Assembly (NCBI GenBank): GCA_937930305.1
Contig: CALGLE010000021.1
Coordinates: 1-64,000 of the forward strand
Length of the DNA: 64,000 nt
Source of the DNA: an uncultured Granulosicoccaceae bacterium
GTDB lineage: Bacteria; Pseudomonadota; Gammaproteobacteria; Granulosicoccales; Granulosicoccaceae
Direction: 5' to 3'
The number at the start of each line of letters is the position of its first letter. Position 1 is the stretch's first letter. Shown in pieces: positions 1 through 64,000 of the stretch. Both the position numbers and the translations under genes were made by a program. The notes below the pieces were generated by a model. It saw only the letters and a program-made list of their open reading frames with translations, had not been told where the DNA came from and did not search any database.

Positions 1-106
1 AGAATTACCCAACGTGCAGAGCACTGAGGACATTGATGCGCTGATGCCTTGGGCGGTCACGCCCGATGAGATTGCACGCCGCTACGCGGCCTACCCAACA
101 CCTTAA
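1..106 (+). CDS. IS66-family transposase, C-terminal end only (cut by window edge)
   Basis: An open frame enters from the left edge (codons from base 2) and stops with TAA at 104-106, giving 34 residues. The segment containing ELPNVQSTEDIDALMPW resembles the short C-terminal element of IS66 TnpC transposases, which ends in a motif around 'LLPW'. Whether the gene is complete cannot be seen. Debris of a recombinase and a toxin-antitoxin pair follow, so an insertion-sequence end fits the surroundings. The assignment rests on a short motif remembered from the family. Confidence 0.5.
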   Translation, partial: ELPNVQSTEDIDALMPWAVTPDEIARRYAAYPTP

Positions 107-166
107 ACTAATACGCCTGCATTAACAGACTCTGACGCTGATTGATACCTGTAGCCGATGAGGCGC

Positions 167-376
167 TTACTCCGTATCCTTCGTCATCACGGTTTTCTCT
201 GTGGCTATATCTTCCTGACAACCAATTGTGTAAACCCCCGCAAACCGTTCGCCGATGCGATCACTTTCTGCTTCATCAACAGGGCTTTCTGTTTTTTGGG
301 GTTCGCCGGCCAATGCCCAACTCCCTACACAGCCCAACGCAAGCAACAACAGAAGCGTGTTTATGTAAAAACGCAT
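167..376 (-). CDS. Small exported protein, unknown function
   Basis: A 69-residue frame whose first 23 residues form a textbook signal peptide: a short basic start, a run of leucines, then ALA before GEP, a likely signal peptidase I site. The mature part is about 46 residues, acidic and polar, with one cysteine. No convincing Shine-Dalgarno lies upstream of the ATG. I do not recognise the family. The overlapping plus-strand frames look like shadows. It could be a real small periplasmic protein or chance. Confidence 0.42.
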   Translation of the reverse strand: MRFYINTLLLLLALGCVGSWALAGEPQKTESPVDEAESDRIGERFAGVYTIGCQEDIATEKTVMTKDTE

Positions 377-605
377 AAATAGGAACCCGTATTTAGATGG
401 CTACACCAATGCACCGATTGCAGTTATGATACAACAAGGTTGAAAAAAACCTAAGCTATTTGATGCAGAGTAGTTTCGATGCAAGCTTACGGTTTTAAAT
501 AATATTCTTTGTTGAATGTCTACTTTGCCGGACCAAGCAGTCTATCGCCTATGCTGTATTGGGACGGCAAGAGCTTGCCCATAGCGGTCTTTGGATGCCC
601 TGATA

Positions 606-886
606 TTAGAGTTCTATTAGCTTCCAACTTTCTGCACTGCACTCAAATGTCTCATCCCTGAAATAAAAAAGGTAGTGAATAGACGCAGTATATGATTCGT
701 CGATGTGAATCCAATCACTCACCGTATCAAGTTGTAGCTCGCCAGTCAGTTGATAAAATTCGCCCCAGGGAATTTGACGCCCAAACCGGCATTGCCCCAT
801 GGCCCAACCCTCGTCATTGGTAAATCCGAGCCGATATTGCGAACAATTTAAAAATTCAAGTTGTAAAGTGTCTTCGTCATTTTGAC
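606..886 (-). pseudogene. Hypothetical protein, 5' end missing
   Basis: The frame is open from just after a TAG (about base 887) down to the stop at 606. It encodes roughly 93 residues of ordinary protein-like composition (SQNDEDTLQLEFLNC..., ending ESWKLIEL). The only ATG in it, at 800, would discard about 28 coding-looking residues. There is no ATG, GTG or TTG at the upstream end. The likeliest reading is a small soluble protein gene that lost its start by deletion or mutation. Family not recognised. The alternative is a 64-residue protein starting at 800. Confidence 0.4.
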
Positions 887-1070
887 TCTACATGTCAGTG
901 GAAATATTTGGGGCATACGCTGCTCCGCATTTATAAACTAAAATAGACTCAATACGTCCCATAGCACTCATTCGCTGAATTACGCTAGATCCGCTTTAGA
1001 TCGCCAAAAAAGTAGCATTGTAAAGCGGTGTTATCTTCGGTTGTCGTCCAATGTAAAAAAGGAAAATAGC

Positions 1071-1148
1071 ATGAGCTGGCAAAAAATCGTTCTAACATTA
1101 GCTTGGGTAATTTTTCTACTGGTGTTCGTAGGGGCGTCCTTTTTTTAA
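1071..1148 (+). CDS. Possible 25-residue single-pass membrane peptide
   Basis: ATG at 1071 is preceded by AAAAAGGAAAATAGC, which has a usable Shine-Dalgarno (AGGA) about 8 bases upstream. The product is 25 residues: a short MSWQK start, then a hydrophobic stretch long enough to cross a membrane. It ends inside the degraded recombinase frame. Very small membrane peptides are common in bacteria but hard to prove. It could equally be a chance frame in the debris. Confidence 0.25.
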   Translation: MSWQKIVLTLAWVIFLLVFVGASFF

Positions 1149-1704
1149 CCTCAGTATTAATGACCGGATTGGGGACTTCCGAGTACGCCTTGATCTTGCT
1201 CAGAAGCACCGAGATCTTGCGCTATTCAATCTAGCCATCGATAGTAAACTTCGTGGCAGTGATCTTGTTAAAATCAAGGTTAGCGATATTTCAAATGCCG
1301 GGTTCATTTCAATGCGCGCTATGGTTCTTCAAAAGAAAAAGAATAGAGCCGTGCAATTCGAAATTACCGAACAGACCCGTAAAGCCGTTAGTAACTGGAT
1401 TGCCTTTGCTCAACTTTCAAGTTCGTCTTATCTATTTCCTAGCAGGTTATAGGCGTGCTCTTATCTGTCGACAAGACAGTACGCAAGAATCGTGGATTCA
1501 TGGGTTGAGCAGATTGGCCTAGACCCCAGCGCCTATGGAACGCATTCCTTGCGTCGCACAAAACCAACGTTAATCTAAAAACGCACGAAGAATTTAAGGG
1601 CCGTACAGTTGCTTCTTGGGCATACTAAGCTTGAAAGCACGGTCCGATACTTGGGTATTGAGGTCGATGATACGTTGGAGATCGCCGAACATACCGTAAT
1701 TTAA
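1132..1704 (+). pseudogene. Tyrosine recombinase / phage-type integrase with two in-frame stops
   Basis: One frame from about 1132 to TAA 1702-1704 reads as a roughly 190-residue tyrosine-type integrase. It is interrupted only by TAG 1450-1452 and TAA 1576-1578; no frameshift is needed. It keeps the family landmarks: DLALFNLAIDSKLRGSDLVK with the first catalytic Arg (codon 1252), a basic beta-hairpin, HSLRR with His (1543) and Arg (1552), LLLGH with the second His (1621), and the nucleophile Tyr in RYLGI (1648). No start codon is visible at the 5' end. The TAA stands where relatives would be expected to carry a tyrosine. The gene is almost certainly dead, and it marks a former integration or island boundary. 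Confidence 0.8.
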
Positions 1705-2035
1705 TCTGGAGCAGGTTTGCTAGTTGAATCGGGGATTGGCTCTGGGCCAGCGATATCTGCAAGTCAGATCAAGATTGAATCAGTGCTCGATGCCATTTTA
1801 TTTCCTGAGCCGCCTCAAGGTGCCGGTGTTTATCAAATTGCACACTAAATAGGCCGCCGATGCCGGCCTACCCATTATTTCGCCGTGGCTGCTTGGGAGA
1901 AGCTGCTGAATAGGGGAGCACAGCCTCATGCGCTGGTGACATGACAAGATCAGTCTAAAGGATCTGTGGCTAGCCATCCATGCTGGTGCTTAGGTGGTGT
2001 ATTATTGCACCAAGTAGATTTTCAGCGAGTGAGCC
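1705..2035. other. Gene-free stretch between integrase remnant and parDE
   Basis: About 330 bases with no gene I can support. Directly after the integrase stop, the same frame stays open for 47 codons to TAA near 1846-1848 (containing IKIESVLDAILFPEPPQG). It looks protein-like but has no start, so it may be the scrap of another gene. The right end holds the parDE promoter and palindrome. Confidence 0.4.
1996..2011 (+). promoter_or_regulatory. Palindrome in the parDE promoter, likely autoregulatory operator
   Basis: GGTGTATTATTGCACC has GGTG/CACC arms around TATTAT, which could serve as the -10 hexamer. It lies 25 bases upstream of the ParD start. ParD-type antitoxins repress their own promoters by binding such inverted repeats through a ribbon-helix-helix domain. 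The placement is seen; binding is inferred. Confidence 0.5.
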
Positions 2036-2275
2036 ATGCCACGACAAAGCATTTCGTTTACAACGCCCAATGAAGCTTGGCTTCAAGAGCAGGTTGAGAA
2101 TGAAGAATACACCTCCAAAAGCGAGGTCGTGAACGACCTTATTCGAAAGGCGCGTGAAAACGAGTACATTCGAAATAAATTAATCAGCGCAGAGCAGGGC
2201 GATTTTTCAAAGCTAACGCGCGATGAAATCCTGGCTAAAGCCAGGGCAGCGCTTGGTAACGATGCCGAACTTTAA
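2036..2275 (+). CDS. parD: ParD-family antitoxin (ribbon-helix-helix)
   Basis: A 79-residue protein. The N-terminal half (MPRQSISFTTPNEAWLQEQV...YTSKSEVVNDLIRKAR) has the beta-strand plus two-helix pattern of ParD/CopG ribbon-helix-helix antitoxins. The C-terminal half is helical and acidic, the part that wraps the toxin. It binds ParE, neutralises it and probably represses its own promoter through the palindrome upstream. The toxin start lies inside its last codons, so the two are translationally coupled, antitoxin first as usual. The pair probably stabilises this mobile-DNA scar. Confidence 0.85.
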   Translation: MPRQSISFTTPNEAWLQEQVENEEYTSKSEVVNDLIRKARENEYIRNKLISAEQGDFSKLTRDEILAKARAALGNDAEL

Positions 2276-2546
2276 ACTCAGCGATACTGCTGAGGCTGAT
2301 CTTATTCGTATTTATCATTGGGGATTTGAACGCTACGGCCAAACCCAAGCTGACGAGTACTTCTCCGCTTTCTTCGATCATTTCGAACAGCTTGCTGAAC
2401 AACCACTTTCTTTCCCTGTCACCGAAGTTCGCGAAGGATATCGTCGAAGCGTCTGTGGCTCTGATAGCGTGTATTACCGAATCAATAGCGGGACGGTAGA
2501 AATCATGGCAATCATCGGGGCTCAAGATGCTGACCAATGGCTTTAA
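2262..2546 (+). CDS. parE: ParE/RelE-superfamily toxin
   Basis: The chosen ATG at 2262 overlaps the antitoxin by 14 bases and gives 94 residues beginning MPNFKLSDTAEADLIRIYHWG, the standard ParE start ('LS..A..DL..I..Y'). The rest follows the family: ...YFSAFFDHFEQLAEQP..., EGYRRSVCGSDSVYYRI, and a closing IIGAQDADQWL. ParE toxins poison DNA gyrase. The length (about 95) is normal and no frame damage is seen. An upstream start at 2223 exists in the same frame but would add residues foreign to the family. Confidence 0.85.
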   Translation: MPNFKLSDTAEADLIRIYHWGFERYGQTQADEYFSAFFDHFEQLAEQPLSFPVTEVREGYRRSVCGSDSVYYRINSGTVEIMAIIGAQDADQWL

Positions 2547-2627
2547 AATGATGGCACATAACGGCACGAAGCGGTCGTGCGACTGGCTTCAATTTAGTTG
2601 ATTTTATAGGACGGTAAACTTCTTCAT

Positions 2628-2920
2628 TTGAAACACATTAAGCTCAACAAAAAGGTACTTTCGTTTCTATTGATAGCAGCTGTCGCTCTAACGTTGCTTG
2701 CAGCTAAAGCAATTCCTACAGGAATGTTGATAATCTGGTGGGAACGATTGTTCAGAAAACTGCTGCACCGGGTGGTGCTGGCAATGTGCGTACTATTATC
2801 TGCGATGTGAACGGAAATCTGGTTCGTGTCAGATATGACTGGGATGCATCGACAGTAATCGGTGATCAGGTAAATTTGTTGCGACGGGAGCGAGTGTTCT
2901 GGGGCCAATATATCGGCTAG
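2628..2920 (+). pseudogene. Frameshifted small exported protein, unknown
   Basis: A TTG-started frame at 2628 gives a convincing signal peptide (KHIKLNKKVLSFLLIAAVAL... then AAKA), then turns to nonsense-like sequence. A second frame, open from 2708 and ending TAG at 2918-2920, continues with normal composition (NSYRNVDNLVGTIVQK... to RRERVFWGQYIG). Joining the two near 2705-2735 by a one-base shift gives an exported protein of about 97 residues. This suggests an indel, a sequencing error or a real frameshift. The family is not recognised. Separate short genes are the alternative. Confidence 0.45.
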
Positions 2921-3094
2921 ATTTAGCTTCGAACACGGATTTATAGGAGCTAATACCGTTTACGAAGTTTGTCTGCAGCGGCGACACAGCGGAAGTACAA
3001 GTTCAGATGTAGTCCTACACCGGCTGTCACATCAAGTACTGACTTTTGCAGATGAGCACACGCTCATCCCCTTCCGACGACAACTCGGCGTGAG

Positions 3095-4411
3095 TTAAAG
3101 CGCTGGTAAATTCCAGCCAGTGCGTAAATCGACCGTTGCTTCTAGTCGTTCAAAGATCTTAAACAGTCCATAAGACGTTCTTTCAAAGAAAATCAAATCT
3201 TCTTGAATCTTTTCCACAGTAGGCATGCTGTTTAATCGCTGCATCAACTCATGTGCTTGGTTCGTGTAAGTGTTGTTTTCTTTGAAATCGAAGCTTTCTG
3301 TCATAAAGGGGTGTGCGATCCAATGGGTAAATTCAGCAAGCGAATCTCTCATATCAGAATTAAGATCAGTTGAAATGACCATTCCAATACTTTCATAGGT
3401 TTTCAATGTGTGATCAATATCCCCATTGCAAATACTGGCTAATAAACTGGGAAGATGTTCAACAAACTGATTGCTGAATGTTTTGATACAACCGAAATCG
3501 ATTAATCCAACACGCCCGTCTGGCTTGAATAAATAATTCCCTGGATTGGGATCTGCATGGATACGCCCGTGCTTAATGATGGAATTCCTGAATAGGGATT
3601 GCAATCTCTGTGCGGCTTGGTTGCGTACTGCTTGAGAAGGTTTTGTTTCTAGCCATTGATCGATATGCACACCGGTCAAAAGCTCGGTTGTGATCACGCG
3701 GTTAGAGCAATAATTCTCGTACACGCAAGGTACTTGAATGCCGTCAATCTGTAAGTTATTGGCAAACCATTGTGTGTTCTCAGCTTCTAAGAGGTAATTG
3801 GTTTCTTCCTGCAGTCTGGACTCCACTTCCGTGATGGCATTGTCCAAGACCTCTTTGGTAGGCCTTGTCGATTTTGGTAAAAGATTTATACCTTGTGGGG
3901 CAATTTTCCTCAGTAACTTAAAATCGCTTTCTATGGTTTGGTGAATGCCCGGGTATTGAATTTTTACAGCGACTGATGTTCCGTTGTCTAGTTCAGCTTG
4001 ATGCACTTGCCCTAAACTGGCAGCAGCTATTGCTTCGGGGTCAAAGCATTTGAACAATTTGTCTGGGCGAGAACCAAATTCATTTTCTATGACTTTGCCT
4101 ACCAATACGCGATTTAGAGGGGGCACTTGGTGGTAAGACTTTGCCAATTCTTTTCGTACACGTTCAGGTAACAGTTCTGTTTCCATGCCGAGAAATTGTG
4201 CAAGCTTAACGGCGGTACCTCGAAGCTGCGTTATGGCTTTAAATAATAGCTCTGCTTCTGAATTCAGTTGTTCTTGATCTGCAGCCTCACTATTTTCATG
4301 GCTTAAAAATGGCCGCTTAGCTTTGGTTTTTAATTTCCCTAAACCGATTTTTACAGCGGTTGAGCCCACAACGCTGCTACGTGCAAGTTGAGAACGAGGA
4401 ACTGTGCTCAT
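3095..4411 (-). CDS. ABC1/UbiB/COQ8-family atypical kinase
   Basis: A 438-residue member of the ABC1 (AarF/UbiB/COQ8) protein-kinase-like family, whose better-known members support ubiquinone biosynthesis by an ATP-dependent role. Visible motifs: a K-x-x-Q element (VKLAQ, about residues 68-72, Ala where many relatives have Gly), the Ala-rich nucleotide loop AAASLGQVH (129-137), the lysine in VAVKIQYPG (150), HADPNPGNYLF and the metal-binding IDFGC. No membrane helices are obvious. Its start overlaps the stop of the upstream TetR gene (ATGA), so the two form one operon. The true substrate is unknown. Confidence 0.9.
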   Translation of the reverse strand: MSTVPRSQLARSSVVGSTAVKIGLGKLKTKAKRPFLSHENSEAADQEQLNSEAELLFKAITQLRGTAVKLAQFLGMETELLPERVRKELAKSYHQVPPLNRVLVGKVIENEFGSRPDKLFKCFDPEAIAAASLGQVHQAELDNGTSVAVKIQYPGIHQTIESDFKLLRKIAPQGINLLPKSTRPTKEVLDNAITEVESRLQEETNYLLEAENTQWFANNLQIDGIQVPCVYENYCSNRVITTELLTGVHIDQWLETKPSQAVRNQAAQRLQSLFRNSIIKHGRIHADPNPGNYLFKPDGRVGLIDFGCIKTFSNQFVEHLPSLLASICNGDIDHTLKTYESIGMVISTDLNSDMRDSLAEFTHWIAHPFMTESFDFKENNTYTNQAHELMQRLNSMPTVEKIQEDLIFFERTSYGLFKIFERLEATVDLRTGWNLPAL

Positions 4412-5148
4412 GCCTCACCCCCCATAAACTTGCGTTTGGCTGCCATGATTTCTGGATCAGCAAATAGATTTTCTAAGCTGTTCATATGCTGCAGCACATG
4501 AGTTCTGAATAAAAAGGAAAACATATCCAGAGTTTTCCCTACGACACCGCCAATAAGTAACTGACCCACAATTTCAGAACTCTGATCAAGCAGCTTTGTG
4601 GTGTTGGCAAATTCGTCTGAAGTGTCTTTTAACCAGTAAGCCAGAATAGCGGTTTCATAATCCCAGAATAATCGAGGTAGTAAGTCTTGGTAGGGCTGTT
4701 CGGGTATTTCACCGGCTTCAATTGAGGCGTCCAGTAAATCGGTGAACATGCGTTTGGATAGATTCTTAGTTTCCGATAGAAGCTCATTGCCGGTTGCTGG
4801 GGATGCAAAGGTATATGAGAAAACCTCAGTTAAAAATTCGCGTGCGGGAAGCCATTTGGTCAGCTTGGTTTCGGTCATTTGATGCAGTTGGTCACGCAAA
4901 CTGTATTCATGAAAATCTTCGATGGACATCAATTCGTCCATGACCTGTTGCTGCACATGTTCGCAGTAGCCGTATAGCAACTTTTCTTTCGTTGAGAAAT
5001 AGTTGTAAATGGTGGCGTCGGCGACATCAGCGCGCCGGGAGATCTCGCGCATGGAGGCCTTTTCAAACCCCTTTTCGGATATCACATCGACCGCGGCTTC
5101 CAACAATCGAATGCGAGTCTGCTCTTTAACTTTTTTGCTGATTTTCAT
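4408..5148 (-). CDS. TetR-family transcriptional regulator
   Basis: 246 residues. The first 60 hold a classical TetR DNA-binding domain (RIRLLEAAVDVISEKGFEKASMREISRRADVADATIYNYFSTKEKLLYGY). The rest is a helical ligand-binding and dimerisation domain, somewhat long for the family, ending in MAAKRKFMGGEA. It is the first gene of a two-gene operon with the ABC1 kinase and probably represses itself. Its Shine-Dalgarno (AAGGA) lies within one arm of an 11-bp inverted repeat that could fold over the start. The ligand is unknown. Confidence 0.9.
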   Translation of the reverse strand: MKISKKVKEQTRIRLLEAAVDVISEKGFEKASMREISRRADVADATIYNYFSTKEKLLYGYCEHVQQQVMDELMSIEDFHEYSLRDQLHQMTETKLTKWLPAREFLTEVFSYTFASPATGNELLSETKNLSKRMFTDLLDASIEAGEIPEQPYQDLLPRLFWDYETAILAYWLKDTSDEFANTTKLLDQSSEIVGQLLIGGVVGKTLDMFSFLFRTHVLQHMNSLENLFADPEIMAAKRKFMGGEA

Positions 5149-5231
5149 GAGCGATCCTTGATATTAGTTACATATTAAAATCAATATATCGGCCAATAAT
5201 ATATAGCAATTACACATAAAAAGGATCGCTC
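5149..5231 (-). promoter_or_regulatory. 11-bp inverted repeat enclosing an AT-rich leader of the TetR gene
   Basis: GAGCGATCCTT at 5149-5159 and its exact reverse complement AAGGATCGCTC at 5221-5231 are separated by 61 very AT-rich bases. The inner arm abuts the TetR ATG and contains its Shine-Dalgarno. If the transcript starts beyond 5231, the arms would pair and hide the ribosome site. If it starts in the loop, the arms act only at DNA level. The repeat is seen; the role is inferred. Confidence 0.45.
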
Positions 5232-5281
5232 TGGCTCTTTGTTTGTAAAATATTCTTTATCTCTTTGTTTTTAATAGAAAA

Positions 5282-5297
5282 TATGTGAATTCACATA
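5282..5297. promoter_or_regulatory. Perfect 16-bp palindrome, candidate TetR operator
   Basis: TATGTGAATTCACATA is a perfect palindrome lying between the TetR gene and the divergent beta-lactamase-fold gene. TetR regulators commonly bind 14-20 bp palindromes in their divergent intergenic region. The core TGTGA/TCACA also resembles a CRP half-site pair, but with tighter spacing than the CRP consensus. Binding is inferred. Confidence 0.5.
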
Positions 5298-5390
5298 GCT
5301 TGTTTAGGGCTGACACTCGAGCTGGGTAGGCTCGGCGCGATCAACCAAAAAGTCCGCGGTCCCTGGGCCGCCGATAAGTCAGAGCAAAAT

Positions 5391-6539
5391 TTGGATTGGA
5401 GAACACCCATTAAAGCGAAAATTAAGTGGTTCACTTGCAATTTATATTGGCTAGGTGTGCTTCTAGTTTGCAGCGGCTCGGCTTTTTCCGAAGGAATTTA
5501 CAGTCGGCCAATAATGGATAAAGAAATCCAAGCGTTAAGTGAAGCCTTTGTAGAAGAGCATTCATTGCCCGGTGTGGTGATGGCCATTGCACAGTTGGAT
5601 CAACCGTTGAGAGTGGGGGTAGCGGGTGTACGAAAACGTAAAAACACCGCACCGTTTTCCATGCAAGATCAAATTCACTTGGGTTCCAACACCAAAGCGA
5701 TGACGGCAACCTTGGCAGCTCGTTTGGTTGAACAACAAAAAATACGCTTTGATTCCACGATTATCGAAATTCTGCCTCAGTTATCAAATGACATACATAA
5801 GCAATATCACGCGGTTACGCTTGAGCAGTTGTTAACTCATCAAAGCGCTATGCCAGCAAACCCGAAAGATTGGTGGGTTGATCACGGTCAAGCTGTCAGC
5901 GACATTCGCTGGACAATCGCCACAACAGCGTTGAAGAAGAAGCCAAAGTTTTCGCCGGGTGAAGACATTCTGTATTCCAACTTGGGATATATGATTGCGG
6001 GGCTGATGCTCGAAGCGGTTGGCGATGCTACGTGGGAGGTGCTTATTGCCCAAGAAGTGTTTACACCTATGGCCTTATGGTCGGCGGGCTTCGGCCCTCC
6101 CGGCAATGCGGATGATGTCAGTCAGCCGTGGGGGCATCGGCGCGATTGGAAGGGAAGCTATATTCCAAAACACATCGATAACGCACCACCGTTAGGCCCT
6201 GCTGGGCGTGTGCACATGAACATTCATGATTGGGCAAAGTTTGTTATGGCGCATCTATCAAACGGACGAACACTCAATGATGAATCTTATCTTTCTGATC
6301 AATCATGGGATTATTTGCACACGGCTGTGAAGGATAAATTTGCACTGGGGTGGATGGTAGTAGAGCGTGGATGGGCGAAAGGAGAAACCTATACTCACTC
6401 GGGTAGCAATACATTTTGGTACGCCACGGTGTGGGTTGCGCCGAAATTAAAACGGGCTTATTTTGTTGGCACTAATGCAGCCGGTGGCAAGGTGGCTACC
6501 CATGTGGACAAGGCTGTGGGAAACCTTATTGGTTTGTGA
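5391..6539 (+). CDS. Exported serine beta-lactamase-fold hydrolase (class C / esterase type)
   Basis: 382 residues with an N-terminal hydrophobic export segment (about 16-33). It has the three active-site elements of the penicillin-binding-protein/class C family: SNTK (nucleophile Ser99, Lys102), YSN (Tyr195) and HSG (His336). Such proteins hydrolyse peptides, esters or beta-lactams in the periplasm; the substrate cannot be told from sequence. The only plausible start before the signal segment is TTG at 5391, which lacks a strong Shine-Dalgarno. It is divergent from the TetR-ABC1 operon and shares its control region. Confidence 0.88.
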   Translation: MDWRTPIKAKIKWFTCNLYWLGVLLVCSGSAFSEGIYSRPIMDKEIQALSEAFVEEHSLPGVVMAIAQLDQPLRVGVAGVRKRKNTAPFSMQDQIHLGSNTKAMTATLAARLVEQQKIRFDSTIIEILPQLSNDIHKQYHAVTLEQLLTHQSAMPANPKDWWVDHGQAVSDIRWTIATTALKKKPKFSPGEDILYSNLGYMIAGLMLEAVGDATWEVLIAQEVFTPMALWSAGFGPPGNADDVSQPWGHRRDWKGSYIPKHIDNAPPLGPAGRVHMNIHDWAKFVMAHLSNGRTLNDESYLSDQSWDYLHTAVKDKFALGWMVVERGWAKGETYTHSGSNTFWYATVWVAPKLKRAYFVGTNAAGGKVATHVDKAVGNLIGL

Positions 6540-6580
6540 ATTACAATATTTTTAGGCGTATTGTATTGAGTTTGGGCAAG

Positions 6581-7243
6581 CTATCGTTTGATAAATCGAA
6601 GCAAGAACACACCAATAAATGCCATGGACGACACTGCACTTGCCACATAGGTCATAGCCGCCGCAATTAACATGGACTTTGCACCCGCATAATCTTTTTC
6701 ATCCACCAAGTTTAGGCGTTGTAATTCCTCCAAGGCGCGTTTGCTGGCATCAAACTCAATGGGCAAAGTCAGCACAGGCATAAGCACACCAATACCAATC
6801 AGTAACAAGCCGATGTTCATTAGCATGGGGCTGCCTAACACGCCACCGCCGATGGACAACACCAACCCCGCTTGATTGCCAAGAGCGGCTAACGGCATCA
6901 TGGCGGCCTTCGCTTTTAACATGGCGTAATTTTCTTTGTCTTGCAGTGCGTGACCACATTCGTGAGCGGCGACAGCGATGGAGGCTACAGAGGCTTCATT
7001 GTTGATCGATTCGGACAATCTCATCTTGTCCTGGCTAGGAATGTAGTGATCGGTCAACATCCCTTGAGAAACTTCCAATTGAACGTGTTGTAAATCGTTG
7101 GAATCTAGTATGTGGCGAGCCACTTGATGCCCATTGGCACCCACCGCATTGGGCACAGCCCCCCAGCGTTGATAGGTACGAGTCATCCAAACTTTAACTA
7201 GCCATGAGGCTGCAAACGTTCCTAAGATGACAAGGAGCAACAT
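6581..7243 (-). CDS. YugP-type zinc metallopeptidase, membrane protein
   Basis: 220 residues matching the neutral zinc metallopeptidase family typified by B. subtilis YugP. There is an N-terminal membrane anchor, then HECGH (His94, Glu95, His98) as zinc site and catalytic base. Two or three hydrophobic segments follow (about 108-160 and 190-217), then the conserved LPIEFDASKRAL. The length is normal. The biological substrate is not established. It is transcribed convergently with the hydrolase upstream in the window and stands alone. Confidence 0.9.
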   Translation of the reverse strand: MLLLVILGTFAASWLVKVWMTRTYQRWGAVPNAVGANGHQVARHILDSNDLQHVQLEVSQGMLTDHYIPSQDKMRLSESINNEASVASIAVAAHECGHALQDKENYAMLKAKAAMMPLAALGNQAGLVLSIGGGVLGSPMLMNIGLLLIGIGVLMPVLTLPIEFDASKRALEELQRLNLVDEKDYAGAKSMLIAAAMTYVASAVSSMAFIGVFLLRFIKR

Positions 7244-7409
7244 AAATTTTCGCCTTCTTCACTATCTTGTTAAGCCCCAGATTGGTGGGCTGGATGAGCG
7301 TGTGTGGATGCCGTTATTGTAAACACGTAAACTGTTACTCGCCCCAACAAACGGTAATTTCTGCACAATGTTGATTGTTTCTACCCCTCCAAACTGGAAT
7401 TGAACCCCT

Positions 7410-8144
7410 GTGAAAATCGTGATGATTACATCGGGTATTGATGATCTTTCTCGGCAGTTTCACACGCTGCCAGGAACCCCCATTGCGATAATTGACCTTG
7501 ACGACTGGTCGGTAACGAGGCGACTAAAAATGCTGGTGCGTTCTTGTGCCGGTTTGGTTTTTAAAGATCGCTATGACAGCATAAAAGACTACAGTGGCAA
7601 AGCGGGGCTTCGCTATTTCGCGGTTGATAGGAATGAGAAAGCGCAAATAGAATCGATCTTGTTGAATGTATCAGCGGATATGGTCATAACCTATCGCTGC
7701 CCGATCATTCCAACTCGCTACTTAACAGGCTTGCCGCACGGGGCCATCAACTTGCACAGCTCCTTGCTTCCGGCTTTTAGAGGGGGTGATCCTCTGTTTT
7801 GGCAAGTGCTTAACGGTGTGGAAGAAACCGGTGTCACCGTGCATCGCTTGAGTGATCAGGTGGATGCGGGGCCCATTCTTAAACAGGTCGTGGTGCAACG
7901 ACCAAAGAATGTATCAGAAGCCGAACTCGCCAACTTCTTAACCATCGAACAAGGCCTGCCAGCACTACGCGATACCGTACAAGCCATTATTGATGACACC
8001 TTGGTGCCTATGGTTCAGCCTGATGAGGTAGACGCACCGGCAGCGCCTAACGGTGCAAGATCACGCTGGCGGGAGTTGGCAAACGAGAGGGGATTGGGTG
8101 CGACTGAACGGGAAGACTTAGCTTGTTTTCTGGGGAAGAAATAA
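7410..8144 (+). CDS. Formyltransferase-family protein (Fmt/PurN fold)
   Basis: 244 residues starting at GTG 7410. The core carries the signature of 10-formyltetrahydrofolate-dependent formyltransferases: INLHSSLLPAFRGGDPLFWQVLNG with the catalytic Asn-x-His, and GVTVHRLSDQVDAGPIL with the Asp. It is shorter than methionyl-tRNA formyltransferase (about 310) and lacks its C-terminal domain. It probably acts on another acceptor such as a nucleotide-sugar or amino-sugar. No sugar genes are adjacent, so the substrate is open. A strong terminator follows. Confidence 0.85.
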   Translation: MKIVMITSGIDDLSRQFHTLPGTPIAIIDLDDWSVTRRLKMLVRSCAGLVFKDRYDSIKDYSGKAGLRYFAVDRNEKAQIESILLNVSADMVITYRCPIIPTRYLTGLPHGAINLHSSLLPAFRGGDPLFWQVLNGVEETGVTVHRLSDQVDAGPILKQVVVQRPKNVSEAELANFLTIEQGLPALRDTVQAIIDDTLVPMVQPDEVDAPAAPNGARSRWRELANERGLGATEREDLACFLGKK

Positions 8145-8146
8145 AA

Positions 8147-8175
8147 AAAGCGATCCGCACAGTGCGGATCGCTTT
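8147..8175. terminator. Hairpin terminator between convergent genes
   Basis: AAAGCGATCCGCAC pairs perfectly with GTGCGGATCGCTTT around a tiny loop, with an A-run on the left. On the minus strand the hairpin ends in a T-run. It separates the formyltransferase and OmpA genes and can serve both strands. Confidence 0.85.
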
Positions 8176-8220
8176 GATCAATCAGGCGTTTACAACCGCC
8201 GTTTAATGCAATGGATTGAC

Positions 8221-8859
8221 TTAGTTAAAAACCATTCGAGTGGCTTCAACATCCACTTCCACACGACGGTTCATTAGGCGACCCGCTTCGGTGCCGTTGT
8301 CATCGATAGGGCTGGATTCGCCCATGCCAACGACAGAGATTGCTGCATCGGGGTAGCGTGCTGCTAATAGGTCTGCAACCGTTTGTGCGCGACGTTCTGA
8401 TAACGCTTGGTTGTATTCATCGGATCCGCGATCATCGGTGTGACCTGTCACTGTCATGGCTTGGATGTTTTTGAACTCGGCCAATTTGCCCAGAAGAGAA
8501 TTCATGGCTTGGCGGCCTTCGCCAGTTAATGCTGCAGAATCGGTTGCGAATTGCGCCTGACCTTCCAGGGTTAGCATTTCTACTTTGCCCACAGGTTCAG
8601 CCGGTTCAGCAGGTTTTTCAACTTCCGCAACTTCTTCTTTCACTTCTTCTACGGCGTCTTCAATACCTTCACAGGCATTGATTTGATTGTCTTCAGACCA
8701 AGTGCCTGAGCGCAAGCAGCCGTCGAGACCTGTGGTGATGACGTTGTCACCGCTTTTCAAATAGCCCCCACCTTCGGCTGGGATATTGTCGGCGTGGGCT
8801 AGGGCACTGCCTGCTGCGATCAGAAGGCTGGTACCAAACAAAGTTGAACGAATAATCAT
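8221..8859 (-). CDS. OmpA-family protein, first of a tandem pair
   Basis: About 212 residues from ATG 8859, which has a GGAG ribosome site upstream and starts a clean signal peptide (MIIRSTLFGTSLLIAAGSALA). A longer in-frame start at 8901 would hide it. After a short N-terminal domain containing CLRSGTWSEDNQINACEGIE comes an acidic Pro/Glu/Val linker. A C-terminal OmpA domain follows (VTGHTDDRGSDEYNQALSERRAQTVADLL...NRRVEVDVE), which binds peptidoglycan. There is no beta-barrel; this is a periplasmic tether. It is a paralogue of the gene just upstream on the same strand, each with its own terminator. Confidence 0.9.
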   Translation of the reverse strand: MIIRSTLFGTSLLIAAGSALAHADNIPAEGGGYLKSGDNVITTGLDGCLRSGTWSEDNQINACEGIEDAVEEVKEEVAEVEKPAEPAEPVGKVEMLTLEGQAQFATDSAALTGEGRQAMNSLLGKLAEFKNIQAMTVTGHTDDRGSDEYNQALSERRAQTVADLLAARYPDAAISVVGMGESSPIDDNGTEAGRLMNRRVEVDVEATRMVFN

Positions 8860-8950
8860 GTGTGTTTGCTCCAGAAAATAAAGGACTTGGGGAGTGGTCA
8901 CTCAACAGACCGCAGGTTTTCTTGCATTGTACGGCTTTTTTACAACAAAA

Positions 8951-8982
8951 AAAAAGGCCCGGAAAACTATCCGGGCCTTTCT
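8951..8982 (-). terminator. Rho-independent terminator behind the second OmpA gene
   Basis: AAAGGCCCGGA and TCCGGGCCTTT form an 11-bp stem. On the minus strand it runs straight into a long T-tract (the A-run at 8946-8955). It ends transcription of the 9006-9659 gene before the next paralogue. Confidence 0.88.
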
Positions 8983-9005
8983 TCAACTCAAGTTATCCAG
9001 AAAAA

Positions 9006-9659
9006 TTACTCTGAAATACTTTTTGCTGTTACTTCGATTTCAACGCGGCGGTTGGCTTGACGGCCTTCAGCTGTGTCGTTGGTATCGATTGGGCTGGACT
9101 CACCAGCACCGGCACTCGATACTGATACACCTGGGTACGCAGCTTCTAGGAAGGCCGCAACCGTGGCTGCACGTCTTTCTGATAGCGCTTGGTTGTAGTC
9201 TTCGGATCCCGTTGAATCGGTGTGGCCTGTGACCGCCATGGATTCAATTTCTTGGAAGTTGCCCAATCGAGCCACCAAGTCGGTTAGTGCAGCTTCGCCT
9301 GCCGCATTCAATTCGTGTGAATTGGTTGCAAACAAGGCTTCGCCACCCAAAGTCGCCATGGTGATGGTGGGTTCTTTTGGTGCAGGCTCTGGTTCTGGAG
9401 CAGGCTCAGGCTCTGCTTCGGGCTCAGGTTCTGCCACAGTTTCTTCAATGCCTTCACAAGCGTTGATTTGGTTGTCTTCAGACCAAGTTCCGGAACGTAG
9501 ACAGGTGTCAATGCCGGTACGTACGGCGTTTCCACCTGCGCTGATGTTGCCTGAACCGTCAGCGGCTTCGATAGTGCCATCGGCATCGTGTGCCAGTGTC
9601 GTGCTGCTTGCTGCCAGCAGGATCGCTGCCGAGCTCAGCGTCAATAAAGTTTTGTTCAT
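9006..9659 (-). CDS. OmpA-family protein, second of a tandem pair
   Basis: 217 residues from ATG 9659, which starts a signal peptide (MNKTLLTLSSAAILLAASS...LAHD). The layout copies its neighbour: the same CLRSGTWSEDNQINACEGIE block, then a Glu/Pro/Ala linker with PEPE-type repeats, then a C-terminal OmpA domain (GHTDSTGSEDYNQALSERRAATVAAFL). Peptidoglycan-binding periplasmic or outer-membrane-linked protein. It has a long leader of about 170 bases from a good promoter. The pair arose by duplication; the repeat-rich linker is the most variable part. Confidence 0.9.
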   Translation of the reverse strand: MNKTLLTLSSAAILLAASSTTLAHDADGTIEAADGSGNISAGGNAVRTGIDTCLRSGTWSEDNQINACEGIEETVAEPEPEAEPEPAPEPEPAPKEPTITMATLGGEALFATNSHELNAAGEAALTDLVARLGNFQEIESMAVTGHTDSTGSEDYNQALSERRAATVAAFLEAAYPGVSVSSAGAGESSPIDTNDTAEGRQANRRVEIEVTAKSISE

Positions 9660-9979
9660 GTAGGGCTCCCACAAAAATGTTACTGGTTAAGTCAATTCAA
9701 AAACGGGACGAAGGCTCGATTGCGCCACTGAGCGCCCCCGAATGCCCGACCGTCTCCGATCGGACTCTCACCTGATCCATCTATACAGCGCGCCGATTCG
9801 GTGACCGAAGCCGAACACACTTGTTGTATTTTTGTCATGTATAGCGGTTGTTGACTAGATTGTAAACACAATCCGCACATTTCTGTGTGAAAAAAACAAC
9901 AGTCAAGCCAGCAGTAAAGCCGCTTTACATTAGATAAGATAGTCTAGAAGACACGATTTACCACACCCAAGGACTCGGG
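9660..9979. other. Divergent intergenic region between ompA-like gene and comF
   Basis: 320 bases without a gene. It holds the minus-strand promoter (9838-9866) and a long GC-rich leader to the OmpA start. The leader contains short inverted repeats (for example around 9755 and 9795), suggesting a structured 5' UTR. I see no strong plus-strand promoter for comF. Confidence 0.5.
9838..9866 (-). promoter_or_regulatory. Sigma-70 promoter for the 9006-9659 OmpA gene
   Basis: On the minus strand TTTACA (9866-9861), 17 bases, then TATACA (9843-9838): near-consensus -35 and -10 boxes with ideal spacing. The predicted transcript start is near 9831, giving a leader of about 170 bases. Confidence 0.6.
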
Positions 9980-10714
9980 ATGTTAAGAACTTCGGCCTGG
10001 ATGGCCAAATTAACTGAAATTCGCCAGATAATTGGCGATTACCGCTGCATTATTTGTACCCGACGATGCGCTTCTGAACCCGCAATCTGCGCTGGCTGTT
10101 TAGCCATACTTCCGTGGCTGGAACCCAGTGTTTGCCTGCGCTGTGGGGCTATGAGCACGGAAATGTGCAGCGCCTGTTCCACCCACGAAGACCCGTTCAA
10201 GCATCGGTTGGCCGTGTTTGATTACGCTTTCCCAATGGATGCCTTGCTGAAGCGGTTTAAATATCAAGAAAAACGCGCTATTGGTCGTAATCTGGGCTTA
10301 ATGCTGGGTTCGATTGCTGTTCACCAAGACATACACCGTGGCATGGATCGATTACTTCCTATCCCTTTGGCTTGGCCTCGGCGGCGTTCCCGTGGATTTA
10401 ACCAAGCCGCAGACATTGCAGAGGCGTGCAGTGAAGTAACCGGGATCCCTTGGTCTGATCAACTTTTAAACAGAACAGAAGATACGCCTCGATTGGCAGG
10501 ATTGTCGCCAGTTGAGCGACGATTTGCGCTGCTGGGTTCGTTTACAGCCAGTGATGCTGTCGCCGGAGAGCACGTTGTTCTGATTGATGACGTCTTAACC
10601 AGTGGTGCCACGTGCTTAGAGCTGGTGCGAGAATTAACCGATAGAGGAGCTGCATCCGTGAGCGTGTGGACAGTGGCTCGCACGGTGGCCGGTGTTGAAA
10701 CCCTAGCCGACTAA
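9980..10714 (+). CDS. comF: ComF-family phosphoribosyltransferase-like protein
   Basis: 244 residues. The N-terminal part has paired cysteines typical of ComF zinc ribbons (CIICTRRC...CAGC and CLRCGAMSTEMCSAC). The C-terminal part is a type I phosphoribosyltransferase fold with the PRPP-binding VVLIDDVLTSGAT. In competent bacteria ComF helps take up single-stranded DNA; in others (GntX) the role is unclear. The start at 9980 has AAGGA upstream. The 3' end overlaps the convergent GTPase gene by 12 bases. The type IV pilus genes 7 kb away are consistent with a competence role but do not prove it. Confidence 0.9.
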   Translation: MLRTSAWMAKLTEIRQIIGDYRCIICTRRCASEPAICAGCLAILPWLEPSVCLRCGAMSTEMCSACSTHEDPFKHRLAVFDYAFPMDALLKRFKYQEKRAIGRNLGLMLGSIAVHQDIHRGMDRLLPIPLAWPRRRSRGFNQAADIAEACSEVTGIPWSDQLLNRTEDTPRLAGLSPVERRFALLGSFTASDAVAGEHVVLIDDVLTSGATCLELVRELTDRGAASVSVWTVARTVAGVETLAD

Positions 10715-12361
10715 TAATCGTTTCACAGCCTTGGAGGACTCGGGTTGGTTGGGGTGTGATGATGCGCTCGATTGCAAGTGCTCCAGTTCGCTGAGTAAGC
10801 TATGGCGTGTTTCTCCCACTTTGGCTATGCCGCTCAAGATGTGTTGATCGGTTTCTGCTAAAGCATCCTCAAGCCCTTGTGTGAACCCGCGACGGGCCGC
10901 TTCCACACGTGAGGGTTTGACTTTTTTGCGCAAAATCGTCGGCACAAGCCAGGCCAACCCAGTCAGCATGGCCGTGTGCAGCGCGAAGTTTATTCCCAGA
11001 TACTGCAAGCCGTTGCCCGTGCTTTGAGCGAATCCGTTTATGAGCTTATAACCTGCCCACCCTAGTACCGCTAACGGCAGCAAGGTTGCCAGCCAACCCA
11101 GAATGGAATACAACGCGCGTTGCCAGGTTTCACCCGGTTGTCGCAGAGACGCTTGCAGTGCTTCATTGCTCATTTGTTGAAGTCGGGCTGGCAGTTCAGC
11201 GCGTCGGCGTGCCAGGGTGGCGGCCAAGGCATCGGTGTGAACATTTTCGCCCCGCGCCTCGTGAACGAAATCGGCGACAGCGTCATCGATGCGTTGCAAG
11301 GTGGCCTCATCCAATAAGGCTTGATGAGCGATGTTGGTTGATGTGCTGGCTGTGTTTTCTGTTTGCTGATGGCTGAGTACTTTTTGTCCGATACCCGGTA
11401 GCCAGCGCAGCCAAAACGGGGCATGCGGGTCAGCGTATTGGTCGGCCAGATTCGGTATTTGCCATTGGAGCGCTTGGGTGATTTCGTCTCGGTGCCTGGC
11501 CCAATGCGATTGCCACAACGATTGCCAGCGATCGAGCAGTGCGGTGTCTCCCAGTGATTGCTGAAGCCCGGTGGCTGTTTTTTTAATTTCCCCTAAGCGT
11601 TGGAAAACGCCTCGTTTCTCTAATTCGCCAATTAATTGCTGGTCAGCGAGTGCTCGAACGGTTTCATCAAACTGTTGGAAGTCGTCGTTAACCGCGGGTT
11701 TGTCTGGGTTGCAGTCTGTACAAAACAGCAGCGGATTTTCTAATCCTGCGCTTTGAAGTAGGGCTTGGAAGTCTTCGCGTTGAATCGGATCGCCTCGGTC
11801 CCAATGGTTGATAACAAATAACCACGCATGCCGTTGGCCATATTTTTGTAACAAACGCCAGCCTTCGTCATCGCGATAACGTTCCGGGCTAACGACGTAA
11901 ACCAGCACATCAATATAAGGCAGCCATTGTTCCACCAACGTTCGGTGACTGGTTTCCACGCTGTCAAAATCAGGCATGTCTAGCCACAACACGGAGGCGT
12001 AGTGGTCGTTGTGGTGCATTGCGGTGCGCAGTTTTTCCATAGGAAAATCTGCCGGCAGTCGATCCACCCTGACTGAGGTGTGCACGTAGGCGGTGATGTC
12101 GGTAGATGTGGGGCGTTCAGCGCTGGCGCGGGCGATGGCTTCGCCGGCCAAACGATTCATGAGTGAGCTTTTGCCCACACCGGTGCCGCCAAAAAAACCA
12201 ACCACCAGCGGACGATCAGGGCCTGCAAACAATTGGCTTGGGGTCGCCGAATTAACGCTCTTAACCCGTTCGAGCGCATCGGGTGCTAACCAGCCTGCGT
12301 TGATTGCCTTCGATGTCCAGTCCAACAGGGCTGTTTGAGTCGTATTGAGAAGGTCCGTCAT
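10703..12361 (-). CDS. Membrane-associated dynamin-like/Era-like GTPase (first of two)
   Basis: 552 residues. The GTP-binding domain is near the N-terminus: P-loop GGTGVGKSS (58-66), a switch threonine in RPTSTDITAYVH, a G3 element DMPDFDS, and NHWD in the place of NKxD. A long helical middle is followed by two hydrophobic segments (about 425-450 and 465-490) and a charged C-terminal tail. This is the layout of bacterial dynamin-like and related membrane GTPases. A second, related GTPase lies 600 bases away on the same strand, and the peroxiredoxin gene sits between them on the other strand. Specific function unknown. Confidence 0.82.
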   Translation of the reverse strand: MTDLLNTTQTALLDWTSKAINAGWLAPDALERVKSVNSATPSQLFAGPDRPLVVGFFGGTGVGKSSLMNRLAGEAIARASAERPTSTDITAYVHTSVRVDRLPADFPMEKLRTAMHHNDHYASVLWLDMPDFDSVETSHRTLVEQWLPYIDVLVYVVSPERYRDDEGWRLLQKYGQRHAWLFVINHWDRGDPIQREDFQALLQSAGLENPLLFCTDCNPDKPAVNDDFQQFDETVRALADQQLIGELEKRGVFQRLGEIKKTATGLQQSLGDTALLDRWQSLWQSHWARHRDEITQALQWQIPNLADQYADPHAPFWLRWLPGIGQKVLSHQQTENTASTSTNIAHQALLDEATLQRIDDAVADFVHEARGENVHTDALAATLARRRAELPARLQQMSNEALQASLRQPGETWQRALYSILGWLATLLPLAVLGWAGYKLINGFAQSTGNGLQYLGINFALHTAMLTGLAWLVPTILRKKVKPSRVEAARRGFTQGLEDALAETDQHILSGIAKVGETRHSLLSELEHLQSSASSHPNQPESSKAVKRLLVG

Positions 12362-12476
12362 GGCTACGAATTAGACCACGACTGGCGCGCCTTCGCTCGC
12401 GTTACACTAGGCGCAGGTTGTAAGAAACCATCAAATCCACTCGATACACATAACTGTTCACTGACAGAGGCTGATC

Positions 12477-12959
12477 ATGATTAAAGCAGGCGACACCATT
12501 CCTGACGTATCCCTAAAGCAAATGGGCGCTGACGGACCACAAGATGTCAATCTAACCGACTATTGCGCGAATCGAAAAGTGGTCTTATTCGGTGTGCCTG
12601 GGGCTTTCACACCCACGTGTTCAGAAACGCATCTGCCAGGATTTGTACAAGCTCAGAAAGACTTAGCTGGCAAGGGCGTTGCCGCGGTTGGCTGTATATC
12701 CGTTGCAGACTTTTTCGTGATGAATGCCTGGGGCAAAAGCACGAACGTTGGCGAAGCGGTTGATATGCTGGCGGACGGAAATTCCGAGTTCACGAAAAGC
12801 GCAGGCTTAGAGCTGGATTTGAGTGCATTTGGTTTGGGAACACGCTGTCATCGCTTTGCCATGGTGGTGGATAACGGTGTCGTTACATCCATCGCGGTGG
12901 AAGAAAATTCTTCCGAGGCCACGGTGTCAACTGCGGAATCGGTGTTGGCAAGTCTTTAG
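12477..12959 (+). CDS. Peroxiredoxin, Prx5 type
   Basis: 160 residues, full length for the Prx5/glutaredoxin-dependent family. The peroxidatic cysteine is Cys48 in PGAFTPTCSETHLPGF, and the conserved Arg lies in LGTRCHRFAMVVDNG. It reduces hydrogen and alkyl peroxides in the cytoplasm, usually recycled by glutathione/glutaredoxin. This fits with the glutathione reductase gene 2.7 kb away. It is transcribed alone, divergent from the first GTPase and convergent with the second. Confidence 0.93.
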   Translation: MIKAGDTIPDVSLKQMGADGPQDVNLTDYCANRKVVLFGVPGAFTPTCSETHLPGFVQAQKDLAGKGVAAVGCISVADFFVMNAWGKSTNVGEAVDMLADGNSEFTKSAGLELDLSAFGLGTRCHRFAMVVDNGVVTSIAVEENSSEATVSTAESVLASL

Positions 12960-12982
12960 TTTGTTGTCAACGTCGTGTGCAG

Positions 12983-14734
12983 TTAGCTTGGGCTTTTAGT
13001 CAGCGAATGTTGATTTTGCGATAAGTCGTTTAAATCTAGGCCTAACAGTTCGCGGTTGTCCATGCTGTTAGGTAAATTATGCAGCGCAGCCCCCAGCACA
13101 CCGGCAAATATTTTCTCCTGAACCTCGGTGCGTTGTTCGCGTTTTAAATCGGCTTTCACCGTGGACATGTAACGCCCGAGTACCGATTCGGTGAGCAAGG
13201 TGGTAACCGATAACATGGCTGGCGCCACCAATAAGTCGGTGGCGGCAAGTCCACCAGATTTAACGGCGAGTGCCACTGCAGCTGCATCGGTTGTCACACG
13301 GGCGGCACGCAATGAATTGAGTAACGCGGGTTGGGTTTCTAGCTGCTGGTAAAGGCGTTGAGCCGCGGCGTCAATGCGTGGTTCAAAATCTTCCCGATAT
13401 TGTTCGGCAGATGCATCAAAAGATTGTGCTATGGAATTTTTTTGACGTTTTAGTTCGTGACCGAGTGCTTGCCACCATAGAGCTTGCTCGGGTAACTCCT
13501 GCTGAGCGTCCACAGCCACACCTTGGAGTTTGGTGAGTACGTGGGCTTGCACGCTGGAGAGCACATCACGCTCTAAATTGGCGGGTGGTGCGTTAGCCGC
13601 ATCTCTTCGTACGGCACTCATGCCCAGGCCAAACAATTTACGCGCTGGCCAAGTCACCAATTCTCGCGTTTTTTGTAAGGATGCTGCAATGCCAGGAAAT
13701 TCTAAAAGGGTGAGTAATTCTGCCAATGCCCGGTTAAAGGTATCGTTGCGAGAATCATCATCGAGGTAACGCGATTCGTACTGTGAAAACGCATCTTCTA
13801 CCGCGTCATTAACGGCCTCAACCCAGGTGTCGTGCGCGCTGCGTTCGTGCATGGCAGGTTCAATCCAACGAGACCAATTTTCATCAATAAATTGACTGAT
13901 CGCGGGTTGTAATAATGTTCTGTCATTGGATTGCTGCAAACGCGTCAGGCTTTGATGCAAGCCATCCAGGTGGCTTTCGGTGAATTGATTGATATCATCC
14001 ACGTAGGGCAAGGCAAAAACGCTTGGTGGGGTTACATCGCTAAAGCGTTCTTGAAAACGGTCATTGAATGATCGTCGTACCGCTGCTTCATCTTTTTCGT
14101 CCAGTTTGTTGATGACTACCACTAGGGGCTTGTTTAAAGGCACCATCAAACTCAACATATCCCACACGGATTTGTCGCCGTACTTATCTTTACTCACCAT
14201 CAAAATTACAACATCCGATAGAGCGAGTGTGTACAACACCGCACCGCGATAACCGCGTGCTTCAATCGAGTCAAAGTCGGGTGAATCCCACACCACTGAA
14301 TTGGTTATCAGCGCATTAGGACCAGCCTGCACGATTTCCAGTAAGTAGGCATCTAAGTCCTCCCGGTCCAGTTCCTCTGCATTAACTCGGCGCATCGGTT
14401 CAAGCACGGTGCAAATAGGTTCAAGGTCTGCATCGTTGGTGCCCACAGCGAATCCCTGCGCATGCACCGTGTAGCCAGCTCTGGCGCTAACACCACCGGC
14501 TTGTGAGTGGGTAAGGATATTTATTAACGTACTTTTGCCCGCCTGCGTTGGGCCAACCACGCCCACTTGAAGCGGGTGTTGGGGGTGTTGCTCATTCAGA
14601 TTTACTTTATCTTGGCAGGCATCGACAAGCCGCAAATCGTTGTAGTGATTAACCCATTGGGGGTTGGGTGATTCGCTGCGGCTAAGTTGATCGTGATAGT
14701 GATTGAGCAGAGTTTGTATGGTGTTTTCCATCAT
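12983..14734 (-). CDS. Membrane-associated dynamin-like/Era-like GTPase (second of two)
   Basis: Starts at ATG 14734, whose first bases overlap the stop of ubiA (ATGA), so it is translationally coupled to it; about 583 residues. A longer in-frame start at 14887 lies inside ubiA and gives unlikely sequence. GTPase motifs: GPTQAGKST P-loop, DSPDFDSIEARG as G3, and NKLDEKDE as G4. A helical middle follows, then a hydrophobic Ala/Val-rich region near the C-terminus (RVTTDAAAVALAVKSGGLAATDLLVAPAML...). The PDFDS element is shared with the neighbouring GTPase. Probably a membrane-remodelling or stress GTPase; the true role is unknown. Confidence 0.82.
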   Translation of the reverse strand: MMENTIQTLLNHYHDQLSRSESPNPQWVNHYNDLRLVDACQDKVNLNEQHPQHPLQVGVVGPTQAGKSTLINILTHSQAGGVSARAGYTVHAQGFAVGTNDADLEPICTVLEPMRRVNAEELDREDLDAYLLEIVQAGPNALITNSVVWDSPDFDSIEARGYRGAVLYTLALSDVVILMVSKDKYGDKSVWDMLSLMVPLNKPLVVVINKLDEKDEAAVRRSFNDRFQERFSDVTPPSVFALPYVDDINQFTESHLDGLHQSLTRLQQSNDRTLLQPAISQFIDENWSRWIEPAMHERSAHDTWVEAVNDAVEDAFSQYESRYLDDDSRNDTFNRALAELLTLLEFPGIAASLQKTRELVTWPARKLFGLGMSAVRRDAANAPPANLERDVLSSVQAHVLTKLQGVAVDAQQELPEQALWWQALGHELKRQKNSIAQSFDASAEQYREDFEPRIDAAAQRLYQQLETQPALLNSLRAARVTTDAAAVALAVKSGGLAATDLLVAPAMLSVTTLLTESVLGRYMSTVKADLKREQRTEVQEKIFAGVLGAALHNLPNSMDNRELLGLDLNDLSQNQHSLTKSPS

Positions 14735-15615
14735 GCAGCTACCGGCTTCACAAAATAATCGATGGCAATGCCAATGAAAATAACCATGCCCACGTGGTGA
14801 TTGTTTAAAAACGCTTTGAAGCAGGCCGCTGGCTCTCGATGGCGGCAATCGTGGAGCTGTTTGGCGACCAGTAGTGCGGCAATGCATAAACCAAGAAAAA
14901 ACACGATGCCACGTTCATGCCAGTGCCCGACCAGCATAACCAAACAGAGCATGGCGGTTTGTGCGATACCAATTGTTAGTAAATCGTACTGCCCTAAAAG
15001 GATGGCGGTCGATTTTATTCCCACCTTTACATCATCGTCTCGATCGACCATGGCGTAGTAGGTGTCGTACGCCATGGCCCAAATCACGGCTGCAAGAAAC
15101 AACACCCAGGCCGATGGGGGGGTGCTGTTGATTTGAGCCGCAAAGGCCATGGGAACTGCCCAGGCAAATGCGAGTCCTAAAAACAGTTGAGGCCAGTGTG
15201 TGATGCGTTTGGTGTAGGGGTAGAGCACGGCCAGAAACAGGGCCACAAACGAGAGCTTGATGGTGAGTGCGTTGGTGAACAAAACCAGCATAAACGCAGC
15301 TAACATCAGCACAGCAGTTGTGACAAGAGCGTCTTTGGGCGTTAAGTCGCCGGTGGCAAGCGGCCGGTTTTGGGTGCGTTCGACCTGGCCGTCCCAGTCT
15401 TTGTCGGCGTAGTCATTAATGGCGCAGCCTGCGGAACGTGTTAGGGCTGTGCCGACAACAAAGATAATCAGCACAGAAAGTTTGGGGATGCCGCTTGCGG
15501 CGAACCACAATGCCCATAGCATTGGCCACAGTAATAGTAAAATGCCGATTGGGCGATTGATTCTAGTTAAAGTGACGATGTGTGGCCACTTTGCAAACAG
15601 TTCAGTGGTGTTCAA
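14731..15615 (-). CDS. ubiA: 4-hydroxybenzoate octaprenyltransferase UbiA
   Basis: 294 residues, an integral membrane protein with about eight to nine hydrophobic helices. It carries the first Asp-rich motif [19 protein letters not shown] and the second one around [18 protein letters not shown]. It attaches the polyprenyl tail to 4-hydroxybenzoate, the first membrane step of ubiquinone synthesis. The start ([24 protein letters not shown]) is typical. It is followed by the overlapping GTPase gene in one transcript. The glutathione reductase gene runs the other way, only about 60 bases off. Confidence 0.95.
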
Positions 15616-15678
15616 GGGTGCTCAATTCACTTCGGTAGTGGGCGTATAGTAACGGGTTTGTTTCATTTGAGAATTGTT

Positions 15679-17031
15679 ATGGCTTTTGATTACGATTTAA
15701 TTTCCATTGGCGGTGGTAGTGGCGGCATCGCCACACTCAACCGCGCGGGCAGCTACGGCGCTAAGTGCTTAGTGATCGAACGCGATTCCGTATTGGGTGG
15801 CACTTGCGTAAATCGTGGTTGCGTTCCGAAGAAAGCCATGTGGTACGGAGCAAGTTTGTCACATGCCTTACACGACGCATCCGATTATGGCTTTGACGTC
15901 ACTGTGGGTAAATTTGACTGGACCGCCTTTGTGGCAAAGCGAGAAGCCTACATTCACAACATTAATAACGCCTACGCCAATTATTTGGGTAAAAACAATG
16001 TGGAATTCACCCACGGTCACGCCACTTTTGCTGGCCCCAATACCGTATTAATTGATGGTGAAAGAAAAGTCACTGCCGAACGCATCATTATTGCCCCAGG
16101 TGGTGTGCCAGTGATGCCAGAGGTGCCGGGCATTGAACACGCGATAAATTCTGATGGGTTTTTTGAACTAACCGAGCAGCCGGCTAAGGCGTTGGTGTTG
16201 GGGGCGGGTTACATAGCGGTAGAGCTTGCCGGGTTATTACAAGCTTTGGGCACTGAAACCACCCTTGGCATTCGACACGATATGTTTTTACGCAACTTTG
16301 ATGACATGTTATCCAGTCAATTAATGGAAGCGATGAAAAATGACGGGGTCACCATGGCGACCGGTTTTACGACGGCCTCACTGGAAAAGAAAAACGATGG
16401 CATCTACGTCACGGGTACATCGGGTGACGTGTTAGGGCCGTTTGATACAGTGCTCATGGCCATTGGACGAAAACCTTCAACTGATGCACTGGGGTTAGAC
16501 GCGATTGGATTAGAAACAGATAGTCGAGGTTATATACCGGTGGATGAGTGGCAGGAAACCAAAGTGAAAAACGTGTTCGCCCTGGGAGATGTTACGGGCC
16601 AGGCTGAACTAACACCCGTGGCGATTGCGGCTGGTCGGCGTTTATCAGACCGAATATACAATGGGCAAGCCGGTCGTAAGATGGACTACAGCAACATAGC
16701 AACTGTTGTGTTTAGCCATCCTCCTATTGGTACGGTGGGTTTATCAGAAGCGGACGCACGCGCAGAGTATGGAGATGGCGTGAAAGTGTACTCCTCCTCA
16801 TTTACCCCCATGTATTCCGCGTTCAGCGAGCAGAAAACCAAAACTGCGATGAAATTAATCGTACAGGGCGAGGATGAGCGCATCGTGGGCTGCCATATGA
16901 TTGGGCGAGATTCTGATGAGATGTTGCAAGGCTTTGCGGTGGCCATTCGTATGGGTGCGACAAAAGCGGATTTTGATGACACCGTAGCGATTCACCCAAC
17001 CAGCGCTGAAGAACTAGTCACCATGCGTTAG
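15679..17031 (+). CDS. gor: Glutathione-disulfide reductase
   Basis: 450 residues from ATG 15679. The earlier in-frame start at 15580 lies across the ubiA start and adds nonsense. The N-terminus binds FAD ([13 protein letters not shown]). The redox disulfide is in [13 protein letters not shown]. An NADPH-binding Rossmann segment begins at [16 protein letters not shown], and the C-terminal dimer interface ends [13 protein letters not shown] with the catalytic His-Pro-Thr. It regenerates reduced glutathione with NADPH in the cytoplasm, and probably supports the nearby peroxiredoxin. A hairpin terminator stands downstream. Confidence 0.95.
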
Positions 17032-17183
17032 TGGATGTAAATTGATACTTGGTTCGTGATGGGTTTAACACCCTGGCTGAATGTGTGAGCTATACCCCAG
17101 CATAGTTGTGATCAACTTCAGCTTTGTTGTCCTACTTCAGTAGCCGTCACTGTCTCTATTGCTAAAACTTACGAGTAGAAAAG

Positions 17184-17213
17184 CCGCGACTGATTAATGT
17201 TGCGGTTTTTTTT
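17184..17213 (+). terminator. Rho-independent terminator downstream of gor
   Basis: CCGCGAC and GTTGCGG form a 7-bp stem (one G-T pair) around TGATTAAT, followed by eight T. It lies about 150 bases after gor and before the pilin operon. Confidence 0.75.
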
Positions 17214-17309
17214 GCGTGCAAAGGAGATGTGCAAACTTAAAAGTACGCCCTGCTGGCCGCTAGCTCTCTAGGTAAAACCGAGCAATCTGACCATAGAAGG
17301 GCAAGTTGA

Positions 17310-17879
17310 ATGCGAGCTGTAAAGCTGCAACAGTTTGGCGAGGTATCCTCGAGCCGAGAGTCTGGGTTCACATTCATGGAACTCATGATCACTTTGGCCG
17401 TGGGCTCTATATTGCTCGCGGTAGCGGTGCCGTCGTTCCAATCACTGATGACCAGTAACCAATTAACTGCCACGACGAACACACTAGTATTTAGTCTTCA
17501 AACCGCGCGTTCAGAAGCTATCAAACGAGCATTGCCTGCGGGTGTGTGCACCAGTAGCAATTCGTTAGAAGATGCTGCCACTTGCAGCACTGGCAGCGGT
17601 TTTGTTGGGGGCTGGATAGCGTACGTTGACAGCAACAGTAACGGCAGTCGTGATAACGACGAAGATATTGTTATGGCTGTTGAGGATCGTGGGCCTGGAT
17701 TCACGATTACCGCCGACACGGCCTTTCAAAATCAAGTTTACTTTGACGAATCCGGTGGTAGCTCGAACACCACTGGCGTTCCACTCGCTGGCGTTATCGA
17801 TGTTGCCTACGGCGGTAGTTCGGAAACTCGTACAGTTCAAATATCTGCTAACGGCCGTATTTCTACGGTGACGCCATAA
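17310..17879 (+). CDS. fimT: GspH/FimT-type minor pilin
   Basis: 189 residues. The prepilin signal is ESG-FTFMELMITLAVGSILLAVAVP: cleavage after Gly19, with Glu at +5 of the mature protein, then the hydrophobic helix. The body matches the GspH/FimT domain. Minor pilins start assembly of type IV pili and sit at the tip; FimT has also been linked to DNA binding in competence. AAGGG lies 10 bases before the ATG. It opens a tight operon fimT-pilV-pilW-pilX-pilE. Confidence 0.9.
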   Translation: MRAVKLQQFGEVSSSRESGFTFMELMITLAVGSILLAVAVPSFQSLMTSNQLTATTNTLVFSLQTARSEAIKRALPAGVCTSSNSLEDAATCSTGSGFVGGWIAYVDSNSNGSRDNDEDIVMAVEDRGPGFTITADTAFQNQVYFDESGGSSNTTGVPLAGVIDVAYGGSSETRTVQISANGRISTVTP

Positions 17880-17881
17880 CT

Positions 17882-18448
17882 ATGATGAACCTAATACCCC
17901 AGGAGTATAAGAAAACTCAACGCGGCGTTGGCATCGTTGAAGTGCTGGTTGCGTTGGTCGTGGTATCGCTTGGCGTGTTAGGCATGGCCAGCTTGCAGTT
18001 GACGGGCATGCAACACAGCACAGGCAGTTATAACCGGTCTAAAGCTTTGCTCTATGCTGAGAACATGGCTACACGCATGCGCACTAATCGCGCGGCAATT
18101 GATGCGTTTTTATTTGATAACTTTGATTCCAGCGGTGGGAGTTGTGCAGCGCGGCCAGCACCCTACTGTCAGGCCTCCAGTTCAGGGCCGGCACAAGCGT
18201 GTGATGCTGCAGAGCTTGCAGCATTTGATACCTTCAGTATTTCATGTGGTGACTGGGGTAACGGAGGTGCAGAAGATGGTGTTGTGGGTTCGTTGCCGAA
18301 TGGGCAGTTAACCATCAATTGCGATGCAGACCCGTGCTTACCTTCATCGACTTACACCATTAATGTGAGTTGGACAGAAGGTCAGAGAGTAACTTCCGAT
18401 ATGAACGATACTGTGACCCGCCGAGTGCAGATGAGGATGCGGCCATGA
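17882..18448 (+). CDS. pilV: Type IV minor pilin PilV
   Basis: 188 residues, starting two bases after fimT. The prepilin motif is QRG-VGIVEVLVALVVVSLGVLGMASLQLTGMQ, with cleavage after Gly15 and Glu at +5. The phrase LGVLGMASLQ is typical of PilV. The soluble part is rich in cysteine and glycine, probably disulfide bonded. With PilW and PilX it forms the tip complex that primes pilus assembly. Its stop overlaps the pilW start (ATGA). Confidence 0.92.
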   Translation: MMNLIPQEYKKTQRGVGIVEVLVALVVVSLGVLGMASLQLTGMQHSTGSYNRSKALLYAENMATRMRTNRAAIDAFLFDNFDSSGGSCAARPAPYCQASSSGPAQACDAAELAAFDTFSISCGDWGNGGAEDGVVGSLPNGQLTINCDADPCLPSSTYTINVSWTEGQRVTSDMNDTVTRRVQMRMRP

Positions 18449-19140
18449 GAATGACGTACCCTCAAAGCCGTCGGCAAACTGGATTCACACTCATAGAGAT
18501 GATGATTGCTCTGATCCTTGGCTTAATTGTTATCGCCGCTGTTATCAATATGTACATCGGATCATCTCGATCTTCAAAATTTACGCAAGGCTTGCAGACG
18601 ATGCAAGAGAACGGTCGCTATGGCGTGTCGGTTCTGCAGCGTGGATTTCGCTTAGCCGGTTATGCACCTGATACTCGAGTAGATCCGGTGATCATTGATA
18701 AAAGCAGTGCAGATTCTGTGACGGTTGTGATGCGTCGTGGTTTCGACTGTAACGGCAACGACACCACGGCAGCACCCACGCCCGGGTTCGCTGAGAATAC
18801 TTACGCTTGGGATGCAACGAACAATACCATCACCTGCGAGGGCAACTCAGCCGGTGCTGTTGCTATGCCTATTGTTGAAGGAGTTGACGGGTTTCGTGTT
18901 TTGTACGCCTTGGATTCGGATGATGATCAGATTCCCGAGACCTATGTGTCTTACGATGCGTCAATTCCACCTCGCCAAATTGTTGGAATCCGATTTGCGA
19001 TGCTAGTTAACTCTGGTAAGCCGATTCGTTCACGCCCTAGTGCGGAAGAACACGTTGTGCTGGATGATGTGATTTCTAAAAATGATCGATACGCACGACA
19101 TGTGTTTAGCAGCACTGTGCTGTTAAGAAACCGATTGTAG
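18445..19140 (+). CDS. pilW: Type IV minor pilin PilW
   Basis: 231 residues from ATG 18445; a start at 18370 inside pilV would bury the signal. The prepilin motif is RQTG-FTLIEMMIALILGLIVIAAVINMY, cleaved after Gly13, with Glu at +5. QTMQENGRYGVSVLQRGFRLAGY is a PilW hallmark. It probably bridges PilX and PilV in the tip complex. It ends three bases before pilX. Confidence 0.92.
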   Translation: MRMTYPQSRRQTGFTLIEMMIALILGLIVIAAVINMYIGSSRSSKFTQGLQTMQENGRYGVSVLQRGFRLAGYAPDTRVDPVIIDKSSADSVTVVMRRGFDCNGNDTTAAPTPGFAENTYAWDATNNTITCEGNSAGAVAMPIVEGVDGFRVLYALDSDDDQIPETYVSYDASIPPRQIVGIRFAMLVNSGKPIRSRPSAEEHVVLDDVISKNDRYARHVFSSTVLLRNRL

Positions 19141-19143
19141 GGG

Positions 19144-19707
19144 ATGGTTATGAATGCTTATTACTACCATCGACAACGCGGTGTCGCTTTAGCCATCAGT
19201 TTGATCTTACTTCTGGCCTTAACCATTTTGGGTGTAGCAACGCTAACATCTACTCGATTTCAAGAGCAGATCACCAGTAATGCACAACAAAAGGCTGTGT
19301 CTTTTGAAGCGGCGGAGTCTGCAATCAATTCTGTGATAACTGACCCTGACTTAATCATTGAAACTATAAAAAATGTACCCGTGGGGCAGTACAACGATCC
19401 AGATCCGGTATTTCCAGCCGGCTACGATACATTACTGTCCACAAGTTTTGATCAGTCAAACGATCTTGGGGTGAGTTTGGATATTACTTCCAGTGTGTCG
19501 GTGCAGTATTGCGGCGAAAGGGCGTTGACAGTTGGAATGGACTTGACGGGTGATAAATCCAAAACCCGATTAGTTGGAATGACCTTCGATATTAATGGAC
19601 AAGCGCAAATTGCGAACAGCAATGCTAGTTCTGATCACATACAACGCGGCAGCCTGCCTCGGCCTGAAACAGAGCGCACGGGCAATTGTGTAACGCCCAC
19701 TCCTTAA
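19144..19707 (+). CDS. pilX: Type IV minor pilin PilX
   Basis: 187 residues. The leader ends RQRG-VALAISLILLLALTILGVATLTSTRFQEQ; as usual for PilX there is no Glu at +5. ITSNAQQKAVSFEAAESAIN is also typical of the family. It is part of the priming complex. The start may be 19144 or 19150. In most relatives the next gene is the large pilY1 adhesin; here only 65 bases separate pilX from pilE, so pilY1 is absent from the locus. Confidence 0.9.
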   Translation: MVMNAYYYHRQRGVALAISLILLLALTILGVATLTSTRFQEQITSNAQQKAVSFEAAESAINSVITDPDLIIETIKNVPVGQYNDPDPVFPAGYDTLLSTSFDQSNDLGVSLDITSSVSVQYCGERALTVGMDLTGDKSKTRLVGMTFDINGQAQIANSNASSDHIQRGSLPRPETERTGNCVTPTP

Positions 19708-19772
19708 TGAAGAAAGCCTGTTTTACATCATCTCATACATGAATTGAAAATTACTTAAAAGTGAATACAAGC

Positions 19773-20177
19773 ATGAAGGCACAAAAAGGATTTACCCTAA
19801 TCGAAGTGATGATTGTTGTCGCCATTTTAGGCATCATCTTGGCGGTTGCCGTGCCCAGCTATTCAAGCTTTATGCAAAAGACTCGTCGAGCGGATGCCAT
19901 CACCATATTAAGTGAGGTCGCCGGTGAGCAGCAACGATTCATCTCAGAGCAAAATCGATACGCAACCGATATGACAGAAATGGGTTATCCGAATGACCCA
20001 ATGACATCAGAAGAAGGCTATTACACAATTAGTGTGGCTAACCCCACGCCAACTAGTTATGTTCTTACGGCAACCCCAGTTGTTGGTGAAGCGCAGGAAA
20101 AAGATGCTGAGTGTGGAGCATTTACCCTGAATTCTGGTGGAGTCAAAGATGCCGATGGTGGTATTGACTGCTGGTAA
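19773..20177 (+). CDS. pilE: PilE-type pilin
   Basis: 134 residues from ATG 19773; a GTG at 19761 in the same frame would lengthen the leader. The prepilin motif is KAQKG-FTLIEVMIVVAILGIILAVAVPSY with Glu at +5. The C-terminus has two cysteines about 17 apart (ECGAF...DCW), the disulfide loop of type IVa pilins. In Pseudomonas-type clusters PilE is the last minor pilin. It belongs to the operon, or has its own promoter in the 65-base gap. It could be the major pilin in this organism, but its place argues for a minor one. Confidence 0.9.
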   Translation: MKAQKGFTLIEVMIVVAILGIILAVAVPSYSSFMQKTRRADAITILSEVAGEQQRFISEQNRYATDMTEMGYPNDPMTSEEGYYTISVANPTPTSYVLTATPVVGEAQEKDAECGAFTLNSGGVKDADGGIDCW

Positions 20178-20481
20178 TCTCAACTCAGCTAAGACAATTC
20201 AACGGAAGTATTTTGCGTATACAGCGTCAGGGATGACGATAGTTACCAAAAAAATAAAGACCAGTTAGCTCACCGTGACCCCGCATACACGCTGGTGCTG
20301 CTTCAACCTGTACACAAAGCAATCTTGCCCTCTTTCCCGCAGGCAATTGATTGGCATGTTTAGTGATTCTAGAAACTAATCGGTTCTAAAGAGATCGTTA
20401 TTAGACGCCCGTCTCATTTTGGGATCGATTCTTAGCACCTTTTAATTCCGAGTTCTAAGTTCATAGAGTATCGTCCTTTTA
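20178..20481. other. Intergenic stretch after the pilin operon
   Basis: About 300 bases without a gene. I see no clear hairpin terminator, promoter consensus or repeat. It probably contains the promoter of the phosphatase gene. Confidence 0.5.
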
Positions 20482-20517
20482 ATGAACAATACATCTGTTG
20501 GATACATAGACATCGCA

Positions 20518-21744
20518 ATGTCTCATTCGCGGAAAATCAAGCGATCTCGTTGCGTGGTGAATGTTGCGTTCTTACTTTGCGTTAGTTTGATGGTTGCTTG
20601 TTCATCCAAAAATGCTGACAGTGAAAAAGTCCCTGCCAACGAAGATATTTTGGTAGTAGGCCCAGGCAACGATGTAAATGAAATTTCGCTGTTCGCAGAT
20701 GGCCCCCTTGTTTTGGCTGACGTCTCTGGCAGTGAGGCTGCAATAGTTCAATCCCCTGACCCTGAGAATGAACCAGAACTGGTTAATGACTCAACCGAAT
20801 TATTAGAAGCTGAGCCTGAAGCCGAAGCCGAAGCCGAAGTCGAAGTCGAAGTCGAAGTCGCAGCCGCAGCAGAAGTAACTACCCAGAAGACAAAGGTTGC
20901 GTTTATTGGTGACCAGGGTGTGGGTAGAAGCGCCCGATCGGTTTTGGAATTAATTAAATCTGAGGGTGCTGATTTACTCTTGATTCAGGGGGACTTGGGC
21001 TACGATGAGTTCGCCGCCGTTGAATGGGAAAGCAATCTTAGAAACATATTGGGTAAAGATTTTCCGGTTCTTACTGTGATAGGGAATCACGAAAATTTCG
21101 AATACCGCCTGTATAAAGAATTCATAGAACAGCGTGTCGATCGAGTAGATGAGCTTTCGTGTCAGGGAGATTTAGGTGTGAAGGCAACCTGCACATTCGG
21201 TGATATACAAATCACACAAGTCGCTGTTGGCATCACTGAGGTACCAGAAATCGACTTTGAAGACGATTACGAACAGTTTCTTCGTGATTCGTTCGAGGAT
21301 TCCTCGTACACATGGCGAATTTGCTCTTGGCATAAAAACCAAACACAAATGCAGATCTACACCAAAGAAGATGATACTGGATGGGGCGTTTACGATGCCT
21401 GCCTAGACGCAGGTGCTTTTATCGCCATGGGTCACGCTCATACTTACTCTCGTACACACTTACTTAACGACTTTGAAAACCCATCAGTAGAACACTTCGG
21501 AGACGAACTGACCCTCGAGCCAGGAAAGTCATTTGCCTTTGTTAATGGCTTAGGTGGGCACGATATCAAGCCCCAAGGTAGAGATCCGGAAGAATGGTTT
21601 GCATCCGTTTATACGGCCGACCAGAACGCCACGCATGGTGTGCTCTTTTGTGAATTGAAAGGAACGGAAGGTGAGTGCTATTTTAAAGATATATCAGGGG
21701 CGGTCCCAGATCGATTTAGCATCCGTTCTAAGCCTTTGGGCTAA
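20518..21744 (+). CDS. Lipoprotein metallophosphoesterase (calcineurin/purple acid phosphatase type)
   Basis: About 408 residues from ATG 20518 (an alternative ATG at 20482 adds 12). The basic start plus the lipobox LMVACSS predicts a lipoprotein. An acidic linker with EAEAEA/EVEVEV repeats leads to a metallophosphoesterase core: FIGDQGVG, the QGDLGYDE metal loop, GNHENF, and GHAHTYSR near the C-terminus. Such enzymes remove phosphate from esters outside the inner membrane. Neither possible start has a good Shine-Dalgarno. It stands alone. The linker repeat is encoded by a pure hexamer array. Confidence 0.85.
   Translation: MSHSRKIKRSRCVVNVAFLLCVSLMVACSSKNADSEKVPANEDILVVGPGNDVNEISLFADGPLVLADVSGSEAAIVQSPDPENEPELVNDSTELLEAEPEAEAEAEVEVEVEVAAAAEVTTQKTKVAFIGDQGVGRSARSVLELIKSEGADLLLIQGDLGYDEFAAVEWESNLRNILGKDFPVLTVIGNHENFEYRLYKEFIEQRVDRVDELSCQGDLGVKATCTFGDIQITQVAVGITEVPEIDFEDDYEQFLRDSFEDSSYTWRICSWHKNQTQMQIYTKEDDTGWGVYDACLDAGAFIAMGHAHTYSRTHLLNDFENPSVEHFGDELTLEPGKSFAFVNGLGGHDIKPQGRDPEEWFASVYTADQNATHGVLFCELKGTEGECYFKDISGAVPDRFSIRSKPLG
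20818..20859 (+). repeat. Seven-unit hexanucleotide tandem repeat
   Basis: GAAGCC three times, then GAAGTC four times, all in frame inside the phosphatase gene, encoding EAEAEAEVEVEVEV. Slipped-strand copying would change linker length by two residues without breaking the frame. Confidence 0.9.
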
Positions 21745-21818
21745 TTGCATTTGAACCGCACCCAATAGGGTCAGTTTTTGTATAGTGGCGGGGTGCCTAC
21801 AAACCCGACTGACATAAA

Positions 21819-22979
21819 ATGACCGAATCCGTTCCGTTAGAAACCTTTGATGCCGTTCTTTCTCGCGATGCGACTGATGCGATGAAGTGGGACAAATACA
21901 AAGGTCGTGATGTGTTGCCGTTTTGGGTGGCAGACATGGATTTTGCGGTTGCGCAACCCATTCAAGATGCCTTAAGACAACGTTTGGATCATCCCATCCT
22001 AGGCTACACCTTTGCCCCAGATAGCCTGGCGGAAACCGTGCAAAACTTCTTGGTGTCGGAATATCAATGGGAGATTGAATCGGACTGGTTGGTATGGCTG
22101 CCGGGTGTGGTTTGTGGATTGGCCGCAAGTTGTCGTGCTTATGCAAAAGCTGGGGATCACATCATTGTCAATCCTCCCATCTATCATCACTTTTATGATT
22201 CTCACGAACCTCACCACACCATTGATCGACTTCCGCTACGCTGTGGCAACGATCATCGATGGACTTGGAATCTAGCCGCATTAGAGGAAAGGCTTCAACA
22301 AGGTGGGGTGTCGCTCATTATGTTGTGTTCTCCTCACAATCCAACCGGTACGGTATTTACTGTGGAAGAAATACAAGGCTTAATGGCGCTTGCTGACGCA
22401 TATGATGTGACTGTGGTATCCGATGAAATCCATTGCGACTTAGTGCTGAATCCAGATAAAACGCATTACCCAACTGCGGCTGCTGCTCCGGTGCAAAGAG
22501 ATCGCACCGTTACCTTAATGAGTGGTAGTAAAACGTGGAACTTGGCGGGACTAAATTGTTCGTTTGCCATCATTCCAGATGCTGATCGAAGGGAAGCTTT
22601 TAAAAACGCTTTGCAGTCAACAGTGCCTCCCGTGCCACCGTTGGCCTACGTTGCCACGGAAGCTGCGTACCGTGATGGCGGGCCTTGGCGTGAATCCATG
22701 AGCCAGTATCTTTGGCAAAATTATCAACATATCCAAGAGCGATTAGCGAATGTTGCAGAGCTCACATTGCACCCATTGGAAGCAACTTATTTGGCGTGGA
22801 TTGATGCATCGGCGTTGGGATTAGAGAGCCCACAAGCCTTCTTTGAAGAGCATGGAGTGGGTTTGTCCGGTGGTGAGCAGTTTGGTCAACCCAGTTTTGT
22901 TCGACTGAATTTTGCTTGTCCCAGAGCCACACTGGATGAAGGTTTAAATCGAATGATCAAGGCGATCAGTGCGCTTTAG
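21819..22979 (+). CDS. patB: PatB/MalY-family PLP-dependent C-S lyase
   Basis: 386 residues of the fold-type I aminotransferase family, MalY/PatB branch. Typical elements: KYKGRDVLPFWVADMDFAVAQPIQ near the start, CSPHNPTGTVF, SDEIHCDL, and the PLP-binding lysine Lys238 in SGSKTWNLAGL. Members cleave cystathionine or cysteine conjugates to pyruvate, ammonia and a thiol. Length is normal. It is alone on this strand; the next genes run opposite. Confidence 0.92.
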   Translation: MTESVPLETFDAVLSRDATDAMKWDKYKGRDVLPFWVADMDFAVAQPIQDALRQRLDHPILGYTFAPDSLAETVQNFLVSEYQWEIESDWLVWLPGVVCGLAASCRAYAKAGDHIIVNPPIYHHFYDSHEPHHTIDRLPLRCGNDHRWTWNLAALEERLQQGGVSLIMLCSPHNPTGTVFTVEEIQGLMALADAYDVTVVSDEIHCDLVLNPDKTHYPTAAAAPVQRDRTVTLMSGSKTWNLAGLNCSFAIIPDADRREAFKNALQSTVPPVPPLAYVATEAAYRDGGPWRESMSQYLWQNYQHIQERLANVAELTLHPLEATYLAWIDASALGLESPQAFFEEHGVGLSGGEQFGQPSFVRLNFACPRATLDEGLNRMIKAISAL

Positions 22980-23064
22980 CCACATGTGCCATTAAGCCTG
23001 GATGACATTTTTTGTAATTTGAGCGCAACATCAGCGTAAACACGTTGCCAACTTTGAGTGGGTG

Positions 23065-23697
23065 TTACCAATCGATCGTCATGGGTGGAGTAACCGTAAG
23101 TTCACCATCCGAGAAAGCTTTTAGGCAGTTGATCGTCATGCGGGCTGTCGCACCCCACAATACGGCGCCTTGTTGTTCCTTGTAAACAATTACTGGGTGG
23201 CGAGCATTGGATTGGGTGTCCAGGGTGTTTCGCGCGCGCAATGAAAAGTTGGAACGGTTACAAAGCCATTGCACTGGTAGCGATAAGGTACGGGCGACTT
23301 CATTAGATTGTAGGGTTAAGGCTTGTGGCCAATCGACTACGGCAACCACGGGGGTCACGGCATAGTCACTTACAGTGACATAAGCGGAAAGCGAACTAAT
23401 GACGTTGATGTGTTTTGCATGAATTCCGATCTCTTCTTCGGTTTCTCGTAAGGCAGTTTGAATCAAAGAGCTATCGGTTTCCTCATGCCGACCACCGGGA
23501 AACGCGACCTGGCCACTGTGTCGATCTTTAGGGTTTGATGCGCGAACAATAAACAGCAAGTGCCACGCATCATCGACCCGGATAAGGGGAACTAATACAG
23601 CCGCTTTTTTTAACCCGGATGCTTTGGGTAGGTCACTGTTTCTAAATAGCCCTTCCTCAGAATGAACAACAACTGGAAAATCATCTGCAATGCTCAA
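23065..23697 (-). CDS. Nudix hydrolase, CoA pyrophosphatase type
   Basis: 210 residues with a complete Nudix box (GGRHEETDSSLIQTALRETEEEIGI) preceded by SNPKDRHSGQVAFPGG. That context is typical of NudL/CoA-diphosphatase proteins, which split coenzyme A or related nucleotides. It is the last gene of a three-gene operon, overlapping the radical SAM gene by four bases (ATGA). The operon partners act on nucleosides or nucleic acids, so a damaged-nucleotide substrate is also possible. Confidence 0.9.
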   Translation of the reverse strand: MSIADDFPVVVHSEEGLFRNSDLPKASGLKKAAVLVPLIRVDDAWHLLFIVRASNPKDRHSGQVAFPGGRHEETDSSLIQTALRETEEEIGIHAKHINVISSLSAYVTVSDYAVTPVVAVVDWPQALTLQSNEVARTLSLPVQWLCNRSNFSLRARNTLDTQSNARHPVIVYKEQQGAVLWGATARMTINCLKAFSDGELTVTPPMTIDW

Positions 23698-24851
23698 GTG
23701 GAGGGTTCTCTCGATGGCTGGCCTAGGGCTAGATCGTGCAACGTGGGTTCCTGCTTGCGTGCGTCAGAGTTGTCGACTGTTCCTGCCAATGCAGATACCG
23801 GTGTTAATGCAAGCTTTGATGTTGATTTATGCTCCTCAACCGGATTTACTGGGTTACTGATGGAGACGCAAGGGAAGTATTGATTTTTGTTGATCCGCTT
23901 GAGCAGTTCTGTTTCGCAAAAACCGAGTAGGTCCTGTTCAATGTTGCTGGGGTAACTCACCATCGCGGTTTTGGTTTGCATGGGTTGGGCGAGTAAGGAT
24001 GAATCGGGGTACAAGCGAATCATGCGTTTGTAGAAAGGTTTGGGTAAACGGAAAGGACCAAGGCTAACGGAATGAATGGCATCAGCATCCAGTGCGTTGA
24101 ACGTTTGTTCGAACAATTCAGTGTAGAGAGATTGGTAATTGTCAGAGAATAAAATAGGGTCAAATCGCAGGCCAACGCTCCAGCCGGCATTCTGTAGATC
24201 TTGCAGCGCTTGAATGCGCTTTTTTAATGTAGGCGCTTTGTGTTCGTGCTTAGCGGCCACCGACTCGGGCGATAAGCTGTAGGCAACAACCGCATTTGGA
24301 ACGGGTTCGCGTTTTAATAAGCTGCGTATTTGTGTGCTCTTGGTGCGTAATTCCAAATAGGCATTGGGCAAGGTGTTGAAATGATCCAACACATCGTCGG
24401 TGAATTCGGTTATCGGGTTTAAAGCCAGCGAGTCGCAGTCGTATCCTGAAAAAAACCAGCTCGGTTCTTCTGGTTTTTCATTTGCGGTACTTTTTATATC
24501 GTCAAAAAAATCATCAAAATTTGCGAATACCACATAGTTGCCGGATCGGTACATGCCCTGAAGAAAACAATATCGACAGTCGTACACGCAGTTCAGCATG
24601 TGGGAAAAATAGAAGTTTCGTTCGCCACCGATGTGATAACCCGGTGGGGTGGGTAAGACTCGCCGGCCGTGCTTCTTGGCTAGGATGAGAGCGGGCTGCT
24701 GCTTTTGTTGGCGAAAATCTTGTGCGGTTTGGTTGAATACATCTCCGTAGCGATCAATGCTGATGCGACGCGATTTTGGAAATCTGGCGATGATGGCTTG
24801 CGCTCTGGGGTGCGATTCAATATCGCGCTCTATGTAAAGCGTGCTGATCAT
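23694..24851 (-). CDS. Spore-photolyase-like radical SAM protein
   Basis: 385 residues. The radical SAM cluster motif is CVYDCRYC (Cys88, 92, 95), followed by FLQGMYRSGNYVVFANFDDF. The downstream core (FFSGYDCDSLALNPITEFTDDVLDHF..., LELRTKSTQI..., VAYSLSPESVAAKHEHKAPTLKKRIQALQDLQNAGW) is that of the spore photoproduct lyase family. Classical members repair thymine dimers in spore DNA, but this organism should not form spores and many Gram-negative relatives are uncharacterised. It is middle gene of an operon: 12 bases after the phosphorylase gene and overlapping the Nudix gene. Confidence 0.87.
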   Translation of the reverse strand: MISTLYIERDIESHPRAQAIIARFPKSRRISIDRYGDVFNQTAQDFRQQKQQPALILAKKHGRRVLPTPPGYHIGGERNFYFSHMLNCVYDCRYCFLQGMYRSGNYVVFANFDDFFDDIKSTANEKPEEPSWFFSGYDCDSLALNPITEFTDDVLDHFNTLPNAYLELRTKSTQIRSLLKREPVPNAVVAYSLSPESVAAKHEHKAPTLKKRIQALQDLQNAGWSVGLRFDPILFSDNYQSLYTELFEQTFNALDADAIHSVSLGPFRLPKPFYKRMIRLYPDSSLLAQPMQTKTAMVSYPSNIEQDLLGFCETELLKRINKNQYFPCVSISNPVNPVEEHKSTSKLALTPVSALAGTVDNSDARKQEPTLHDLALGQPSREPST

Positions 24852-24863
24852 GGGCTAAGAGTA

Positions 24864-25685
24864 TCAATAAATAACGCTAAGGCTGGTCAGTTCGTTTTCT
24901 AATTTTTGTAATAACTGTTGGCTAGAATCTAGCCTTCCCATTTGTTCGATGTGAGGGAGATGCCCATGCGTGGCCAAGTAGCGCTCCAGCAGTCGACGCA
25001 GCTGATGGCTTTGTGTAACGCTGTGATGGCACACACTTGTTATGTGGTCTGTCAAAGATTGTACGTTTGCTCGAAAATCAACCACTTCATGGCGATGCTT
25101 GTTGGTGGATAAGCATTCGATTAATGCTTCAACAGTGGGTAGCGTATTCAGCATCCAAGGTGTGACGTTCTTCACGCAAAAGTCTTCTACCGAATGGCTA
25201 GGGTTGTCTGAAATGACTTTAACGGCGTGTATTCTGGATAAGTCGGTGTGTTGCGTCGCCACCTTGGCCACTGATGCGGCTTCCATGTCATAAACACAAT
25301 CGTTGCGGTAGTCTCGACAAGGCTCTGTGACCGTTACCACTTCGCAGTGATTCGTTGCGTCGATGACGCTAGAGGCAGGTAAATGCGGGTACCAACGTCG
25401 CTGAGAAACTTGATCTAACAAGCTGCTTGCGATGATCACGTCTCCTAATTCTCTATCTCCGCCAGCCACGCCCACGTTAATGAATGCGTCGATTCCGACT
25501 TGTACGGACAACAATGACTCAATTCTTGCTGCCGCACGTTGCGCACCCATGCCCGTTTGCACTAGGCAAACGCCGTCACCCATCCAGGCGCTCAAGCCGC
25601 GTTGAGGGAATGCTTTAAGATTGAACGCTTCAACCAGAGGTTTGGCTTCGGCGGTCATTGCGGTAACTAGGCAGATCAGAGACAT
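24864..25685 (-). CDS. Nucleoside phosphorylase / nucleosidase superfamily protein
   Basis: 273 residues. The N-terminal 190 or so match the purine nucleoside phosphorylase/MTA-SAH nucleosidase fold: LICLVTAMTAEAKPLVEAF, VQTGMGAQRAAARI, FINVGVAGG, VYDMEAASVAKVA and KVISDNPSH. The conserved Glu and Asp of the active site lie in the last two. About 80 further C-terminal residues are helical and unassigned. It cleaves a nucleoside or modified nucleoside. First gene of the operon with the radical SAM and Nudix genes. Confidence 0.85.
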   Translation of the reverse strand: MSLICLVTAMTAEAKPLVEAFNLKAFPQRGLSAWMGDGVCLVQTGMGAQRAAARIESLLSVQVGIDAFINVGVAGGDRELGDVIIASSLLDQVSQRRWYPHLPASSVIDATNHCEVVTVTEPCRDYRNDCVYDMEAASVAKVATQHTDLSRIHAVKVISDNPSHSVEDFCVKNVTPWMLNTLPTVEALIECLSTNKHRHEVVDFRANVQSLTDHITSVCHHSVTQSHQLRRLLERYLATHGHLPHIEQMGRLDSSQQLLQKLENELTSLSVIY

Positions 25686-25773
25686 CGTTTTACCGAGAAG
25701 AGTTAATCATTAGTGGCGGGGCAGTACGCATCGGCTAAACTGTTAGTAACTGGCTTATAGGACGTATAACGTT

Positions 25774-26097
25774 ATGTTGATTTCTAATTTGGAATTTTTG
25801 CCTGATCGCAAGGTGGTTCGCCATATTGGCTTGGTGCAGGGCAGTTCGGTTCGATCCAAGCACGTGGGCCGGGACATGATGGCCGGCTTGAAAAATATAT
25901 TTGGTGGCGAATTGAAGGGTTACACCGAGCTGCTTCATGATTCCCGTGTGGAGGCTACCGAGCGCATGAAAGAACAGGCCGCTTCTATTGGGGCTAATGC
26001 TGTTTTGAATGTGCGATTTAGCACCTCTAGCATTGCGGCCGGGGCTGCTGAAATATTCGTCTACGGCACGGCCGTGGAGCTGGCGGATCATGTTTAA
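25774..26097 (+). CDS. YbjQ-family protein (UPF0145)
   Basis: 107 residues, the whole length of the YbjQ family: MLISNLEFLPDRKVVRHIGLVQGSSVRSKHVGRD, IFGGELKGYTELLHDSRVEATERMKEQA, IGANAVLNVRF, YGTAV. Sometimes called heavy-metal-binding domain proteins, but function is not established; they form pentamers. It overlaps the next gene, a second YbjQ protein. Confidence 0.92.
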   Translation: MLISNLEFLPDRKVVRHIGLVQGSSVRSKHVGRDMMAGLKNIFGGELKGYTELLHDSRVEATERMKEQAASIGANAVLNVRFSTSSIAAGAAEIFVYGTAVELADHV

Positions 26098-26539
26098 TCT
26101 CGTTGTAATCTGCATATTACTGCTGGTCGGATTGGTGTTCGGCAAGATGGCTGAAAAGAAACATTTAAAGTCGATAATTAAGAGAGAGAATCAACTCAAT
26201 GCTCTGCCAGCCATTGCCAGCCGGTATCCGCCTTCAGGTGACAATGTTGGCCCGTACCGACAGTTACTGGTCACCGGAAACGTCGTCATTGCCTCGGACT
26301 ACTTTAAAACATTCTTGTCCGGCTTGATCAATATTTTTGGTGGACGTGTGACCCCATTCGAATCATTACTTGATCGTGCACGTCGTGAGGCGATGTTACG
26401 AATGAAAGCGTCAGCGGATGCGGTGAATGCTGAATTTGTGTTTAATGTCAAGTACCAAACAGCGACGATTCAACAAAAAGGCTCGGGTGCGATTGAAGTG
26501 CTGGCCTACGGTACCGCGTTGATTCCAGAGCGCCGCTGA
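26090..26539 (+). CDS. Membrane-anchored YbjQ-family protein
   Basis: 149 residues from ATG 26090, which overlaps the stop of the first ybjQ gene by 8 bases. An earlier in-frame start at 26009 is inside that gene. The N-terminal helix (MFNLVVICILLLVGLVFGKMAEKK) anchors it to the inner membrane. The rest is a YbjQ domain (VTGNVVIASDYFKTFLSGLINIFGGRVTPFESLLDRARREAMLRM...). It is a paralogue of its neighbour and lies eight bases ahead of an M48 peptidase gene. Hetero-oligomer formation is plausible. Confidence 0.88.
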   Translation: MFNLVVICILLLVGLVFGKMAEKKHLKSIIKRENQLNALPAIASRYPPSGDNVGPYRQLLVTGNVVIASDYFKTFLSGLINIFGGRVTPFESLLDRARREAMLRMKASADAVNAEFVFNVKYQTATIQQKGSGAIEVLAYGTALIPERR

Positions 26540-26547
26540 AACGCACA

Positions 26548-27423
26548 ATGGAATACGAAAATCGTCAACCCACCGAAGGTATCAATGTCACGCATGAGAA
26601 CCCGGTAAAGAAGTTACTGGTGTATACGGTAGCCACTGTCATATTGCTGATGACGGTATTTTTTGTATTCAGTTTTTTAGGTGGATGGGCGGCTCGATCC
26701 ATTTCGTTTTCCACTGAAGTAAAAATCATGGAATCGGTCGGTGGGGATGTCGAGAAAATGATGGGCGTCGATTCCTCCGGCCCTGACTTTCTTGAACGAA
26801 AGGCTGCGCTAAATGACTTGGCTGTTCGAGTGATGGCCAATATGGATATCCCAGATTCCATGCACATTACTGTGCACTATGTGGATGACGATGTGTTTAA
26901 TGCATTCGCCACCCTGGGTGGCCATGTGTTCTTTTATCGTGGCTTGATTGAGCAGATGCCGCATGAAAACGCATTAGCGATGGTCATGGCACACGAGATC
27001 GCCCATGAAATTCATCGTGATCCTATCAGTGGCTTAGGTGGTGGCCTAACCGCAAAAATTATATTGTCCGCAGCTTTTGGAACTTCGGGTATTGCAGGAG
27101 ACTTATCCGCCATCACCAGTGCTGTAGGTGGGGCGAACTTTACTCGGCGAATGGAAACACGAGCAGATCACACAGCGATTACTGCAGTGAACCGCTTGTA
27201 TGGTCACGTAGCAGGAGCGGATGCCTTGTTTAAGCTGTTGGATAAAAAAGCCGGCGATGGGGATGAGCCCGGTTGGGCCGAGGCGTTTCTACGAACTCAT
27301 CCTTTGAATCGGAAGCGGGTGCAAGCCATTCACGAAACGGCAAAAGAGAATGGTTGGGAAACCACGGGGGATACGATCGAGCTGCCAGAGGCATTGAAAT
27401 TTGAGCCTGTCGCGGCGGATTGA
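26548..27423 (+). CDS. M48-family zinc metallopeptidase
   Basis: 291 residues: an N-terminal membrane helix (about 27-49), then a periplasmic peptidase domain with HEIAH (VMAHEIAHEIHRD) and the third ligand Glu in METRADHTAI. The ending FLRTHPLNRKRVQAIHE is typical of M48. It probably degrades misfolded envelope proteins, like BepA/YcaL. It is the third gene of the YbjQ-YbjQ-M48 operon, with an eight-base gap, so the YbjQ proteins may regulate or scaffold it. Confidence 0.92.
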   Translation: MEYENRQPTEGINVTHENPVKKLLVYTVATVILLMTVFFVFSFLGGWAARSISFSTEVKIMESVGGDVEKMMGVDSSGPDFLERKAALNDLAVRVMANMDIPDSMHITVHYVDDDVFNAFATLGGHVFFYRGLIEQMPHENALAMVMAHEIAHEIHRDPISGLGGGLTAKIILSAAFGTSGIAGDLSAITSAVGGANFTRRMETRADHTAITAVNRLYGHVAGADALFKLLDKKAGDGDEPGWAEAFLRTHPLNRKRVQAIHETAKENGWETTGDTIELPEALKFEPVAAD

Positions 27424-27445
27424 TCGATGATGCAACTGACTCTTT

Positions 27446-28363
27446 TTAGTGAGTGTTCTCACACCACTGCTTGATTAGAAAGTGAGCGATGGAATCAGAA
27501 CGTGGTAATTGGTGTGTAAAATTTTCATCGCCCCACGTGCCAAAACTGTTTAAATCTTCCCGTGTAAACCATTGAGCATCTTCAATCTCTTGCTCGTCTA
27601 ATGTGATAGCGGTTGTTGTTGCTTCCGACTTAAATCCCAACATAATCGAGCGGGGAAATGGCCAGGGTTGTGAAGTGATGTACTTTACGTTTTCCACCGA
27701 CACACCGACCTCTTCAAATACTTCTCGCACAACGGCTTGTTCCAAGCTTTCTCCGGATTCAACAAAACCTGCCAAAGTTGAATACATGCCCGGTGGCCAT
27801 ACGGGGCTGCGACCCAATAGACAGCGTTCCACCCCTTGTTCATCAATGTGTGTTACCAGCATAATGACAGCAGGATCTGTTCGCGGAAATTCTAACTGGC
27901 CGCAATCGGTGTTGGAGCACTGTTTAACATGACCACCTTGAGTGTTATCCAGTGCAACACCGCAAGCGCTACAAAAATTAGTGCGGCTGTGCCAATGGGT
28001 CAGCCCTTTGGCGTAGATGAGTAAAGCGCCATCATCGTCGTTGATGCGCATACCGATTTTGCGTAAGTCTTGAAATTCTGAAGCTGAGGGTGGCTCTGTA
28101 GCCAGAGCATCGTTGTCGTCTAGTGATAATGCAAACCACGGAATATCGCCTGTGGTGCCAAGAAAGATGGCATCACGGAATTGCCAGGCTGCTTGCACAG
28201 GCATCCATGTGAGTTCAGGCGATTCGGTATCATGGCTGACTAGGCATTTGCCCTGATGCAGGGGTAGCACCCTAGCGGTGGGATCGTTCCACATTTGAAC
28301 AAGCATTGCTTGGTTTTTTCGAAGATGGTCCTGACGATTGATGGGATGTTGGCTAATAAACAT
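27446..28363 (-). CDS. nudC: NAD(+)/NADH diphosphatase NudC
   Basis: 305 residues. A zinc ribbon (FCSACG...CSNTDCG) is followed by EFPRTDPAVIMLV. The Nudix box GFVESGESLEQAVVREVFEEVGV and the NudC-specific SQPWPFPRSIML follow. It hydrolyses NADH and removes NAD caps from RNA. Length is normal (E. coli 257, longer forms common). It is transcribed alone. Confidence 0.95.
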   Translation of the reverse strand: MFISQHPINRQDHLRKNQAMLVQMWNDPTARVLPLHQGKCLVSHDTESPELTWMPVQAAWQFRDAIFLGTTGDIPWFALSLDDNDALATEPPSASEFQDLRKIGMRINDDDGALLIYAKGLTHWHSRTNFCSACGVALDNTQGGHVKQCSNTDCGQLEFPRTDPAVIMLVTHIDEQGVERCLLGRSPVWPPGMYSTLAGFVESGESLEQAVVREVFEEVGVSVENVKYITSQPWPFPRSIMLGFKSEATTTAITLDEQEIEDAQWFTREDLNSFGTWGDENFTHQLPRSDSIAHFLIKQWCENTH

Positions 28364-28417
28364 AAATAAACTTGCGTGGGTGCACCGCGTTGAGTTTAGC
28401 GGTCTTCGGAAGAACCC

Positions 28418-29314
28418 ATGCGAACAAAATTTAATTCACATCTCTTACGCCGGTGCCTATGGATGATGGCGGTGGGGAGCTTGTTATGTAGCTCGGCGGG
28501 GTGGGCGCAGGAACGGCCGGGGCTACAAGGTAAACCCAAATGGGAATTTGGGGTAGGGGCTGGGTATTTTGAAGGCTTTGATTACCCCGGTTCACTTGAT
28601 TCGAACCGGCGAAGATTTGGACTGCCGTTTTTCATTTACCGCAGTAAGCGCTTTCGATTTGGTGGCGGAGGTCTCAGTGCGGTAGCGATTGAAGAGCCGA
28701 GGTTAAAATTGGACTGGTCACTATCGGCTTCTTTAAATGCCTCGTCGGAAGGCAACTCGGCTCGATCTGGCATGGAAGATTTGGATTTTCTCATTGAGAT
28801 CGGGCCACAGCTGGTTTGGCGAGCCGTCGATGTAACTGGCCCAAGCGGTGTGGAATACCGCCTCGATTGGAACACCAAGGTACGCGGTGTTATGTCGACA
28901 GATTTCGGCTCGGCAAAAGATCGCGGCTTAGTCTTTGAAACCGCCTTGGCTGCACGAGTTCGAAATTTTGCAGGACAACATTGGGTATCACTCATTGGCG
29001 GGCTCAGTGCAAGGGCCGCAACCGAACGATTGAATGATTATTTTTATGAAGTGCCCGATGAGTTTGTTACAGCCACGCGCCCAGCATACGATGCACAAAG
29101 TGGTTTGATCGATGTTCGTGCAACAGCCGGCGTTGCGCTCAACTTACCAAAGCGTGTACGTGTGTTTATTGCAGCCACCACGGGTTTTTATCAATCGTCC
29201 GCCAACCGCGAAAGCCCACTTCATCGTGCGGTTAGCACCACATCTGCTGCGGTGGGTGTGGTTTGGACTATCGCGCAGAGTGAGGAACGGGTTGGGGTTT
29301 TGGAAACCCAGTAG
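28418..29314 (+). CDS. MipA/OmpV-family outer-membrane protein
   Basis: 298 residues with a signal peptide (about 1-30, ending in GWAQE). The body has alternating beta-strands typical of MipA/OmpV barrels (KWEFGVGAGYFEGFDYPGSLDSNRRRFGLPFFIYRSKRFRFGG...). E. coli MipA links murein hydrolases and synthases; other members are porin-like. The last residues do not end in the aromatic that barrels often have, which is odd. Alone, convergent with the operon downstream. Confidence 0.88.
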   Translation: MRTKFNSHLLRRCLWMMAVGSLLCSSAGWAQERPGLQGKPKWEFGVGAGYFEGFDYPGSLDSNRRRFGLPFFIYRSKRFRFGGGGLSAVAIEEPRLKLDWSLSASLNASSEGNSARSGMEDLDFLIEIGPQLVWRAVDVTGPSGVEYRLDWNTKVRGVMSTDFGSAKDRGLVFETALAARVRNFAGQHWVSLIGGLSARAATERLNDYFYEVPDEFVTATRPAYDAQSGLIDVRATAGVALNLPKRVRVFIAATTGFYQSSANRESPLHRAVSTTSAAVGVVWTIAQSEERVGVLETQ

Positions 29315-29406
29315 TGCTGCAGCCCCACATATCAAAACATCGCGCTTCCCGGTGTGGGAACCGAAAACTCATCGCTCGTGCGGGTCTGGAAAGCTGTTTA
29401 CAACCA

Positions 29407-31440
29407 CTAACTCTGTAGCGTCTTCCTAAGTTGCCCTAACTGTGCATCAGCTTGTCCCGCCTGCGCTTCGGCGTCTTTACCGGTCATGGGTGCAAAGCGC
29501 GCAGACATCAACGTCTGACCAATGCGTTGAAGCTCTTCGTTGCCACGGCCAAGCGTTTGATAGGCACGCTCTAGATACGCCTGTGGGGTTTCTGCGGGTT
29601 CACGCTCAATACCTTGGGATTGCAGTACGGTTTCCAGTTTTTTCCAAATGCGTTCTGCAGGTAGCAAGGGTGGTTTTTTGCGCAAGGGGCTGCGCAACAT
29701 CCACAAACACCAAACGGCGCTGATGGCCAAAATGAACGCGGTTAATTGCCACAGGGCAAACGAGGGAAGGCCAATCTTTTTAAATAAGTTCTCTTGTGAG
29801 CGATTGTTGTAGTCAACCACCATGCGCTGCCAATCGTGGTTTACCGCATCCCACATTAATCCCGCTTTCTTGGTCCAGCTGAATGCATTTGAATTGGCAA
29901 AACCGTTGTTAAATTCTCCATCGGGAAGGGCGGCTCGAAGTCCGTTTTCAACACGCTCAGGCGCTACAGCTGCTGTGGGATCAAAACGTTGCCACACACC
30001 ATTGATATACACCTCAGACCACGCATGCGCATCGGACTGGCGCACAATCATATAGTCCTCGTTCATCTCACCACCCAAATATCCTGTGACCACGCGCGCA
30101 GGAAGGCCGGCGGCTCGCATCATCATGGTGAAGGCAGAGGCGTAGTGTTCGCAAAAGCCTTGGCGTGAGTCGAATAAGAATTCATCCACGGGGTTGTTCC
30201 CTAGCAAACCGGGTTCCAGGGTGTATCGGTAATCCATTTGATTGAATCGATTTAACACCCGATTTACATAGTCATTTGCGCTACTCGATTGTGCTCGAAG
30301 CTTTTTTGCTAACGTGGTGGTACGAGGTATGTTGTTAGGTACATTGAGTTCTACTTGGCTCGGTTTAACAGGCGCTTGAAAATGCCCTGTTATTGCAGAT
30401 CGTTGTGTGTATCGAAGCACACGTGTCACCGGATCGCGGGACATTAGTTGGCCTGCAGTTGATAGTGTGGCGAAGTCACTCACACTACCGATGGGGGTGA
30501 TTGACCCATCCTTGGACGGTATGGATACCGCTTGGTCCAATGCGAACAACCAATTTTGTTTATGCGGTTGCAACATCACGGTGTATTCCAAAGCCGATGG
30601 CACGGTGGATCCAGGATAGGCCTCCACTAAGCGCGGTTCTGGGCTCCAAGTAAAGCCATCGAATCGGGTTAACACGGGCCCTCGCCAATAGCGAGCATCC
30701 GCCGGTGGGGGCGCACCTTCAAACTCCACTCGAAACGCTACTTCATTACTTTGTGAAAGTGAGCCAATGTCACCTGGACGCATGGTATCGCTTAAACCGG
30801 TTTTTCCAGAGGCGTCATCAGGCAATGACCATAGGGGGCCAGGTAGTCTTGGAAACATGACGAACAACATCAAGGCAATGGGTAAACCCTGTAGCAATAG
30901 TTTTCCGATCAGGCGCAGTTGCGGTTTTTTTGCTAACGCGTGGGTGGGGTCTCTTAACACCGCTAATGCATGGCCAAGCGCAAGGACAGCGGGTAAGGTA
31001 ACTAGGGCAGCGATTAAGGACTGAGAATAGAAGTATTGTGTCAGCAACAATATGCAAGACAATCCCAACAGTAAGGTGGCGTCAGCGCTGCGACGGTATT
31101 CAGCAAATTTTAGTGACACCAAGATAAACAGAAACGCCACACAGGGGTCTCGGCCTAAAAAGTAGCCGTAGTGGGCTCGAATAAGGGCGGCTCCAATGAC
31201 TGCTAGCAAAGTGATTGACGGTGTTGAGAATAAGTAACGCCATTTCACATCATGAGGTGTGCGCCGGGCATACACACGCAGCGTGATCATTGCAACGCCA
31301 AACACGCTAATCCAAATGGGTAAATTCAATACATGCGGCAGTTGCACGAGCATCAGCAATGCGGCCAAGGCGTATAAGCTGGTGGCCTCCATAACCAGCG
31401 GTTCGGCGTTGTTACGCAGTGTCAGTGTGGGACGTTTCAT
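29407..31440 (-). CDS. TgpA-like membrane transglutaminase
   Basis: 677 residues. Several N-terminal membrane helices (about 15-200) come first. A periplasmic transglutaminase-like domain follows, with the Cys in QGFCEHYAS, His in DAHAWSE and Asp in WQRFDPTAA. One more helix (about 565-585) and a cytoplasmic tail (DUF4129-like, PAETPQAYLERA) close it. This is the TgpA layout, essential for envelope physiology in Pseudomonas. Last gene of MoxR-DUF58-TgpA, overlapping the DUF58 gene by four bases. Confidence 0.93.
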   Translation of the reverse strand: MKRPTLTLRNNAEPLVMEATSLYALAALLMLVQLPHVLNLPIWISVFGVAMITLRVYARRTPHDVKWRYLFSTPSITLLAVIGAALIRAHYGYFLGRDPCVAFLFILVSLKFAEYRRSADATLLLGLSCILLLTQYFYSQSLIAALVTLPAVLALGHALAVLRDPTHALAKKPQLRLIGKLLLQGLPIALMLFVMFPRLPGPLWSLPDDASGKTGLSDTMRPGDIGSLSQSNEVAFRVEFEGAPPPADARYWRGPVLTRFDGFTWSPEPRLVEAYPGSTVPSALEYTVMLQPHKQNWLFALDQAVSIPSKDGSITPIGSVSDFATLSTAGQLMSRDPVTRVLRYTQRSAITGHFQAPVKPSQVELNVPNNIPRTTTLAKKLRAQSSSANDYVNRVLNRFNQMDYRYTLEPGLLGNNPVDEFLFDSRQGFCEHYASAFTMMMRAAGLPARVVTGYLGGEMNEDYMIVRQSDAHAWSEVYINGVWQRFDPTAAVAPERVENGLRAALPDGEFNNGFANSNAFSWTKKAGLMWDAVNHDWQRMVVDYNNRSQENLFKKIGLPSFALWQLTAFILAISAVWCLWMLRSPLRKKPPLLPAERIWKKLETVLQSQGIEREPAETPQAYLERAYQTLGRGNEELQRIGQTLMSARFAPMTGKDAEAQAGQADAQLGQLRKTLQS

Positions 31441-32417
31441 GGCAGCTGGCCGGGTGCTTGCACTTTATAAGTGGCCAGTGCATCCAGGCAGGCGTTGCGA
31501 TGCGCATCCCCTGCGGCGGTATCAAGCTGCTGCCCATCCAGTGACAAAGAATAGCTTGCGCCTGCACGGTGCGCATCCATTACCCACGCGGCAAGCCGAG
31601 ACATTTGTGCTTCAATGTCGTGAAAATCGGTGGCAGCGACGTTGAGTTCGATGTCCCCACCCGGATGATTTTCTTCCAACTCCCGAACATGCAAACTACC
31701 ACCTCGGGCTGCGCGTTTCCACGCGATTCGTGTGAGTGGATCACCAGGCACATAGTCTCTTAAGCTGGCAACGTCACCATCAATTCCTTGCTGTGTGCTG
31801 TCGGCATCCCCGTCGGCGAAGGAGCGTGGCATGGGCGGGGGGTTAGTCTCAGGTTTTGGGCGCACAATAACGGAGGCCGGTGTATGACAGTAGCTCCAAG
31901 TCGTCCATAGTCCAATTGGGTATTGGCTGGTTAGTGCAATTCGCCCGAGCGCTTGATACCCACGCTGCGTGGTCTTTAACGGCAACTCGACGCGGGTGGT
32001 TTCGTTCGTGTTCACATCCGTTCTGACACGTTCACCGGCGTAAGTGATGTCAATGCCAATTCGATCTTGTTGGCCTTTGTTCGAAAGTTGCAATTGGAAT
32101 ACGGCGTTGTCGCCGCAGGTGGCAGGTTTTGCGCTGACGGCATCGAGTGTTAAACCCGATAAATTTTTATAAGTGTGCAACAAACTGGCGGCGAATAAAC
32201 CGGCCAGTAGAAAGCTGAGTGCGTAGCCTAAGTTCAACTGATAGTTGATGGACGCAATTAGACAAACCATTAAAGCAAGCAAGAACGCTAGCCCACGTTT
32301 TGAGGGCACGATATATATACGTTGATGCTCTACAGTTAACGGCAGAGTATCTTCAGGGCGTTTGCGAAAAAAACGTTGGGATACGTCTTTTGCAGACAGC
32401 GGTATTGAGCCTGTCAT
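31437..32417 (-). CDS. DUF58-domain protein
   Basis: 326 residues with two adjacent membrane helices near the start (about 36-80). The DUF58 core holds DYVPGDPLTRIAWKRAARGGSLHVRELEENHPGG. DUF58 proteins accompany MoxR ATPases and often carry a von Willebrand-like fold; their role is in envelope protein maturation. It lies 12 bases after moxR and overlaps the transglutaminase. Confidence 0.92.
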   Translation of the reverse strand: MTGSIPLSAKDVSQRFFRKRPEDTLPLTVEHQRIYIVPSKRGLAFLLALMVCLIASINYQLNLGYALSFLLAGLFAASLLHTYKNLSGLTLDAVSAKPATCGDNAVFQLQLSNKGQQDRIGIDITYAGERVRTDVNTNETTRVELPLKTTQRGYQALGRIALTSQYPIGLWTTWSYCHTPASVIVRPKPETNPPPMPRSFADGDADSTQQGIDGDVASLRDYVPGDPLTRIAWKRAARGGSLHVRELEENHPGGDIELNVAATDFHDIEAQMSRLAAWVMDAHRAGASYSLSLDGQQLDTAAGDAHRNACLDALATYKVQAPGQLP

Positions 32418-32429
32418 AGCAGCGCGAAG

Positions 32430-33356
32430 TTAGGGTGCTGTTACGTTGTCGGTGATGGTTTTTGCTGCTGCGGCTCCTGCCAACACGGATCCGGTTAGGC
32501 GATGACCTGCGACAGAAGCGAATACGGCCTTTACATCATCTGGCAGTACATGATTGCGATTGTGCACAAAGGCATATGCGCGGCTGGCCCGAACTAGCCC
32601 TAATGCTGCACGCGGGCTTAAACCATTTTGCTCTACCCGACTGGCGATAACGAGATCGTGTAAGTACTGCAGCACACTGTCAGCCATGTGCACCTCGTCA
32701 ATTTCATTCATCCACTGCAGCAGCACCTTGGGGTCGATCAAGGGTTGCATAGCGTCGACTTCTGTGCGGGTATCGCCGTTGGCCAAGAGCAGGCGCTCTT
32801 GTTCTTTATCTGGATAGCCTAATGAGATGCCCATTAAGAATCGGTCCAGTTGCGATTCAGGTAAACCGAATACGCCGCGTTGCTCGCCAGGGTTTTGTGT
32901 GGCGATAACAAAAAACGGATCGGGTAATTCTCGAGTGACACCATCCACGGTGACTTGCCGCTCTTCCATGGCTTCCAATAAGGCACTTTGTGCTTTTGCT
33001 GGTGCTCGGTTTATTTCATCAGCAAGCAATAAAGAGGTGAATACCGGCCCCGCTTGAAATTGAAACTCTTGGTTTTTCGAATCAAATATAGATACCCCAA
33101 CCACATCGGCGGGTAATAGGTCGTTGGTGAATTGAACACGTTTCCAAGGTAACCCCAACAAACCGCCAAAAGCGCGGGCCAGTGTGGTTTTGCCAACACC
33201 GGGAACATCCTCGATGAGCAAGTGACCACGCGCTAAAATGCAGGCTAGGGCTAAGGTGCATTGACCTCTTTTGCCAAGTAAAACGGTGTCCAGAGCATCC
33301 AGTATTTGTGTTGCACTGGGGTTTGATGGCTGTGGCAGTGGGGCGACAGATGACAT
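32430..33356 (-). CDS. MoxR-family AAA+ ATPase
   Basis: 308 residues. Walker A is GVGKTTLARA in LLIEDVPGVGKTTLARAFGG, Walker B is LLLADEINRAPAKAQSALLEAMEE, and ATQNPGEQRGVFGLPESQLDRF is typical of MoxR (sensor 1 plus arginine finger). MoxR ATPases act as chaperones on partners with von Willebrand-like folds, here DUF58. First gene of the operon; its promoter lies in 33357-33526. Confidence 0.95.
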   Translation of the reverse strand: MSSVAPLPQPSNPSATQILDALDTVLLGKRGQCTLALACILARGHLLIEDVPGVGKTTLARAFGGLLGLPWKRVQFTNDLLPADVVGVSIFDSKNQEFQFQAGPVFTSLLLADEINRAPAKAQSALLEAMEERQVTVDGVTRELPDPFFVIATQNPGEQRGVFGLPESQLDRFLMGISLGYPDKEQERLLLANGDTRTEVDAMQPLIDPKVLLQWMNEIDEVHMADSVLQYLHDLVIASRVEQNGLSPRAALGLVRASRAYAFVHNRNHVLPDDVKAVFASVAGHRLTGSVLAGAAAAKTITDNVTAP

Positions 33357-33541
33357 AGTTTCTTAGGCACCAGAGGATGTGAAATAAACAAAGCGTCTTG
33401 TTATATAGGTAGCGGCTGGCCATGCGACTTATGTCGCTAATTGTGGCCGACACTTGATCTACTGCGCAGGGTGTATGCGAACTGCGTAACGTTGCACAAA
33501 TTTGCCCCTTATAACGCTTCTGTACCGTGCATACTGTTGGG

Positions 33542-35731
33542 ATGATAACGAATTGTTTCGGGGCACGATTGCAACAAGCCGCGTTGGCCCAAGCCCTCCT
33601 TCTGCCATTGCTCTGCCTGCCATCCGTGCTAAACGCTCACGGTAATGAACATGGAGTGCCTGACGGGGGAGCAAAAGACCCTTTACTATCGCCAACCTCG
33701 TTTAATGCTGACTCAGGTACTCGCTCGTCTAGCCAGCGATTGGCCGTGCCAGTGGTATCAGCGGCTCAAGGGGGGCTTTGGTCTGAAGTTGAGCCCTGGC
33801 CGTTAGTTGCAGTTCATGCGGCCCTTTTACCTAACGGAAAGGTTTTGGCCTGGGATGCCACGCCTGATGACGCTGATGATGATCCACACACCACTGACAA
33901 CTACACCACACGAGTGACCTTGTGGGACCCGATCACGGGTACGCACGTTGAAACTAATAACGACACCGATACCGATTTGTTTTGTGCCGGTTCTGCGCAT
34001 CTTTGGGATGGGCGAGTGCTGTTTGCTGGAGGGGACAGTGGAACGGCGGGCGACAATGGTCCGCTGTCGAACACCAATATTTATGATCCTGAAACCAATA
34101 CTTGGCGACGTGCTCCCAATATGTTGGCACCGCGTTGGTATTCATCTGTAGCGGCTTTGGGCAACGGAGAAATGCTGACCTTTGGCGGGGGTTATTTGCC
34201 CACACCGGCAGGAGAAGTGTTTCAGTTTGATCAAACCTGGCGCGGCTTACCGATAACCAATCCGTCCCCTTACTTAGAAGACTACCAATGGTTACAAGCC
34301 ACGCCGGATGGGGACGTGTTGACTTTTGGCCCGGGCAATTCGGTTTCTGTTATAGAAACTGAAGGCAGTGGATCGTTTCGGCCCGGTCCTCAACGAGACA
34401 ATATCGATTTAAGAGATTACGGCAGTTACGCCATGTTTGATGTGGGCCGCATCTTGGTGGCAGGGGGTGGCGAATCAACGAATTCGTCGGTGGTTATTTC
34501 TACTGATACTCGCCAAACCAGTGACACCAGTTCTTTGAATGTGGGTAGACGCCAGCACAATCTCACTATCTTGGCCGATGGCAGTGTGCTTGCCACGGGC
34601 GGCAACACTGACGGCACGCGTTATGTCAGTGCAACCGGAGGCACCAAGGTGGTTGAGCGTTGGGATCCGGCGTCCGGTCGCTGGGATGTGATGAATCCGA
34701 TGTTTGCCGATCGACAATATCATTCCGTAGCGATGTTACTGCCTGATGGTCGCGTGTTATCCGCCGGTGGTGGTATCTGTGGTGATTGCTATGCGATCGG
34801 ATATGAAGAAATGAATTCGGAAATTTATTCACCGCCTTATTTGTTTGCGCCCGATGGATCTTTGGCTGTTCGGCCACGTTTATCTTCGGTGCCCGATCAA
34901 GTGAATTACGCGCAAAGTGTGGTGATGGGTGTCAGTGATGCCAACTCGATTGATCGTATGCATTTAATCAAATTAGGTTCAGTCACGCACTCTCAAAACC
35001 AAGAGCAACGTTTGGTGCCGTTAGAGTTTGAAAAATTCTCTGGCGCTGTGTCTGTAACCTTTCCAAGCTCACGTTATGTTGCTCCTCCAGGGCACTACTT
35101 GCTGTATGCCGTGAACAATGATGGGGTGCCCTCACTGGGTGCCACCGTCCGAGTGGGACACCCTCGTCCGTTGGTGGGTGAAACGGTGCGCCATGATTTG
35201 GGCGCGAACAGTACGGAATCGTTTGAATATCAACTGAGTGCGGGTCGTTTCCGTGTGATCGTCGATAACATCAACCCCGTCACCTTAATGTTTGGTCAGT
35301 CTCCAGCGCGATCTGTTGGCAATGAGAATCTGTCCATTTGTGAACCGGTGGTGGCCAACGGTCAATCGGTTTGTGAATTTACGGTGCCCAGCAGTGGAAT
35401 TTGGTATTTGTCGCAGCAGACCACCCAGCGTGTAAGTTACCAATTCTCAACCCAGGCAATTCCTGTAGCGTCTGGATTAACGCCATATGAACCACCCTCT
35501 GAGGGGCCTACTGGGCAACCATCAGAACAAGCTCCCAGCACACCAGCACCCGTCACGCCATCTGTACCAGAAGGTAATAACGCGGAATCACCGGTCGTTG
35601 TTGGGTCTCCCGCACCAGACATTCCCGTTCAATCTGTCACTGTTGGGGCCTTTAGTTGGTATGGAATGGCGGTGTTGTGGGGAATGTTAGTGCTGGGCAG
35701 ACGGTACTCAGTTGGTATACTTCAGTCATAA
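33542..35731 (+). CDS. Secreted copper-radical oxidase, galactose oxidase/GlxA family
   Basis: 729 residues from ATG 33542 (a GTG at 33527 adds five). Signal peptide (about 8-32), a seven-bladed kelch propeller with repeated GGxxx blades, and a C-terminal DUF1929 immunoglobulin-like domain. Galactose oxidase residues are all present, numbered from GTG: Cys153 (FCAGSAHLWDG) for the Tyr-Cys crosslink, Tyr205 (APRWYSS), Tyr398 and His399 (QYHSVAMLLPDGRV), His488 (SVTHSQNQ). A Pro/Ser-rich stalk then leads to one hydrophobic helix ending GRR, a C-terminal sorting-type tail. It should oxidise an alcohol or aldehyde and make H2O2. Substrate unknown. Confidence 0.88.
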   Translation: MITNCFGARLQQAALAQALLLPLLCLPSVLNAHGNEHGVPDGGAKDPLLSPTSFNADSGTRSSSQRLAVPVVSAAQGGLWSEVEPWPLVAVHAALLPNGKVLAWDATPDDADDDPHTTDNYTTRVTLWDPITGTHVETNNDTDTDLFCAGSAHLWDGRVLFAGGDSGTAGDNGPLSNTNIYDPETNTWRRAPNMLAPRWYSSVAALGNGEMLTFGGGYLPTPAGEVFQFDQTWRGLPITNPSPYLEDYQWLQATPDGDVLTFGPGNSVSVIETEGSGSFRPGPQRDNIDLRDYGSYAMFDVGRILVAGGGESTNSSVVISTDTRQTSDTSSLNVGRRQHNLTILADGSVLATGGNTDGTRYVSATGGTKVVERWDPASGRWDVMNPMFADRQYHSVAMLLPDGRVLSAGGGICGDCYAIGYEEMNSEIYSPPYLFAPDGSLAVRPRLSSVPDQVNYAQSVVMGVSDANSIDRMHLIKLGSVTHSQNQEQRLVPLEFEKFSGAVSVTFPSSRYVAPPGHYLLYAVNNDGVPSLGATVRVGHPRPLVGETVRHDLGANSTESFEYQLSAGRFRVIVDNINPVTLMFGQSPARSVGNENLSICEPVVANGQSVCEFTVPSSGIWYLSQQTTQRVSYQFSTQAIPVASGLTPYEPPSEGPTGQPSEQAPSTPAPVTPSVPEGNNAESPVVVGSPAPDIPVQSVTVGAFSWYGMAVLWGMLVLGRRYSVGILQS

Positions 35732-35767
35732 GATTACAGCCCAGTTTTTGGGTGAGTCGGAATTTGC

Positions 35768-38689
35768 GTGAAAAATTTTTTGAAGTCAGATCGACATCTG
35801 CATAAAGATGAAGCTGTAAGACTTGAGGCTGTCAGTGAATTCGACGCCGACAATCCTGAGCATCAATCTTTGCTGGAATCACTGATCGACACCGATGAGT
35901 CTGTGGCTGTTCGAAAGGCATCGTTGTTAAAAATAAACAGCTTGTCACGTCTAAACCAAGCGATGGGCGCATCAGATGACCCCTCGCTTGCCGCCGCTGC
36001 CACGATGCGTATGAGTGAATTGGTGGGTTCAGGTGATCAAGCCAGCGCACTGGATGGTTTCTTAATCAATGCCAGTGACACCGCTTGTGAAGTGATTGCA
36101 ATTGCCGCCGCAGCGGTTGAGCCTCGACTTAGGGCATTAGCAAAAATAGCGGATGAAGCTTCGTTAGTACGCATTGTGCAGGCATCCAAATATCATGACA
36201 CCCGATTAGCCGCTGCGGAAAAATTGTCCACGCCGGATAGTTTGCGTGCTGCCTTGACCGCCAGTCGATCGCGCGATAAGGAAGTGGCCCGCCACATTCA
36301 ACAACGCCTTGATGTCTTTGCGGAAAAAGAAGCCGGTGAGATTGCAGCACGTCACGCTGCAAATGACACAGTTTCGTCAATGAAAGCACTGGCCAACAGT
36401 GTTTGGTCACCGCAAACAAAAGGTCGATGCGATGCATTAGTGGTGAAGTGGAACGGCTTGGAGGGCGAATTCAAAGCGGCCCAGCAAAAAGCGTTTGATG
36501 AAGAGCGGGCGAAAGTTGATGCGTTGTTAAGGGCTGCGGATGCAAAAGCAGATAAAGACGCTGCAGCCGATAGCGCGGATGCGGCATCCACGGATGCTAA
36601 TAAAGAGAACGCCGATGCGTTGGTGTCTACAGAAACAAAGGCGGGTAACGCACCCCCTGAAACAGCTGCTGCCACTGCTACAGACGAAGCCAACAGTGAA
36701 ATAAGTGGCGCAGAAAAACCGGCAGCGGTTGTTGTGCCTGTCGTGCCAGACGATGACTGTATAAAAGCGATAAAGGCGGGTATTGGGATTGAATCGCTGG
36801 ATGAATTGCCCGCTAAGTTGGCGGCGGTAAAATCTGGCAGTGCTGCCTCGTTGTTAAGTGGCAGTGAGCCTGGTAAGAAATTGATGGCGCACGCGGAAGC
36901 TGTCGCGGTATTGTTTGACCCCCCGTTTGAAATTAATTCTGCCCGTGTGAATGCAGTGACCGAACGTACGCGTCGGGTAGGCACCCTATTAGAAATTAAC
37001 CAGCATTTGCCGGGAATCGATTTAAGCGGTGTGGCCTACATTGAGAAGCTTGGCGAACACAAAGAGGCGTTAGGTGTTCGTATTGGTAAGGCAAAGCAGG
37101 AATCCGAAGACCGAATAAAAGCCACTCATCGACAATTTTCGGCACTCTCTGGCATCGTTAAAGAGGGTAAATGGGGCGCTGCAAGCAGCATGTTTCGTCG
37201 CTTACAGAAAAAAATAAATGCCATGGAATCGGCTGAGAAAACTGTATTTAACGACAAGCTGTCTCGCGCCGAAGAAGAACTGAACACGATGGCGGATTGG
37301 CAAGACTTTGCCGCCCGGCCCAAGCTAGAAGCTTTGTGTGAAAAAATGGAAGCGCTGCCTGCCAAAGAATTAGCCCCCGATGCTTTGGCGAAGGAAGTTC
37401 GCACCTTTCAAAATGAATGGAAAGGTTTAGGGGTGAGTCGTGCCTCCAATGACTTGTGGTCACGATTTAAAACGGCTGGAGATGCTGCCTATGAACCGTG
37501 CAAAGCCTTCTTTGAAGAAAAACAGAAAGAACGCCAGGCTAAGGTTGATAACAAAAAGCAAATTTGTGATCAATTGGATTCAGCGGTTAAAGAAACAGAC
37601 CTTGATGCAGAAACAATCGACTGGAAGGTGTTGCAGCGCACAGTGAATAACGCCAAGCGTGATTGGAGTCGAAATCGCGTAACTGATAGAAAACCCGATC
37701 GAAAGTTAGAAGAGCGCTTTACTCAGCTTTTGAAGCCTGTTGAGACAAAGCTGGCTGAGCAATATGACGCTAATGCTGAGATCAAAAAAGATCTTATCGA
37801 TAAAGTCACCAAGCTTGCCACGGGTGAAATTAATCAACACGCGGCAAACCAAGCGCGCAGCCTGCAAGCGAATTGGAAGGCGGTGGGCATTACGCGACGC
37901 AAAGAAGATCAAGTTTTGTGGGAACAGTTCAATGAGCAATGCCGCACCATATTTAAAACCATAAAAGATGCAGAGCGTGAAAAGTACAAGGCCAGTATGG
38001 GGCATGTATTTCGTGCGAAAGATATTATCAAAACCTTAAAACAGCATGCTAAGAAAGGTGATGCTGATGACGCCACTATTCAGGCATTAACCGTCGAATT
38101 TAATAGTCTGGCTGAATTTCCTGAGCGGGATAAGAAGTTCTTGCTTCGAGATTTTCGAGGTGCGCTGGATGCTAATAATAAGCGCCAGGAAACCAAAACT
38201 CGCCAGAAGCGTCTGCAAGTGTTTGATGAGGTTAAGCGCTGTGTCGGTTTGTGCGAGCAGCTTGAAGATGTGGTGGAAAACCCCGACATGATGACGGGCA
38301 CGTTTATAGAAGAAATGACCGATGCTTGGGACGCGACTGAAGTAACGCTACCTAAAGACTGGTCCTCCTTACTAACGGCGCGACGGGATGCGGCGATTGC
38401 GCATATCAATGCCTCAACACAATACGACTATGAGAAGGCCGAAGCTGCTCGGCGAGATTTACTCATTCGCATGGAAGTGGTGGCCGACATTGATACTCCA
38501 GCGGAAGACAAAGCACTTCGAATGGCGTTTCAATTAGCGAATTTGCAACAAGGCATGACGGGATCGGCTGTGGCCGATAAAAAATCTGAATTGAAGTCCC
38601 TCGAGCGAGACTGGCTGTCAATGGCGCCGGCGCTTAAGGAAAAGCGAGATGCGCTGAATTCTCGTTACATAAAAGCGATGAAAGGCTAA
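35768..38689 (+). CDS. Large DUF349-domain helical protein
   Basis: 973 residues starting at GTG 35768. The N-terminal 200 look like short helical repeats (HEAT-like). An Ala/Asp/Glu-rich low-complexity linker follows (about 240-330), then several DUF349 repeats, each with a W-K-x-L/V element (EEWKGLG-like NEWKGLGVSR, ANWKAVGITRRKEDQVLWEQFNEQC). DUF349 proteins are long, charged, coiled-coil-like and have no settled function. It sits between the copper oxidase and an EAL gene, 11 bases before the latter, so probably co-transcribed with it. Confidence 0.88.
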   Translation: MKNFLKSDRHLHKDEAVRLEAVSEFDADNPEHQSLLESLIDTDESVAVRKASLLKINSLSRLNQAMGASDDPSLAAAATMRMSELVGSGDQASALDGFLINASDTACEVIAIAAAAVEPRLRALAKIADEASLVRIVQASKYHDTRLAAAEKLSTPDSLRAALTASRSRDKEVARHIQQRLDVFAEKEAGEIAARHAANDTVSSMKALANSVWSPQTKGRCDALVVKWNGLEGEFKAAQQKAFDEERAKVDALLRAADAKADKDAAADSADAASTDANKENADALVSTETKAGNAPPETAAATATDEANSEISGAEKPAAVVVPVVPDDDCIKAIKAGIGIESLDELPAKLAAVKSGSAASLLSGSEPGKKLMAHAEAVAVLFDPPFEINSARVNAVTERTRRVGTLLEINQHLPGIDLSGVAYIEKLGEHKEALGVRIGKAKQESEDRIKATHRQFSALSGIVKEGKWGAASSMFRRLQKKINAMESAEKTVFNDKLSRAEEELNTMADWQDFAARPKLEALCEKMEALPAKELAPDALAKEVRTFQNEWKGLGVSRASNDLWSRFKTAGDAAYEPCKAFFEEKQKERQAKVDNKKQICDQLDSAVKETDLDAETIDWKVLQRTVNNAKRDWSRNRVTDRKPDRKLEERFTQLLKPVETKLAEQYDANAEIKKDLIDKVTKLATGEINQHAANQARSLQANWKAVGITRRKEDQVLWEQFNEQCRTIFKTIKDAEREKYKASMGHVFRAKDIIKTLKQHAKKGDADDATIQALTVEFNSLAEFPERDKKFLLRDFRGALDANNKRQETKTRQKRLQVFDEVKRCVGLCEQLEDVVENPDMMTGTFIEEMTDAWDATEVTLPKDWSSLLTARRDAAIAHINASTQYDYEKAEAARRDLLIRMEVVADIDTPAEDKALRMAFQLANLQQGMTGSAVADKKSELKSLERDWLSMAPALKEKRDALNSRYIKAMKG

Positions 38690-38700
38690 GCAGAAAAAAC

Positions 38701-39885
38701 ATGACGCATCCAATTCACCATGATTCACCCACAGCGGAGCAAATCGCTTCTGCGATGGAGCGTGATGAGCTGGTGATGTATTACCAGCCCAAGGTGAGTT
38801 TGTTAACCGGTAATGTGGTTGGGGCTGAAGCGCTTGTGCGTTGGAATGATCCGCACAGCCGAGTGCTCTCACCCAGCGTGTTTTTGCCACAAGCGGAAGC
38901 CGGTGGGCTACTGCACGACATGACTGTTCAGTTGCTTGACGATGTAGTGGCAGCCTGTATTAATGTGCGCCGATGTGCACCGGATTTGGCGTTATCCATT
39001 AATGTTGCCCCCAACGATTTAACATCCCATGCCATCAGTTCCCGTATTGGCAGCTATTTAAGTGGTGGGTCCATCCAGCCACATGAATTGCAAATTGAAA
39101 TCACCGAAAGCATCGTGATGGATAAGTTTGATGTGGTGCTCGCTGAGCTGGGTGAACTTAGTAGCATGGGCATCAAAGTGTTAATGGATGATTTTGGTAC
39201 AGGCTATTCCTCTATTGATCGCTTAAGTCAAATGCCGTTTAGCGCGCTAAAGCTTGATCAAGGTGTTGTGCGTCGCATGACCACCTCTTCGCAAAATTTA
39301 AACACGGTACGCTCCGCTGTTGCCATGGCCAGAGAGCTTGGCATGACGTCCATAGCCGAAGGCGTAGAGAGCATTGAGCAATACAATATTTTAATTGCCA
39401 CAGGTTGTGAAGAGGCACAAGGCTTCTATATCAGTCGTCCGATGCCATTAAATCAATTCATTGATTTTGTAAAAGAAGATCGTCATTTCCCTAGCTCTCA
39501 AATCGGCTGTGTGCATCAGGCAGTGTTCAACATTCTTCGCTATCGTAAGTCCTTATTGGATATTGCCGTCTGCCATGCGTTGGGCAGCGGTAGTGTAGCG
39601 CCATCGATTACTGACACCCGATTATCCTCGTCAGATCACGGGTTCCGAGCCGCAGAATGGTATTTTGGGATTGGCCAACTGTTGAATTACCACGAGTCTT
39701 TTCGAGCCGTGGAAGCACCCCTCATAAAGCTCAATGAATTGGGTTCTGCCTTGCAACGTGAGTTGGTGAGTGGAAGTCCTTCCAGGGCTCACAGTGATCG
39801 CTTACGCGATATCGACAACTACTCCTCATTGGTTGTTTCTGAGTTACATCGATTAGAATCGGCCTTATTAGCTGAACTTGCATAA
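38701..39885 (+). CDS. EAL-domain cyclic-di-GMP phosphodiesterase
   Basis: 394 residues. The EAL domain fills about residues 10-255: the signature EALVRW, NVAPNDL, EITES, DDFGTGYSSI, LKLDQ and EGVES. The metal- and substrate-binding residues are present, so hydrolysis of c-di-GMP to pGpG is likely. About 130 further residues are helical and unassigned (possibly a sensor or oligomerisation part). There is no membrane segment. It lies just behind the DUF349 gene. Confidence 0.92.
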   Translation: MTHPIHHDSPTAEQIASAMERDELVMYYQPKVSLLTGNVVGAEALVRWNDPHSRVLSPSVFLPQAEAGGLLHDMTVQLLDDVVAACINVRRCAPDLALSINVAPNDLTSHAISSRIGSYLSGGSIQPHELQIEITESIVMDKFDVVLAELGELSSMGIKVLMDDFGTGYSSIDRLSQMPFSALKLDQGVVRRMTTSSQNLNTVRSAVAMARELGMTSIAEGVESIEQYNILIATGCEEAQGFYISRPMPLNQFIDFVKEDRHFPSSQIGCVHQAVFNILRYRKSLLDIAVCHALGSGSVAPSITDTRLSSSDHGFRAAEWYFGIGQLLNYHESFRAVEAPLIKLNELGSALQRELVSGSPSRAHSDRLRDIDNYSSLVVSELHRLESALLAELA

Positions 39886-39926
39886 GCTGGCCCAGCCTGT
39901 GCCACCCTCAGATTGACCCAATCAAT

Positions 39927-40733
39927 TCAAAGGGTGCGTTCTTTCAGCTGAGTAAGCGCCTGAATCAACGCCTCATCAAATTCATCGCTATCCCGACCTA
40001 AGCTAGCCATTGCGCAGCGCATATCTTTTTCTAAAATGCCAATCGTAGAATGCGGTGAATACCCGTCGTTGGCCCAGTCTATTTGAGAGAAATTTTTGCT
40101 GTACCAAGTACTGCCTGAGCTGGCGTTGATTACATTCAACAGCATCTGCTCATCAATTCCTTCCGCTCGCGCGTCCGCTAACACACGGCGAGTGACTAAA
40201 ACTGATGCAGCCGCTAGCGTGTTGTTCAGTGTTTTTACGAGCATGCCTTGGCCCAATTCCCCCACACGAAAGTGACTTTTCCCCATCGCATCAAACAACG
40301 GCTGATGACGATCGAGGAGAGAATTTTCCCCCGCCAACATGAATGACAAGCGTCGTTCCTGGGCTGCAATAGGAGCGCCCGACATGGGGGCTTCGACCAA
40401 GCTAATGTGGCTGGGCAAGCGCTGACGCAGCTTAAGAACATCGGGCTTGGCAACGGTGGAGCTAACAATCACATGCTGAGGTGGGTTGGGGTTTTTGTCT
40501 GAGAAAATGGCTTGCTCGTCAAAACACACATCAAATAGGTCGCGAGCTGAACGAACCACCAGCAACAAGGTGTCTGCGTTTGCGTCATGCACGGAATTGA
40601 GGAACTTCAGCTTCGATTGCTGCATGGCTTGGGTTGACTTCACATCAAAGCCGACCACATCAAAGTTGGCCTCTAAAAGACTAATCGCCATGGGTAAACC
40701 CATGGCACCACATCCGGCAACGATAACTCGCAA
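39927..40733 (-). CDS. NAD(P)-dependent beta-hydroxyacid dehydrogenase family protein
   Basis: About 269 residues if it starts at TTG 40733, preceded by GGGGA. The ATG at 40805 would overlap the divergent M48 gene and prefix 24 unlikely residues. The N-terminus is the Rossmann motif VIVAGCGAMGLPMAISLLEANFDVVGFD. EAPMSGAPIAAQERRLSFMLAG and GQGMLVKTLNNTLAA (catalytic Lys) are those of 3-hydroxyisobutyrate/tartronate semialdehyde reductases. Substrate not determined. Slightly short for the family (about 290). Confidence 0.85.
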   Translation of the reverse strand: MRVIVAGCGAMGLPMAISLLEANFDVVGFDVKSTQAMQQSKLKFLNSVHDANADTLLLVVRSARDLFDVCFDEQAIFSDKNPNPPQHVIVSSTVAKPDVLKLRQRLPSHISLVEAPMSGAPIAAQERRLSFMLAGENSLLDRHQPLFDAMGKSHFRVGELGQGMLVKTLNNTLAAASVLVTRRVLADARAEGIDEQMLLNVINASSGSTWYSKNFSQIDWANDGYSPHSTIGILEKDMRCAMASLGRDSDEFDEALIQALTQLKERTL

Positions 40734-40791
40734 GCTGGTAATCCCCGTGATTAAGCTATGAGATAATAGGCGACAGCATACGGGAGAATTT

Positions 40792-41991
40792 ATGAACGCT
40801 GACACCCTTCGTTACCGGAACGATTTAGAACAGGCCGAAGCCTTAAGCGAAGAGCGCGAGGTGAAGCGGGTCACGGAGTGGCTGGAGAAGCAAGAGGCGG
40901 AAGGCTCGACGGGATTGCGCCGTCAGTTATTGGCGACCTCCGTTCGGCTCAGTCGGAAAATGGCGCCTGATATTTATAAACTGTCGGATGAGTGCGTAGA
41001 GCGTTTGTCTATGGATACCCCACTCGAACTCTATGTTTTTAACTCGGCGCAATTTAATGCGATGTGCTTTAAACCTGAGGAGGGCCGGGTATTCGTGATG
41101 TTCTCTTCCAGCTTGTTGGAGGGTTTCTCGCCAAGAGAGCTGCAATTCGTTATGGGCCATGAATTCGGCCATCACATCTACAACCATCACGAAATTCCCA
41201 TCGGTTATTTAGTCAAAGGCCGGCAACGCCCCGATCCCAAACTGGCTTTGCGCTTGTTCGCATGGTCTAGAAATGCAGAAATCTCAGCTGATCGAGCAGG
41301 TGCCTATTGTGCGAATGATCTGCATAGCGTGGCCAGTGCTCTGTTTAAGTTGTCTTCAGGCCTTACCGGTGACTTGGTGAAATTTGATTTAGAAGAATTC
41401 TTGCAGCAAGTTAGTGATATGGAGGTTATTGATTCAGAGCCTGATCGAGATGCACCGCAAGGCGATTGGTTCTCGACGCACCCATTTAGCCCGCTTCGGG
41501 TGAAAGCCCTGCAGTTATTTTTCGCCTCTAAGCTCATGCACCCGTCTGGCACCTCCATAGACAACATGGATGTTGGCGTGCAGCGCTTGATGAGCCTGAT
41601 GGAGCCAAGCTACTTAGATGCTCGTAGCGATGCTGCGATTGCCATGCGCAATTTGTTGTTTGCCGGGGGATTGGTGGTGGCTGATGCCAGCAATGGCATT
41701 TCGGAAGCCGAAGTGGAAGTGTTTGAACGCTTTTTTGACAAGGGCGATGTGAGTGAGAAGCTGAATGTCAATCGCATCCGAGAGGAGCTGCCGCAGCGCA
41801 TTCAGCGGGCTAAAGAGCAAGCCACGGAAACCCAATGCATGCAAGTGATGCGGGATATCTGCGTGATTGCTATGACGGAAGACCATGTGAGTGTTGAGGA
41901 GCGCAATGTATTGAACAGCATTGCCGATGGGCTGGGTATTTCGCGCACTTTCATCTGCCAGACTTTGGCGGAAGACTGTGAGCCAGACTAA
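40792..41991 (+). CDS. M48-type metallopeptidase with TerB-like C-terminal region
   Basis: 399 residues, no signal peptide. The peptidase core has HEFGHH (VMGHEFGHHIYNHHEIP) and the third ligand Glu in NAEISADRAGAY, with THPFSPLRVKAL after it. Residues about 275-395 look like a TerB-type helical domain: FAGGLVVADASNGISEAEVEVFERFF and VIAMTEDHVSVEERNVLNSIADGLGIS have the 'D..hs..E...l' calcium/metal-loop pattern. The combination suggests a cytoplasmic protease with a metal- or stress-sensing tail. Divergent from the dehydrogenase. Confidence 0.85.
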   Translation: MNADTLRYRNDLEQAEALSEEREVKRVTEWLEKQEAEGSTGLRRQLLATSVRLSRKMAPDIYKLSDECVERLSMDTPLELYVFNSAQFNAMCFKPEEGRVFVMFSSSLLEGFSPRELQFVMGHEFGHHIYNHHEIPIGYLVKGRQRPDPKLALRLFAWSRNAEISADRAGAYCANDLHSVASALFKLSSGLTGDLVKFDLEEFLQQVSDMEVIDSEPDRDAPQGDWFSTHPFSPLRVKALQLFFASKLMHPSGTSIDNMDVGVQRLMSLMEPSYLDARSDAAIAMRNLLFAGGLVVADASNGISEAEVEVFERFFDKGDVSEKLNVNRIREELPQRIQRAKEQATETQCMQVMRDICVIAMTEDHVSVEERNVLNSIADGLGISRTFICQTLAEDCEPD

Positions 41992-41996
41992 TTTAC

Positions 41997-42011
41997 GCAC
42001 CAATATGGTGC
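41997..42011 (+). promoter_or_regulatory. NtrC-like binding site 1
   Basis: GCACCAATATGGTGC fits the NtrC consensus GCACC-N5-GGTGC exactly, with a perfect inverted repeat. It lies 150 bases upstream of amtB, a usual distance for an NtrC enhancer. Confidence 0.7.
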
Positions 42012-42103
42012 AACTAGTTGGCATTTATTTGAAGGTGAGATTCCTATTTTGTACGCATTGAAAGGGTAATAAGTCGATAAAATCGCTGAACCACGAGTGC
42101 TCT

Positions 42104-42118
42104 GCACCATTGTTGTGC
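42104..42118 (+). promoter_or_regulatory. NtrC-like binding site 2
   Basis: GCACCATTGTTGTGC matches GCACC-N5-GGTGC with one mismatch. It is 107 bases from site 1 and about 45 bases before the amtB start. I could not find a convincing sigma-54 -24/-12 pair; TTGGCATTTATTTGAA (42018-42033) has a good -24 half but wrong spacing. Confidence 0.5.
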
Positions 42119-42161
42119 GGTACTTGAGCACGATCAACCCATCTCTGACTCGGTTTACACA

Positions 42162-43355
42162 ATGGAAGCTCTTCAGTCTGGCAGTAATGTCCTATTTGTT
42201 TTGCTTGGCGCTATTTTGGTTCTGTTCATGCACGCGGGCTTCGCTTTTCTAGAAGTGGGCACCGTGCGGGAGAAGAATCAAGTCAACGCGCTGGTTAAAA
42301 TATTCAGTGATTTCGGCGTCTCCACCATCGCCTATTTTTTCATTGGCTACCAAGTGGCTTACGGCATGGATTTTTTCTCCTCCGCCAGTGCTTTATCTGC
42401 GAATAATGGCTATGAGCTGGTCAAGTTTTTCTTCTTGCTCACTTTCGCAGCCGCCATTCCGGCGATTATTTCTGGCGGCATCGCTGAACGCGCTAAATTT
42501 TATCCACAGCTCATTGCATCAGCACTGATCGTTGCGCTGGTATACCCCTTATTTGAGGGGATGGTTTGGAACGGTAATTTTGGTTTCCAAGAGAAAATCA
42601 ATAACATCACAGGGGCTGATTTCCATGATTTCGCAGGTTCCATTGTGGTGCACGGGGTGGGTGGCTGGATTGCTTTAGCGGCGGTGATGCTATTGGGTGC
42701 CCGAACGGGTCGTTACAACAAAGATGGCAGCATTGCCGCAGCGTTTGCGCCGTCCAGCATTCCTTGGTTGGCACTGGGTGCTTGGATCCTCACCGTGGGT
42801 TGGTTTGGGTTTAACGTCATGTCAGCTCAAGAGGTCGCGGGTGTGAGTGGCTTGGTTGCTATGAACTCGTTGATGGCCATGGTGGGCGGCTTGCTGGCGG
42901 CGTTATTTGCAGGCAAAAATGACCCAGGTTTTGTGCACAATGGGCCTTTGGCTGGCCTGGTTGCTGTTTGTGCTGGCTCTGATGTGATGCATCCGATGGG
43001 CTCCTTGGTGGTAGGTGCGGTCGCGGGAGTGTTATTCGTTTGGGCGTTCACGATGGCGCAAAATCGTTGGAAGATTGATGATGTGCTCGGTGTTTGGCCA
43101 CTGCATGGGTTATGTGGCGCCTGGGGTGGTCTTGCCTGCGGCATTTTCGGCCTAGAAGCCTTCGGCGGTTTGGGTGGCGTCTCTTTTGCTGCGCAATTGA
43201 TTGGTACCGTAGCGGGTATATTGATAGCGTTGGCTGGCGGTTTTATTATCTACGGCGGTTTGAAAGCGGTCACCGGCATTCGTCTAAGCGAAGAAGAAGA
43301 ATACGAAGGCGCTGATTTGAGCATTCACAAAATTTCCTCAACTTCCTCGCGCTAA
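42162..43355 (+). CDS. amtB: Ammonium transporter AmtB
   Basis: 397 residues, eleven membrane helices. Family landmarks: FLEVGTVREKNQVNALVKIF near the start, the twin-His pore positions around GSIVVHGVGGW and MHPMGSL/VWPLHGLCGAWGG, and the C-terminal cytoplasmic tail that docks PII. It moves ammonium into the cell and is blocked by GlnK when nitrogen is rich. It lacks the signal peptide of E. coli AmtB. First gene of amtB-glnK, behind NtrC-like sites. Confidence 0.96.
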   Translation: MEALQSGSNVLFVLLGAILVLFMHAGFAFLEVGTVREKNQVNALVKIFSDFGVSTIAYFFIGYQVAYGMDFFSSASALSANNGYELVKFFFLLTFAAAIPAIISGGIAERAKFYPQLIASALIVALVYPLFEGMVWNGNFGFQEKINNITGADFHDFAGSIVVHGVGGWIALAAVMLLGARTGRYNKDGSIAAAFAPSSIPWLALGAWILTVGWFGFNVMSAQEVAGVSGLVAMNSLMAMVGGLLAALFAGKNDPGFVHNGPLAGLVAVCAGSDVMHPMGSLVVGAVAGVLFVWAFTMAQNRWKIDDVLGVWPLHGLCGAWGGLACGIFGLEAFGGLGGVSFAAQLIGTVAGILIALAGGFIIYGGLKAVTGIRLSEEEEYEGADLSIHKISSTSSR

Positions 43356-43730
<375 letters not shown>

Positions 43731-43794
43731 TGCGAAGTACTCTTAGCTCGGAAAGGGGCGGGGCAGCGGTACGCCGCTAACTGAGCTTCCACAA

Positions 43795-43830
43795 AAAAGG
43801 CCGGTGAATGTGATATTCACCGGCCTTTTT
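43795..43830. terminator. Terminator after glnK
   Basis: AAAAGGCCGGTGAAT and ATTCACCGGCCTTTTT pair in a long stem with a small loop and end in a T-run. It also carries an A-run on the other side, so it can serve the convergent LysR gene. Confidence 0.88.
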
Positions 43831-43853
43831 CGTTGATCGATCAACGTCATGCT

Positions 43854-44765
43854 TTAGACGTTTTGTTCCCAAGGTGGGTTGGGTGAAAATTTTGAAACCA
43901 TGAAGTCGGTGAACACTCGTACCTTGTTGCTGAGGTGACGGCGGTGTGGGTAAACCAATTGGATGGTTGAGGAGTCGGCTGCGTGTTCTTGCAGCAACGG
44001 AACCACTAAGCCAGATTTTAAGCTGGGCTGAACCACATAAGTTGCCAAACGAGCGATACCGATGCCTGCCTTGACAGCTTCATGCAGGGCAGAAGCGCTA
44101 TTGGTATGGAAATTTCCCTTAACACGCAGCACCTTGATGCCGTTGTCGGTATTGAATTCCCAGTCATTGAAATGTTGAATAGAGCTGTGCGTGAGACAGT
44201 TCTGCGTTAACAGATCATCGGGTGTGCGCGGTGTACCGTGTTTCGCTAAGTATTCGGGTGAGGCACAGATCACGCGCTTGTTCACCGCTAAGCGTCGAGC
44301 TACCAGTGATTCATCGGTCAGGCCATCGCTGAGTACGATTGCCACGTCAACGCCTTCACCAACCAAATCCACCTCGCGCTCGGACAATTCAAGCTCGACC
44401 CGCAATTCAGGGTAGGTCGCCATGAATTCAGGCATCAGTTTGATCATCTGGATGCGAGCGAAAGCGGACACTGTGGTGACTCGCAAGGTGCCGGTGACCC
44501 GGTCGTGCAGAGCCATGACAGCGTCTTCGGCTTGTTGGATTTCGTCCAAAATCGCGCCACAGCGATCGTGGAAGGCATGACCTTCCGCGGTTAAGCTGAG
44601 CTTACGCGTGGTGCGCTGAAATAGACGTGCTCCCAAACGATCTTCCAGGCGGGTAATGAGCTTACTCACCGCAGAAGGGGTTAAATCAAGTTCACGCGCG
44701 GCCGCCGAGAAGCTGCCCATATCAGCAGCTTTCGAAAACACCAACATCTCGGTGTATTTGTCCAT
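43854..44765 (-). CDS. LysR-family transcriptional regulator
   Basis: 303 residues. An N-terminal winged helix-turn-helix (MLVFSKAADMGSFSAAARELDLTPSAVSKLITRLEDRLGARLFQRTTRKLSLT) is followed by the two-lobed effector domain. The phrase 'GEGVDVAIVLSDGLTDESLVARRL' is typical of the subgroup near DsdC/AaeR-like regulators. It is divergent from the ABC exporter gene 187 bases away, so that gene is the first candidate target. Confidence 0.93.
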   Translation of the reverse strand: MDKYTEMLVFSKAADMGSFSAAARELDLTPSAVSKLITRLEDRLGARLFQRTTRKLSLTAEGHAFHDRCGAILDEIQQAEDAVMALHDRVTGTLRVTTVSAFARIQMIKLMPEFMATYPELRVELELSEREVDLVGEGVDVAIVLSDGLTDESLVARRLAVNKRVICASPEYLAKHGTPRTPDDLLTQNCLTHSSIQHFNDWEFNTDNGIKVLRVKGNFHTNSASALHEAVKAGIGIARLATYVVQPSLKSGLVVPLLQEHAADSSTIQLVYPHRRHLSNKVRVFTDFMVSKFSPNPPWEQNV

Positions 44766-44951
44766 CCGATTAATGCCTCAGATGCATATAAAGTGGTTAG
44801 TAATCATATATTACGCGCATGCAAATAACAATTGCTATTCCTTGCGTCACACTATTTGAATTGAATTGCGTCCATTCTTGAAAAGCGTGCAGGGTTCGAT
44901 ATTTTCAAGCCCTGATTTATGGTTCCCGGCTTGTACGTATGAGGTGAGCGT

Positions 44952-46811
44952 GTGTATCGTTTTTTCGAAAATCTCATCGACCCAATGGATGCGCCAAAAA
45001 AAGATCAGCCGCCCTCTGGCACGGCTGCATTCTTTTGGCATTACTTAAAACCGGTATGGCGCGTCATTCTGCTCGCGCTGGTGTTAACGGGCATAGCGAC
45101 CGTCGCTGAACTGCTGATGTACCGCTATTTGGGCCAACTCCTTGACTGGATGACCACCGGCACACCGGAAAACTTCTTCGCAGACCATGCTGGTGCTTTG
45201 GTACTCATGGTGGTGGTCACCGCAGTGATTCGCCCACTCGCATTGCTGTCTTCAAGAGCCACGATCAATTTGGCGCTTGCCCCGGGCATCGCCAACCGCA
45301 CTCGGTTACTGAATCATCGCTATGTGCTGCGCCAGAGTATGGAATTTTTTCAAAACGACTTTGCCGGTCGCGTTGCGCAAAAAGTTTTACAAACGGGCAA
45401 TGCCATTCGTGAGTCTGTCGTTAACGTTATCGACGGGGCATGGATGATGGTGATTTATTTGACAGGTATCGTTTGGATGTTTGTTGATATTCATCCAGGG
45501 CTTTTGATACCAATTTTTGTTTGGTTGTTATTTTACGCTGCCGTGATTTATTGGATGGTACCGCCGGTTAAAGCACGTTCGGCCAAGTTGTCAGAAGCGG
45601 TGTCGGTGGTAACAGGCCGAATTGTTGATAGCTACACCAACATTCAAGCGGTGAAGTTATTCGCACACCATGACATGGAAGATGAATTCGCCGCTGATGC
45701 GATTCGTTCTCATACCCGTGCATTCCATCGCATGATGCGAGTGATTTTAAATATGACGGTAGCACTTACCGTGTTAAATACTGCGTTAATCGTTTGTGTT
45801 GCTGGGTTATCGGTTATGTACTGGTACCACGGCACCATGACGCTGGGCGAAATTGCCGTGGTTAACGGATTAATATTTCGTATGAACCATATGTCGGGTT
45901 GGATTTTACGAACGATTACATCGCTGTTTGAAAATGTGGGTGTCGTTCAAAATGGCATGGAAACCATCGCTAAACCGCAACGTATTCTTGACAAAGCGAA
46001 CGCTGTTGAATTAAAAGTGCCTCACGGCCGGATTGAATTTAATGACGTGTCTTTTGGGTATCGTGAATCGTTGACGACTTCTGACAAAAGCAACACGCCT
46101 ACTGTTATTGAATCCTTTAACTTAACCATAGATGCCGGTGAGCGTGTGGGCTTGGTTGGGGTCTCTGGTGCTGGCAAGTCCACGTTAATCCATTTATTAA
46201 TGCGCTTTAATGACCCAGCTTCAGGGGAAATACGCATTGATGGAAAACCCATAGATTCAGTCACACAGGACAGTTTGCGACAACAAATCGGTGTCGTCAC
46301 ACAAGACACATCGTTGTTGCACCGATCCATTCGAGACAACATATTATATGGTTGTGCAGGTGCTTCTGATGAGCAAGTTCTCAAAGCCGCTGAAGCGGCA
46401 GCGGCAGATGAGTTTATAAATGACCTAGTCGATAATAAAGGTCGACGTGGGTTGGATGCTTTGGTTGGTGAACGCGGCGTTAAGTTATCAGGCGGGCAAC
46501 GACAACGCATTGCTATTGCACGCGTAATGCTAAAAAACGCACCGATCTTAGTGCTGGACGAAGCAACTTCGGCACTAGATTCTGATGTAGAAGCCGTTAT
46601 ACAAAGCAAATTGAATTCAATGATGCAAAACAAAACCGTGTTAGCCATTGCGCATCGGCTATCAACTATTGCATCACTAGACAGATTGGTTGTTTTAGAT
46701 TCTGGTCAAATTGTGGAGTCGGGCACGCATGACGAGCTAATTGTCCAAAATGGGGTTTATTCCCGTCTTTGGGAGCGCCAATCAGGCGGATTTCTTGGAA
46801 AAATGGCGTAA
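44952..46811 (+). CDS. ABC-type exporter, fused permease-ATPase
   Basis: 619 residues. Six membrane helices in the first half, then a nucleotide-binding domain with Walker A GVSGAGKSTLIHLL, signature LSGGQRQRIAIARV, Walker B ILVLDEATSALD and the H-loop AIAHRLST. A half-size exporter (homodimer) of the MsbA/lipid-multidrug type; substrate unknown. GTG start with GAGGTGAG just upstream. It may be controlled by the divergent LysR gene. Confidence 0.92.
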   Translation: MYRFFENLIDPMDAPKKDQPPSGTAAFFWHYLKPVWRVILLALVLTGIATVAELLMYRYLGQLLDWMTTGTPENFFADHAGALVLMVVVTAVIRPLALLSSRATINLALAPGIANRTRLLNHRYVLRQSMEFFQNDFAGRVAQKVLQTGNAIRESVVNVIDGAWMMVIYLTGIVWMFVDIHPGLLIPIFVWLLFYAAVIYWMVPPVKARSAKLSEAVSVVTGRIVDSYTNIQAVKLFAHHDMEDEFAADAIRSHTRAFHRMMRVILNMTVALTVLNTALIVCVAGLSVMYWYHGTMTLGEIAVVNGLIFRMNHMSGWILRTITSLFENVGVVQNGMETIAKPQRILDKANAVELKVPHGRIEFNDVSFGYRESLTTSDKSNTPTVIESFNLTIDAGERVGLVGVSGAGKSTLIHLLMRFNDPASGEIRIDGKPIDSVTQDSLRQQIGVVTQDTSLLHRSIRDNILYGCAGASDEQVLKAAEAAAADEFINDLVDNKGRRGLDALVGERGVKLSGGQRQRIAIARVMLKNAPILVLDEATSALDSDVEAVIQSKLNSMMQNKTVLAIAHRLSTIASLDRLVVLDSGQIVESGTHDELIVQNGVYSRLWERQSGGFLGKMA

Positions 46812-46959
46812 ATTGAACTAGAAAGTGTGTATCCGATCACCGACGTTAGAAGTAGCGGTGAATAGCGGTAGCTTTGGTGCCGATAGGGACATTGGAAGGG
46901 CGGCTTTTGCCTGCTTTTGAATCCGAAGCGCCAAAAACTCGGGGTGTGTGCGAACCGTC

Positions 46960-47910
46960 ATGAAGTTTCATCTACTTTCAGCGTATCCAAGCCATGAGTG
47001 GCTTACTGCATTGTTGTCGTATGCCGACAATGATCGAGTCGGGCGACACGAATTGGTGGACGATCCAGACGATGCGGACGCCATCCTGTTTGTCGAGAGT
47101 GCTCAGTTTGACGACTACCTCTATAAAAAATTACTCAAGCATCCCTTGGTGCTTAATTACCCGCACAAAACTTTCATGTACAACGAGGTGGATCGTCCTT
47201 GGTGTGCTCTGCCAGGATTGTATTGCGGCATGCCATCCAATCGTTACGATCAGTCCCGCCAAGTCGCGTTCCCGTATTTAGTGTCGCCAAACCGTTTTGT
47301 GCCGCAAATACACCGTTGGCAGGTAAAACCTGAATGGTTGTTTTCATTTGTCGGTGCCAAAAGTCACCCGCTCCGAAATCGAGTGGCTGCGCTGGAAAGC
47401 GTCAGCGCAGGCGTTAAGGATACTTCAGAGTTCAGTGTTTGGCATGCGGATGCGGCAGAACGATCATCTCAGGGGTTGGTGTTCGCAGAATCGATGGCGC
47501 GAAGTCATTTCGTTTTGTGCCCACGGGGTATCGGCACCTCGTCGTTTCGCCCGTTTGAGTCGATGCAAGCAGCACGCGCGCCCGTGATCATTTCCGATGA
47601 TTGGGTACCGCCACCCCATGTGGATTGGGATTTCGCTCTATTCGTCCCTGAAAGCGATATAGAGGCGATTCCTGACTTACTCGCTGAACGAGTGCATGAG
47701 GCAGCAGATCGCGGCAAGGCGGCTCGTGAGGCCTGGGAGATAGCCTATGCCCCGACCGTGATGTTCGACACCGTGGCGCAGTCGCTGGAGTATTTACTGC
47801 AGATCCCAGAAATTGAACCGATTCCAGACCCATGGCTACCCGTGCGTAACTGGTGGATAAGCACAGAGACCAGCGCCCGGCAGTGGGTGCGCCGCATGCG
47901 CACCGCTTAA
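46960..47910 (+). CDS. Exostosin-like (GT47) glycosyltransferase-fold protein
   Basis: 316 residues from ATG 46960; GTG 46948 in frame adds four. The C-terminal half has the exostosin-type pattern: SHFVLCPRGIGTSSFRPFESMQAARAPVIISDDWVPP. There the nucleotide-sugar site residues lie in CPRG and E-SMQAARAPVI. The N-terminal half (LVDDPDDADAILFVESA) also fits. Likely transfers a sugar onto a surface glycan or lipid. No other glycan genes are adjacent, though a GT2 enzyme lies 3 kb away. Confidence 0.7.
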   Translation: MKFHLLSAYPSHEWLTALLSYADNDRVGRHELVDDPDDADAILFVESAQFDDYLYKKLLKHPLVLNYPHKTFMYNEVDRPWCALPGLYCGMPSNRYDQSRQVAFPYLVSPNRFVPQIHRWQVKPEWLFSFVGAKSHPLRNRVAALESVSAGVKDTSEFSVWHADAAERSSQGLVFAESMARSHFVLCPRGIGTSSFRPFESMQAARAPVIISDDWVPPPHVDWDFALFVPESDIEAIPDLLAERVHEAADRGKAAREAWEIAYAPTVMFDTVAQSLEYLLQIPEIEPIPDPWLPVRNWWISTETSARQWVRRMRTA

Positions 47911-47997
47911 GTCTTTCGACTGGGGACGAGCCTGCATTTAAGCGCCTAGATTGGCTATCAGGCACAGTTGTGTTATACCAAGAGGTAGGAGGAAGCC

Positions 47998-48030
47998 GTG
48001 TACACCCATAGTGCACGCCAGAGTAGTTGA
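47998..48030 (+). CDS. Possible 10-codon leader ORF before the HNH gene
   Basis: The strong Shine-Dalgarno TAGGAGGAA (from about 47986) stands just before GTG 47998, which reads ten codons (VYTHSARQSS) to TGA 48028-48030. That stop shares its A with the ATG of the HNH gene (TGATG), the geometry of translational coupling. No stronger ribosome site serves the HNH ATG itself. The peptide may only deliver ribosomes. Confidence 0.3.
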   Translation: MYTHSARQSS

Positions 48031-48587
48031 TGAACGCGAAAGTGCTGCGCTTGAATAAGGCCGGAACACCTATCGCTTGGTTAACTTGGCAGGAGACTGC
48101 CACCATTGTTGCCAAAAATCAGGTGTTATGGAGTCTGGGCGAAACGGTTCGAACCGTTAGAGGTGGATTCAATAAGCGAGGGGACCGTTCGCTTTTAAAA
48201 TTGCCAAGCATCATCGCTTGTGATGGCCGGGTGGAGGACATTCGATTCACACCGACGCTAACCAACGCCTTACTGTTTGCCCGCGATCAGCACCTTTGCA
48301 TGTACTGCGGCGAACAGTTTCCCGTACGAGATCTCTCCCGTGACCACATCGTGCCAACCTCACGTGGTGGGCGCGACGTGTGGACAAACTGTGTATCCGC
48401 CTGCCGACGCTGCAATAATAGGAAAGGCAATAGTTTGCTCGAAGAAACCAACTTAGAGCTGCTGGCCATTCCATTTGCACCGAATCGATACGAGTTCTTC
48501 TACCTATCGAATAAAGATGTGCTGGCGGATCAAATGGAGTTTTTAAAGCCCAGATTTTCGCGACACAGTAATCGAATTTATCAATAG
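48030..48587 (+). CDS. HNH endonuclease-family protein
   Basis: 185 residues from ATG 48030 (a TTG three bases earlier is the only in-frame alternative, since TAG precedes it). The HNH motif is complete: a Cys pair MYCG, DHIVPTSRGGRDVWTNCVSACRRCNNRKGN with His-Asn-His-type metal residues and the second Cys pair. It lacks an obvious DNA-binding partner domain. Such small HNH proteins (McrA-like) are widespread and mostly uncharacterised; a role in DNA cutting is inferred from the motif. Confidence 0.85.
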   Translation: MNAKVLRLNKAGTPIAWLTWQETATIVAKNQVLWSLGETVRTVRGGFNKRGDRSLLKLPSIIACDGRVEDIRFTPTLTNALLFARDQHLCMYCGEQFPVRDLSRDHIVPTSRGGRDVWTNCVSACRRCNNRKGNSLLEETNLELLAIPFAPNRYEFFYLSNKDVLADQMEFLKPRFSRHSNRIYQ

Positions 48588-48612
48588 CGTTTGTGGCAAC
48601 GATTTGCGAATC

Positions 48613-50058
48613 CTAAGCGCCTGTTTGTATCAAATTTTCCAACACAGACTCAGCATACTCCAGTGCTTCGGCTCGTTCGATGTCCACACCCACCAGTTGT
48701 AAAACGTAGTTCTTGTGGGATACCACCATTGCAACGTGTGAACGACCATCATCCAACAACGTATCAACACTGATCAGCGATACCGGAACGTTTTGGTTTA
48801 GCCACATCACTTCTTCAGTGGCCTGGCCACCACTGTTGTAAATAAGGTTACTGCTTAGCGACTGCGCGAACATCTCCGCAGTTTGCGGGGTTTCTGCGCT
48901 CATTAATGTCACTTCAACCGGTGAGGCGTTTAACGAGGATTGATTGTAGTGCTGCATAGCCACCATGCCACGAATCAGGCGCGTAAAGCCATCAATGGCT
49001 GCGGTGCGGCGCTCGGGGTCAGAGCGCAAGTTCACACCCTTTAAAGGCGAAGTTTCCACACGCACCCAAGGCTTAGCGGTCCATGGGTGAGTGATGCTAC
49101 CACTGGCTTCGAGCAAATGTTGATTCAGTTCACTGCGGGTTCTATTTGGAAAGCTGGATGGGTCAAGAATTTGAATGGGGTCTATGGGTGGGGTGTTTAA
49201 CGCAGATTCGATCAGTGCCTGGCCATTCTCGCGACGTGCCAATGAGGCAATGAATCGTTCCCCTTCAACATAAGAGTACTCCAACACATTTCGGCTAACG
49301 GCCTGTACCGGTTGAGTTAGTTGGTTAGGTGAGAGTTTGTCGCCAAACATAAACTGATCCAGTGAGCCTAATCCGGGCAAGCAATCTGACTGTTGGCAAA
49401 TGCGGCGGGTGATGTATTGTGCGTGCCCTTCGTACACGGCAGACTGCGCGAAGGACGCTCGAAAATTTAAGTGGCGATTGCGATGAATGCCAAATCGCGA
49501 ATCATCCGCGGCGTGCACCAATTCATGTATGAGCAGCGCGTTTAACGCGTGTTTGATGGCTTCAGCGTTGTTGCCAACGGAATTGATGTAGCTGGTAAGT
49601 AACGAATTACTCACCATCACTTGTTGAGAGTCTGTTGAGTAAAGGGCAGCGTAAGTGCCTGACTGCCCGGCCATGACATTACTTAAAAAATTATCGGCAA
49701 ATCGATTGTCTGTGAATTGGCTATGCGTTAAGCGTCCCGTTTCAGAAGCCACCTCCCGTTCAATTTCACGGTTTTGTACCACAGCAAAAGTAACGTGCGA
49801 TAGATCGGTACCGGTCTCTTCTTGTACCGCCCTACGTGCCCGATTGAATAAGGGGGTTAGCGCTGCCTGCCAATCCGCGCTACTCATGCTTTCAAACGCA
49901 TCCACACTGTCGAAATTCTCAGCCGCAGGGCTTGCCTGAATTTCAGGTTGTGAGCTTTGTCGATTGGAAGAGCAACTGACCAATGTGAGGACAACAACCG
50001 CCAGCGCTAAAGCAGGTGAGCCGGGGGCCCGAGGGCTAAATGTTGTCGTCAAGGGCAT
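48613..50058 (-). CDS. Lipoprotein with a zinc-metallopeptidase HEXXH motif
   Basis: 481 residues. The start ends in the lipobox LVSC (Cys29), giving a lipoprotein. HELVH (His178, Glu179, His182) follows NALLI. A second acid, Glu210 in VYEGHAQY, stands where gluzincins supply the third zinc ligand. The rest is soluble; the C-terminal third (MLVEVTLMSAETPQTAEMFAQSLSS-like text near 400) is unassigned. I do not recognise the family. It probably degrades or remodels an envelope substrate. It is alone and ends 26 bases from the HNH gene, convergently. Confidence 0.7.
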   Translation of the reverse strand: MPLTTTFSPRAPGSPALALAVVVLTLVSCSSNRQSSQPEIQASPAAENFDSVDAFESMSSADWQAALTPLFNRARRAVQEETGTDLSHVTFAVVQNREIEREVASETGRLTHSQFTDNRFADNFLSNVMAGQSGTYAALYSTDSQQVMVSNSLLTSYINSVGNNAEAIKHALNALLIHELVHAADDSRFGIHRNRHLNFRASFAQSAVYEGHAQYITRRICQQSDCLPGLGSLDQFMFGDKLSPNQLTQPVQAVSRNVLEYSYVEGERFIASLARRENGQALIESALNTPPIDPIQILDPSSFPNRTRSELNQHLLEASGSITHPWTAKPWVRVETSPLKGVNLRSDPERRTAAIDGFTRLIRGMVAMQHYNQSSLNASPVEVTLMSAETPQTAEMFAQSLSSNLIYNSGGQATEEVMWLNQNVPVSLISVDTLLDDGRSHVAMVVSHKNYVLQLVGVDIERAEALEYAESVLENLIQTGA

Positions 50059-50153
50059 GGATCGTCCAGCGAAACAATAGTGGAGATCGCCAGTTTAACC
50101 AGGGTGCGTTCAATTCTGATGGGGTCGAGTCACACTTCCATCATCAGCCGCAG

Positions 50154-50187
50154 AAAAAAAGGCCGCCCTAATGAGCGGCCGGTTTTT
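50154..50187 (-). terminator. Terminator after the GT2-DUF6164 pair
   Basis: GGCCGC and GCGGCC form a stem around an 8-base loop. On the minus strand the hairpin is followed by seven T (the A-run at 50154-50160). It ends the 51444-50225 transcript. Confidence 0.75.
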
Positions 50188-50224
50188 AAATTGAAGATTG
50201 GTTCAGGTTTTTTCGATTACAAGC

Positions 50225-50593
50225 TTAGTTTGAAGTGGCCAAGCGAACAAACGGGGACAATAGCGCGTACACGATAAATAGACAAAACAGCACGATGCCT
50301 AAGGTGGCCAATGGGCGATTTATAAATTGCGCGTACCAGGCGGGGGTTTCACCACGGGCCGCCGCTTCTTGGTACTGAGCCCGCTGAATTTCAGATCGTG
50401 ATTGTTGGTATTGGTTAATGAGTTGGCGAGCTTGGCCAACATCATCGTCTTCCACCCAAATGCCTGGCATGGCAATGCCCCAATTGCCAGCGGTGGTTTC
50501 ATAAAAATCGAGATTATGTTCGTTCAACAAAGTGCGCACCTCGGCGGCTTCATCATCGGGAACATTACGTAGTTTGAAAACGAGGGTGGACAT
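50225..50593 (-). CDS. DUF6164-like small membrane protein
   Basis: 122 residues from ATG 50593, two bases after the GT2 stop; an earlier in-frame start at 50620 lies inside that gene. The N-terminal half is a small alpha/beta domain (TLVFKLRNVPDDEAAEVRTLLNEHNLDFYET...), similar to signal-transducing P-II-like folds called DUF2007. It is followed by a polar linker and one C-terminal membrane helix (PLATLGIVLFCLFIVYALLSPF). Function is not known. Confidence 0.75.
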   Translation of the reverse strand: MSTLVFKLRNVPDDEAAEVRTLLNEHNLDFYETTAGNWGIAMPGIWVEDDDVGQARQLINQYQQSRSEIQRAQYQEAAARGETPAWYAQFINRPLATLGIVLFCLFIVYALLSPFVRLATSN

Positions 50594-50595
50594 AG

Positions 50596-51444
50596 CTACG
50601 CAGTATAACGGGTTAACCACCGAGAATAACGTTGACGCAGTGAGGCGACTTCAGCGGTTCGGCCCCGTTTCATTGCGCCCGCTGAATACACAGAAAATTT
50701 CTCCACTAACATCTGCACAGCGGCGTGTTCGTCACTCTCGTTGAGCACGTTAGCCAGTAATATTTTTTCCAGTGCCACCAGACGAAAGCGATCCATAGCC
50801 ATAAATTTTCGTGACAGTTGATCGGCATGGCCACCGTGTTTGATGACCAACGGGGCATCGCAATAAGCCACGGGTTCTCGTGAGGTCAGCCGCAACCAAA
50901 AATCATAGTCTTCGCAGGCGGGAAGGTCTTCATCGAAATAACCAATATCGGTGAAGACATCACGGTGAATTAACGCCGAAGAAGGTGAAATTGCGCAAAG
51001 TGGCAAACAGTGCTGAAAAATCCTGCCGCCGCGTTTTTCATGTCGATGGCGTTGATTAACACGCTTACCGTTGCGTATCCAGTGTTCATCGCTATGGCAA
51101 AGGCGTAAATTATTGTCATTGTGCAGTTCGCGAAGTTGTGCTTCGAGTTTACCTGGGTACCAAGCATCGTCAGAATCCAGTAGTGCAATCCATTCACCTT
51201 GCGAGGATTCGATGCCACGATTTCTGGCATGAGATACACCGTGATTAGATTGCCGATAGTGTTTGACATCCGGGAAGTTTGCTTTTAAAAACTCTCCGGT
51301 GTTATCGGTTGATCCGTCATCAATAACGATAATTTCAAGCGGCGTAATGCTCTGTTCTAGCACAGAGTCCAATGCACGCGCCAAAGTATGGCAACGGTTG
51401 TACGTAGGAATAACGACGCTGATGGAATCCTTCACTGGCATCAC
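50596..51444 (-). CDS. GT2 family glycosyltransferase
   Basis: 282 residues. The N-terminal GT-A domain has VVIPTYNRCHTLARALDSVLEQS, IDDGSTDNTGEFL and LLDSDDAW (nucleotide-sugar and metal binding). The acceptor part shows EDYDFWLRL. A typical polysaccharide or glycoprotein sugar transferase, acceptor unknown. No membrane helix. First gene of a pair with the DUF6164 protein. Confidence 0.9.
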   Translation of the reverse strand: MMPVKDSISVVIPTYNRCHTLARALDSVLEQSITPLEIIVIDDGSTDNTGEFLKANFPDVKHYRQSNHGVSHARNRGIESSQGEWIALLDSDDAWYPGKLEAQLRELHNDNNLRLCHSDEHWIRNGKRVNQRHRHEKRGGRIFQHCLPLCAISPSSALIHRDVFTDIGYFDEDLPACEDYDFWLRLTSREPVAYCDAPLVIKHGGHADQLSRKFMAMDRFRLVALEKILLANVLNESDEHAAVQMLVEKFSVYSAGAMKRGRTAEVASLRQRYSRWLTRYTA

Positions 51445-51465
51445 CTCATTTTACCGCAGCTAACG

Positions 51466-52416
51466 CTAATGCGGCACTTCGTCGCCAACAATGGCCAGTA
51501 ATTGTTCAGGAGAACAAATTGCTGCATCCAACTTGCTGAGCAATACTCCATTCATCCGGGCATCGACAACGCAGCTTGTTGCAAATGGGCGATGTGGATC
51601 GACAATTTCTGCAATGGGGTTACCTAGGTGTACGGCTCCTCCCACTTCAACATGCCAATGCACTAAACCACGGGTGGGGGCGAGCACTCGACATTGAGTT
51701 TTGGAAACTTCCAACAAACGGGTGGAATGTAAATCAAATTGGCCTTGGTTTAAAACGCCAAGGTGCAGCAAGGCGTTGCGTAATATGGATACACCCATCA
51801 GTCGCGACATTTTGTCGGTGCTGCCGTAACGCCCTAAATCTAAACGTAAATAAGGCGTATCTGTTTGTTCAGCGATGGCGGCCATCGAGCTTGGATAGGG
51901 TTCGTCAAAGCGTCGCACACTGTCGGGCGCACCGCAGGCCATCATGATGTCTTCAACTTTTGCGTTCCTATCGGTATCTTCACTAGGCCACACGGAAACA
52001 TGCGGTGTGTTCGTTAGCGAAGCCGCTCCGCTGCCCAGTTCAATCACCACATCACAGGCGGCTAAGACATCGTCGGTAAAGGCATGTTTGACGTATTCGT
52101 ATTGATCGGCTGGCAAAGGCCTTGTGGACCCTGCAGGCACCATAGACGGGCATAGAATTAAAGTGCCACAGATGTGCGAGACATCGATAATCCGAAGCAA
52201 GGTTTGCAACACGGTCGTGCCAGTCACGTCGCCGGCCTGCACACCGGCCATGAGACAGACAACCGGGCCTTCGCCCTGGCGCAGCACACATAATGGCGCG
52301 TGGTGCGTTCTAAGTGGGTCAGACGGGGATGGCAGCGGCACCGAATAGCCACCCATCTGTAGACCGTCAACGGTTAGATCAACGCTAAGCTGGGGTCCAT
52401 AGTTCGGTGTTGTCAT
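51466..52416 (-). CDS. Aspartoacylase/succinylglutamate desuccinylase-fold protein lacking zinc ligands
   Basis: 316 residues from ATG 52416 (MTTPNYG), the first start clear of the divergent permease gene. The fold is that of the AstE/AspA deacylases: core VVCLMAGVQAGDVTGTTVLQTLLRI, ADVVI-type strand CDVVIELGSG, and a C-terminal beta-domain GLVHWHVEVGGAVHLGNPIAEIVD. The zinc motif G-x-H-G-x-E reads GVQAGD here (Gln60, Asp63), and DLH reads ELG (Gly128). The MNRxFPG substrate loop is missing too. It is probably an enzymatically dead or re-purposed member. It is divergent from a SLC13 permease, starting about 75 bases away. Confidence 0.8.
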   Translation of the reverse strand: MTTPNYGPQLSVDLTVDGLQMGGYSVPLPSPSDPLRTHHAPLCVLRQGEGPVVCLMAGVQAGDVTGTTVLQTLLRIIDVSHICGTLILCPSMVPAGSTRPLPADQYEYVKHAFTDDVLAACDVVIELGSGAASLTNTPHVSVWPSEDTDRNAKVEDIMMACGAPDSVRRFDEPYPSSMAAIAEQTDTPYLRLDLGRYGSTDKMSRLMGVSILRNALLHLGVLNQGQFDLHSTRLLEVSKTQCRVLAPTRGLVHWHVEVGGAVHLGNPIAEIVDPHRPFATSCVVDARMNGVLLSKLDAAICSPEQLLAIVGDEVPH

Positions 52417-52490
52417 CAAAAACCCCTCTCGGGAACGTCGGAAGCATCGGCTGATAGAATGCAAGAGATGTGCAACCACTTGCCGAGCGT

Positions 52491-54272
52491 ATGACTCAAG
52501 AACAAATTGCCATCAGCGTGTTGCTGGTGTTTACCATGTTGTTATTTGGTTGGGGCCGCTGGCGCTACGATCTAGTCGCCATGTTTGCGCTGGTGTCGTG
52601 CGTTTTATTGCGCCTCATAGACCCATCAGAGGCGTTTGTGGGCTTTGGGCATCCAGCTGTAATCACGGTTGCCGCGGTGCTCATCATCAGCGCGGCTTTG
52701 AAGAATGCGGGGGTTGTGGATGAAATCGCCAGCCGAATCAGTGGGCTGACAGAAACCCCCATCATGCACATCGCGGCTTTGACAGGCGTCATCACAGTGG
52801 CATCGGCCTTCATGAACAACGTTGGCGCTTTGGCGCTGCTGCTGCCCATTGCGCTGTCCACATCCGCTGAACGCAACCGTTCACCTGCACTGATTTTGAT
52901 GCCGCTCGCATTCGGCAGCTTGCTGGGCGGCATGATGACGCTGATCGGTACACCACCGAACATCATTATTGCCAACATTCGGGCGGAAGAGGCGGGTGAA
53001 CCGTTTGGTATGTTTTCGTTTGCTCCTGTGGGCTTGCCCATAGCCGTCGTCGGGGTGGCCTTCATTACATTAATTGGCTGGCGGCTTATACCGAAAGCGC
53101 GATTAGATCAAGACAGCGCCGGACAATTGTTTGAAGTTGGCAATTATTTAACCGAGGCAAAAGTACCTGAAGGCTCTGCCATGGTGGATCAATCGCTGGG
53201 AGAAATTGACGGTTTGCAGGACAGCAACGTCGAAGTGATCGGAGTTGCTGGGCGGCGACACTTTGCGCGTAATGTGGCCAGTGACTATCGAATCGCCGTT
53301 GGCGATGTTCTCATCATTCGTTCCGATCCCAATGATTTGAAGGGCTTTCTTGATCAGTACAGCTTAGAACTACTCACGACGGCTACACCGGCGTTTAATA
53401 CGCCTTCTCCACAAAACGATGTCATGGTGGAAGGGGTGGTTAAAACCGAATCGGATTTGATTGATCGTGGTGTTGAATTTATTCGGCGGCGCACGGGACG
53501 ATCGGTTGCGCTGGTGGGTATTGCCCGTAACGGTGAGTCGGTACTGAGACGTTTGCGACAACAAACGTTTAAAGCCGGTGATGTGCTCTTATTGAATGGT
53601 GATGTAGAAACCATTGATAAACACATGGGTGAGATGGGTTTGTTGCCGCTTGCCAATCGACCGATTGACTTAAATCGCAGTAAACGAGTGCTTTTAGCCG
53701 GGGCGATTTTTGCCACTGCCATCGCCATGGGGATTATCGGCATCACCTCTTTGCCGGTCGCGTTTTTATTAGCGGTTGGCGCGTACGTCGGCACCGGTAT
53801 TTTGTCGCCGCGGCAAATTTACGATGATATTGATTGGCCGGTTATCGTGTTGTTGGCAGCCATGATTCCTGTCGGTAATGCATTGACCACAACAGGCACG
53901 ACAGAGCTGGTTGCGAACAGCCTAGTGGCTGCCACCGATGGTTTGGCAATTTATTGGATTATCACCCTGCTATTGGTGGTCACTATGTTGTTGTCGGATG
54001 TGATTAACAACGCAGCCACGGCTCTTGTGATGGCGCCTCTGGGCATCGCGATGGCCCATTCCTTAGGTGTGAACAGCGATCCGTTTTTAATGTCGGTTGC
54101 TGTGGGTGCATCGTGTGCGTTTCTTACACCGATTGGTCACCAGTGCAACACCTTGGTGATGGGCCCGGGTGGATACAAGTTTAGTGATTATTGGCGGATG
54201 GGATTACCCTTAGAAATATTGATTGTCGTGATCAGTGTGCCGCTGATTTTATGGGCTTGGCCACTTTCGTAG
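52491..54272 (+). CDS. SLC13-family anion permease with RCK_C domains
   Basis: 593 residues from ATG 52491 (a GTG at 52470 adds seven). N-terminal helices resemble DASS carriers. Residues about 205-385 hold two RCK_C/TrkA_C domains (ALVGIARNGESVLRRLRQQTFKAGDVLLLNG is one). A second membrane half with NNAATALVMAPLG carries the anion site. Substrate could be sulfate, tricarboxylate or dicarboxylate. It is divergent from the aspartoacylase-fold gene. A terminator follows. Confidence 0.9.
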   Translation: MTQEQIAISVLLVFTMLLFGWGRWRYDLVAMFALVSCVLLRLIDPSEAFVGFGHPAVITVAAVLIISAALKNAGVVDEIASRISGLTETPIMHIAALTGVITVASAFMNNVGALALLLPIALSTSAERNRSPALILMPLAFGSLLGGMMTLIGTPPNIIIANIRAEEAGEPFGMFSFAPVGLPIAVVGVAFITLIGWRLIPKARLDQDSAGQLFEVGNYLTEAKVPEGSAMVDQSLGEIDGLQDSNVEVIGVAGRRHFARNVASDYRIAVGDVLIIRSDPNDLKGFLDQYSLELLTTATPAFNTPSPQNDVMVEGVVKTESDLIDRGVEFIRRRTGRSVALVGIARNGESVLRRLRQQTFKAGDVLLLNGDVETIDKHMGEMGLLPLANRPIDLNRSKRVLLAGAIFATAIAMGIIGITSLPVAFLLAVGAYVGTGILSPRQIYDDIDWPVIVLLAAMIPVGNALTTTGTTELVANSLVAATDGLAIYWIITLLLVVTMLLSDVINNAATALVMAPLGIAMAHSLGVNSDPFLMSVAVGASCAFLTPIGHQCNTLVMGPGGYKFSDYWRMGLPLEILIVVISVPLILWAWPLS

Positions 54273-54277
54273 GCATA

Positions 54278-54309
54278 AAAAAAAGCGAGGTCTAGGCCTC
54301 GCTTTTTTC
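54278..54309. terminator. Terminator between convergent permease and OmpA lipoprotein genes
   Basis: AAAAGCGAGG and CCTCGCTTTT pair around a 6-base loop, with A-run before and T-run after. It works on both strands. Confidence 0.9.
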
Positions 54310-54334
54310 AAATCATCACGTCAATTTTCTAACT

Positions 54335-55015
54335 TTATACGGGTGGGCGAAAGGCTTCGTTCTCTCGACCTTGAACAATGGGTTTAATATAAATTTCTAC
54401 ACGGCGGTTTTGGCTACGACCGTAGCTGGTGTTGTTATTGGACACCGGCATAGCCTCACCGCGACCGCTCATTCGCATACGGTCTCGTACAACACCACCA
54501 GAAGCTAAGTATGCGCCCACACTGCTTGCTCTTTTCTCAGAGAGTTGCTGGTTGTAGCTGGATGAGCCTGTGCTGTCTGTATGCCCAACCACATGAACAG
54601 CGGTTTGCCCGTATTCTGAAATCACACCAGAGACTTTCGCTAGACTGCTTTTAAAGCCGGACTTAACTGAGGCACTGTTTACATCAAAAGTGGATTCGCT
54701 ATCCAATTCTAATTTCAGAGTCTCTTCGTCAATACGTACTAAGCGAATATCATTGTTTTGTCGTTCCGCGCTAAGCTGCTGCTCAAGTTGACGCTGCTGC
54801 TTGTCCATGTAGTTTCCTACAGCGGCACCGGTTAAAGCACCAATAGCTGCTCCTGCGTAGCGCCCGTTCTTGTCGTGTATTTGGTGACCCAATACCGCGC
54901 CAGCTACAGCGCCGATGGCGGCACCAGTTTTCGCTCGTTGATTGGGATCGTTAGTTGCACACCCTGTAGTCAGAGTGATAGCGGCTGCAATGGCCGCGAT
55001 TTTCAAATGTCGCAT
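54335..55015 (-). CDS. OmpA-family lipoprotein with glycine-zipper region (YiaD/Pal-like)
   Basis: 226 residues from ATG 55015. The lipobox is LTTGC (Cys about 19). A glycine-zipper region (TGAAIGAVAGAVLGHQIHDKNGRYAGAAIGALTGAAVGNYMDKQ) follows. The C-terminal OmpA domain ends GHTDSTGSSSYNQQLSEKRASSVGAYL...GRSQNRRVEIYI. An outer-membrane lipoprotein that binds peptidoglycan, like E. coli YiaD. The in-frame start at 55078 adds a polar leader that spoils the signal. Monocistronic. Confidence 0.92.
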   Translation of the reverse strand: MRHLKIAAIAAAITLTTGCATNDPNQRAKTGAAIGAVAGAVLGHQIHDKNGRYAGAAIGALTGAAVGNYMDKQQRQLEQQLSAERQNNDIRLVRIDEETLKLELDSESTFDVNSASVKSGFKSSLAKVSGVISEYGQTAVHVVGHTDSTGSSSYNQQLSEKRASSVGAYLASGGVVRDRMRMSGRGEAMPVSNNNTSYGRSQNRRVEIYIKPIVQGRENEAFRPPV

Positions 55016-55279
55016 GGCTTCGCTCTTTATTTTTATTATTTTCACGTCGCAATGGGTTAGCGAATTGCTTAACTTCAAAGTGACGCCTTACAACCTGTTT
55101 CGGCGCCAAGCGCTTATCCTCAACCCTGTTGATGTGATCAAAGGCTCAGCCTTGGGATTACTTAGTGGACAGCTTGCACAGGTCCATTTTTTTTGTGAAT
55201 ATGCAGACCTTTTGCCTGTGAAAGAGGCCACGAAATTGTTGCCTTGCGAACAGGGATAGTTTCTAAATTGGAGAAAAAC

Positions 55280-55639
55280 GTGAGTGAAAACACACCGACG
55301 CATGACTTAATTAGCTGGCAAGAATTTGAAAAAGTGGACCTACGCGTAGGCACCGTGGTGCAGGTAGATGAATTTCCGGAAGCTCGCAGCCCGGCTTATA
55401 AACTCACCATCGATTTTGGTGAGGAAATCGGTCTACGAAAGTCGAGTGCACAAATTACCGTGCACTATCAGCCGGCAGAACTGGTTGGAATTCAAGTGGT
55501 GGCTGTGGTGAATTTTCCAAAAAAACAAATCGGTCCATTCATGTCGGAATGTTTGGTCACAGGCTTTGCGGATGAATCTGGCGCGATTGTGTTGGCGCAA
55601 GTTGAGCGCCCAGTGCCGAACGGTTCTAAGCTGATGTAA
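55280..55639 (+). CDS. csaA: CsaA-type tRNA-binding-domain protein
   Basis: 119 residues from GTG 55280, with GGAG six bases upstream; a TTG at 55244 lies further out. The whole length is an OB-fold tRNA-binding domain (FEKVDLRVGTVVQVDEFPEARSPAYKLTIDFGEEIGLRKSSAQI...VVNFPKKQIGPFMSECLVTG). CsaA forms dimers, binds tRNA-like folds and is called an export chaperone in Bacillus. The C-terminus VERPVPNGSKLM is also typical. Alone in the transcript. Confidence 0.92.
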   Translation: MSENTPTHDLISWQEFEKVDLRVGTVVQVDEFPEARSPAYKLTIDFGEEIGLRKSSAQITVHYQPAELVGIQVVAVVNFPKKQIGPFMSECLVTGFADESGAIVLAQVERPVPNGSKLM

Positions 55640-55659
55640 TCAGCGTCACCAAATGTTTA

Positions 55660-56472
55660 TCAATTACTGCACAAAATGCGATGCGGCGAACGCGGAGCCA
55701 CGTCACTTTCACTGATGAGTAACCGTTGATTACCCTGGCAGGGTGCGCTGTTCTCTGCACTGATTGGGTTCTCTAAGATGGTGTTTACAGACAATACGCC
55801 GGCGTCGGTGATGTCAGACACCAAAGCAGATGTGATGGCGGCTTTAGTTTCCGATGACTCAATGTAATCGCTAAGGGATTTGAGCTGTGCAATAGAGCGC
55901 CACTGATTGCCATCATCGAAGATGATGTGGGTGGTATCACGCGGGGAGTCAGCGCCTTCCTCAAGCAGAAAATATTGGAAAGCGAGTGTGCCTTCCGCCA
56001 AATTCAACGGGTTACTGGCTACCGCTTTCACCCCGGTGATTCGATAGCGTGGGTTGGCGTTTAAACCTGCTTGGATGCGAGATTTCAGCTCTTCATCTAA
56101 TATCGCGCGGTGTCGTTCACTTAAACGATCAATACCGCCGGTATCGAGCCATTCGGTGCATACGAAGCCCCATTGGTTTTCGTACTTTGCGCGCAGTTCG
56201 TATATTTTTGCGGAACAAAACAACGTCTCGTGGTTGGCATACCACATGACTCGGCGCGTTTGGTCACCGCGCGTTACCGACACTTCGCACAGATGTTCTT
56301 GGCCAGGCAGCTCTAGCCGAATGTAGCGTTTGTCACCTGGCACGGAACATTCAAATTCTTGCGCCATCAATTGGCTGCTGATCAGTGAAAATAAGGTGCC
56401 AATTAAGCAAAGAGCAGGTGCAGAACAGAGAGCGGTGGTAAGGCGAACCTGTCGCAAATTCAACGGCATCAT
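55660..56472 (-). CDS. Exported protein, unknown function
   Basis: 270 residues with a long signal peptide (hydrophobic to about 37, ending in LMAQE). The mature part starts with a small cysteine-containing domain (FECSVPGDKRYIRLELPGQEHLCEVSVTRGDQTRRVMWYANHETLFCSAKI...), then a helical middle and a C-terminal cysteine pair (PCQGN...ILCSN). Probably disulfide-bonded in the periplasm. I do not recognise the family. Convergent with csaA. Confidence 0.75.
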   Translation of the reverse strand: MMPLNLRQVRLTTALCSAPALCLIGTLFSLISSQLMAQEFECSVPGDKRYIRLELPGQEHLCEVSVTRGDQTRRVMWYANHETLFCSAKIYELRAKYENQWGFVCTEWLDTGGIDRLSERHRAILDEELKSRIQAGLNANPRYRITGVKAVASNPLNLAEGTLAFQYFLLEEGADSPRDTTHIIFDDGNQWRSIAQLKSLSDYIESSETKAAITSALVSDITDAGVLSVNTILENPISAENSAPCQGNQRLLISESDVAPRSPHRILCSN

Positions 56473-56559
56473 TGTGTTCTGTCGAGTGAGCTAAAAACGT
56501 TTGGAAGGATATAGCAGATTGCATGGCTTGCTGCCATGTAACTTAAGCATTTTTTAAGT

Positions 56560-57546
56560 TTAAGGTGTTAGTACAATTTTTGGGGGTGCAATGCCGTCGT
56601 GAATATCTTGAAACGCGGCAGCGCCGACAGATAATGGGCGGGTTTCTAGCCAAGGGTAGCTGCCCAGTGCTTGCCGATCGAGCAAATCCAAGGCACAGGC
56701 ACAGTCTTCATCATTGTAGGTGTAGTTACCCAGCACGATAATTTCCTGCAGCGTGATTCGACGGATGTCTAACCCGGCTTCATTGTCTTGTAAGCCAATG
56801 TGAGAAATAACACCGCCTTGCCTAACCAAAACGCTGGCGGCGGACCGAGTTAAGCCGCTGCCGACGGCATCCACCACTAAATCCATGCTGGCTTCGGCGG
56901 GGCTAGATTCTCGAGGGTCATAACAATGGCCTAACTCCATGTCTTGCAACAACTTTAGGCGGGTAGGGGATGTTTCTGCAATGTGCATGTCCCGCACACC
57001 TTTTTGACGTAACACCAAGGCAGCAAGCAAGCCAATAGCACCGCCACCTAACACGGTCACGTTCGCCTCAGATATAGGTCGGCTTAATGCACGTTCGGCT
57101 AAGCGAACGGCGTGAACAGAAACCGCTAAGGGCTCCATTAATGCGGCGTGTTCGAAAGATAAGGTGTCGGGCAGAGGCATCAAGTTACGATTGGGTGCGA
57201 CAACGTATTCAGCGTAGCCGCCGGCCCGGCCTAGGCCTAATAAGTCACGTTGCTGGCATAAATTTGGGTTGCCATCGCGACAATCGCGACACAGTAAACA
57301 CGTCACCATGGGGTTTATCGCGACGCGTTGACCCGCTAATGGCCCGGATTCAGCGACACCAGCCAACTCATGACCTAACACCATGGGCGGGACTCGGCGG
57401 GCATCGTGCCCGTGCCAGGCGTGCATGTCGGAACCACAAATGCCAGCTGAATGAATTTTCACCAACGATTCATCGGCACCGGCCTCTGGCATCGATTCCT
57501 CTCGAAACTCCATGGACTGAGTTCCGGTAAACACAAGTGCTTTCAT
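56560..57546 (-). CDS. Zinc-dependent medium-chain alcohol dehydrogenase
   Basis: 328 residues. The catalytic zinc side is GICGSDMHAWHGHDARRVPPMVLGHELAG. The structural zinc lobe has four cysteines (TCLLCRDCRDGNPNLC), and the NAD site is TVLGGGAIGLLAAL. Closest to the polyol/galactitol- and L-idonate/threonine-type dehydrogenases. Last gene of a TerC-SDR-ADH unit and downstream of a TRAP transporter, so it probably oxidises an imported sugar acid or polyol. Confidence 0.9.
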   Translation of the reverse strand: MKALVFTGTQSMEFREESMPEAGADESLVKIHSAGICGSDMHAWHGHDARRVPPMVLGHELAGVAESGPLAGQRVAINPMVTCLLCRDCRDGNPNLCQQRDLLGLGRAGGYAEYVVAPNRNLMPLPDTLSFEHAALMEPLAVSVHAVRLAERALSRPISEANVTVLGGGAIGLLAALVLRQKGVRDMHIAETSPTRLKLLQDMELGHCYDPRESSPAEASMDLVVDAVGSGLTRSAASVLVRQGGVISHIGLQDNEAGLDIRRITLQEIIVLGNYTYNDEDCACALDLLDRQALGSYPWLETRPLSVGAAAFQDIHDGIAPPKIVLTP

Positions 57547-57555
57547 AGTGATTTC

Positions 57556-58329
57556 TTAAAGCGCGGTGAATCCGCCATCAACATACAGGATTTGCCCGGT
57601 TATGTAGTCAGAAGCGGGGGATGCAAAAAACACGGTGACGCCGTTTAAGTCTTGCATCTCTCCGTTTCGGCCCATGGCGGTACGTTGCGCCAAGGCATCA
57701 CTTTGACTGGGGTTAGCAAATACCGGTGCAGTGAGTTCGGTGGGGAAGAAACCTGGGGCAATGGCGTTGCACGTAATGCCGTGTTCGGACCAGGCTTCGG
57801 CCATTGCTCGGGTGACCTGGGCAATGCCCCCTTTGGATGCACCATAAGCCAATCCATTAGGGAAAGCTTGTCGACTTTGCAGTGAGGCGACGTTAATGAT
57901 TTTCCCCCACCGCTGTTGCTGCATGTAGGGAATGAGTTCCCTGGCAAGAAAAAACGGTACCGCTAAATTCAAATTCAGCGTGCTATCCCAGCTATCGAAG
58001 GTGATGTCGTCTACCGATTGGCGATGATTCACACCTGCGGTATTGCACAGTATGTCGATGCCACCACCGGCCAACGCAGCACACGCTGCCGCAAGGTCAC
58101 TGATGGAATCTCGATCGAGTAAGTCCCAAGACAACACATGGGTGCTTGCCTGTCGATCGGATTTAGCCAGTTGCTTGTTAATCAGTTGAACCGTTTCTAG
58201 TAGCGCATCTTCCCTGCGCCCAACGACAACCACACTCGCCCCGGCATCGGCAAGTGCGATGGCCTGTTGACGACCGATGCCAGAAGAGGCACCGGTAATC
58301 AAAGCGGTTTTTCCGTCTAACGAAAACAT
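57556..58329 (-). CDS. Short-chain dehydrogenase/reductase
   Basis: 257 residues. NAD(P)-binding TGASSGIG, the catalytic Tyr-x-x-x-Lys in YGASKGG, NTAG, and the SDR ending ITGQILYVDGGFTAL. In line with gluconate 5-dehydrogenase/3-ketoacyl-type sugar reductases. It starts one base after the TerC gene and ends nine before the alcohol dehydrogenase, so the two dehydrogenases probably act in one pathway. Confidence 0.93.
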   Translation of the reverse strand: MFSLDGKTALITGASSGIGRQQAIALADAGASVVVVGRREDALLETVQLINKQLAKSDRQASTHVLSWDLLDRDSISDLAAACAALAGGGIDILCNTAGVNHRQSVDDITFDSWDSTLNLNLAVPFFLARELIPYMQQQRWGKIINVASLQSRQAFPNGLAYGASKGGIAQVTRAMAEAWSEHGITCNAIAPGFFPTELTAPVFANPSQSDALAQRTAMGRNGEMQDLNGVTVFFASPASDYITGQILYVDGGFTAL

Positions 58330-58330
58330 C

Positions 58331-58975
58331 TTACGTCCCTGACAGTAGAGCCAACACTTCCGGAGTGCCTTCTACCAGCATTTGAATAGCCACGTAAAAA
58401 ATAAGAATCAGGCCAACCCACGCGATCCACGGGTAACGTTGTAATAACTTGGTTATCAATGTGGCCGCGAAGATCATTAACGCCACCGAAAGCACCAGGC
58501 CGAATACTAATAAAATGGGGTAGTCGCGAGATACGCCCGCAATGGCTAGCACATTGTCGATTGACATCGACAGATCTGCAATAACGATTTGTATGACGGC
58601 TGGGCGCATGCTGGTGAACTGCTCAGCTTCTACAATTTCTTCCTGCTCTTGGTTAGCGTTTTTGTGGTTCTCCCACAACTCCATGCCCAGCTTCCAAACC
58701 ACCCATAACAGCAGCAAAGCGCCCGCGACTTTGAGCCCAGGTATTGAGATAAGTTGAACCGCGATCAGCGAGAAGCCGATGCGCATAACAACGGCTGCGG
58801 CTATGCCCCAAAAGATCACTTTTTTACGCATATCTGGAGGGACGCGCGAGGCGACCATGCCTACGATAATGGCGTTGTCACCTGCTAAAACCAAATCTAT
58901 AAACAGAATTTGGATAAAAACATTAAACGCATCGATGGATGCGTAACTGCCAAGGTTTGAGAACAGTGGTTCCAT
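58331..58975 (-). CDS. TerC-family membrane protein (YjbE type)
   Basis: 214 residues with about seven helices. Family features: FIDLVLAGDNAIIVGMVASRVPP and IVIADLSMSIDNVLAIAGVSRDYP, the two Asp-Asn motifs of TerC. Related proteins export manganese or other cations. Oddly placed, between the TRAP transporter and the sugar dehydrogenases. A strong hairpin separates it from dctM, so it may begin the dehydrogenase transcript. Confidence 0.92.
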   Translation of the reverse strand: MEPLFSNLGSYASIDAFNVFIQILFIDLVLAGDNAIIVGMVASRVPPDMRKKVIFWGIAAAVVMRIGFSLIAVQLISIPGLKVAGALLLLWVVWKLGMELWENHKNANQEQEEIVEAEQFTSMRPAVIQIVIADLSMSIDNVLAIAGVSRDYPILLVFGLVLSVALMIFAATLITKLLQRYPWIAWVGLILIFYVAIQMLVEGTPEVLALLSGT

Positions 58976-59000
58976 TAGCGTGGTATCGAGTTGAGAAGTT

Positions 59001-59047
59001 TGAAAAAGGCAGGACGGGCACCTGCACCACAGAATGTGGTGCAGGTG
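59001..59047 (-). terminator. Hairpin behind the TRAP transporter operon
   Basis: CACCTGCACCACA (59019-59031) and TGTGGTGCAGGTG (59035-59047) form a perfect 13-bp stem with a 3-base loop. On the minus strand TTTTT follows 11 bases later. It is probably the end of the dctPQM transcript, or an attenuator before terC. Confidence 0.7.
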
Positions 59048-59062
59048 AATACTGAAGAGCCG

Positions 59063-60439
59063 CTAGCGGCCTGCGTCAATATACAGCGGAAGCCAAAGGG
59101 CAATCATCGGGAATAGGATGATGAGAATCAAACCTAAGAGCTGAATGACCATAAATTGCATCATACCGATATAGATGTCTTTCAAATCCCACTCGGGCAC
59201 AACGCCTTTTAGGAAGTAGGCTGAAAGAGCAACCGGTGGTGATAGCCAGGCGGTTTGTAGATTCACCGCCACCAAGATGCCAAACCAGGTGAGTCGCATA
59301 TTCATGTCTTCTAAGATGCCAGTGAATTCGAGTGACTTCACCAACGGCAACAAGATCGGCACGATGATTAATACGATCGGTACCCACTCCAATGGCCAAC
59401 CCAGTAAGAAGATGAGCGCCATAATGATGAGCAGCGTGGCGTAGGGTGGAAGATCCATGTCCAGCAAAAATTCGGTCATCATGCCGGGAGTGCCGAGCTT
59501 TGAAAACACCGCGCCAAAGAAGTTCGATGCGGCAACCAAAAACAGGATAAGCACCGAAATTTCCAGTGTTTTAATCACCGCGTTGTTCAGGCCTTTAATC
59601 GACAATTTGCCGTAAGCCAAGGTAAGTAAGAAGGCACCAAAAGCTCCAACGGCCGCGCCTTCTGTCGGTGTCGCCCACCCAGTCAGGATGCTACCAAGAG
59701 CTGCACCGACCAACAATGCCGGTGGTACCAAACCTAAAGCGAACTCCCTAACAATGACCCAATAAGATGAGGCACGCAGCTCCATCGGTAGTGGCGGGCC
59801 CAGGCTGGGGTTTATTTGACATCGAATTAATGCATAGCCAATGTACAACGTGGCCATTAACATGCCCGGAATGATGGCCGCGGCAAATAGGTCAATGACG
59901 GGCACTTCAAGAATAGGCCCCATAACCACCAACATAATGCTGGGGGGGATCAAAATTCCCAAGGTACCGCCAGCGGTGATGGCACCAGCCGATAGGCGCA
60001 CATCGTAGCCGGATCGATTCATGGTTTTAGCCGCCATAATGCCCAGTATGGTGACCGAGGCTCCCACGATGCCGGTCGCGGCGGCGAAGATGGTTGATAC
60101 AAACAGCACCGCGATGTAGAGCGAGCCCTTAACTCGAGACAACATAAGCTGAACTGCGGTAAACAAACGCTCCATCAATCCCGCTTGTTCCATCAGGATG
60201 CCCATAAATATAAACAACGGCACCGCAGAGAGCGTTTGTTCCATCATCACACTGGAAATTTGTAACGCTTCCAGATAGGAAGTGAAGTCCATATTTCTCA
60301 GTGAGAAATGATCATCAGTGAGCCCCCAGAAACCGAACACCGTTCCTAGGAAAATGAGGGTAAAGGAGATAGGGAAGCCAATGAAGATGGCGAATAACAT
60401 GACCCCAAGCATAATGAGGCCGATCATTTCCGAACTCAT
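59063..60439 (-). CDS. dctM: TRAP transporter large permease (DctM)
   Basis: 458 residues from ATG 60439, which overlaps the dctQ stop (ATGA); in-frame starts at 60448 and 60472 are upstream. About twelve helices, with the DctM hallmarks IPLFIFMGILMEQAGL, GGTLGILIPPSIMLVV and GAALGSILTGWATPTEGAAVGAFG. It is the ion-driven transport subunit that takes substrate from the periplasmic DctP. Family resembles carriers of 2-oxo or sugar acids. Confidence 0.95.
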   Translation of the reverse strand: MSSEMIGLIMLGVMLFAIFIGFPISFTLIFLGTVFGFWGLTDDHFSLRNMDFTSYLEALQISSVMMEQTLSAVPLFIFMGILMEQAGLMERLFTAVQLMLSRVKGSLYIAVLFVSTIFAAATGIVGASVTILGIMAAKTMNRSGYDVRLSAGAITAGGTLGILIPPSIMLVVMGPILEVPVIDLFAAAIIPGMLMATLYIGYALIRCQINPSLGPPLPMELRASSYWVIVREFALGLVPPALLVGAALGSILTGWATPTEGAAVGAFGAFLLTLAYGKLSIKGLNNAVIKTLEISVLILFLVAASNFFGAVFSKLGTPGMMTEFLLDMDLPPYATLLIIMALIFLLGWPLEWVPIVLIIVPILLPLVKSLEFTGILEDMNMRLTWFGILVAVNLQTAWLSPPVALSAYFLKGVVPEWDLKDIYIGMMQFMVIQLLGLILIILFPMIALWLPLYIDAGR

Positions 60440-61122
60440 ACTGGCCATCTCCCGCGAGTCATTGCATACCAACTTTTCAAGGTTTCTGATACACCTTGGA
60501 TAATTAAAAAGAAAACACCCACCGGTATGGCGGTTCTAACTGGCCCAAGCAACGGCATCCAAGCGGTATCCATGGCTCGTTCGCCTTTAACCCAAGCGCC
60601 GTAAGCGTAATCAAATCCGTTGTAGAGAAGAAAAGCCATGCCAGGAAAATACAGCACGCAGTACATGAGCAAATCCACAGTTCCTTGCGTTCGATCAGTC
60701 CAGTTGCGGTAAAGAAAATCCGCTCGTATGTGAATGCCTTTGGATAGTCCGTAACCGGCGCCTAACATGAACATAGCGCCGTAAATCATTCGACTGAGAT
60801 CATATGCCCACAATGTGGGGGCGGCCTGTACCAGTGATTCTTCCTCTGAAGCGGAGAGCATGCGCCAAAGTTCTGGGCCGTAGAGCGTGACATCGGTTCC
60901 CAGTTTACGAACCACCACTTCGTAAACCACCATCAAACAAAGCGGCACAATGCCCCAAGCGACGATTCGTCCAACCCATTCATTAATCGTGTCTATCGCA
61001 CCAATAATTTTTCGGTGCGTCGGGTTCATGTCATCAGGTAATTCGCCGGGGCTGGCTGATCGTCGTTCTGCGATCAGTTCATCCGCGATCTCAAGATCAC
61101 CTGGATTGATATCTTCAGCCAT
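60436..61122 (-). CDS. dctQ: TRAP transporter small permease (DctQ)
   Basis: 228 residues, longer than usual (about 160-180) because of a polar N-terminal extension of some 40 residues. Four helices follow, and the segment MFMLGAGYGLSKGIHIRADFLYRN is typical of the subfamily. It pairs with DctM, and their genes overlap by four bases. The upstream gene encodes DctP, 90 bases away across a stem-loop. Confidence 0.92.
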   Translation of the reverse strand: MAEDINPGDLEIADELIAERRSASPGELPDDMNPTHRKIIGAIDTINEWVGRIVAWGIVPLCLMVVYEVVVRKLGTDVTLYGPELWRMLSASEEESLVQAAPTLWAYDLSRMIYGAMFMLGAGYGLSKGIHIRADFLYRNWTDRTQGTVDLLMYCVLYFPGMAFLLYNGFDYAYGAWVKGERAMDTAWMPLLGPVRTAIPVGVFFLIIQGVSETLKSWYAMTRGRWPV

Positions 61123-61153
61123 ATATTCTCAAACGTCTGTGGCGGAAATGAAA

Positions 61154-61185
61154 GAGGCCCCGCCACCGGTAGTGGACGGGGCCTC
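61154..61185 (-). other. Stem-loop between dctP and dctQ
   Basis: GAGGCCCCG (61154-61162) and CGGGGCCTC (61177-61185) form a 9-bp stem without a T-run. Such hairpins behind binding-protein genes protect the upstream message, giving more DctP than permease. Placement supports that reading. Confidence 0.6.
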
Positions 61186-61212
61186 GCGGATCGACATAAG
61201 TCGATGAACTGT

Positions 61213-62313
61213 TTACTTCAGGGTGTTAGCGAATGCAGCACCAAGTGAGGCATTTGAAGCTTGCGCTCCAGCCCAGAAAGGTACAGCGATTTCAGCGAAT
61301 TCACGCATAGAACCCCAAACTTCAGCAAAGAATTCATTCTCAGCAGCGTTCTTCTCAAGAGTGGCATTGGCAGCAGCCATGTACTCAACGAAGTAGTCAG
61401 CTGGAGTGTCATGCAATTGCACTTCATGGTTGTCAGTTAAGTCTTTCAGCGCTTTACCGTTTTCGTAAATGCGGTAGCTGATAGCTTTTGACAAAGAAGC
61501 GTTAGCTGCAACTTCCATTGCTTTCTGTTGTAGTGGAGTCAGTTTGTTCCACACGTCACCATTGAGGTACATGTCAGCGTTTACAACAACCTGGTGCAAG
61601 CCCTGGAGGTAGTAGTGCTTAAGAACTTTCTGGAAACCGAATACACTGTCTGGCTTCGGGCAGCACCATTCAGCTGCGTCGATAGTGCCTTTTTCCAGTG
61701 CTGGCAAAATGTCACCACCACCCATAGCAACAGCGGCTACACCGATGTCGTTATAAGTTTGGCCAGGGATACCAGGAGGTGCACGGAAACGTAACTTGCG
61801 GAAGTCGTCCATGCTGTTGATGGGCTCAGAGAACCAACCCAAAGCTTCTGGGCCTACGGGCTGAAGCATTAAGCCTTTTACGTTAACGCCCATTTCTTGC
61901 CAAAGTTGGTCATACAGCTCTTTACCGCCGCCGTATTGGAACCAAGATAAGAAAGCGATGTTATCGATACCGAGACCAGCACCAGCAACAGGAGAGCCGA
62001 ACAACATAGCCGCAGGGTGCTTACCAGACCAGTAGTGAGTCCAAGCAAAGCCACCGTCAAGGAGGCCTTTATCTACTGCGTCCATTACGTCCGCACTAGG
62101 TACTACAGCGTTATTCGGTAAAATTTCGATCTGAACCTCACCATCGGTGAGATCGGCAACAGTCTGTGCGAAATCGCGCAACATCACGATTTCATCAGCT
62201 GCATCCGGCACAACGGTTTGGATCTGGATATTGGTGGCTGCACTTGCATCTACAGCTGCCAACATACTCAGGCCAACCGAAGAGGCGGCGATAGTTTTCA
62301 GCATACCGCGCAT
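61213..62313 (-). CDS. dctP: TRAP transporter substrate-binding protein (DctP)
   Basis: 366 residues. A signal peptide (about 1-25, ending ASAAT) is followed by the family fold: FAQTVADLTDGEVQIEILPNNAVVPSADVMDAVDKGLLDGGFAWTHYW, LRFRAPPGIPGQTYNDIG, and GTIDAAEWCCP (substrate site with Arg and Trp). This branch includes carriers for 2-oxo acids (TakP-like) and related carboxylates. First gene of the dctPQM operon, behind an operator. High expression expected. Confidence 0.94.
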   Translation of the reverse strand: MRGMLKTIAASSVGLSMLAAVDASAATNIQIQTVVPDAADEIVMLRDFAQTVADLTDGEVQIEILPNNAVVPSADVMDAVDKGLLDGGFAWTHYWSGKHPAAMLFGSPVAGAGLGIDNIAFLSWFQYGGGKELYDQLWQEMGVNVKGLMLQPVGPEALGWFSEPINSMDDFRKLRFRAPPGIPGQTYNDIGVAAVAMGGGDILPALEKGTIDAAEWCCPKPDSVFGFQKVLKHYYLQGLHQVVVNADMYLNGDVWNKLTPLQQKAMEVAANASLSKAISYRIYENGKALKDLTDNHEVQLHDTPADYFVEYMAAANATLEKNAAENEFFAEVWGSMREFAEIAVPFWAGAQASNASLGAAFANTLK

Positions 62314-62453
62314 GGAATTTCCTCCAGTAGAGATTGTTATTAAGAGACCCGCAATCCCATTGGTGGGAGGACGGTATCACTACTACCATGACATTGAATT
62401 AACGGTCGTGCACCTAAAATTTTTCTAGGGGTAATCAATTCGAAATGCAGCAG

Positions 62454-62493
62454 TAATGAGATTAAGAATCTCATTATCACTCACTTATGTCAA
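62454..62493 (-). promoter_or_regulatory. TRAP operon promoter with 23-bp operator
   Basis: TAATGAGATT (62454-62463), AAG, AATCTCATTA (62467-62476) is a perfect 10-bp inverted repeat. On the minus strand the consensus -35 TTGACA lies at 62493-62488. The repeat begins 11 bases further on, so it covers the -10 region: the geometry of repression by steric block. The -10 itself is not obvious. Confidence 0.65.
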
Positions 62494-62588
62494 ATATAAA
62501 GGGGTAGATTGTTGTGATTAAATCCGCTGGGGAATAAAACAATCATGTAGCGCAGAATTGCAGCTGAATGGGGGTGTAATCGTGTGCG

Positions 62589-62630
62589 GCAATTGATGTC
62601 GGCGATGAGAACTGGGCCGACATCAATTGC
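62589..62630 (-). terminator. 15-bp inverted repeat behind the DUF1501 gene
   Basis: GCAATTGATGTCGGC (62589-62603) and GCCGACATCAATTGC (62616-62630) match perfectly around a 12-base loop. No T-run follows on the minus strand. It could be a factor-dependent terminator or mRNA-end stabiliser, or a protein site. Confidence 0.5.
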
Positions 62631-62662
62631 TTCGCTGGTCCTAATGTGGGGTTTTGAGCGCG

Positions 62663-64000
62663 CTAAACGTTGCGCATGAACCCTAAATTGCGCACATCGA
62701 AGTTGCTCAGAGTCGGTAAGGTTTGATTGAGTTCAGACTCATTCAGGCCCATCCAATTCAGTAATGTGCCCGCGTATTGAGTGGCGCTGAGCGTAGGCAG
62801 GATGCGACCGTTACTGACTGAATCTGGGCCGTCGACAGACAGTCTGGGCAATGTGCCGTAAATGTCGCCGCCGTTCACCGCATCCCCCATCACCATAAGA
62901 TGGTTGCCCCAACCGTGATCGGTGCCATCGCCGTTGCTGCTCAGTGAGCGACCGAAATCCGATGCGGCGAATGTGGTGACGTTACCCGCTTGGCCTAAAT
63001 CTTCTAATGCGGATTGGAAGAATTGCATGGCGTTAGCTAATTCGGCAAACAATTCAGGCTGCTCTTTGTTCTGATTGTCGTGCACATCAAAGCCACTCAT
63101 GTTCACAAAGAAAATTTGTCGTCGCATGCCCAGTTGCTCACGTGCGGCGATAAGTTTCGCCACCATGCCTAGGCGTTGGGACAAGCTATTGCCTTCATCT
63201 GGGGCAATGCTGATGCCTTCATTTTGCGCAAGTACAGCGCCAAGTTCAGTGGTTACGTGCATCGCTCGCTGCTGAATCGCTGCGTATTCTTTAACAAATT
63301 CATGCTGTTGGGGCAGATCCTGCACTTGTCGAAAGGCATCGACACGTGCTTGTTGCCAGGGTTCTCCATTGGACATGCCTGAGTATTCCAGCACGCCGGT
63401 TTCTTTCATACTGTAAGGGCGCGATGTAAAACCGGTTTGCCAATGGTTACTGCCATCAAGCGTAATGGAAGTTAAATGTTCTCTTTCTTGCATTTGTGCA
63501 AGAAAGCCTGCTGCTCTTGCACCCCAACCCTCGGTGCCACGACCACGACCTTGCAGTTGTTGCCATTGCATTTCTTGGTCGGCGTGTGAGAAAAGCTGTG
63601 CAGGCAAGTCCACCGCTTTGTTTTTATATTGCTCCACACTGGTGGGCTGAATTAAGTTGCCCACGTTACTGACCATGGCCAGTTTCTGTTCTTCGAACAA
63701 ACGCTGCAAAGGAGCGGCAGCTGGGTGCAGTCCCACGTTGGAAACATTGTTGCTGCGCGCGTTTATCCCAAGTAGGTCGGCTTTAGGAACAGCCAATCCA
63801 CCACGGGAGCGTTCGTATTCGTTGTATTCGGGGCCGCCGGTGGGCACCATGAGACTGAACCCGTCGCTGCCACCCTGTAAAAACAAGCAAACTAACGCTC
63901 GATAGTCATTGCCTGCGCTGGGGTCATTAGCGGCGTTGGCAAGTGTCCAGATAGGATTGCTACCTAGAGTAAGGCCTGCGCCGGTTATTGTTTTCGCTCC
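62663..64000 (-). CDS. DUF1501-domain protein, N-terminus beyond window
   Basis: The reading frame runs unbroken to the right edge, so at least 445 residues are coded (stop at 62663); the start is outside. The first seen part is typical: VCLFLQGGSDGFSLMVPTGGPEYNEYERSRGG and ASDFGRSLSSNGDGTDHGWGNHLMVMG. DUF1501 is a sulfatase-like fold, usually exported by Tat and encoded next to a DUF1800 gene, which may lie beyond the edge. No reaction is established. Confidence 0.9.
   Translation of the reverse strand, partial: GAKTITGAGLTLGSNPIWTLANAANDPSAGNDYRALVCLFLQGGSDGFSLMVPTGGPEYNEYERSRGGLAVPKADLLGINARSNNVSNVGLHPAAAPLQRLFEEQKLAMVSNVGNLIQPTSVEQYKNKAVDLPAQLFSHADQEMQWQQLQGRGRGTEGWGARAAGFLAQMQEREHLTSITLDGSNHWQTGFTSRPYSMKETGVLEYSGMSNGEPWQQARVDAFRQVQDLPQQHEFVKEYAAIQQRAMHVTTELGAVLAQNEGISIAPDEGNSLSQRLGMVAKLIAAREQLGMRRQIFFVNMSGFDVHDNQNKEQPELFAELANAMQFFQSALEDLGQAGNVTTFAASDFGRSLSSNGDGTDHGWGNHLMVMGDAVNGGDIYGTLPRLSVDGPDSVSNGRILPTLSATQYAGTLLNWMGLNESELNQTLPTLSNFDVRNLGFMRNV

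Follow-up and report, generated by a model that had tools for sequence, protein, structure and literature searches.

In a 64,000-nucleotide stretch of DNA from an uncultured Granulosicoccaceae bacterium (the whole stretch is referred to here as the window), two adjacent genes belong to a unit that, by sequence comparison, is conserved as an adenine-nucleosidase-fold protein and a radical SAM enzyme (rSAM) with the fold of spore photoproduct lyase (SPL), accompanied by a family-2 glycosyltransferase (GT2) and, in most cases, an SDR. Nucleosidase, rSAM and GT2, usually with a carbonyl reductase, almost certainly constitute one system, because the genes co-occur, share operons and are joined in two gene fusions. 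The pathway is widely shared among bacteria, appears undescribed and probably serves to make a small molecule, not to repair damaged nucleotides. Proteins of non-spore-formers that are annotated as SPL thereby gain a specific candidate function other than DNA repair, and the named partner genes make the substrate and product of the module searchable.

Gene order and co-occurrence

The locus comprises three open reading frames, all on the minus strand: a PNP-superfamily adenine-type nucleosidase (positions 24864–25685, 273 amino acids), the SPL-fold rSAM (23694–24851, 385 amino acids) and a Nudix hydrolase (23065–23697, 210 amino acids, with a TTG start). Their packing is tight, with 12 bases from the end of the nucleosidase gene to the start of the rSAM gene and a 4-base overlap between the rSAM stop and the Nudix gene. 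A preliminary description had proposed that the three genes are used together, in clearing or recovering damaged or modified nucleotides. Joint use survives for the nucleosidase–rSAM pair but not for the Nudix gene, which lies directly downstream of rSAM in only 4 of 108 non-redundant loci, all from the window's own clade (besides the window genome, three close relatives with the same 4-base junction); on this count the trio was rejected as a functional unit, absence of the trio from other genomes being an outcome that the preliminary description had itself named as refuting. In other Granulosicoccaceae the gene order is nucleosidase–rSAM–SDR–GNAT–Nudix, and because these genomes keep the SDR and GNAT genes in between, the Nudix gene came to adjoin rSAM through loss of both. 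Judged by gene order, it is a neighbour by local deletion and no part of the module. The protein is NudL/CoA-pyrophosphatase-like: it matches PF00293, its closest model is the NudL CoA pyrophosphatase PRK10707 (109.2 bits, below the cut-off of 134), and its nearest solved sequences are the CoA diphosphatases NUDT7 and a bacterial CoA pyrophosphatase.

Among 369 gammaproteobacterial genomes, rSAM was found in 65, GT2 in 59 and the nucleosidase in 58, and every genome with either of the latter two is nested within the rSAM set (Fisher p about 1e-60, uncorrected for phylogeny); GT2 presence was called at a gap in E from 1e-96 to 1e-52. All three occur together in 29 of the 34 families with an rSAM match. 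The nucleosidase gene is directly upstream of rSAM in 56 of the 108 loci and in every family-level locus examined. It shares an operon with rSAM in 42 of 58 cases and with GT2 in 41 of 54; the three genes are consecutive in 28 genomes, and in 13 a GT2–nucleosidase operon is accompanied by an rSAM elsewhere. Eight genomes whose rSAM has no adjacent nucleosidase encode one at another position. In methanotrophs (Methylomonas or Methylobacter), rSAM–SDR is found at loci L072 and L092 and the nucleosidase at L217 and L223. In Fusobacterium the nucleosidase is fused to rSAM and an SDR gene is next to the fusion, with no GT2 seen beside it; in subgroup 3 the nucleosidase is fused to GT2, and rSAM lies beside an aldo/keto reductase (AKR). 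One genus (loci L136 and L148) has, between GT2 and rSAM, a nucleosidase that apparently lacks its catalytic half. A sample of phyla beyond Gammaproteobacteria yielded weak partial matches at most, no relative was found in viral contigs, and the anti-phage defence search with PADLOC matched nothing except, weakly, the Nudix gene.

The GT2 gene of the window genome is unlinked to the pair and 25 kb away (50596–51444, minus strand, 282 amino acids). Its product carries the conserved signature, is 52% identical to the GT2 from the GT2–nucleosidase–rSAM operon of a family member and matches the GT2 profile, whose 11 rows include the window protein itself, with an E of 1.6e-136. GT2 is missing from a whole genus with nucleosidase–rSAM (G101, G232 and G335) and from the Methylococcales-like G283; given these absences, glycosylation is not universal. 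An SDR gene, with an invariant catalytic S-Y-K, follows directly 3′ in 84 of the 108 loci and is absent from nine rSAM-free control genomes. It is missing from about a dozen rSAM-positive genomes besides the window genome, which has many other SDRs.

Predicted structures and active sites

The name nucleoside phosphorylase, given in the preliminary description, fits the superfamily (PF01048, 57.8 bits; cut-off 25.1), but from its residues, which agree with those of hydrolytic adenine nucleosidases, and from its closest structures the predicted enzyme is better named a nucleosidase. The best structural matches of its AF2 model (pLDDT 94) are all MTA/SAH nucleosidases and futalosine hydrolase (Z 22–23). 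E13 (codon 25647–25649, minus strand) aligns with E12 of E. coli MTAN, the water-activating Glu, and D160 (codon 25206–25208, minus strand) with D197, the purine N7 acid; both are invariant in 61 sequences, as are E135 and S159, and the catalytic Glu and Asp of the adenine-nucleosidase fold are thus present. MTAN (MtnN) is therefore alike in fold and in the equivalents of E12, E174 and D197. It differs in that the module protein scores far below the curated cut-off (PRK05584, 30.9 against 169 bits), co-occurs with one rSAM and follows its catalytic domain (residues 1–195) with an extra helical C-terminal domain (residues 196–273; 24867–25100, minus strand; from the predicted structure and alignment). 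This domain is retained in the Fusobacterium fusion and missing in subgroup 2, the matches of which end at about model position 200. Scores are likewise below the cut-offs of TIGR03664 (36 against 124.7 bits) and TIGR03468 (28.8 against 187.1 bits).

The rSAM consists of a conserved core (residues 1–330) and a low-confidence tail (336–385). It matches the SPL family PF20903 (70.5 bits; cut-off 27) and falls under the cut-offs of PF04055, TIGR04070 (84.4 against 400 bits) and TIGR03886 (78.9 against 437.55 bits); membership in the last two was ruled out by score and tree. The CxxxCxxC cluster motif at residues 88–95 (C88-x3-C92-x2-C95; 24567–24590, minus strand) is invariant in 53- and 59-sequence alignments. 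For the structure predictions, rows from plasmid records were left out. The AF2 model (pLDDT 84.6) has the SPL fold over its full length (Z 34, rmsd 2.5 Å, 322 residues), with the next radical SAM enzyme at Z 15 and MqnE at Z 13.6; HpnH is not in the match list, an absence that is no evidence.

The position of the SPL catalytic Cys (Gt C140/Bs C141) is occupied by Tyr, Gln or Glu in all 33 of 33 clade members, by alignment Y137 in the window protein (codon 24441–24443, minus strand). C139, at Gt S142, is common, not universal, and by analogy with the SPL of Clostridium, in which the Cys is at another place (PMC5368176), a displaced hydrogen-donor Cys may exist in rSAM. The relay Tyr of SPL (Bs Y99/Gt Y98) is Phe in the window protein and in every row shown for the main group and subgroup 3, Ser or Thr in subgroup 2 and Tyr only in Fusobacterium; the catalytic roles of these Cys and Tyr residues have been described (PMC3742179).

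SplB (TIGR04070/PF20903; PDB 4FHC–4FHG and 4K9R) shares with rSAM the whole-length fold (322 of 340 residues), the cluster motif and, flanked by the second and third cysteines of the cluster, an invariant Tyr (Gt Y96), but the two are only ~17% identical and have different gene partners, and rSAM falls in a separate clade of the tree (100/98). The TIGR03886 'spore photoproduct lyase family proteins' of Deinococcus and Alphaproteobacteria are, like rSAM, SPL-like radical SAM enzymes in non-spore-formers; the window organism, too, is not a known spore former, as had been pointed out. In the tree, however, the TIGR03886 proteins group with SPL, outside the module clade, and their neighbours in the records examined are helicase, partition and other unrelated genes, never nucleosidase, GT2 or SDR. 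None of 274 gammaproteobacterial genomes passed the TIGR03886 cut-off.

Candidate chemistry and alternatives

By analogy with HpnH/HpnG (PMC12583986) and ArsS (PMC12159101), rSAM would transfer an adenosyl group and the nucleosidase would then remove the adenine, a chemistry to which we give about an even chance. The rSAM would cleave SAM, and the 5′-deoxyadenosyl radical would add to an acceptor; the nucleosidase would take adenine off the adenosylated product to leave a 5-substituted ribose; the SDR or AKR would reduce (or oxidise) the exposed sugar carbonyl; and GT2 would glycosylate the product. In the window genome, which has lost the SDR gene, the third step would be skipped or taken over by another SDR. 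The genetic coupling of rSAM to an adenine-type nucleosidase, by co-occurrence, operons and fusion, is as in HpnH-, MqnE- and ArsS-type pathways. It counts against adenosylation that, to our knowledge, the sole characterised SPL-fold enzyme abstracts hydrogen and transfers no adenosyl group. The full proposal, in which an SPL-fold adenosyltransferase acts with the nucleosidase, SDR or AKR, and GT2 to make a new ribose-derived glycosylated metabolite or lipid in many Gammaproteobacteria and Fusobacterium, is put forward tentatively, as somewhat short of probable.

The nucleosidase might instead dispose of a by-product: if rSAM catalysed some other radical reaction that frees 5′-deoxyadenosine, a dedicated nucleosidase would avert product inhibition and the SDR would reduce 5-deoxyribose. 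MTAN-type enzymes act on 5′-deoxyadenosine, which needs scavenging, and reduction is known to yield 5-deoxyribitol (PMC6302742). On present evidence 5′-deoxyadenosine could be an equally good substrate of the nucleosidase, the fold and residues of which fit, and the SDR could reduce 5-deoxyribose; a fusion to rSAM would place the nucleosidase at the source, and genome G000 has no MTAN match, only an MTI/MTA phosphorylase and a long PF01048 protein. However, Fusobacterium has the fusion despite encoding a true MTAN (271 bits; cut-off 169), the nucleosidase tracks one rSAM and not the 11 other rSAM matches of G000, and disposal offers no explanation for GT2, which is nearly always present, shows as tight a co-occurrence as the nucleosidase does and, in subgroup 3, is joined with it in one fusion. 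We regard disposal as a serious but rather unlikely explanation.

It is unlikely, to a further degree, that a nucleotide-sugar or purine nucleoside loses hydrogen to rSAM, with rearrangement, epimerisation or C–C cleavage as the result, and that nucleosidase, reductase and GT2 process the altered product. Recognition of a nucleoside-like substrate and hydrogen abstraction are indeed features of SPL-fold enzymes (PMC3742179), and sugars are substrates of both the nucleosidase and GT2, but the hydrogen-donor residues of SPL are not retained in rSAM, and the nucleoside substrate is itself a supposition.

The original suggestion, that rSAM, nucleosidase and Nudix hydrolase act together to repair or recover nucleotides that are modified or damaged by UV, now seems very improbable. 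The full-length SPL fold, the adjacency of all three genes in the window and the DNA-repair neighbours of other SplB-like families (PMC3765255, PMC4929162) speak for it. Against it, the catalytic Cys is absent and the second relay Tyr, Y98, is Phe (residue roles in PMC3742179), the Nudix linkage is confined to four close genomes with a protein nearest to CoA pyrophosphatases, the genes that constantly accompany rSAM are not repair genes but those for GT2 and a carbonyl reductase (SDR), and SPL acts on SP, a pyrimidine lesion, while the nucleosidase belongs to the adenine-releasing type. Finally, adjacency is broken in Methylococcales and subgroup 2, but that the genes are neighbours without shared function is scarcely credible when three gene sets are perfectly nested across the 369 genomes, two fusions arose independently and gene order is conserved in another phylum.

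Relation to known pathways

We found no described pathway with this gene set, in agreement with the preliminary description, in a literature search that subscription papers mostly fell outside. Three known systems resemble the proposed adenosylation and depurination.

Arsenosugar synthesis combines adenosylation by a radical SAM enzyme, ArsS, with a GT2 of a related group (TIGR04283). ArsS is unmatched, however, no arsenic genes were noticed at the module loci, and the pathway itself was rejected, as the module GT2 scores 67–74 bits against TIGR04283 (cut-off 182) and is closer to the TuaG, EpsD and WcaA models.

The futalosine pathway to menaquinone pairs radical SAM adenosylation by MqnE with an adenine/hypoxanthine nucleosidase, MqnB, as proposed for the module. 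The folds closest to the nucleosidase include that of futalosine hydrolase (Z 22.7), and the weak matches of rSAM include MqnE, but MqnE is a far poorer match than SPL, the TIGR03664 score is low and the pathway has no GT2.

Hopanoid synthesis by HpnH and HpnG, with a reductase and the glycosyltransferase HpnI, follows the same logic of a radical SAM enzyme, an adenine-removing PNP-superfamily protein, ribosyl reduction and glycosylation. HpnH is unmatched by rSAM, however, and the HpnG score of the nucleosidase is 29 bits, well under the cut-off of 187. We know of no hopanoids in Fusobacterium, which carries the module, and with the low HpnG score the hopanoid pathway itself was rejected. The first three steps of the proposed chemistry would nevertheless parallel those of HpnH/HpnG, MqnE/MqnB and ArsS, with an SPL-fold rSAM instead, and would, if true, add another case, independent in structure, in which radical adenosylation followed by depurination lets SAM donate a ribose.

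The nucleosidase–radical SAM pair and its surroundings

The three minus-strand genes of the preliminary description lie where it placed them in this 4.2-Mb Granulosicoccaceae metagenome-assembled genome (MAG), whose closest named relatives are uncultured members of that family: a nucleosidase-like gene (24864-25685; Pfam PF01048), a gene for a radical SAM enzyme with the fold of spore photoproduct lyase (SPL), here rSAM (23694-24851; PF20903), that starts 12 bases beyond it, and a Nudix gene (23065-23697; TTG start; PF00293) that overlaps the rSAM stop codon. We fetched the rSAM locus from 29 same-family relatives. In the window, and in all relatives with a readable contig and tblastn result, the nucleosidase gene lies directly upstream of rSAM, separated from it by -4 to 45 bases; among these same-family loci, a Nudix gene directly follows rSAM only in the window and its three closest relatives. 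Most other Granulosicoccaceae have an SDR carbonyl reductase after rSAM, and seven of these have the order nucleosidase, rSAM, SDR, GNAT acetyltransferase, Nudix, from which we infer that the Nudix gene was already downstream and came to adjoin rSAM through loss of SDR and GNAT. Of 108 non-redundant loci, 56 have the nucleosidase immediately before rSAM; the gene immediately after rSAM is SDR in 84 and Nudix in 4. The suggested trio therefore does not survive the neighbourhood survey: the Nudix protein, whose nearest kin are CoA pyrophosphatases, is a bystander.

A search at E 1e-40 found no copy of the specific SDR in the window genome or its three closest relatives, nor in about ten other rSAM genomes and nine rSAM-free control genomes. 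The rSAM of the window clade has a low-confidence C-terminal tail of 30-55 residues (residues 331-385; window 23694-23860), absent from relatives that retain SDR, which is possibly a scar of the SDR–GNAT deletion. Nearby are a second Nudix gene (27446-28363), clearly the NAD+ diphosphatase NudC (228 bits versus a cut-off of 158), an M48-type peptidase gene (26548-27423) adjoining two similar, tandem YbjQ-like small-protein genes (25774-26539) divergent from the nucleosidase gene and, upstream of the region, a cluster of type IV pilin-like and PilX/PilW-like minor pilin genes (18370-20177).

A glycosyltransferase and gene fusions

A family-2 glycosyltransferase (GT2) sits upstream of the nucleosidase in many Gammaproteobacteria; the orthologue of the window genome, with a strongly conserved signature, is at 50596-51444 in the same window. 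Profiles run against one set of 369 gammaproteobacterial genomes detected rSAM in 65, the nucleosidase in 58 and GT2 in 59 (where E values jump clearly from 1e-96 to 1e-52). All nucleosidase and all GT2 genomes fall inside the 65 rSAM genomes (Fisher p near 1e-60, ignoring shared ancestry), and the three occur together in 29 of the 34 families with an rSAM match. Seven rSAM genomes lack a strong nucleosidase match: three have it fused to GT2, two carry a decayed copy, placed between GT2 and rSAM, and the remaining two are an 82% complete MAG and a genome with a weak partial match. Nucleosidase and rSAM are adjacent in 42/58 genomes, GT2 and nucleosidase in 41/54, and all three are consecutive in 28; in eight genomes, including six named methanotrophs, the nucleosidase gene is not beside rSAM but at another site.

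Fusobacterium vincentii encodes the nucleosidase and rSAM in one 623-residue open reading frame, directly followed by an SDR of the same subfamily (L210:5104-6975, in a 2.1-Mb record named plasmid pSB055A that is chromosome-like by size). In a second, diverged rSAM subgroup (about 411-477 residues), rSAM co-occurs with a GT2–nucleosidase–SDR operon, which in one genome it adjoins on the opposite strand. In a third, rSAM lies beside an aldo/keto reductase, and a nucleosidase–GT2 fusion of about 495 residues is encoded elsewhere; the other rSAM flank at three such loci (L271, L272 and L273, in genomes G110, G237 and G339) is a weakly ParB/Noc-like protein with no Pfam match. Fusion partners of the nucleosidase are thus rSAM in one case and GT2 in another, and the fourth place is filled by either of two unrelated families of carbonyl reductase. 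The pairing noted initially holds up, as part of a wider conserved module, for which we found no match among curated families and no description in the literature searched.

Folds and active-site residues

Residues 1-195 of the nucleosidase model (pLDDT 94) match the adenine nucleosidases MTAN and futalosine hydrolase at Z 22-23; the remaining residues, about 78, form an additional helical C-terminal domain. All 61 sequences compared share E13, E135, S159 and D160; from MTAN, we take D160 to mark purine rather than pyrimidine nucleosides. At two loci (L136:815-1498 and L148:536-1498), the nucleosidase between GT2 and rSAM apparently keeps mainly the helical domain, and these remnants suggest a non-catalytic role for it, perhaps docking to rSAM. 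The main alternative is that the protein is a dedicated 5'-deoxyadenosine nucleosidase (PMC6302742), which would account for its link to rSAM but leaves GT2 unexplained; moreover, Fusobacterium retains the fusion alongside a true MTAN. The SDR keeps the Ser, Tyr, Lys and Asn of active SDRs, and its invariant Arg would be typical of NADPH use.

The rSAM model (pLDDT 84.6, core mostly above 90) aligns with SPL from end to end at Z 34, with the next radical SAM enzymes at Z 15. A maximum-likelihood tree splits module rSAMs from SPL and the SPL family protein TIGR03886 at 100/98; the placement of Fusobacterium is uncertain owing to its long branch. In SPL, C141 (Bs numbering) is the H donor and Y99 belongs to the relay (PMC3742179), whereas module rSAMs have Tyr, Gln or Glu at the C141 position (33/33) and, Fusobacterium excepted, Phe or Ser/Thr at the Y99 position. 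As one SPL carries its Cys at another site (PMC5368176), these residues argue strongly, not finally, against spore photoproduct repair, and the proposed clearing or recovery of damaged nucleotides is not borne out.

Proposed chemistry

That these genes form one system is well supported by their co-occurrence, operons and fusions, to which the observations on predicted folds and residues are added. By analogy, it probably uses SAM as a ribose donor: rSAM would transfer the adenosyl group, the nucleosidase would remove adenine as HpnG does, the reductase would act on the ribosyl product and GT2 would glycosylate as HpnI does. In hopanoid synthesis, HpnH adds a 5'-deoxyadenosyl radical and HpnG takes off the adenine, after which come reduction of the ribosyl product and glycosylation by HpnI (PMC12583986); for arsenosugars, ArsS adenosylates arsenic (PMC12159101). 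The module shares its make-up, a radical SAM enzyme with an adenine nucleosidase, a carbonyl reductase and a glycosyltransferase, with known routes in which SAM is the ribose donor, and on this match we propose the same logic with an SPL-fold enzyme.
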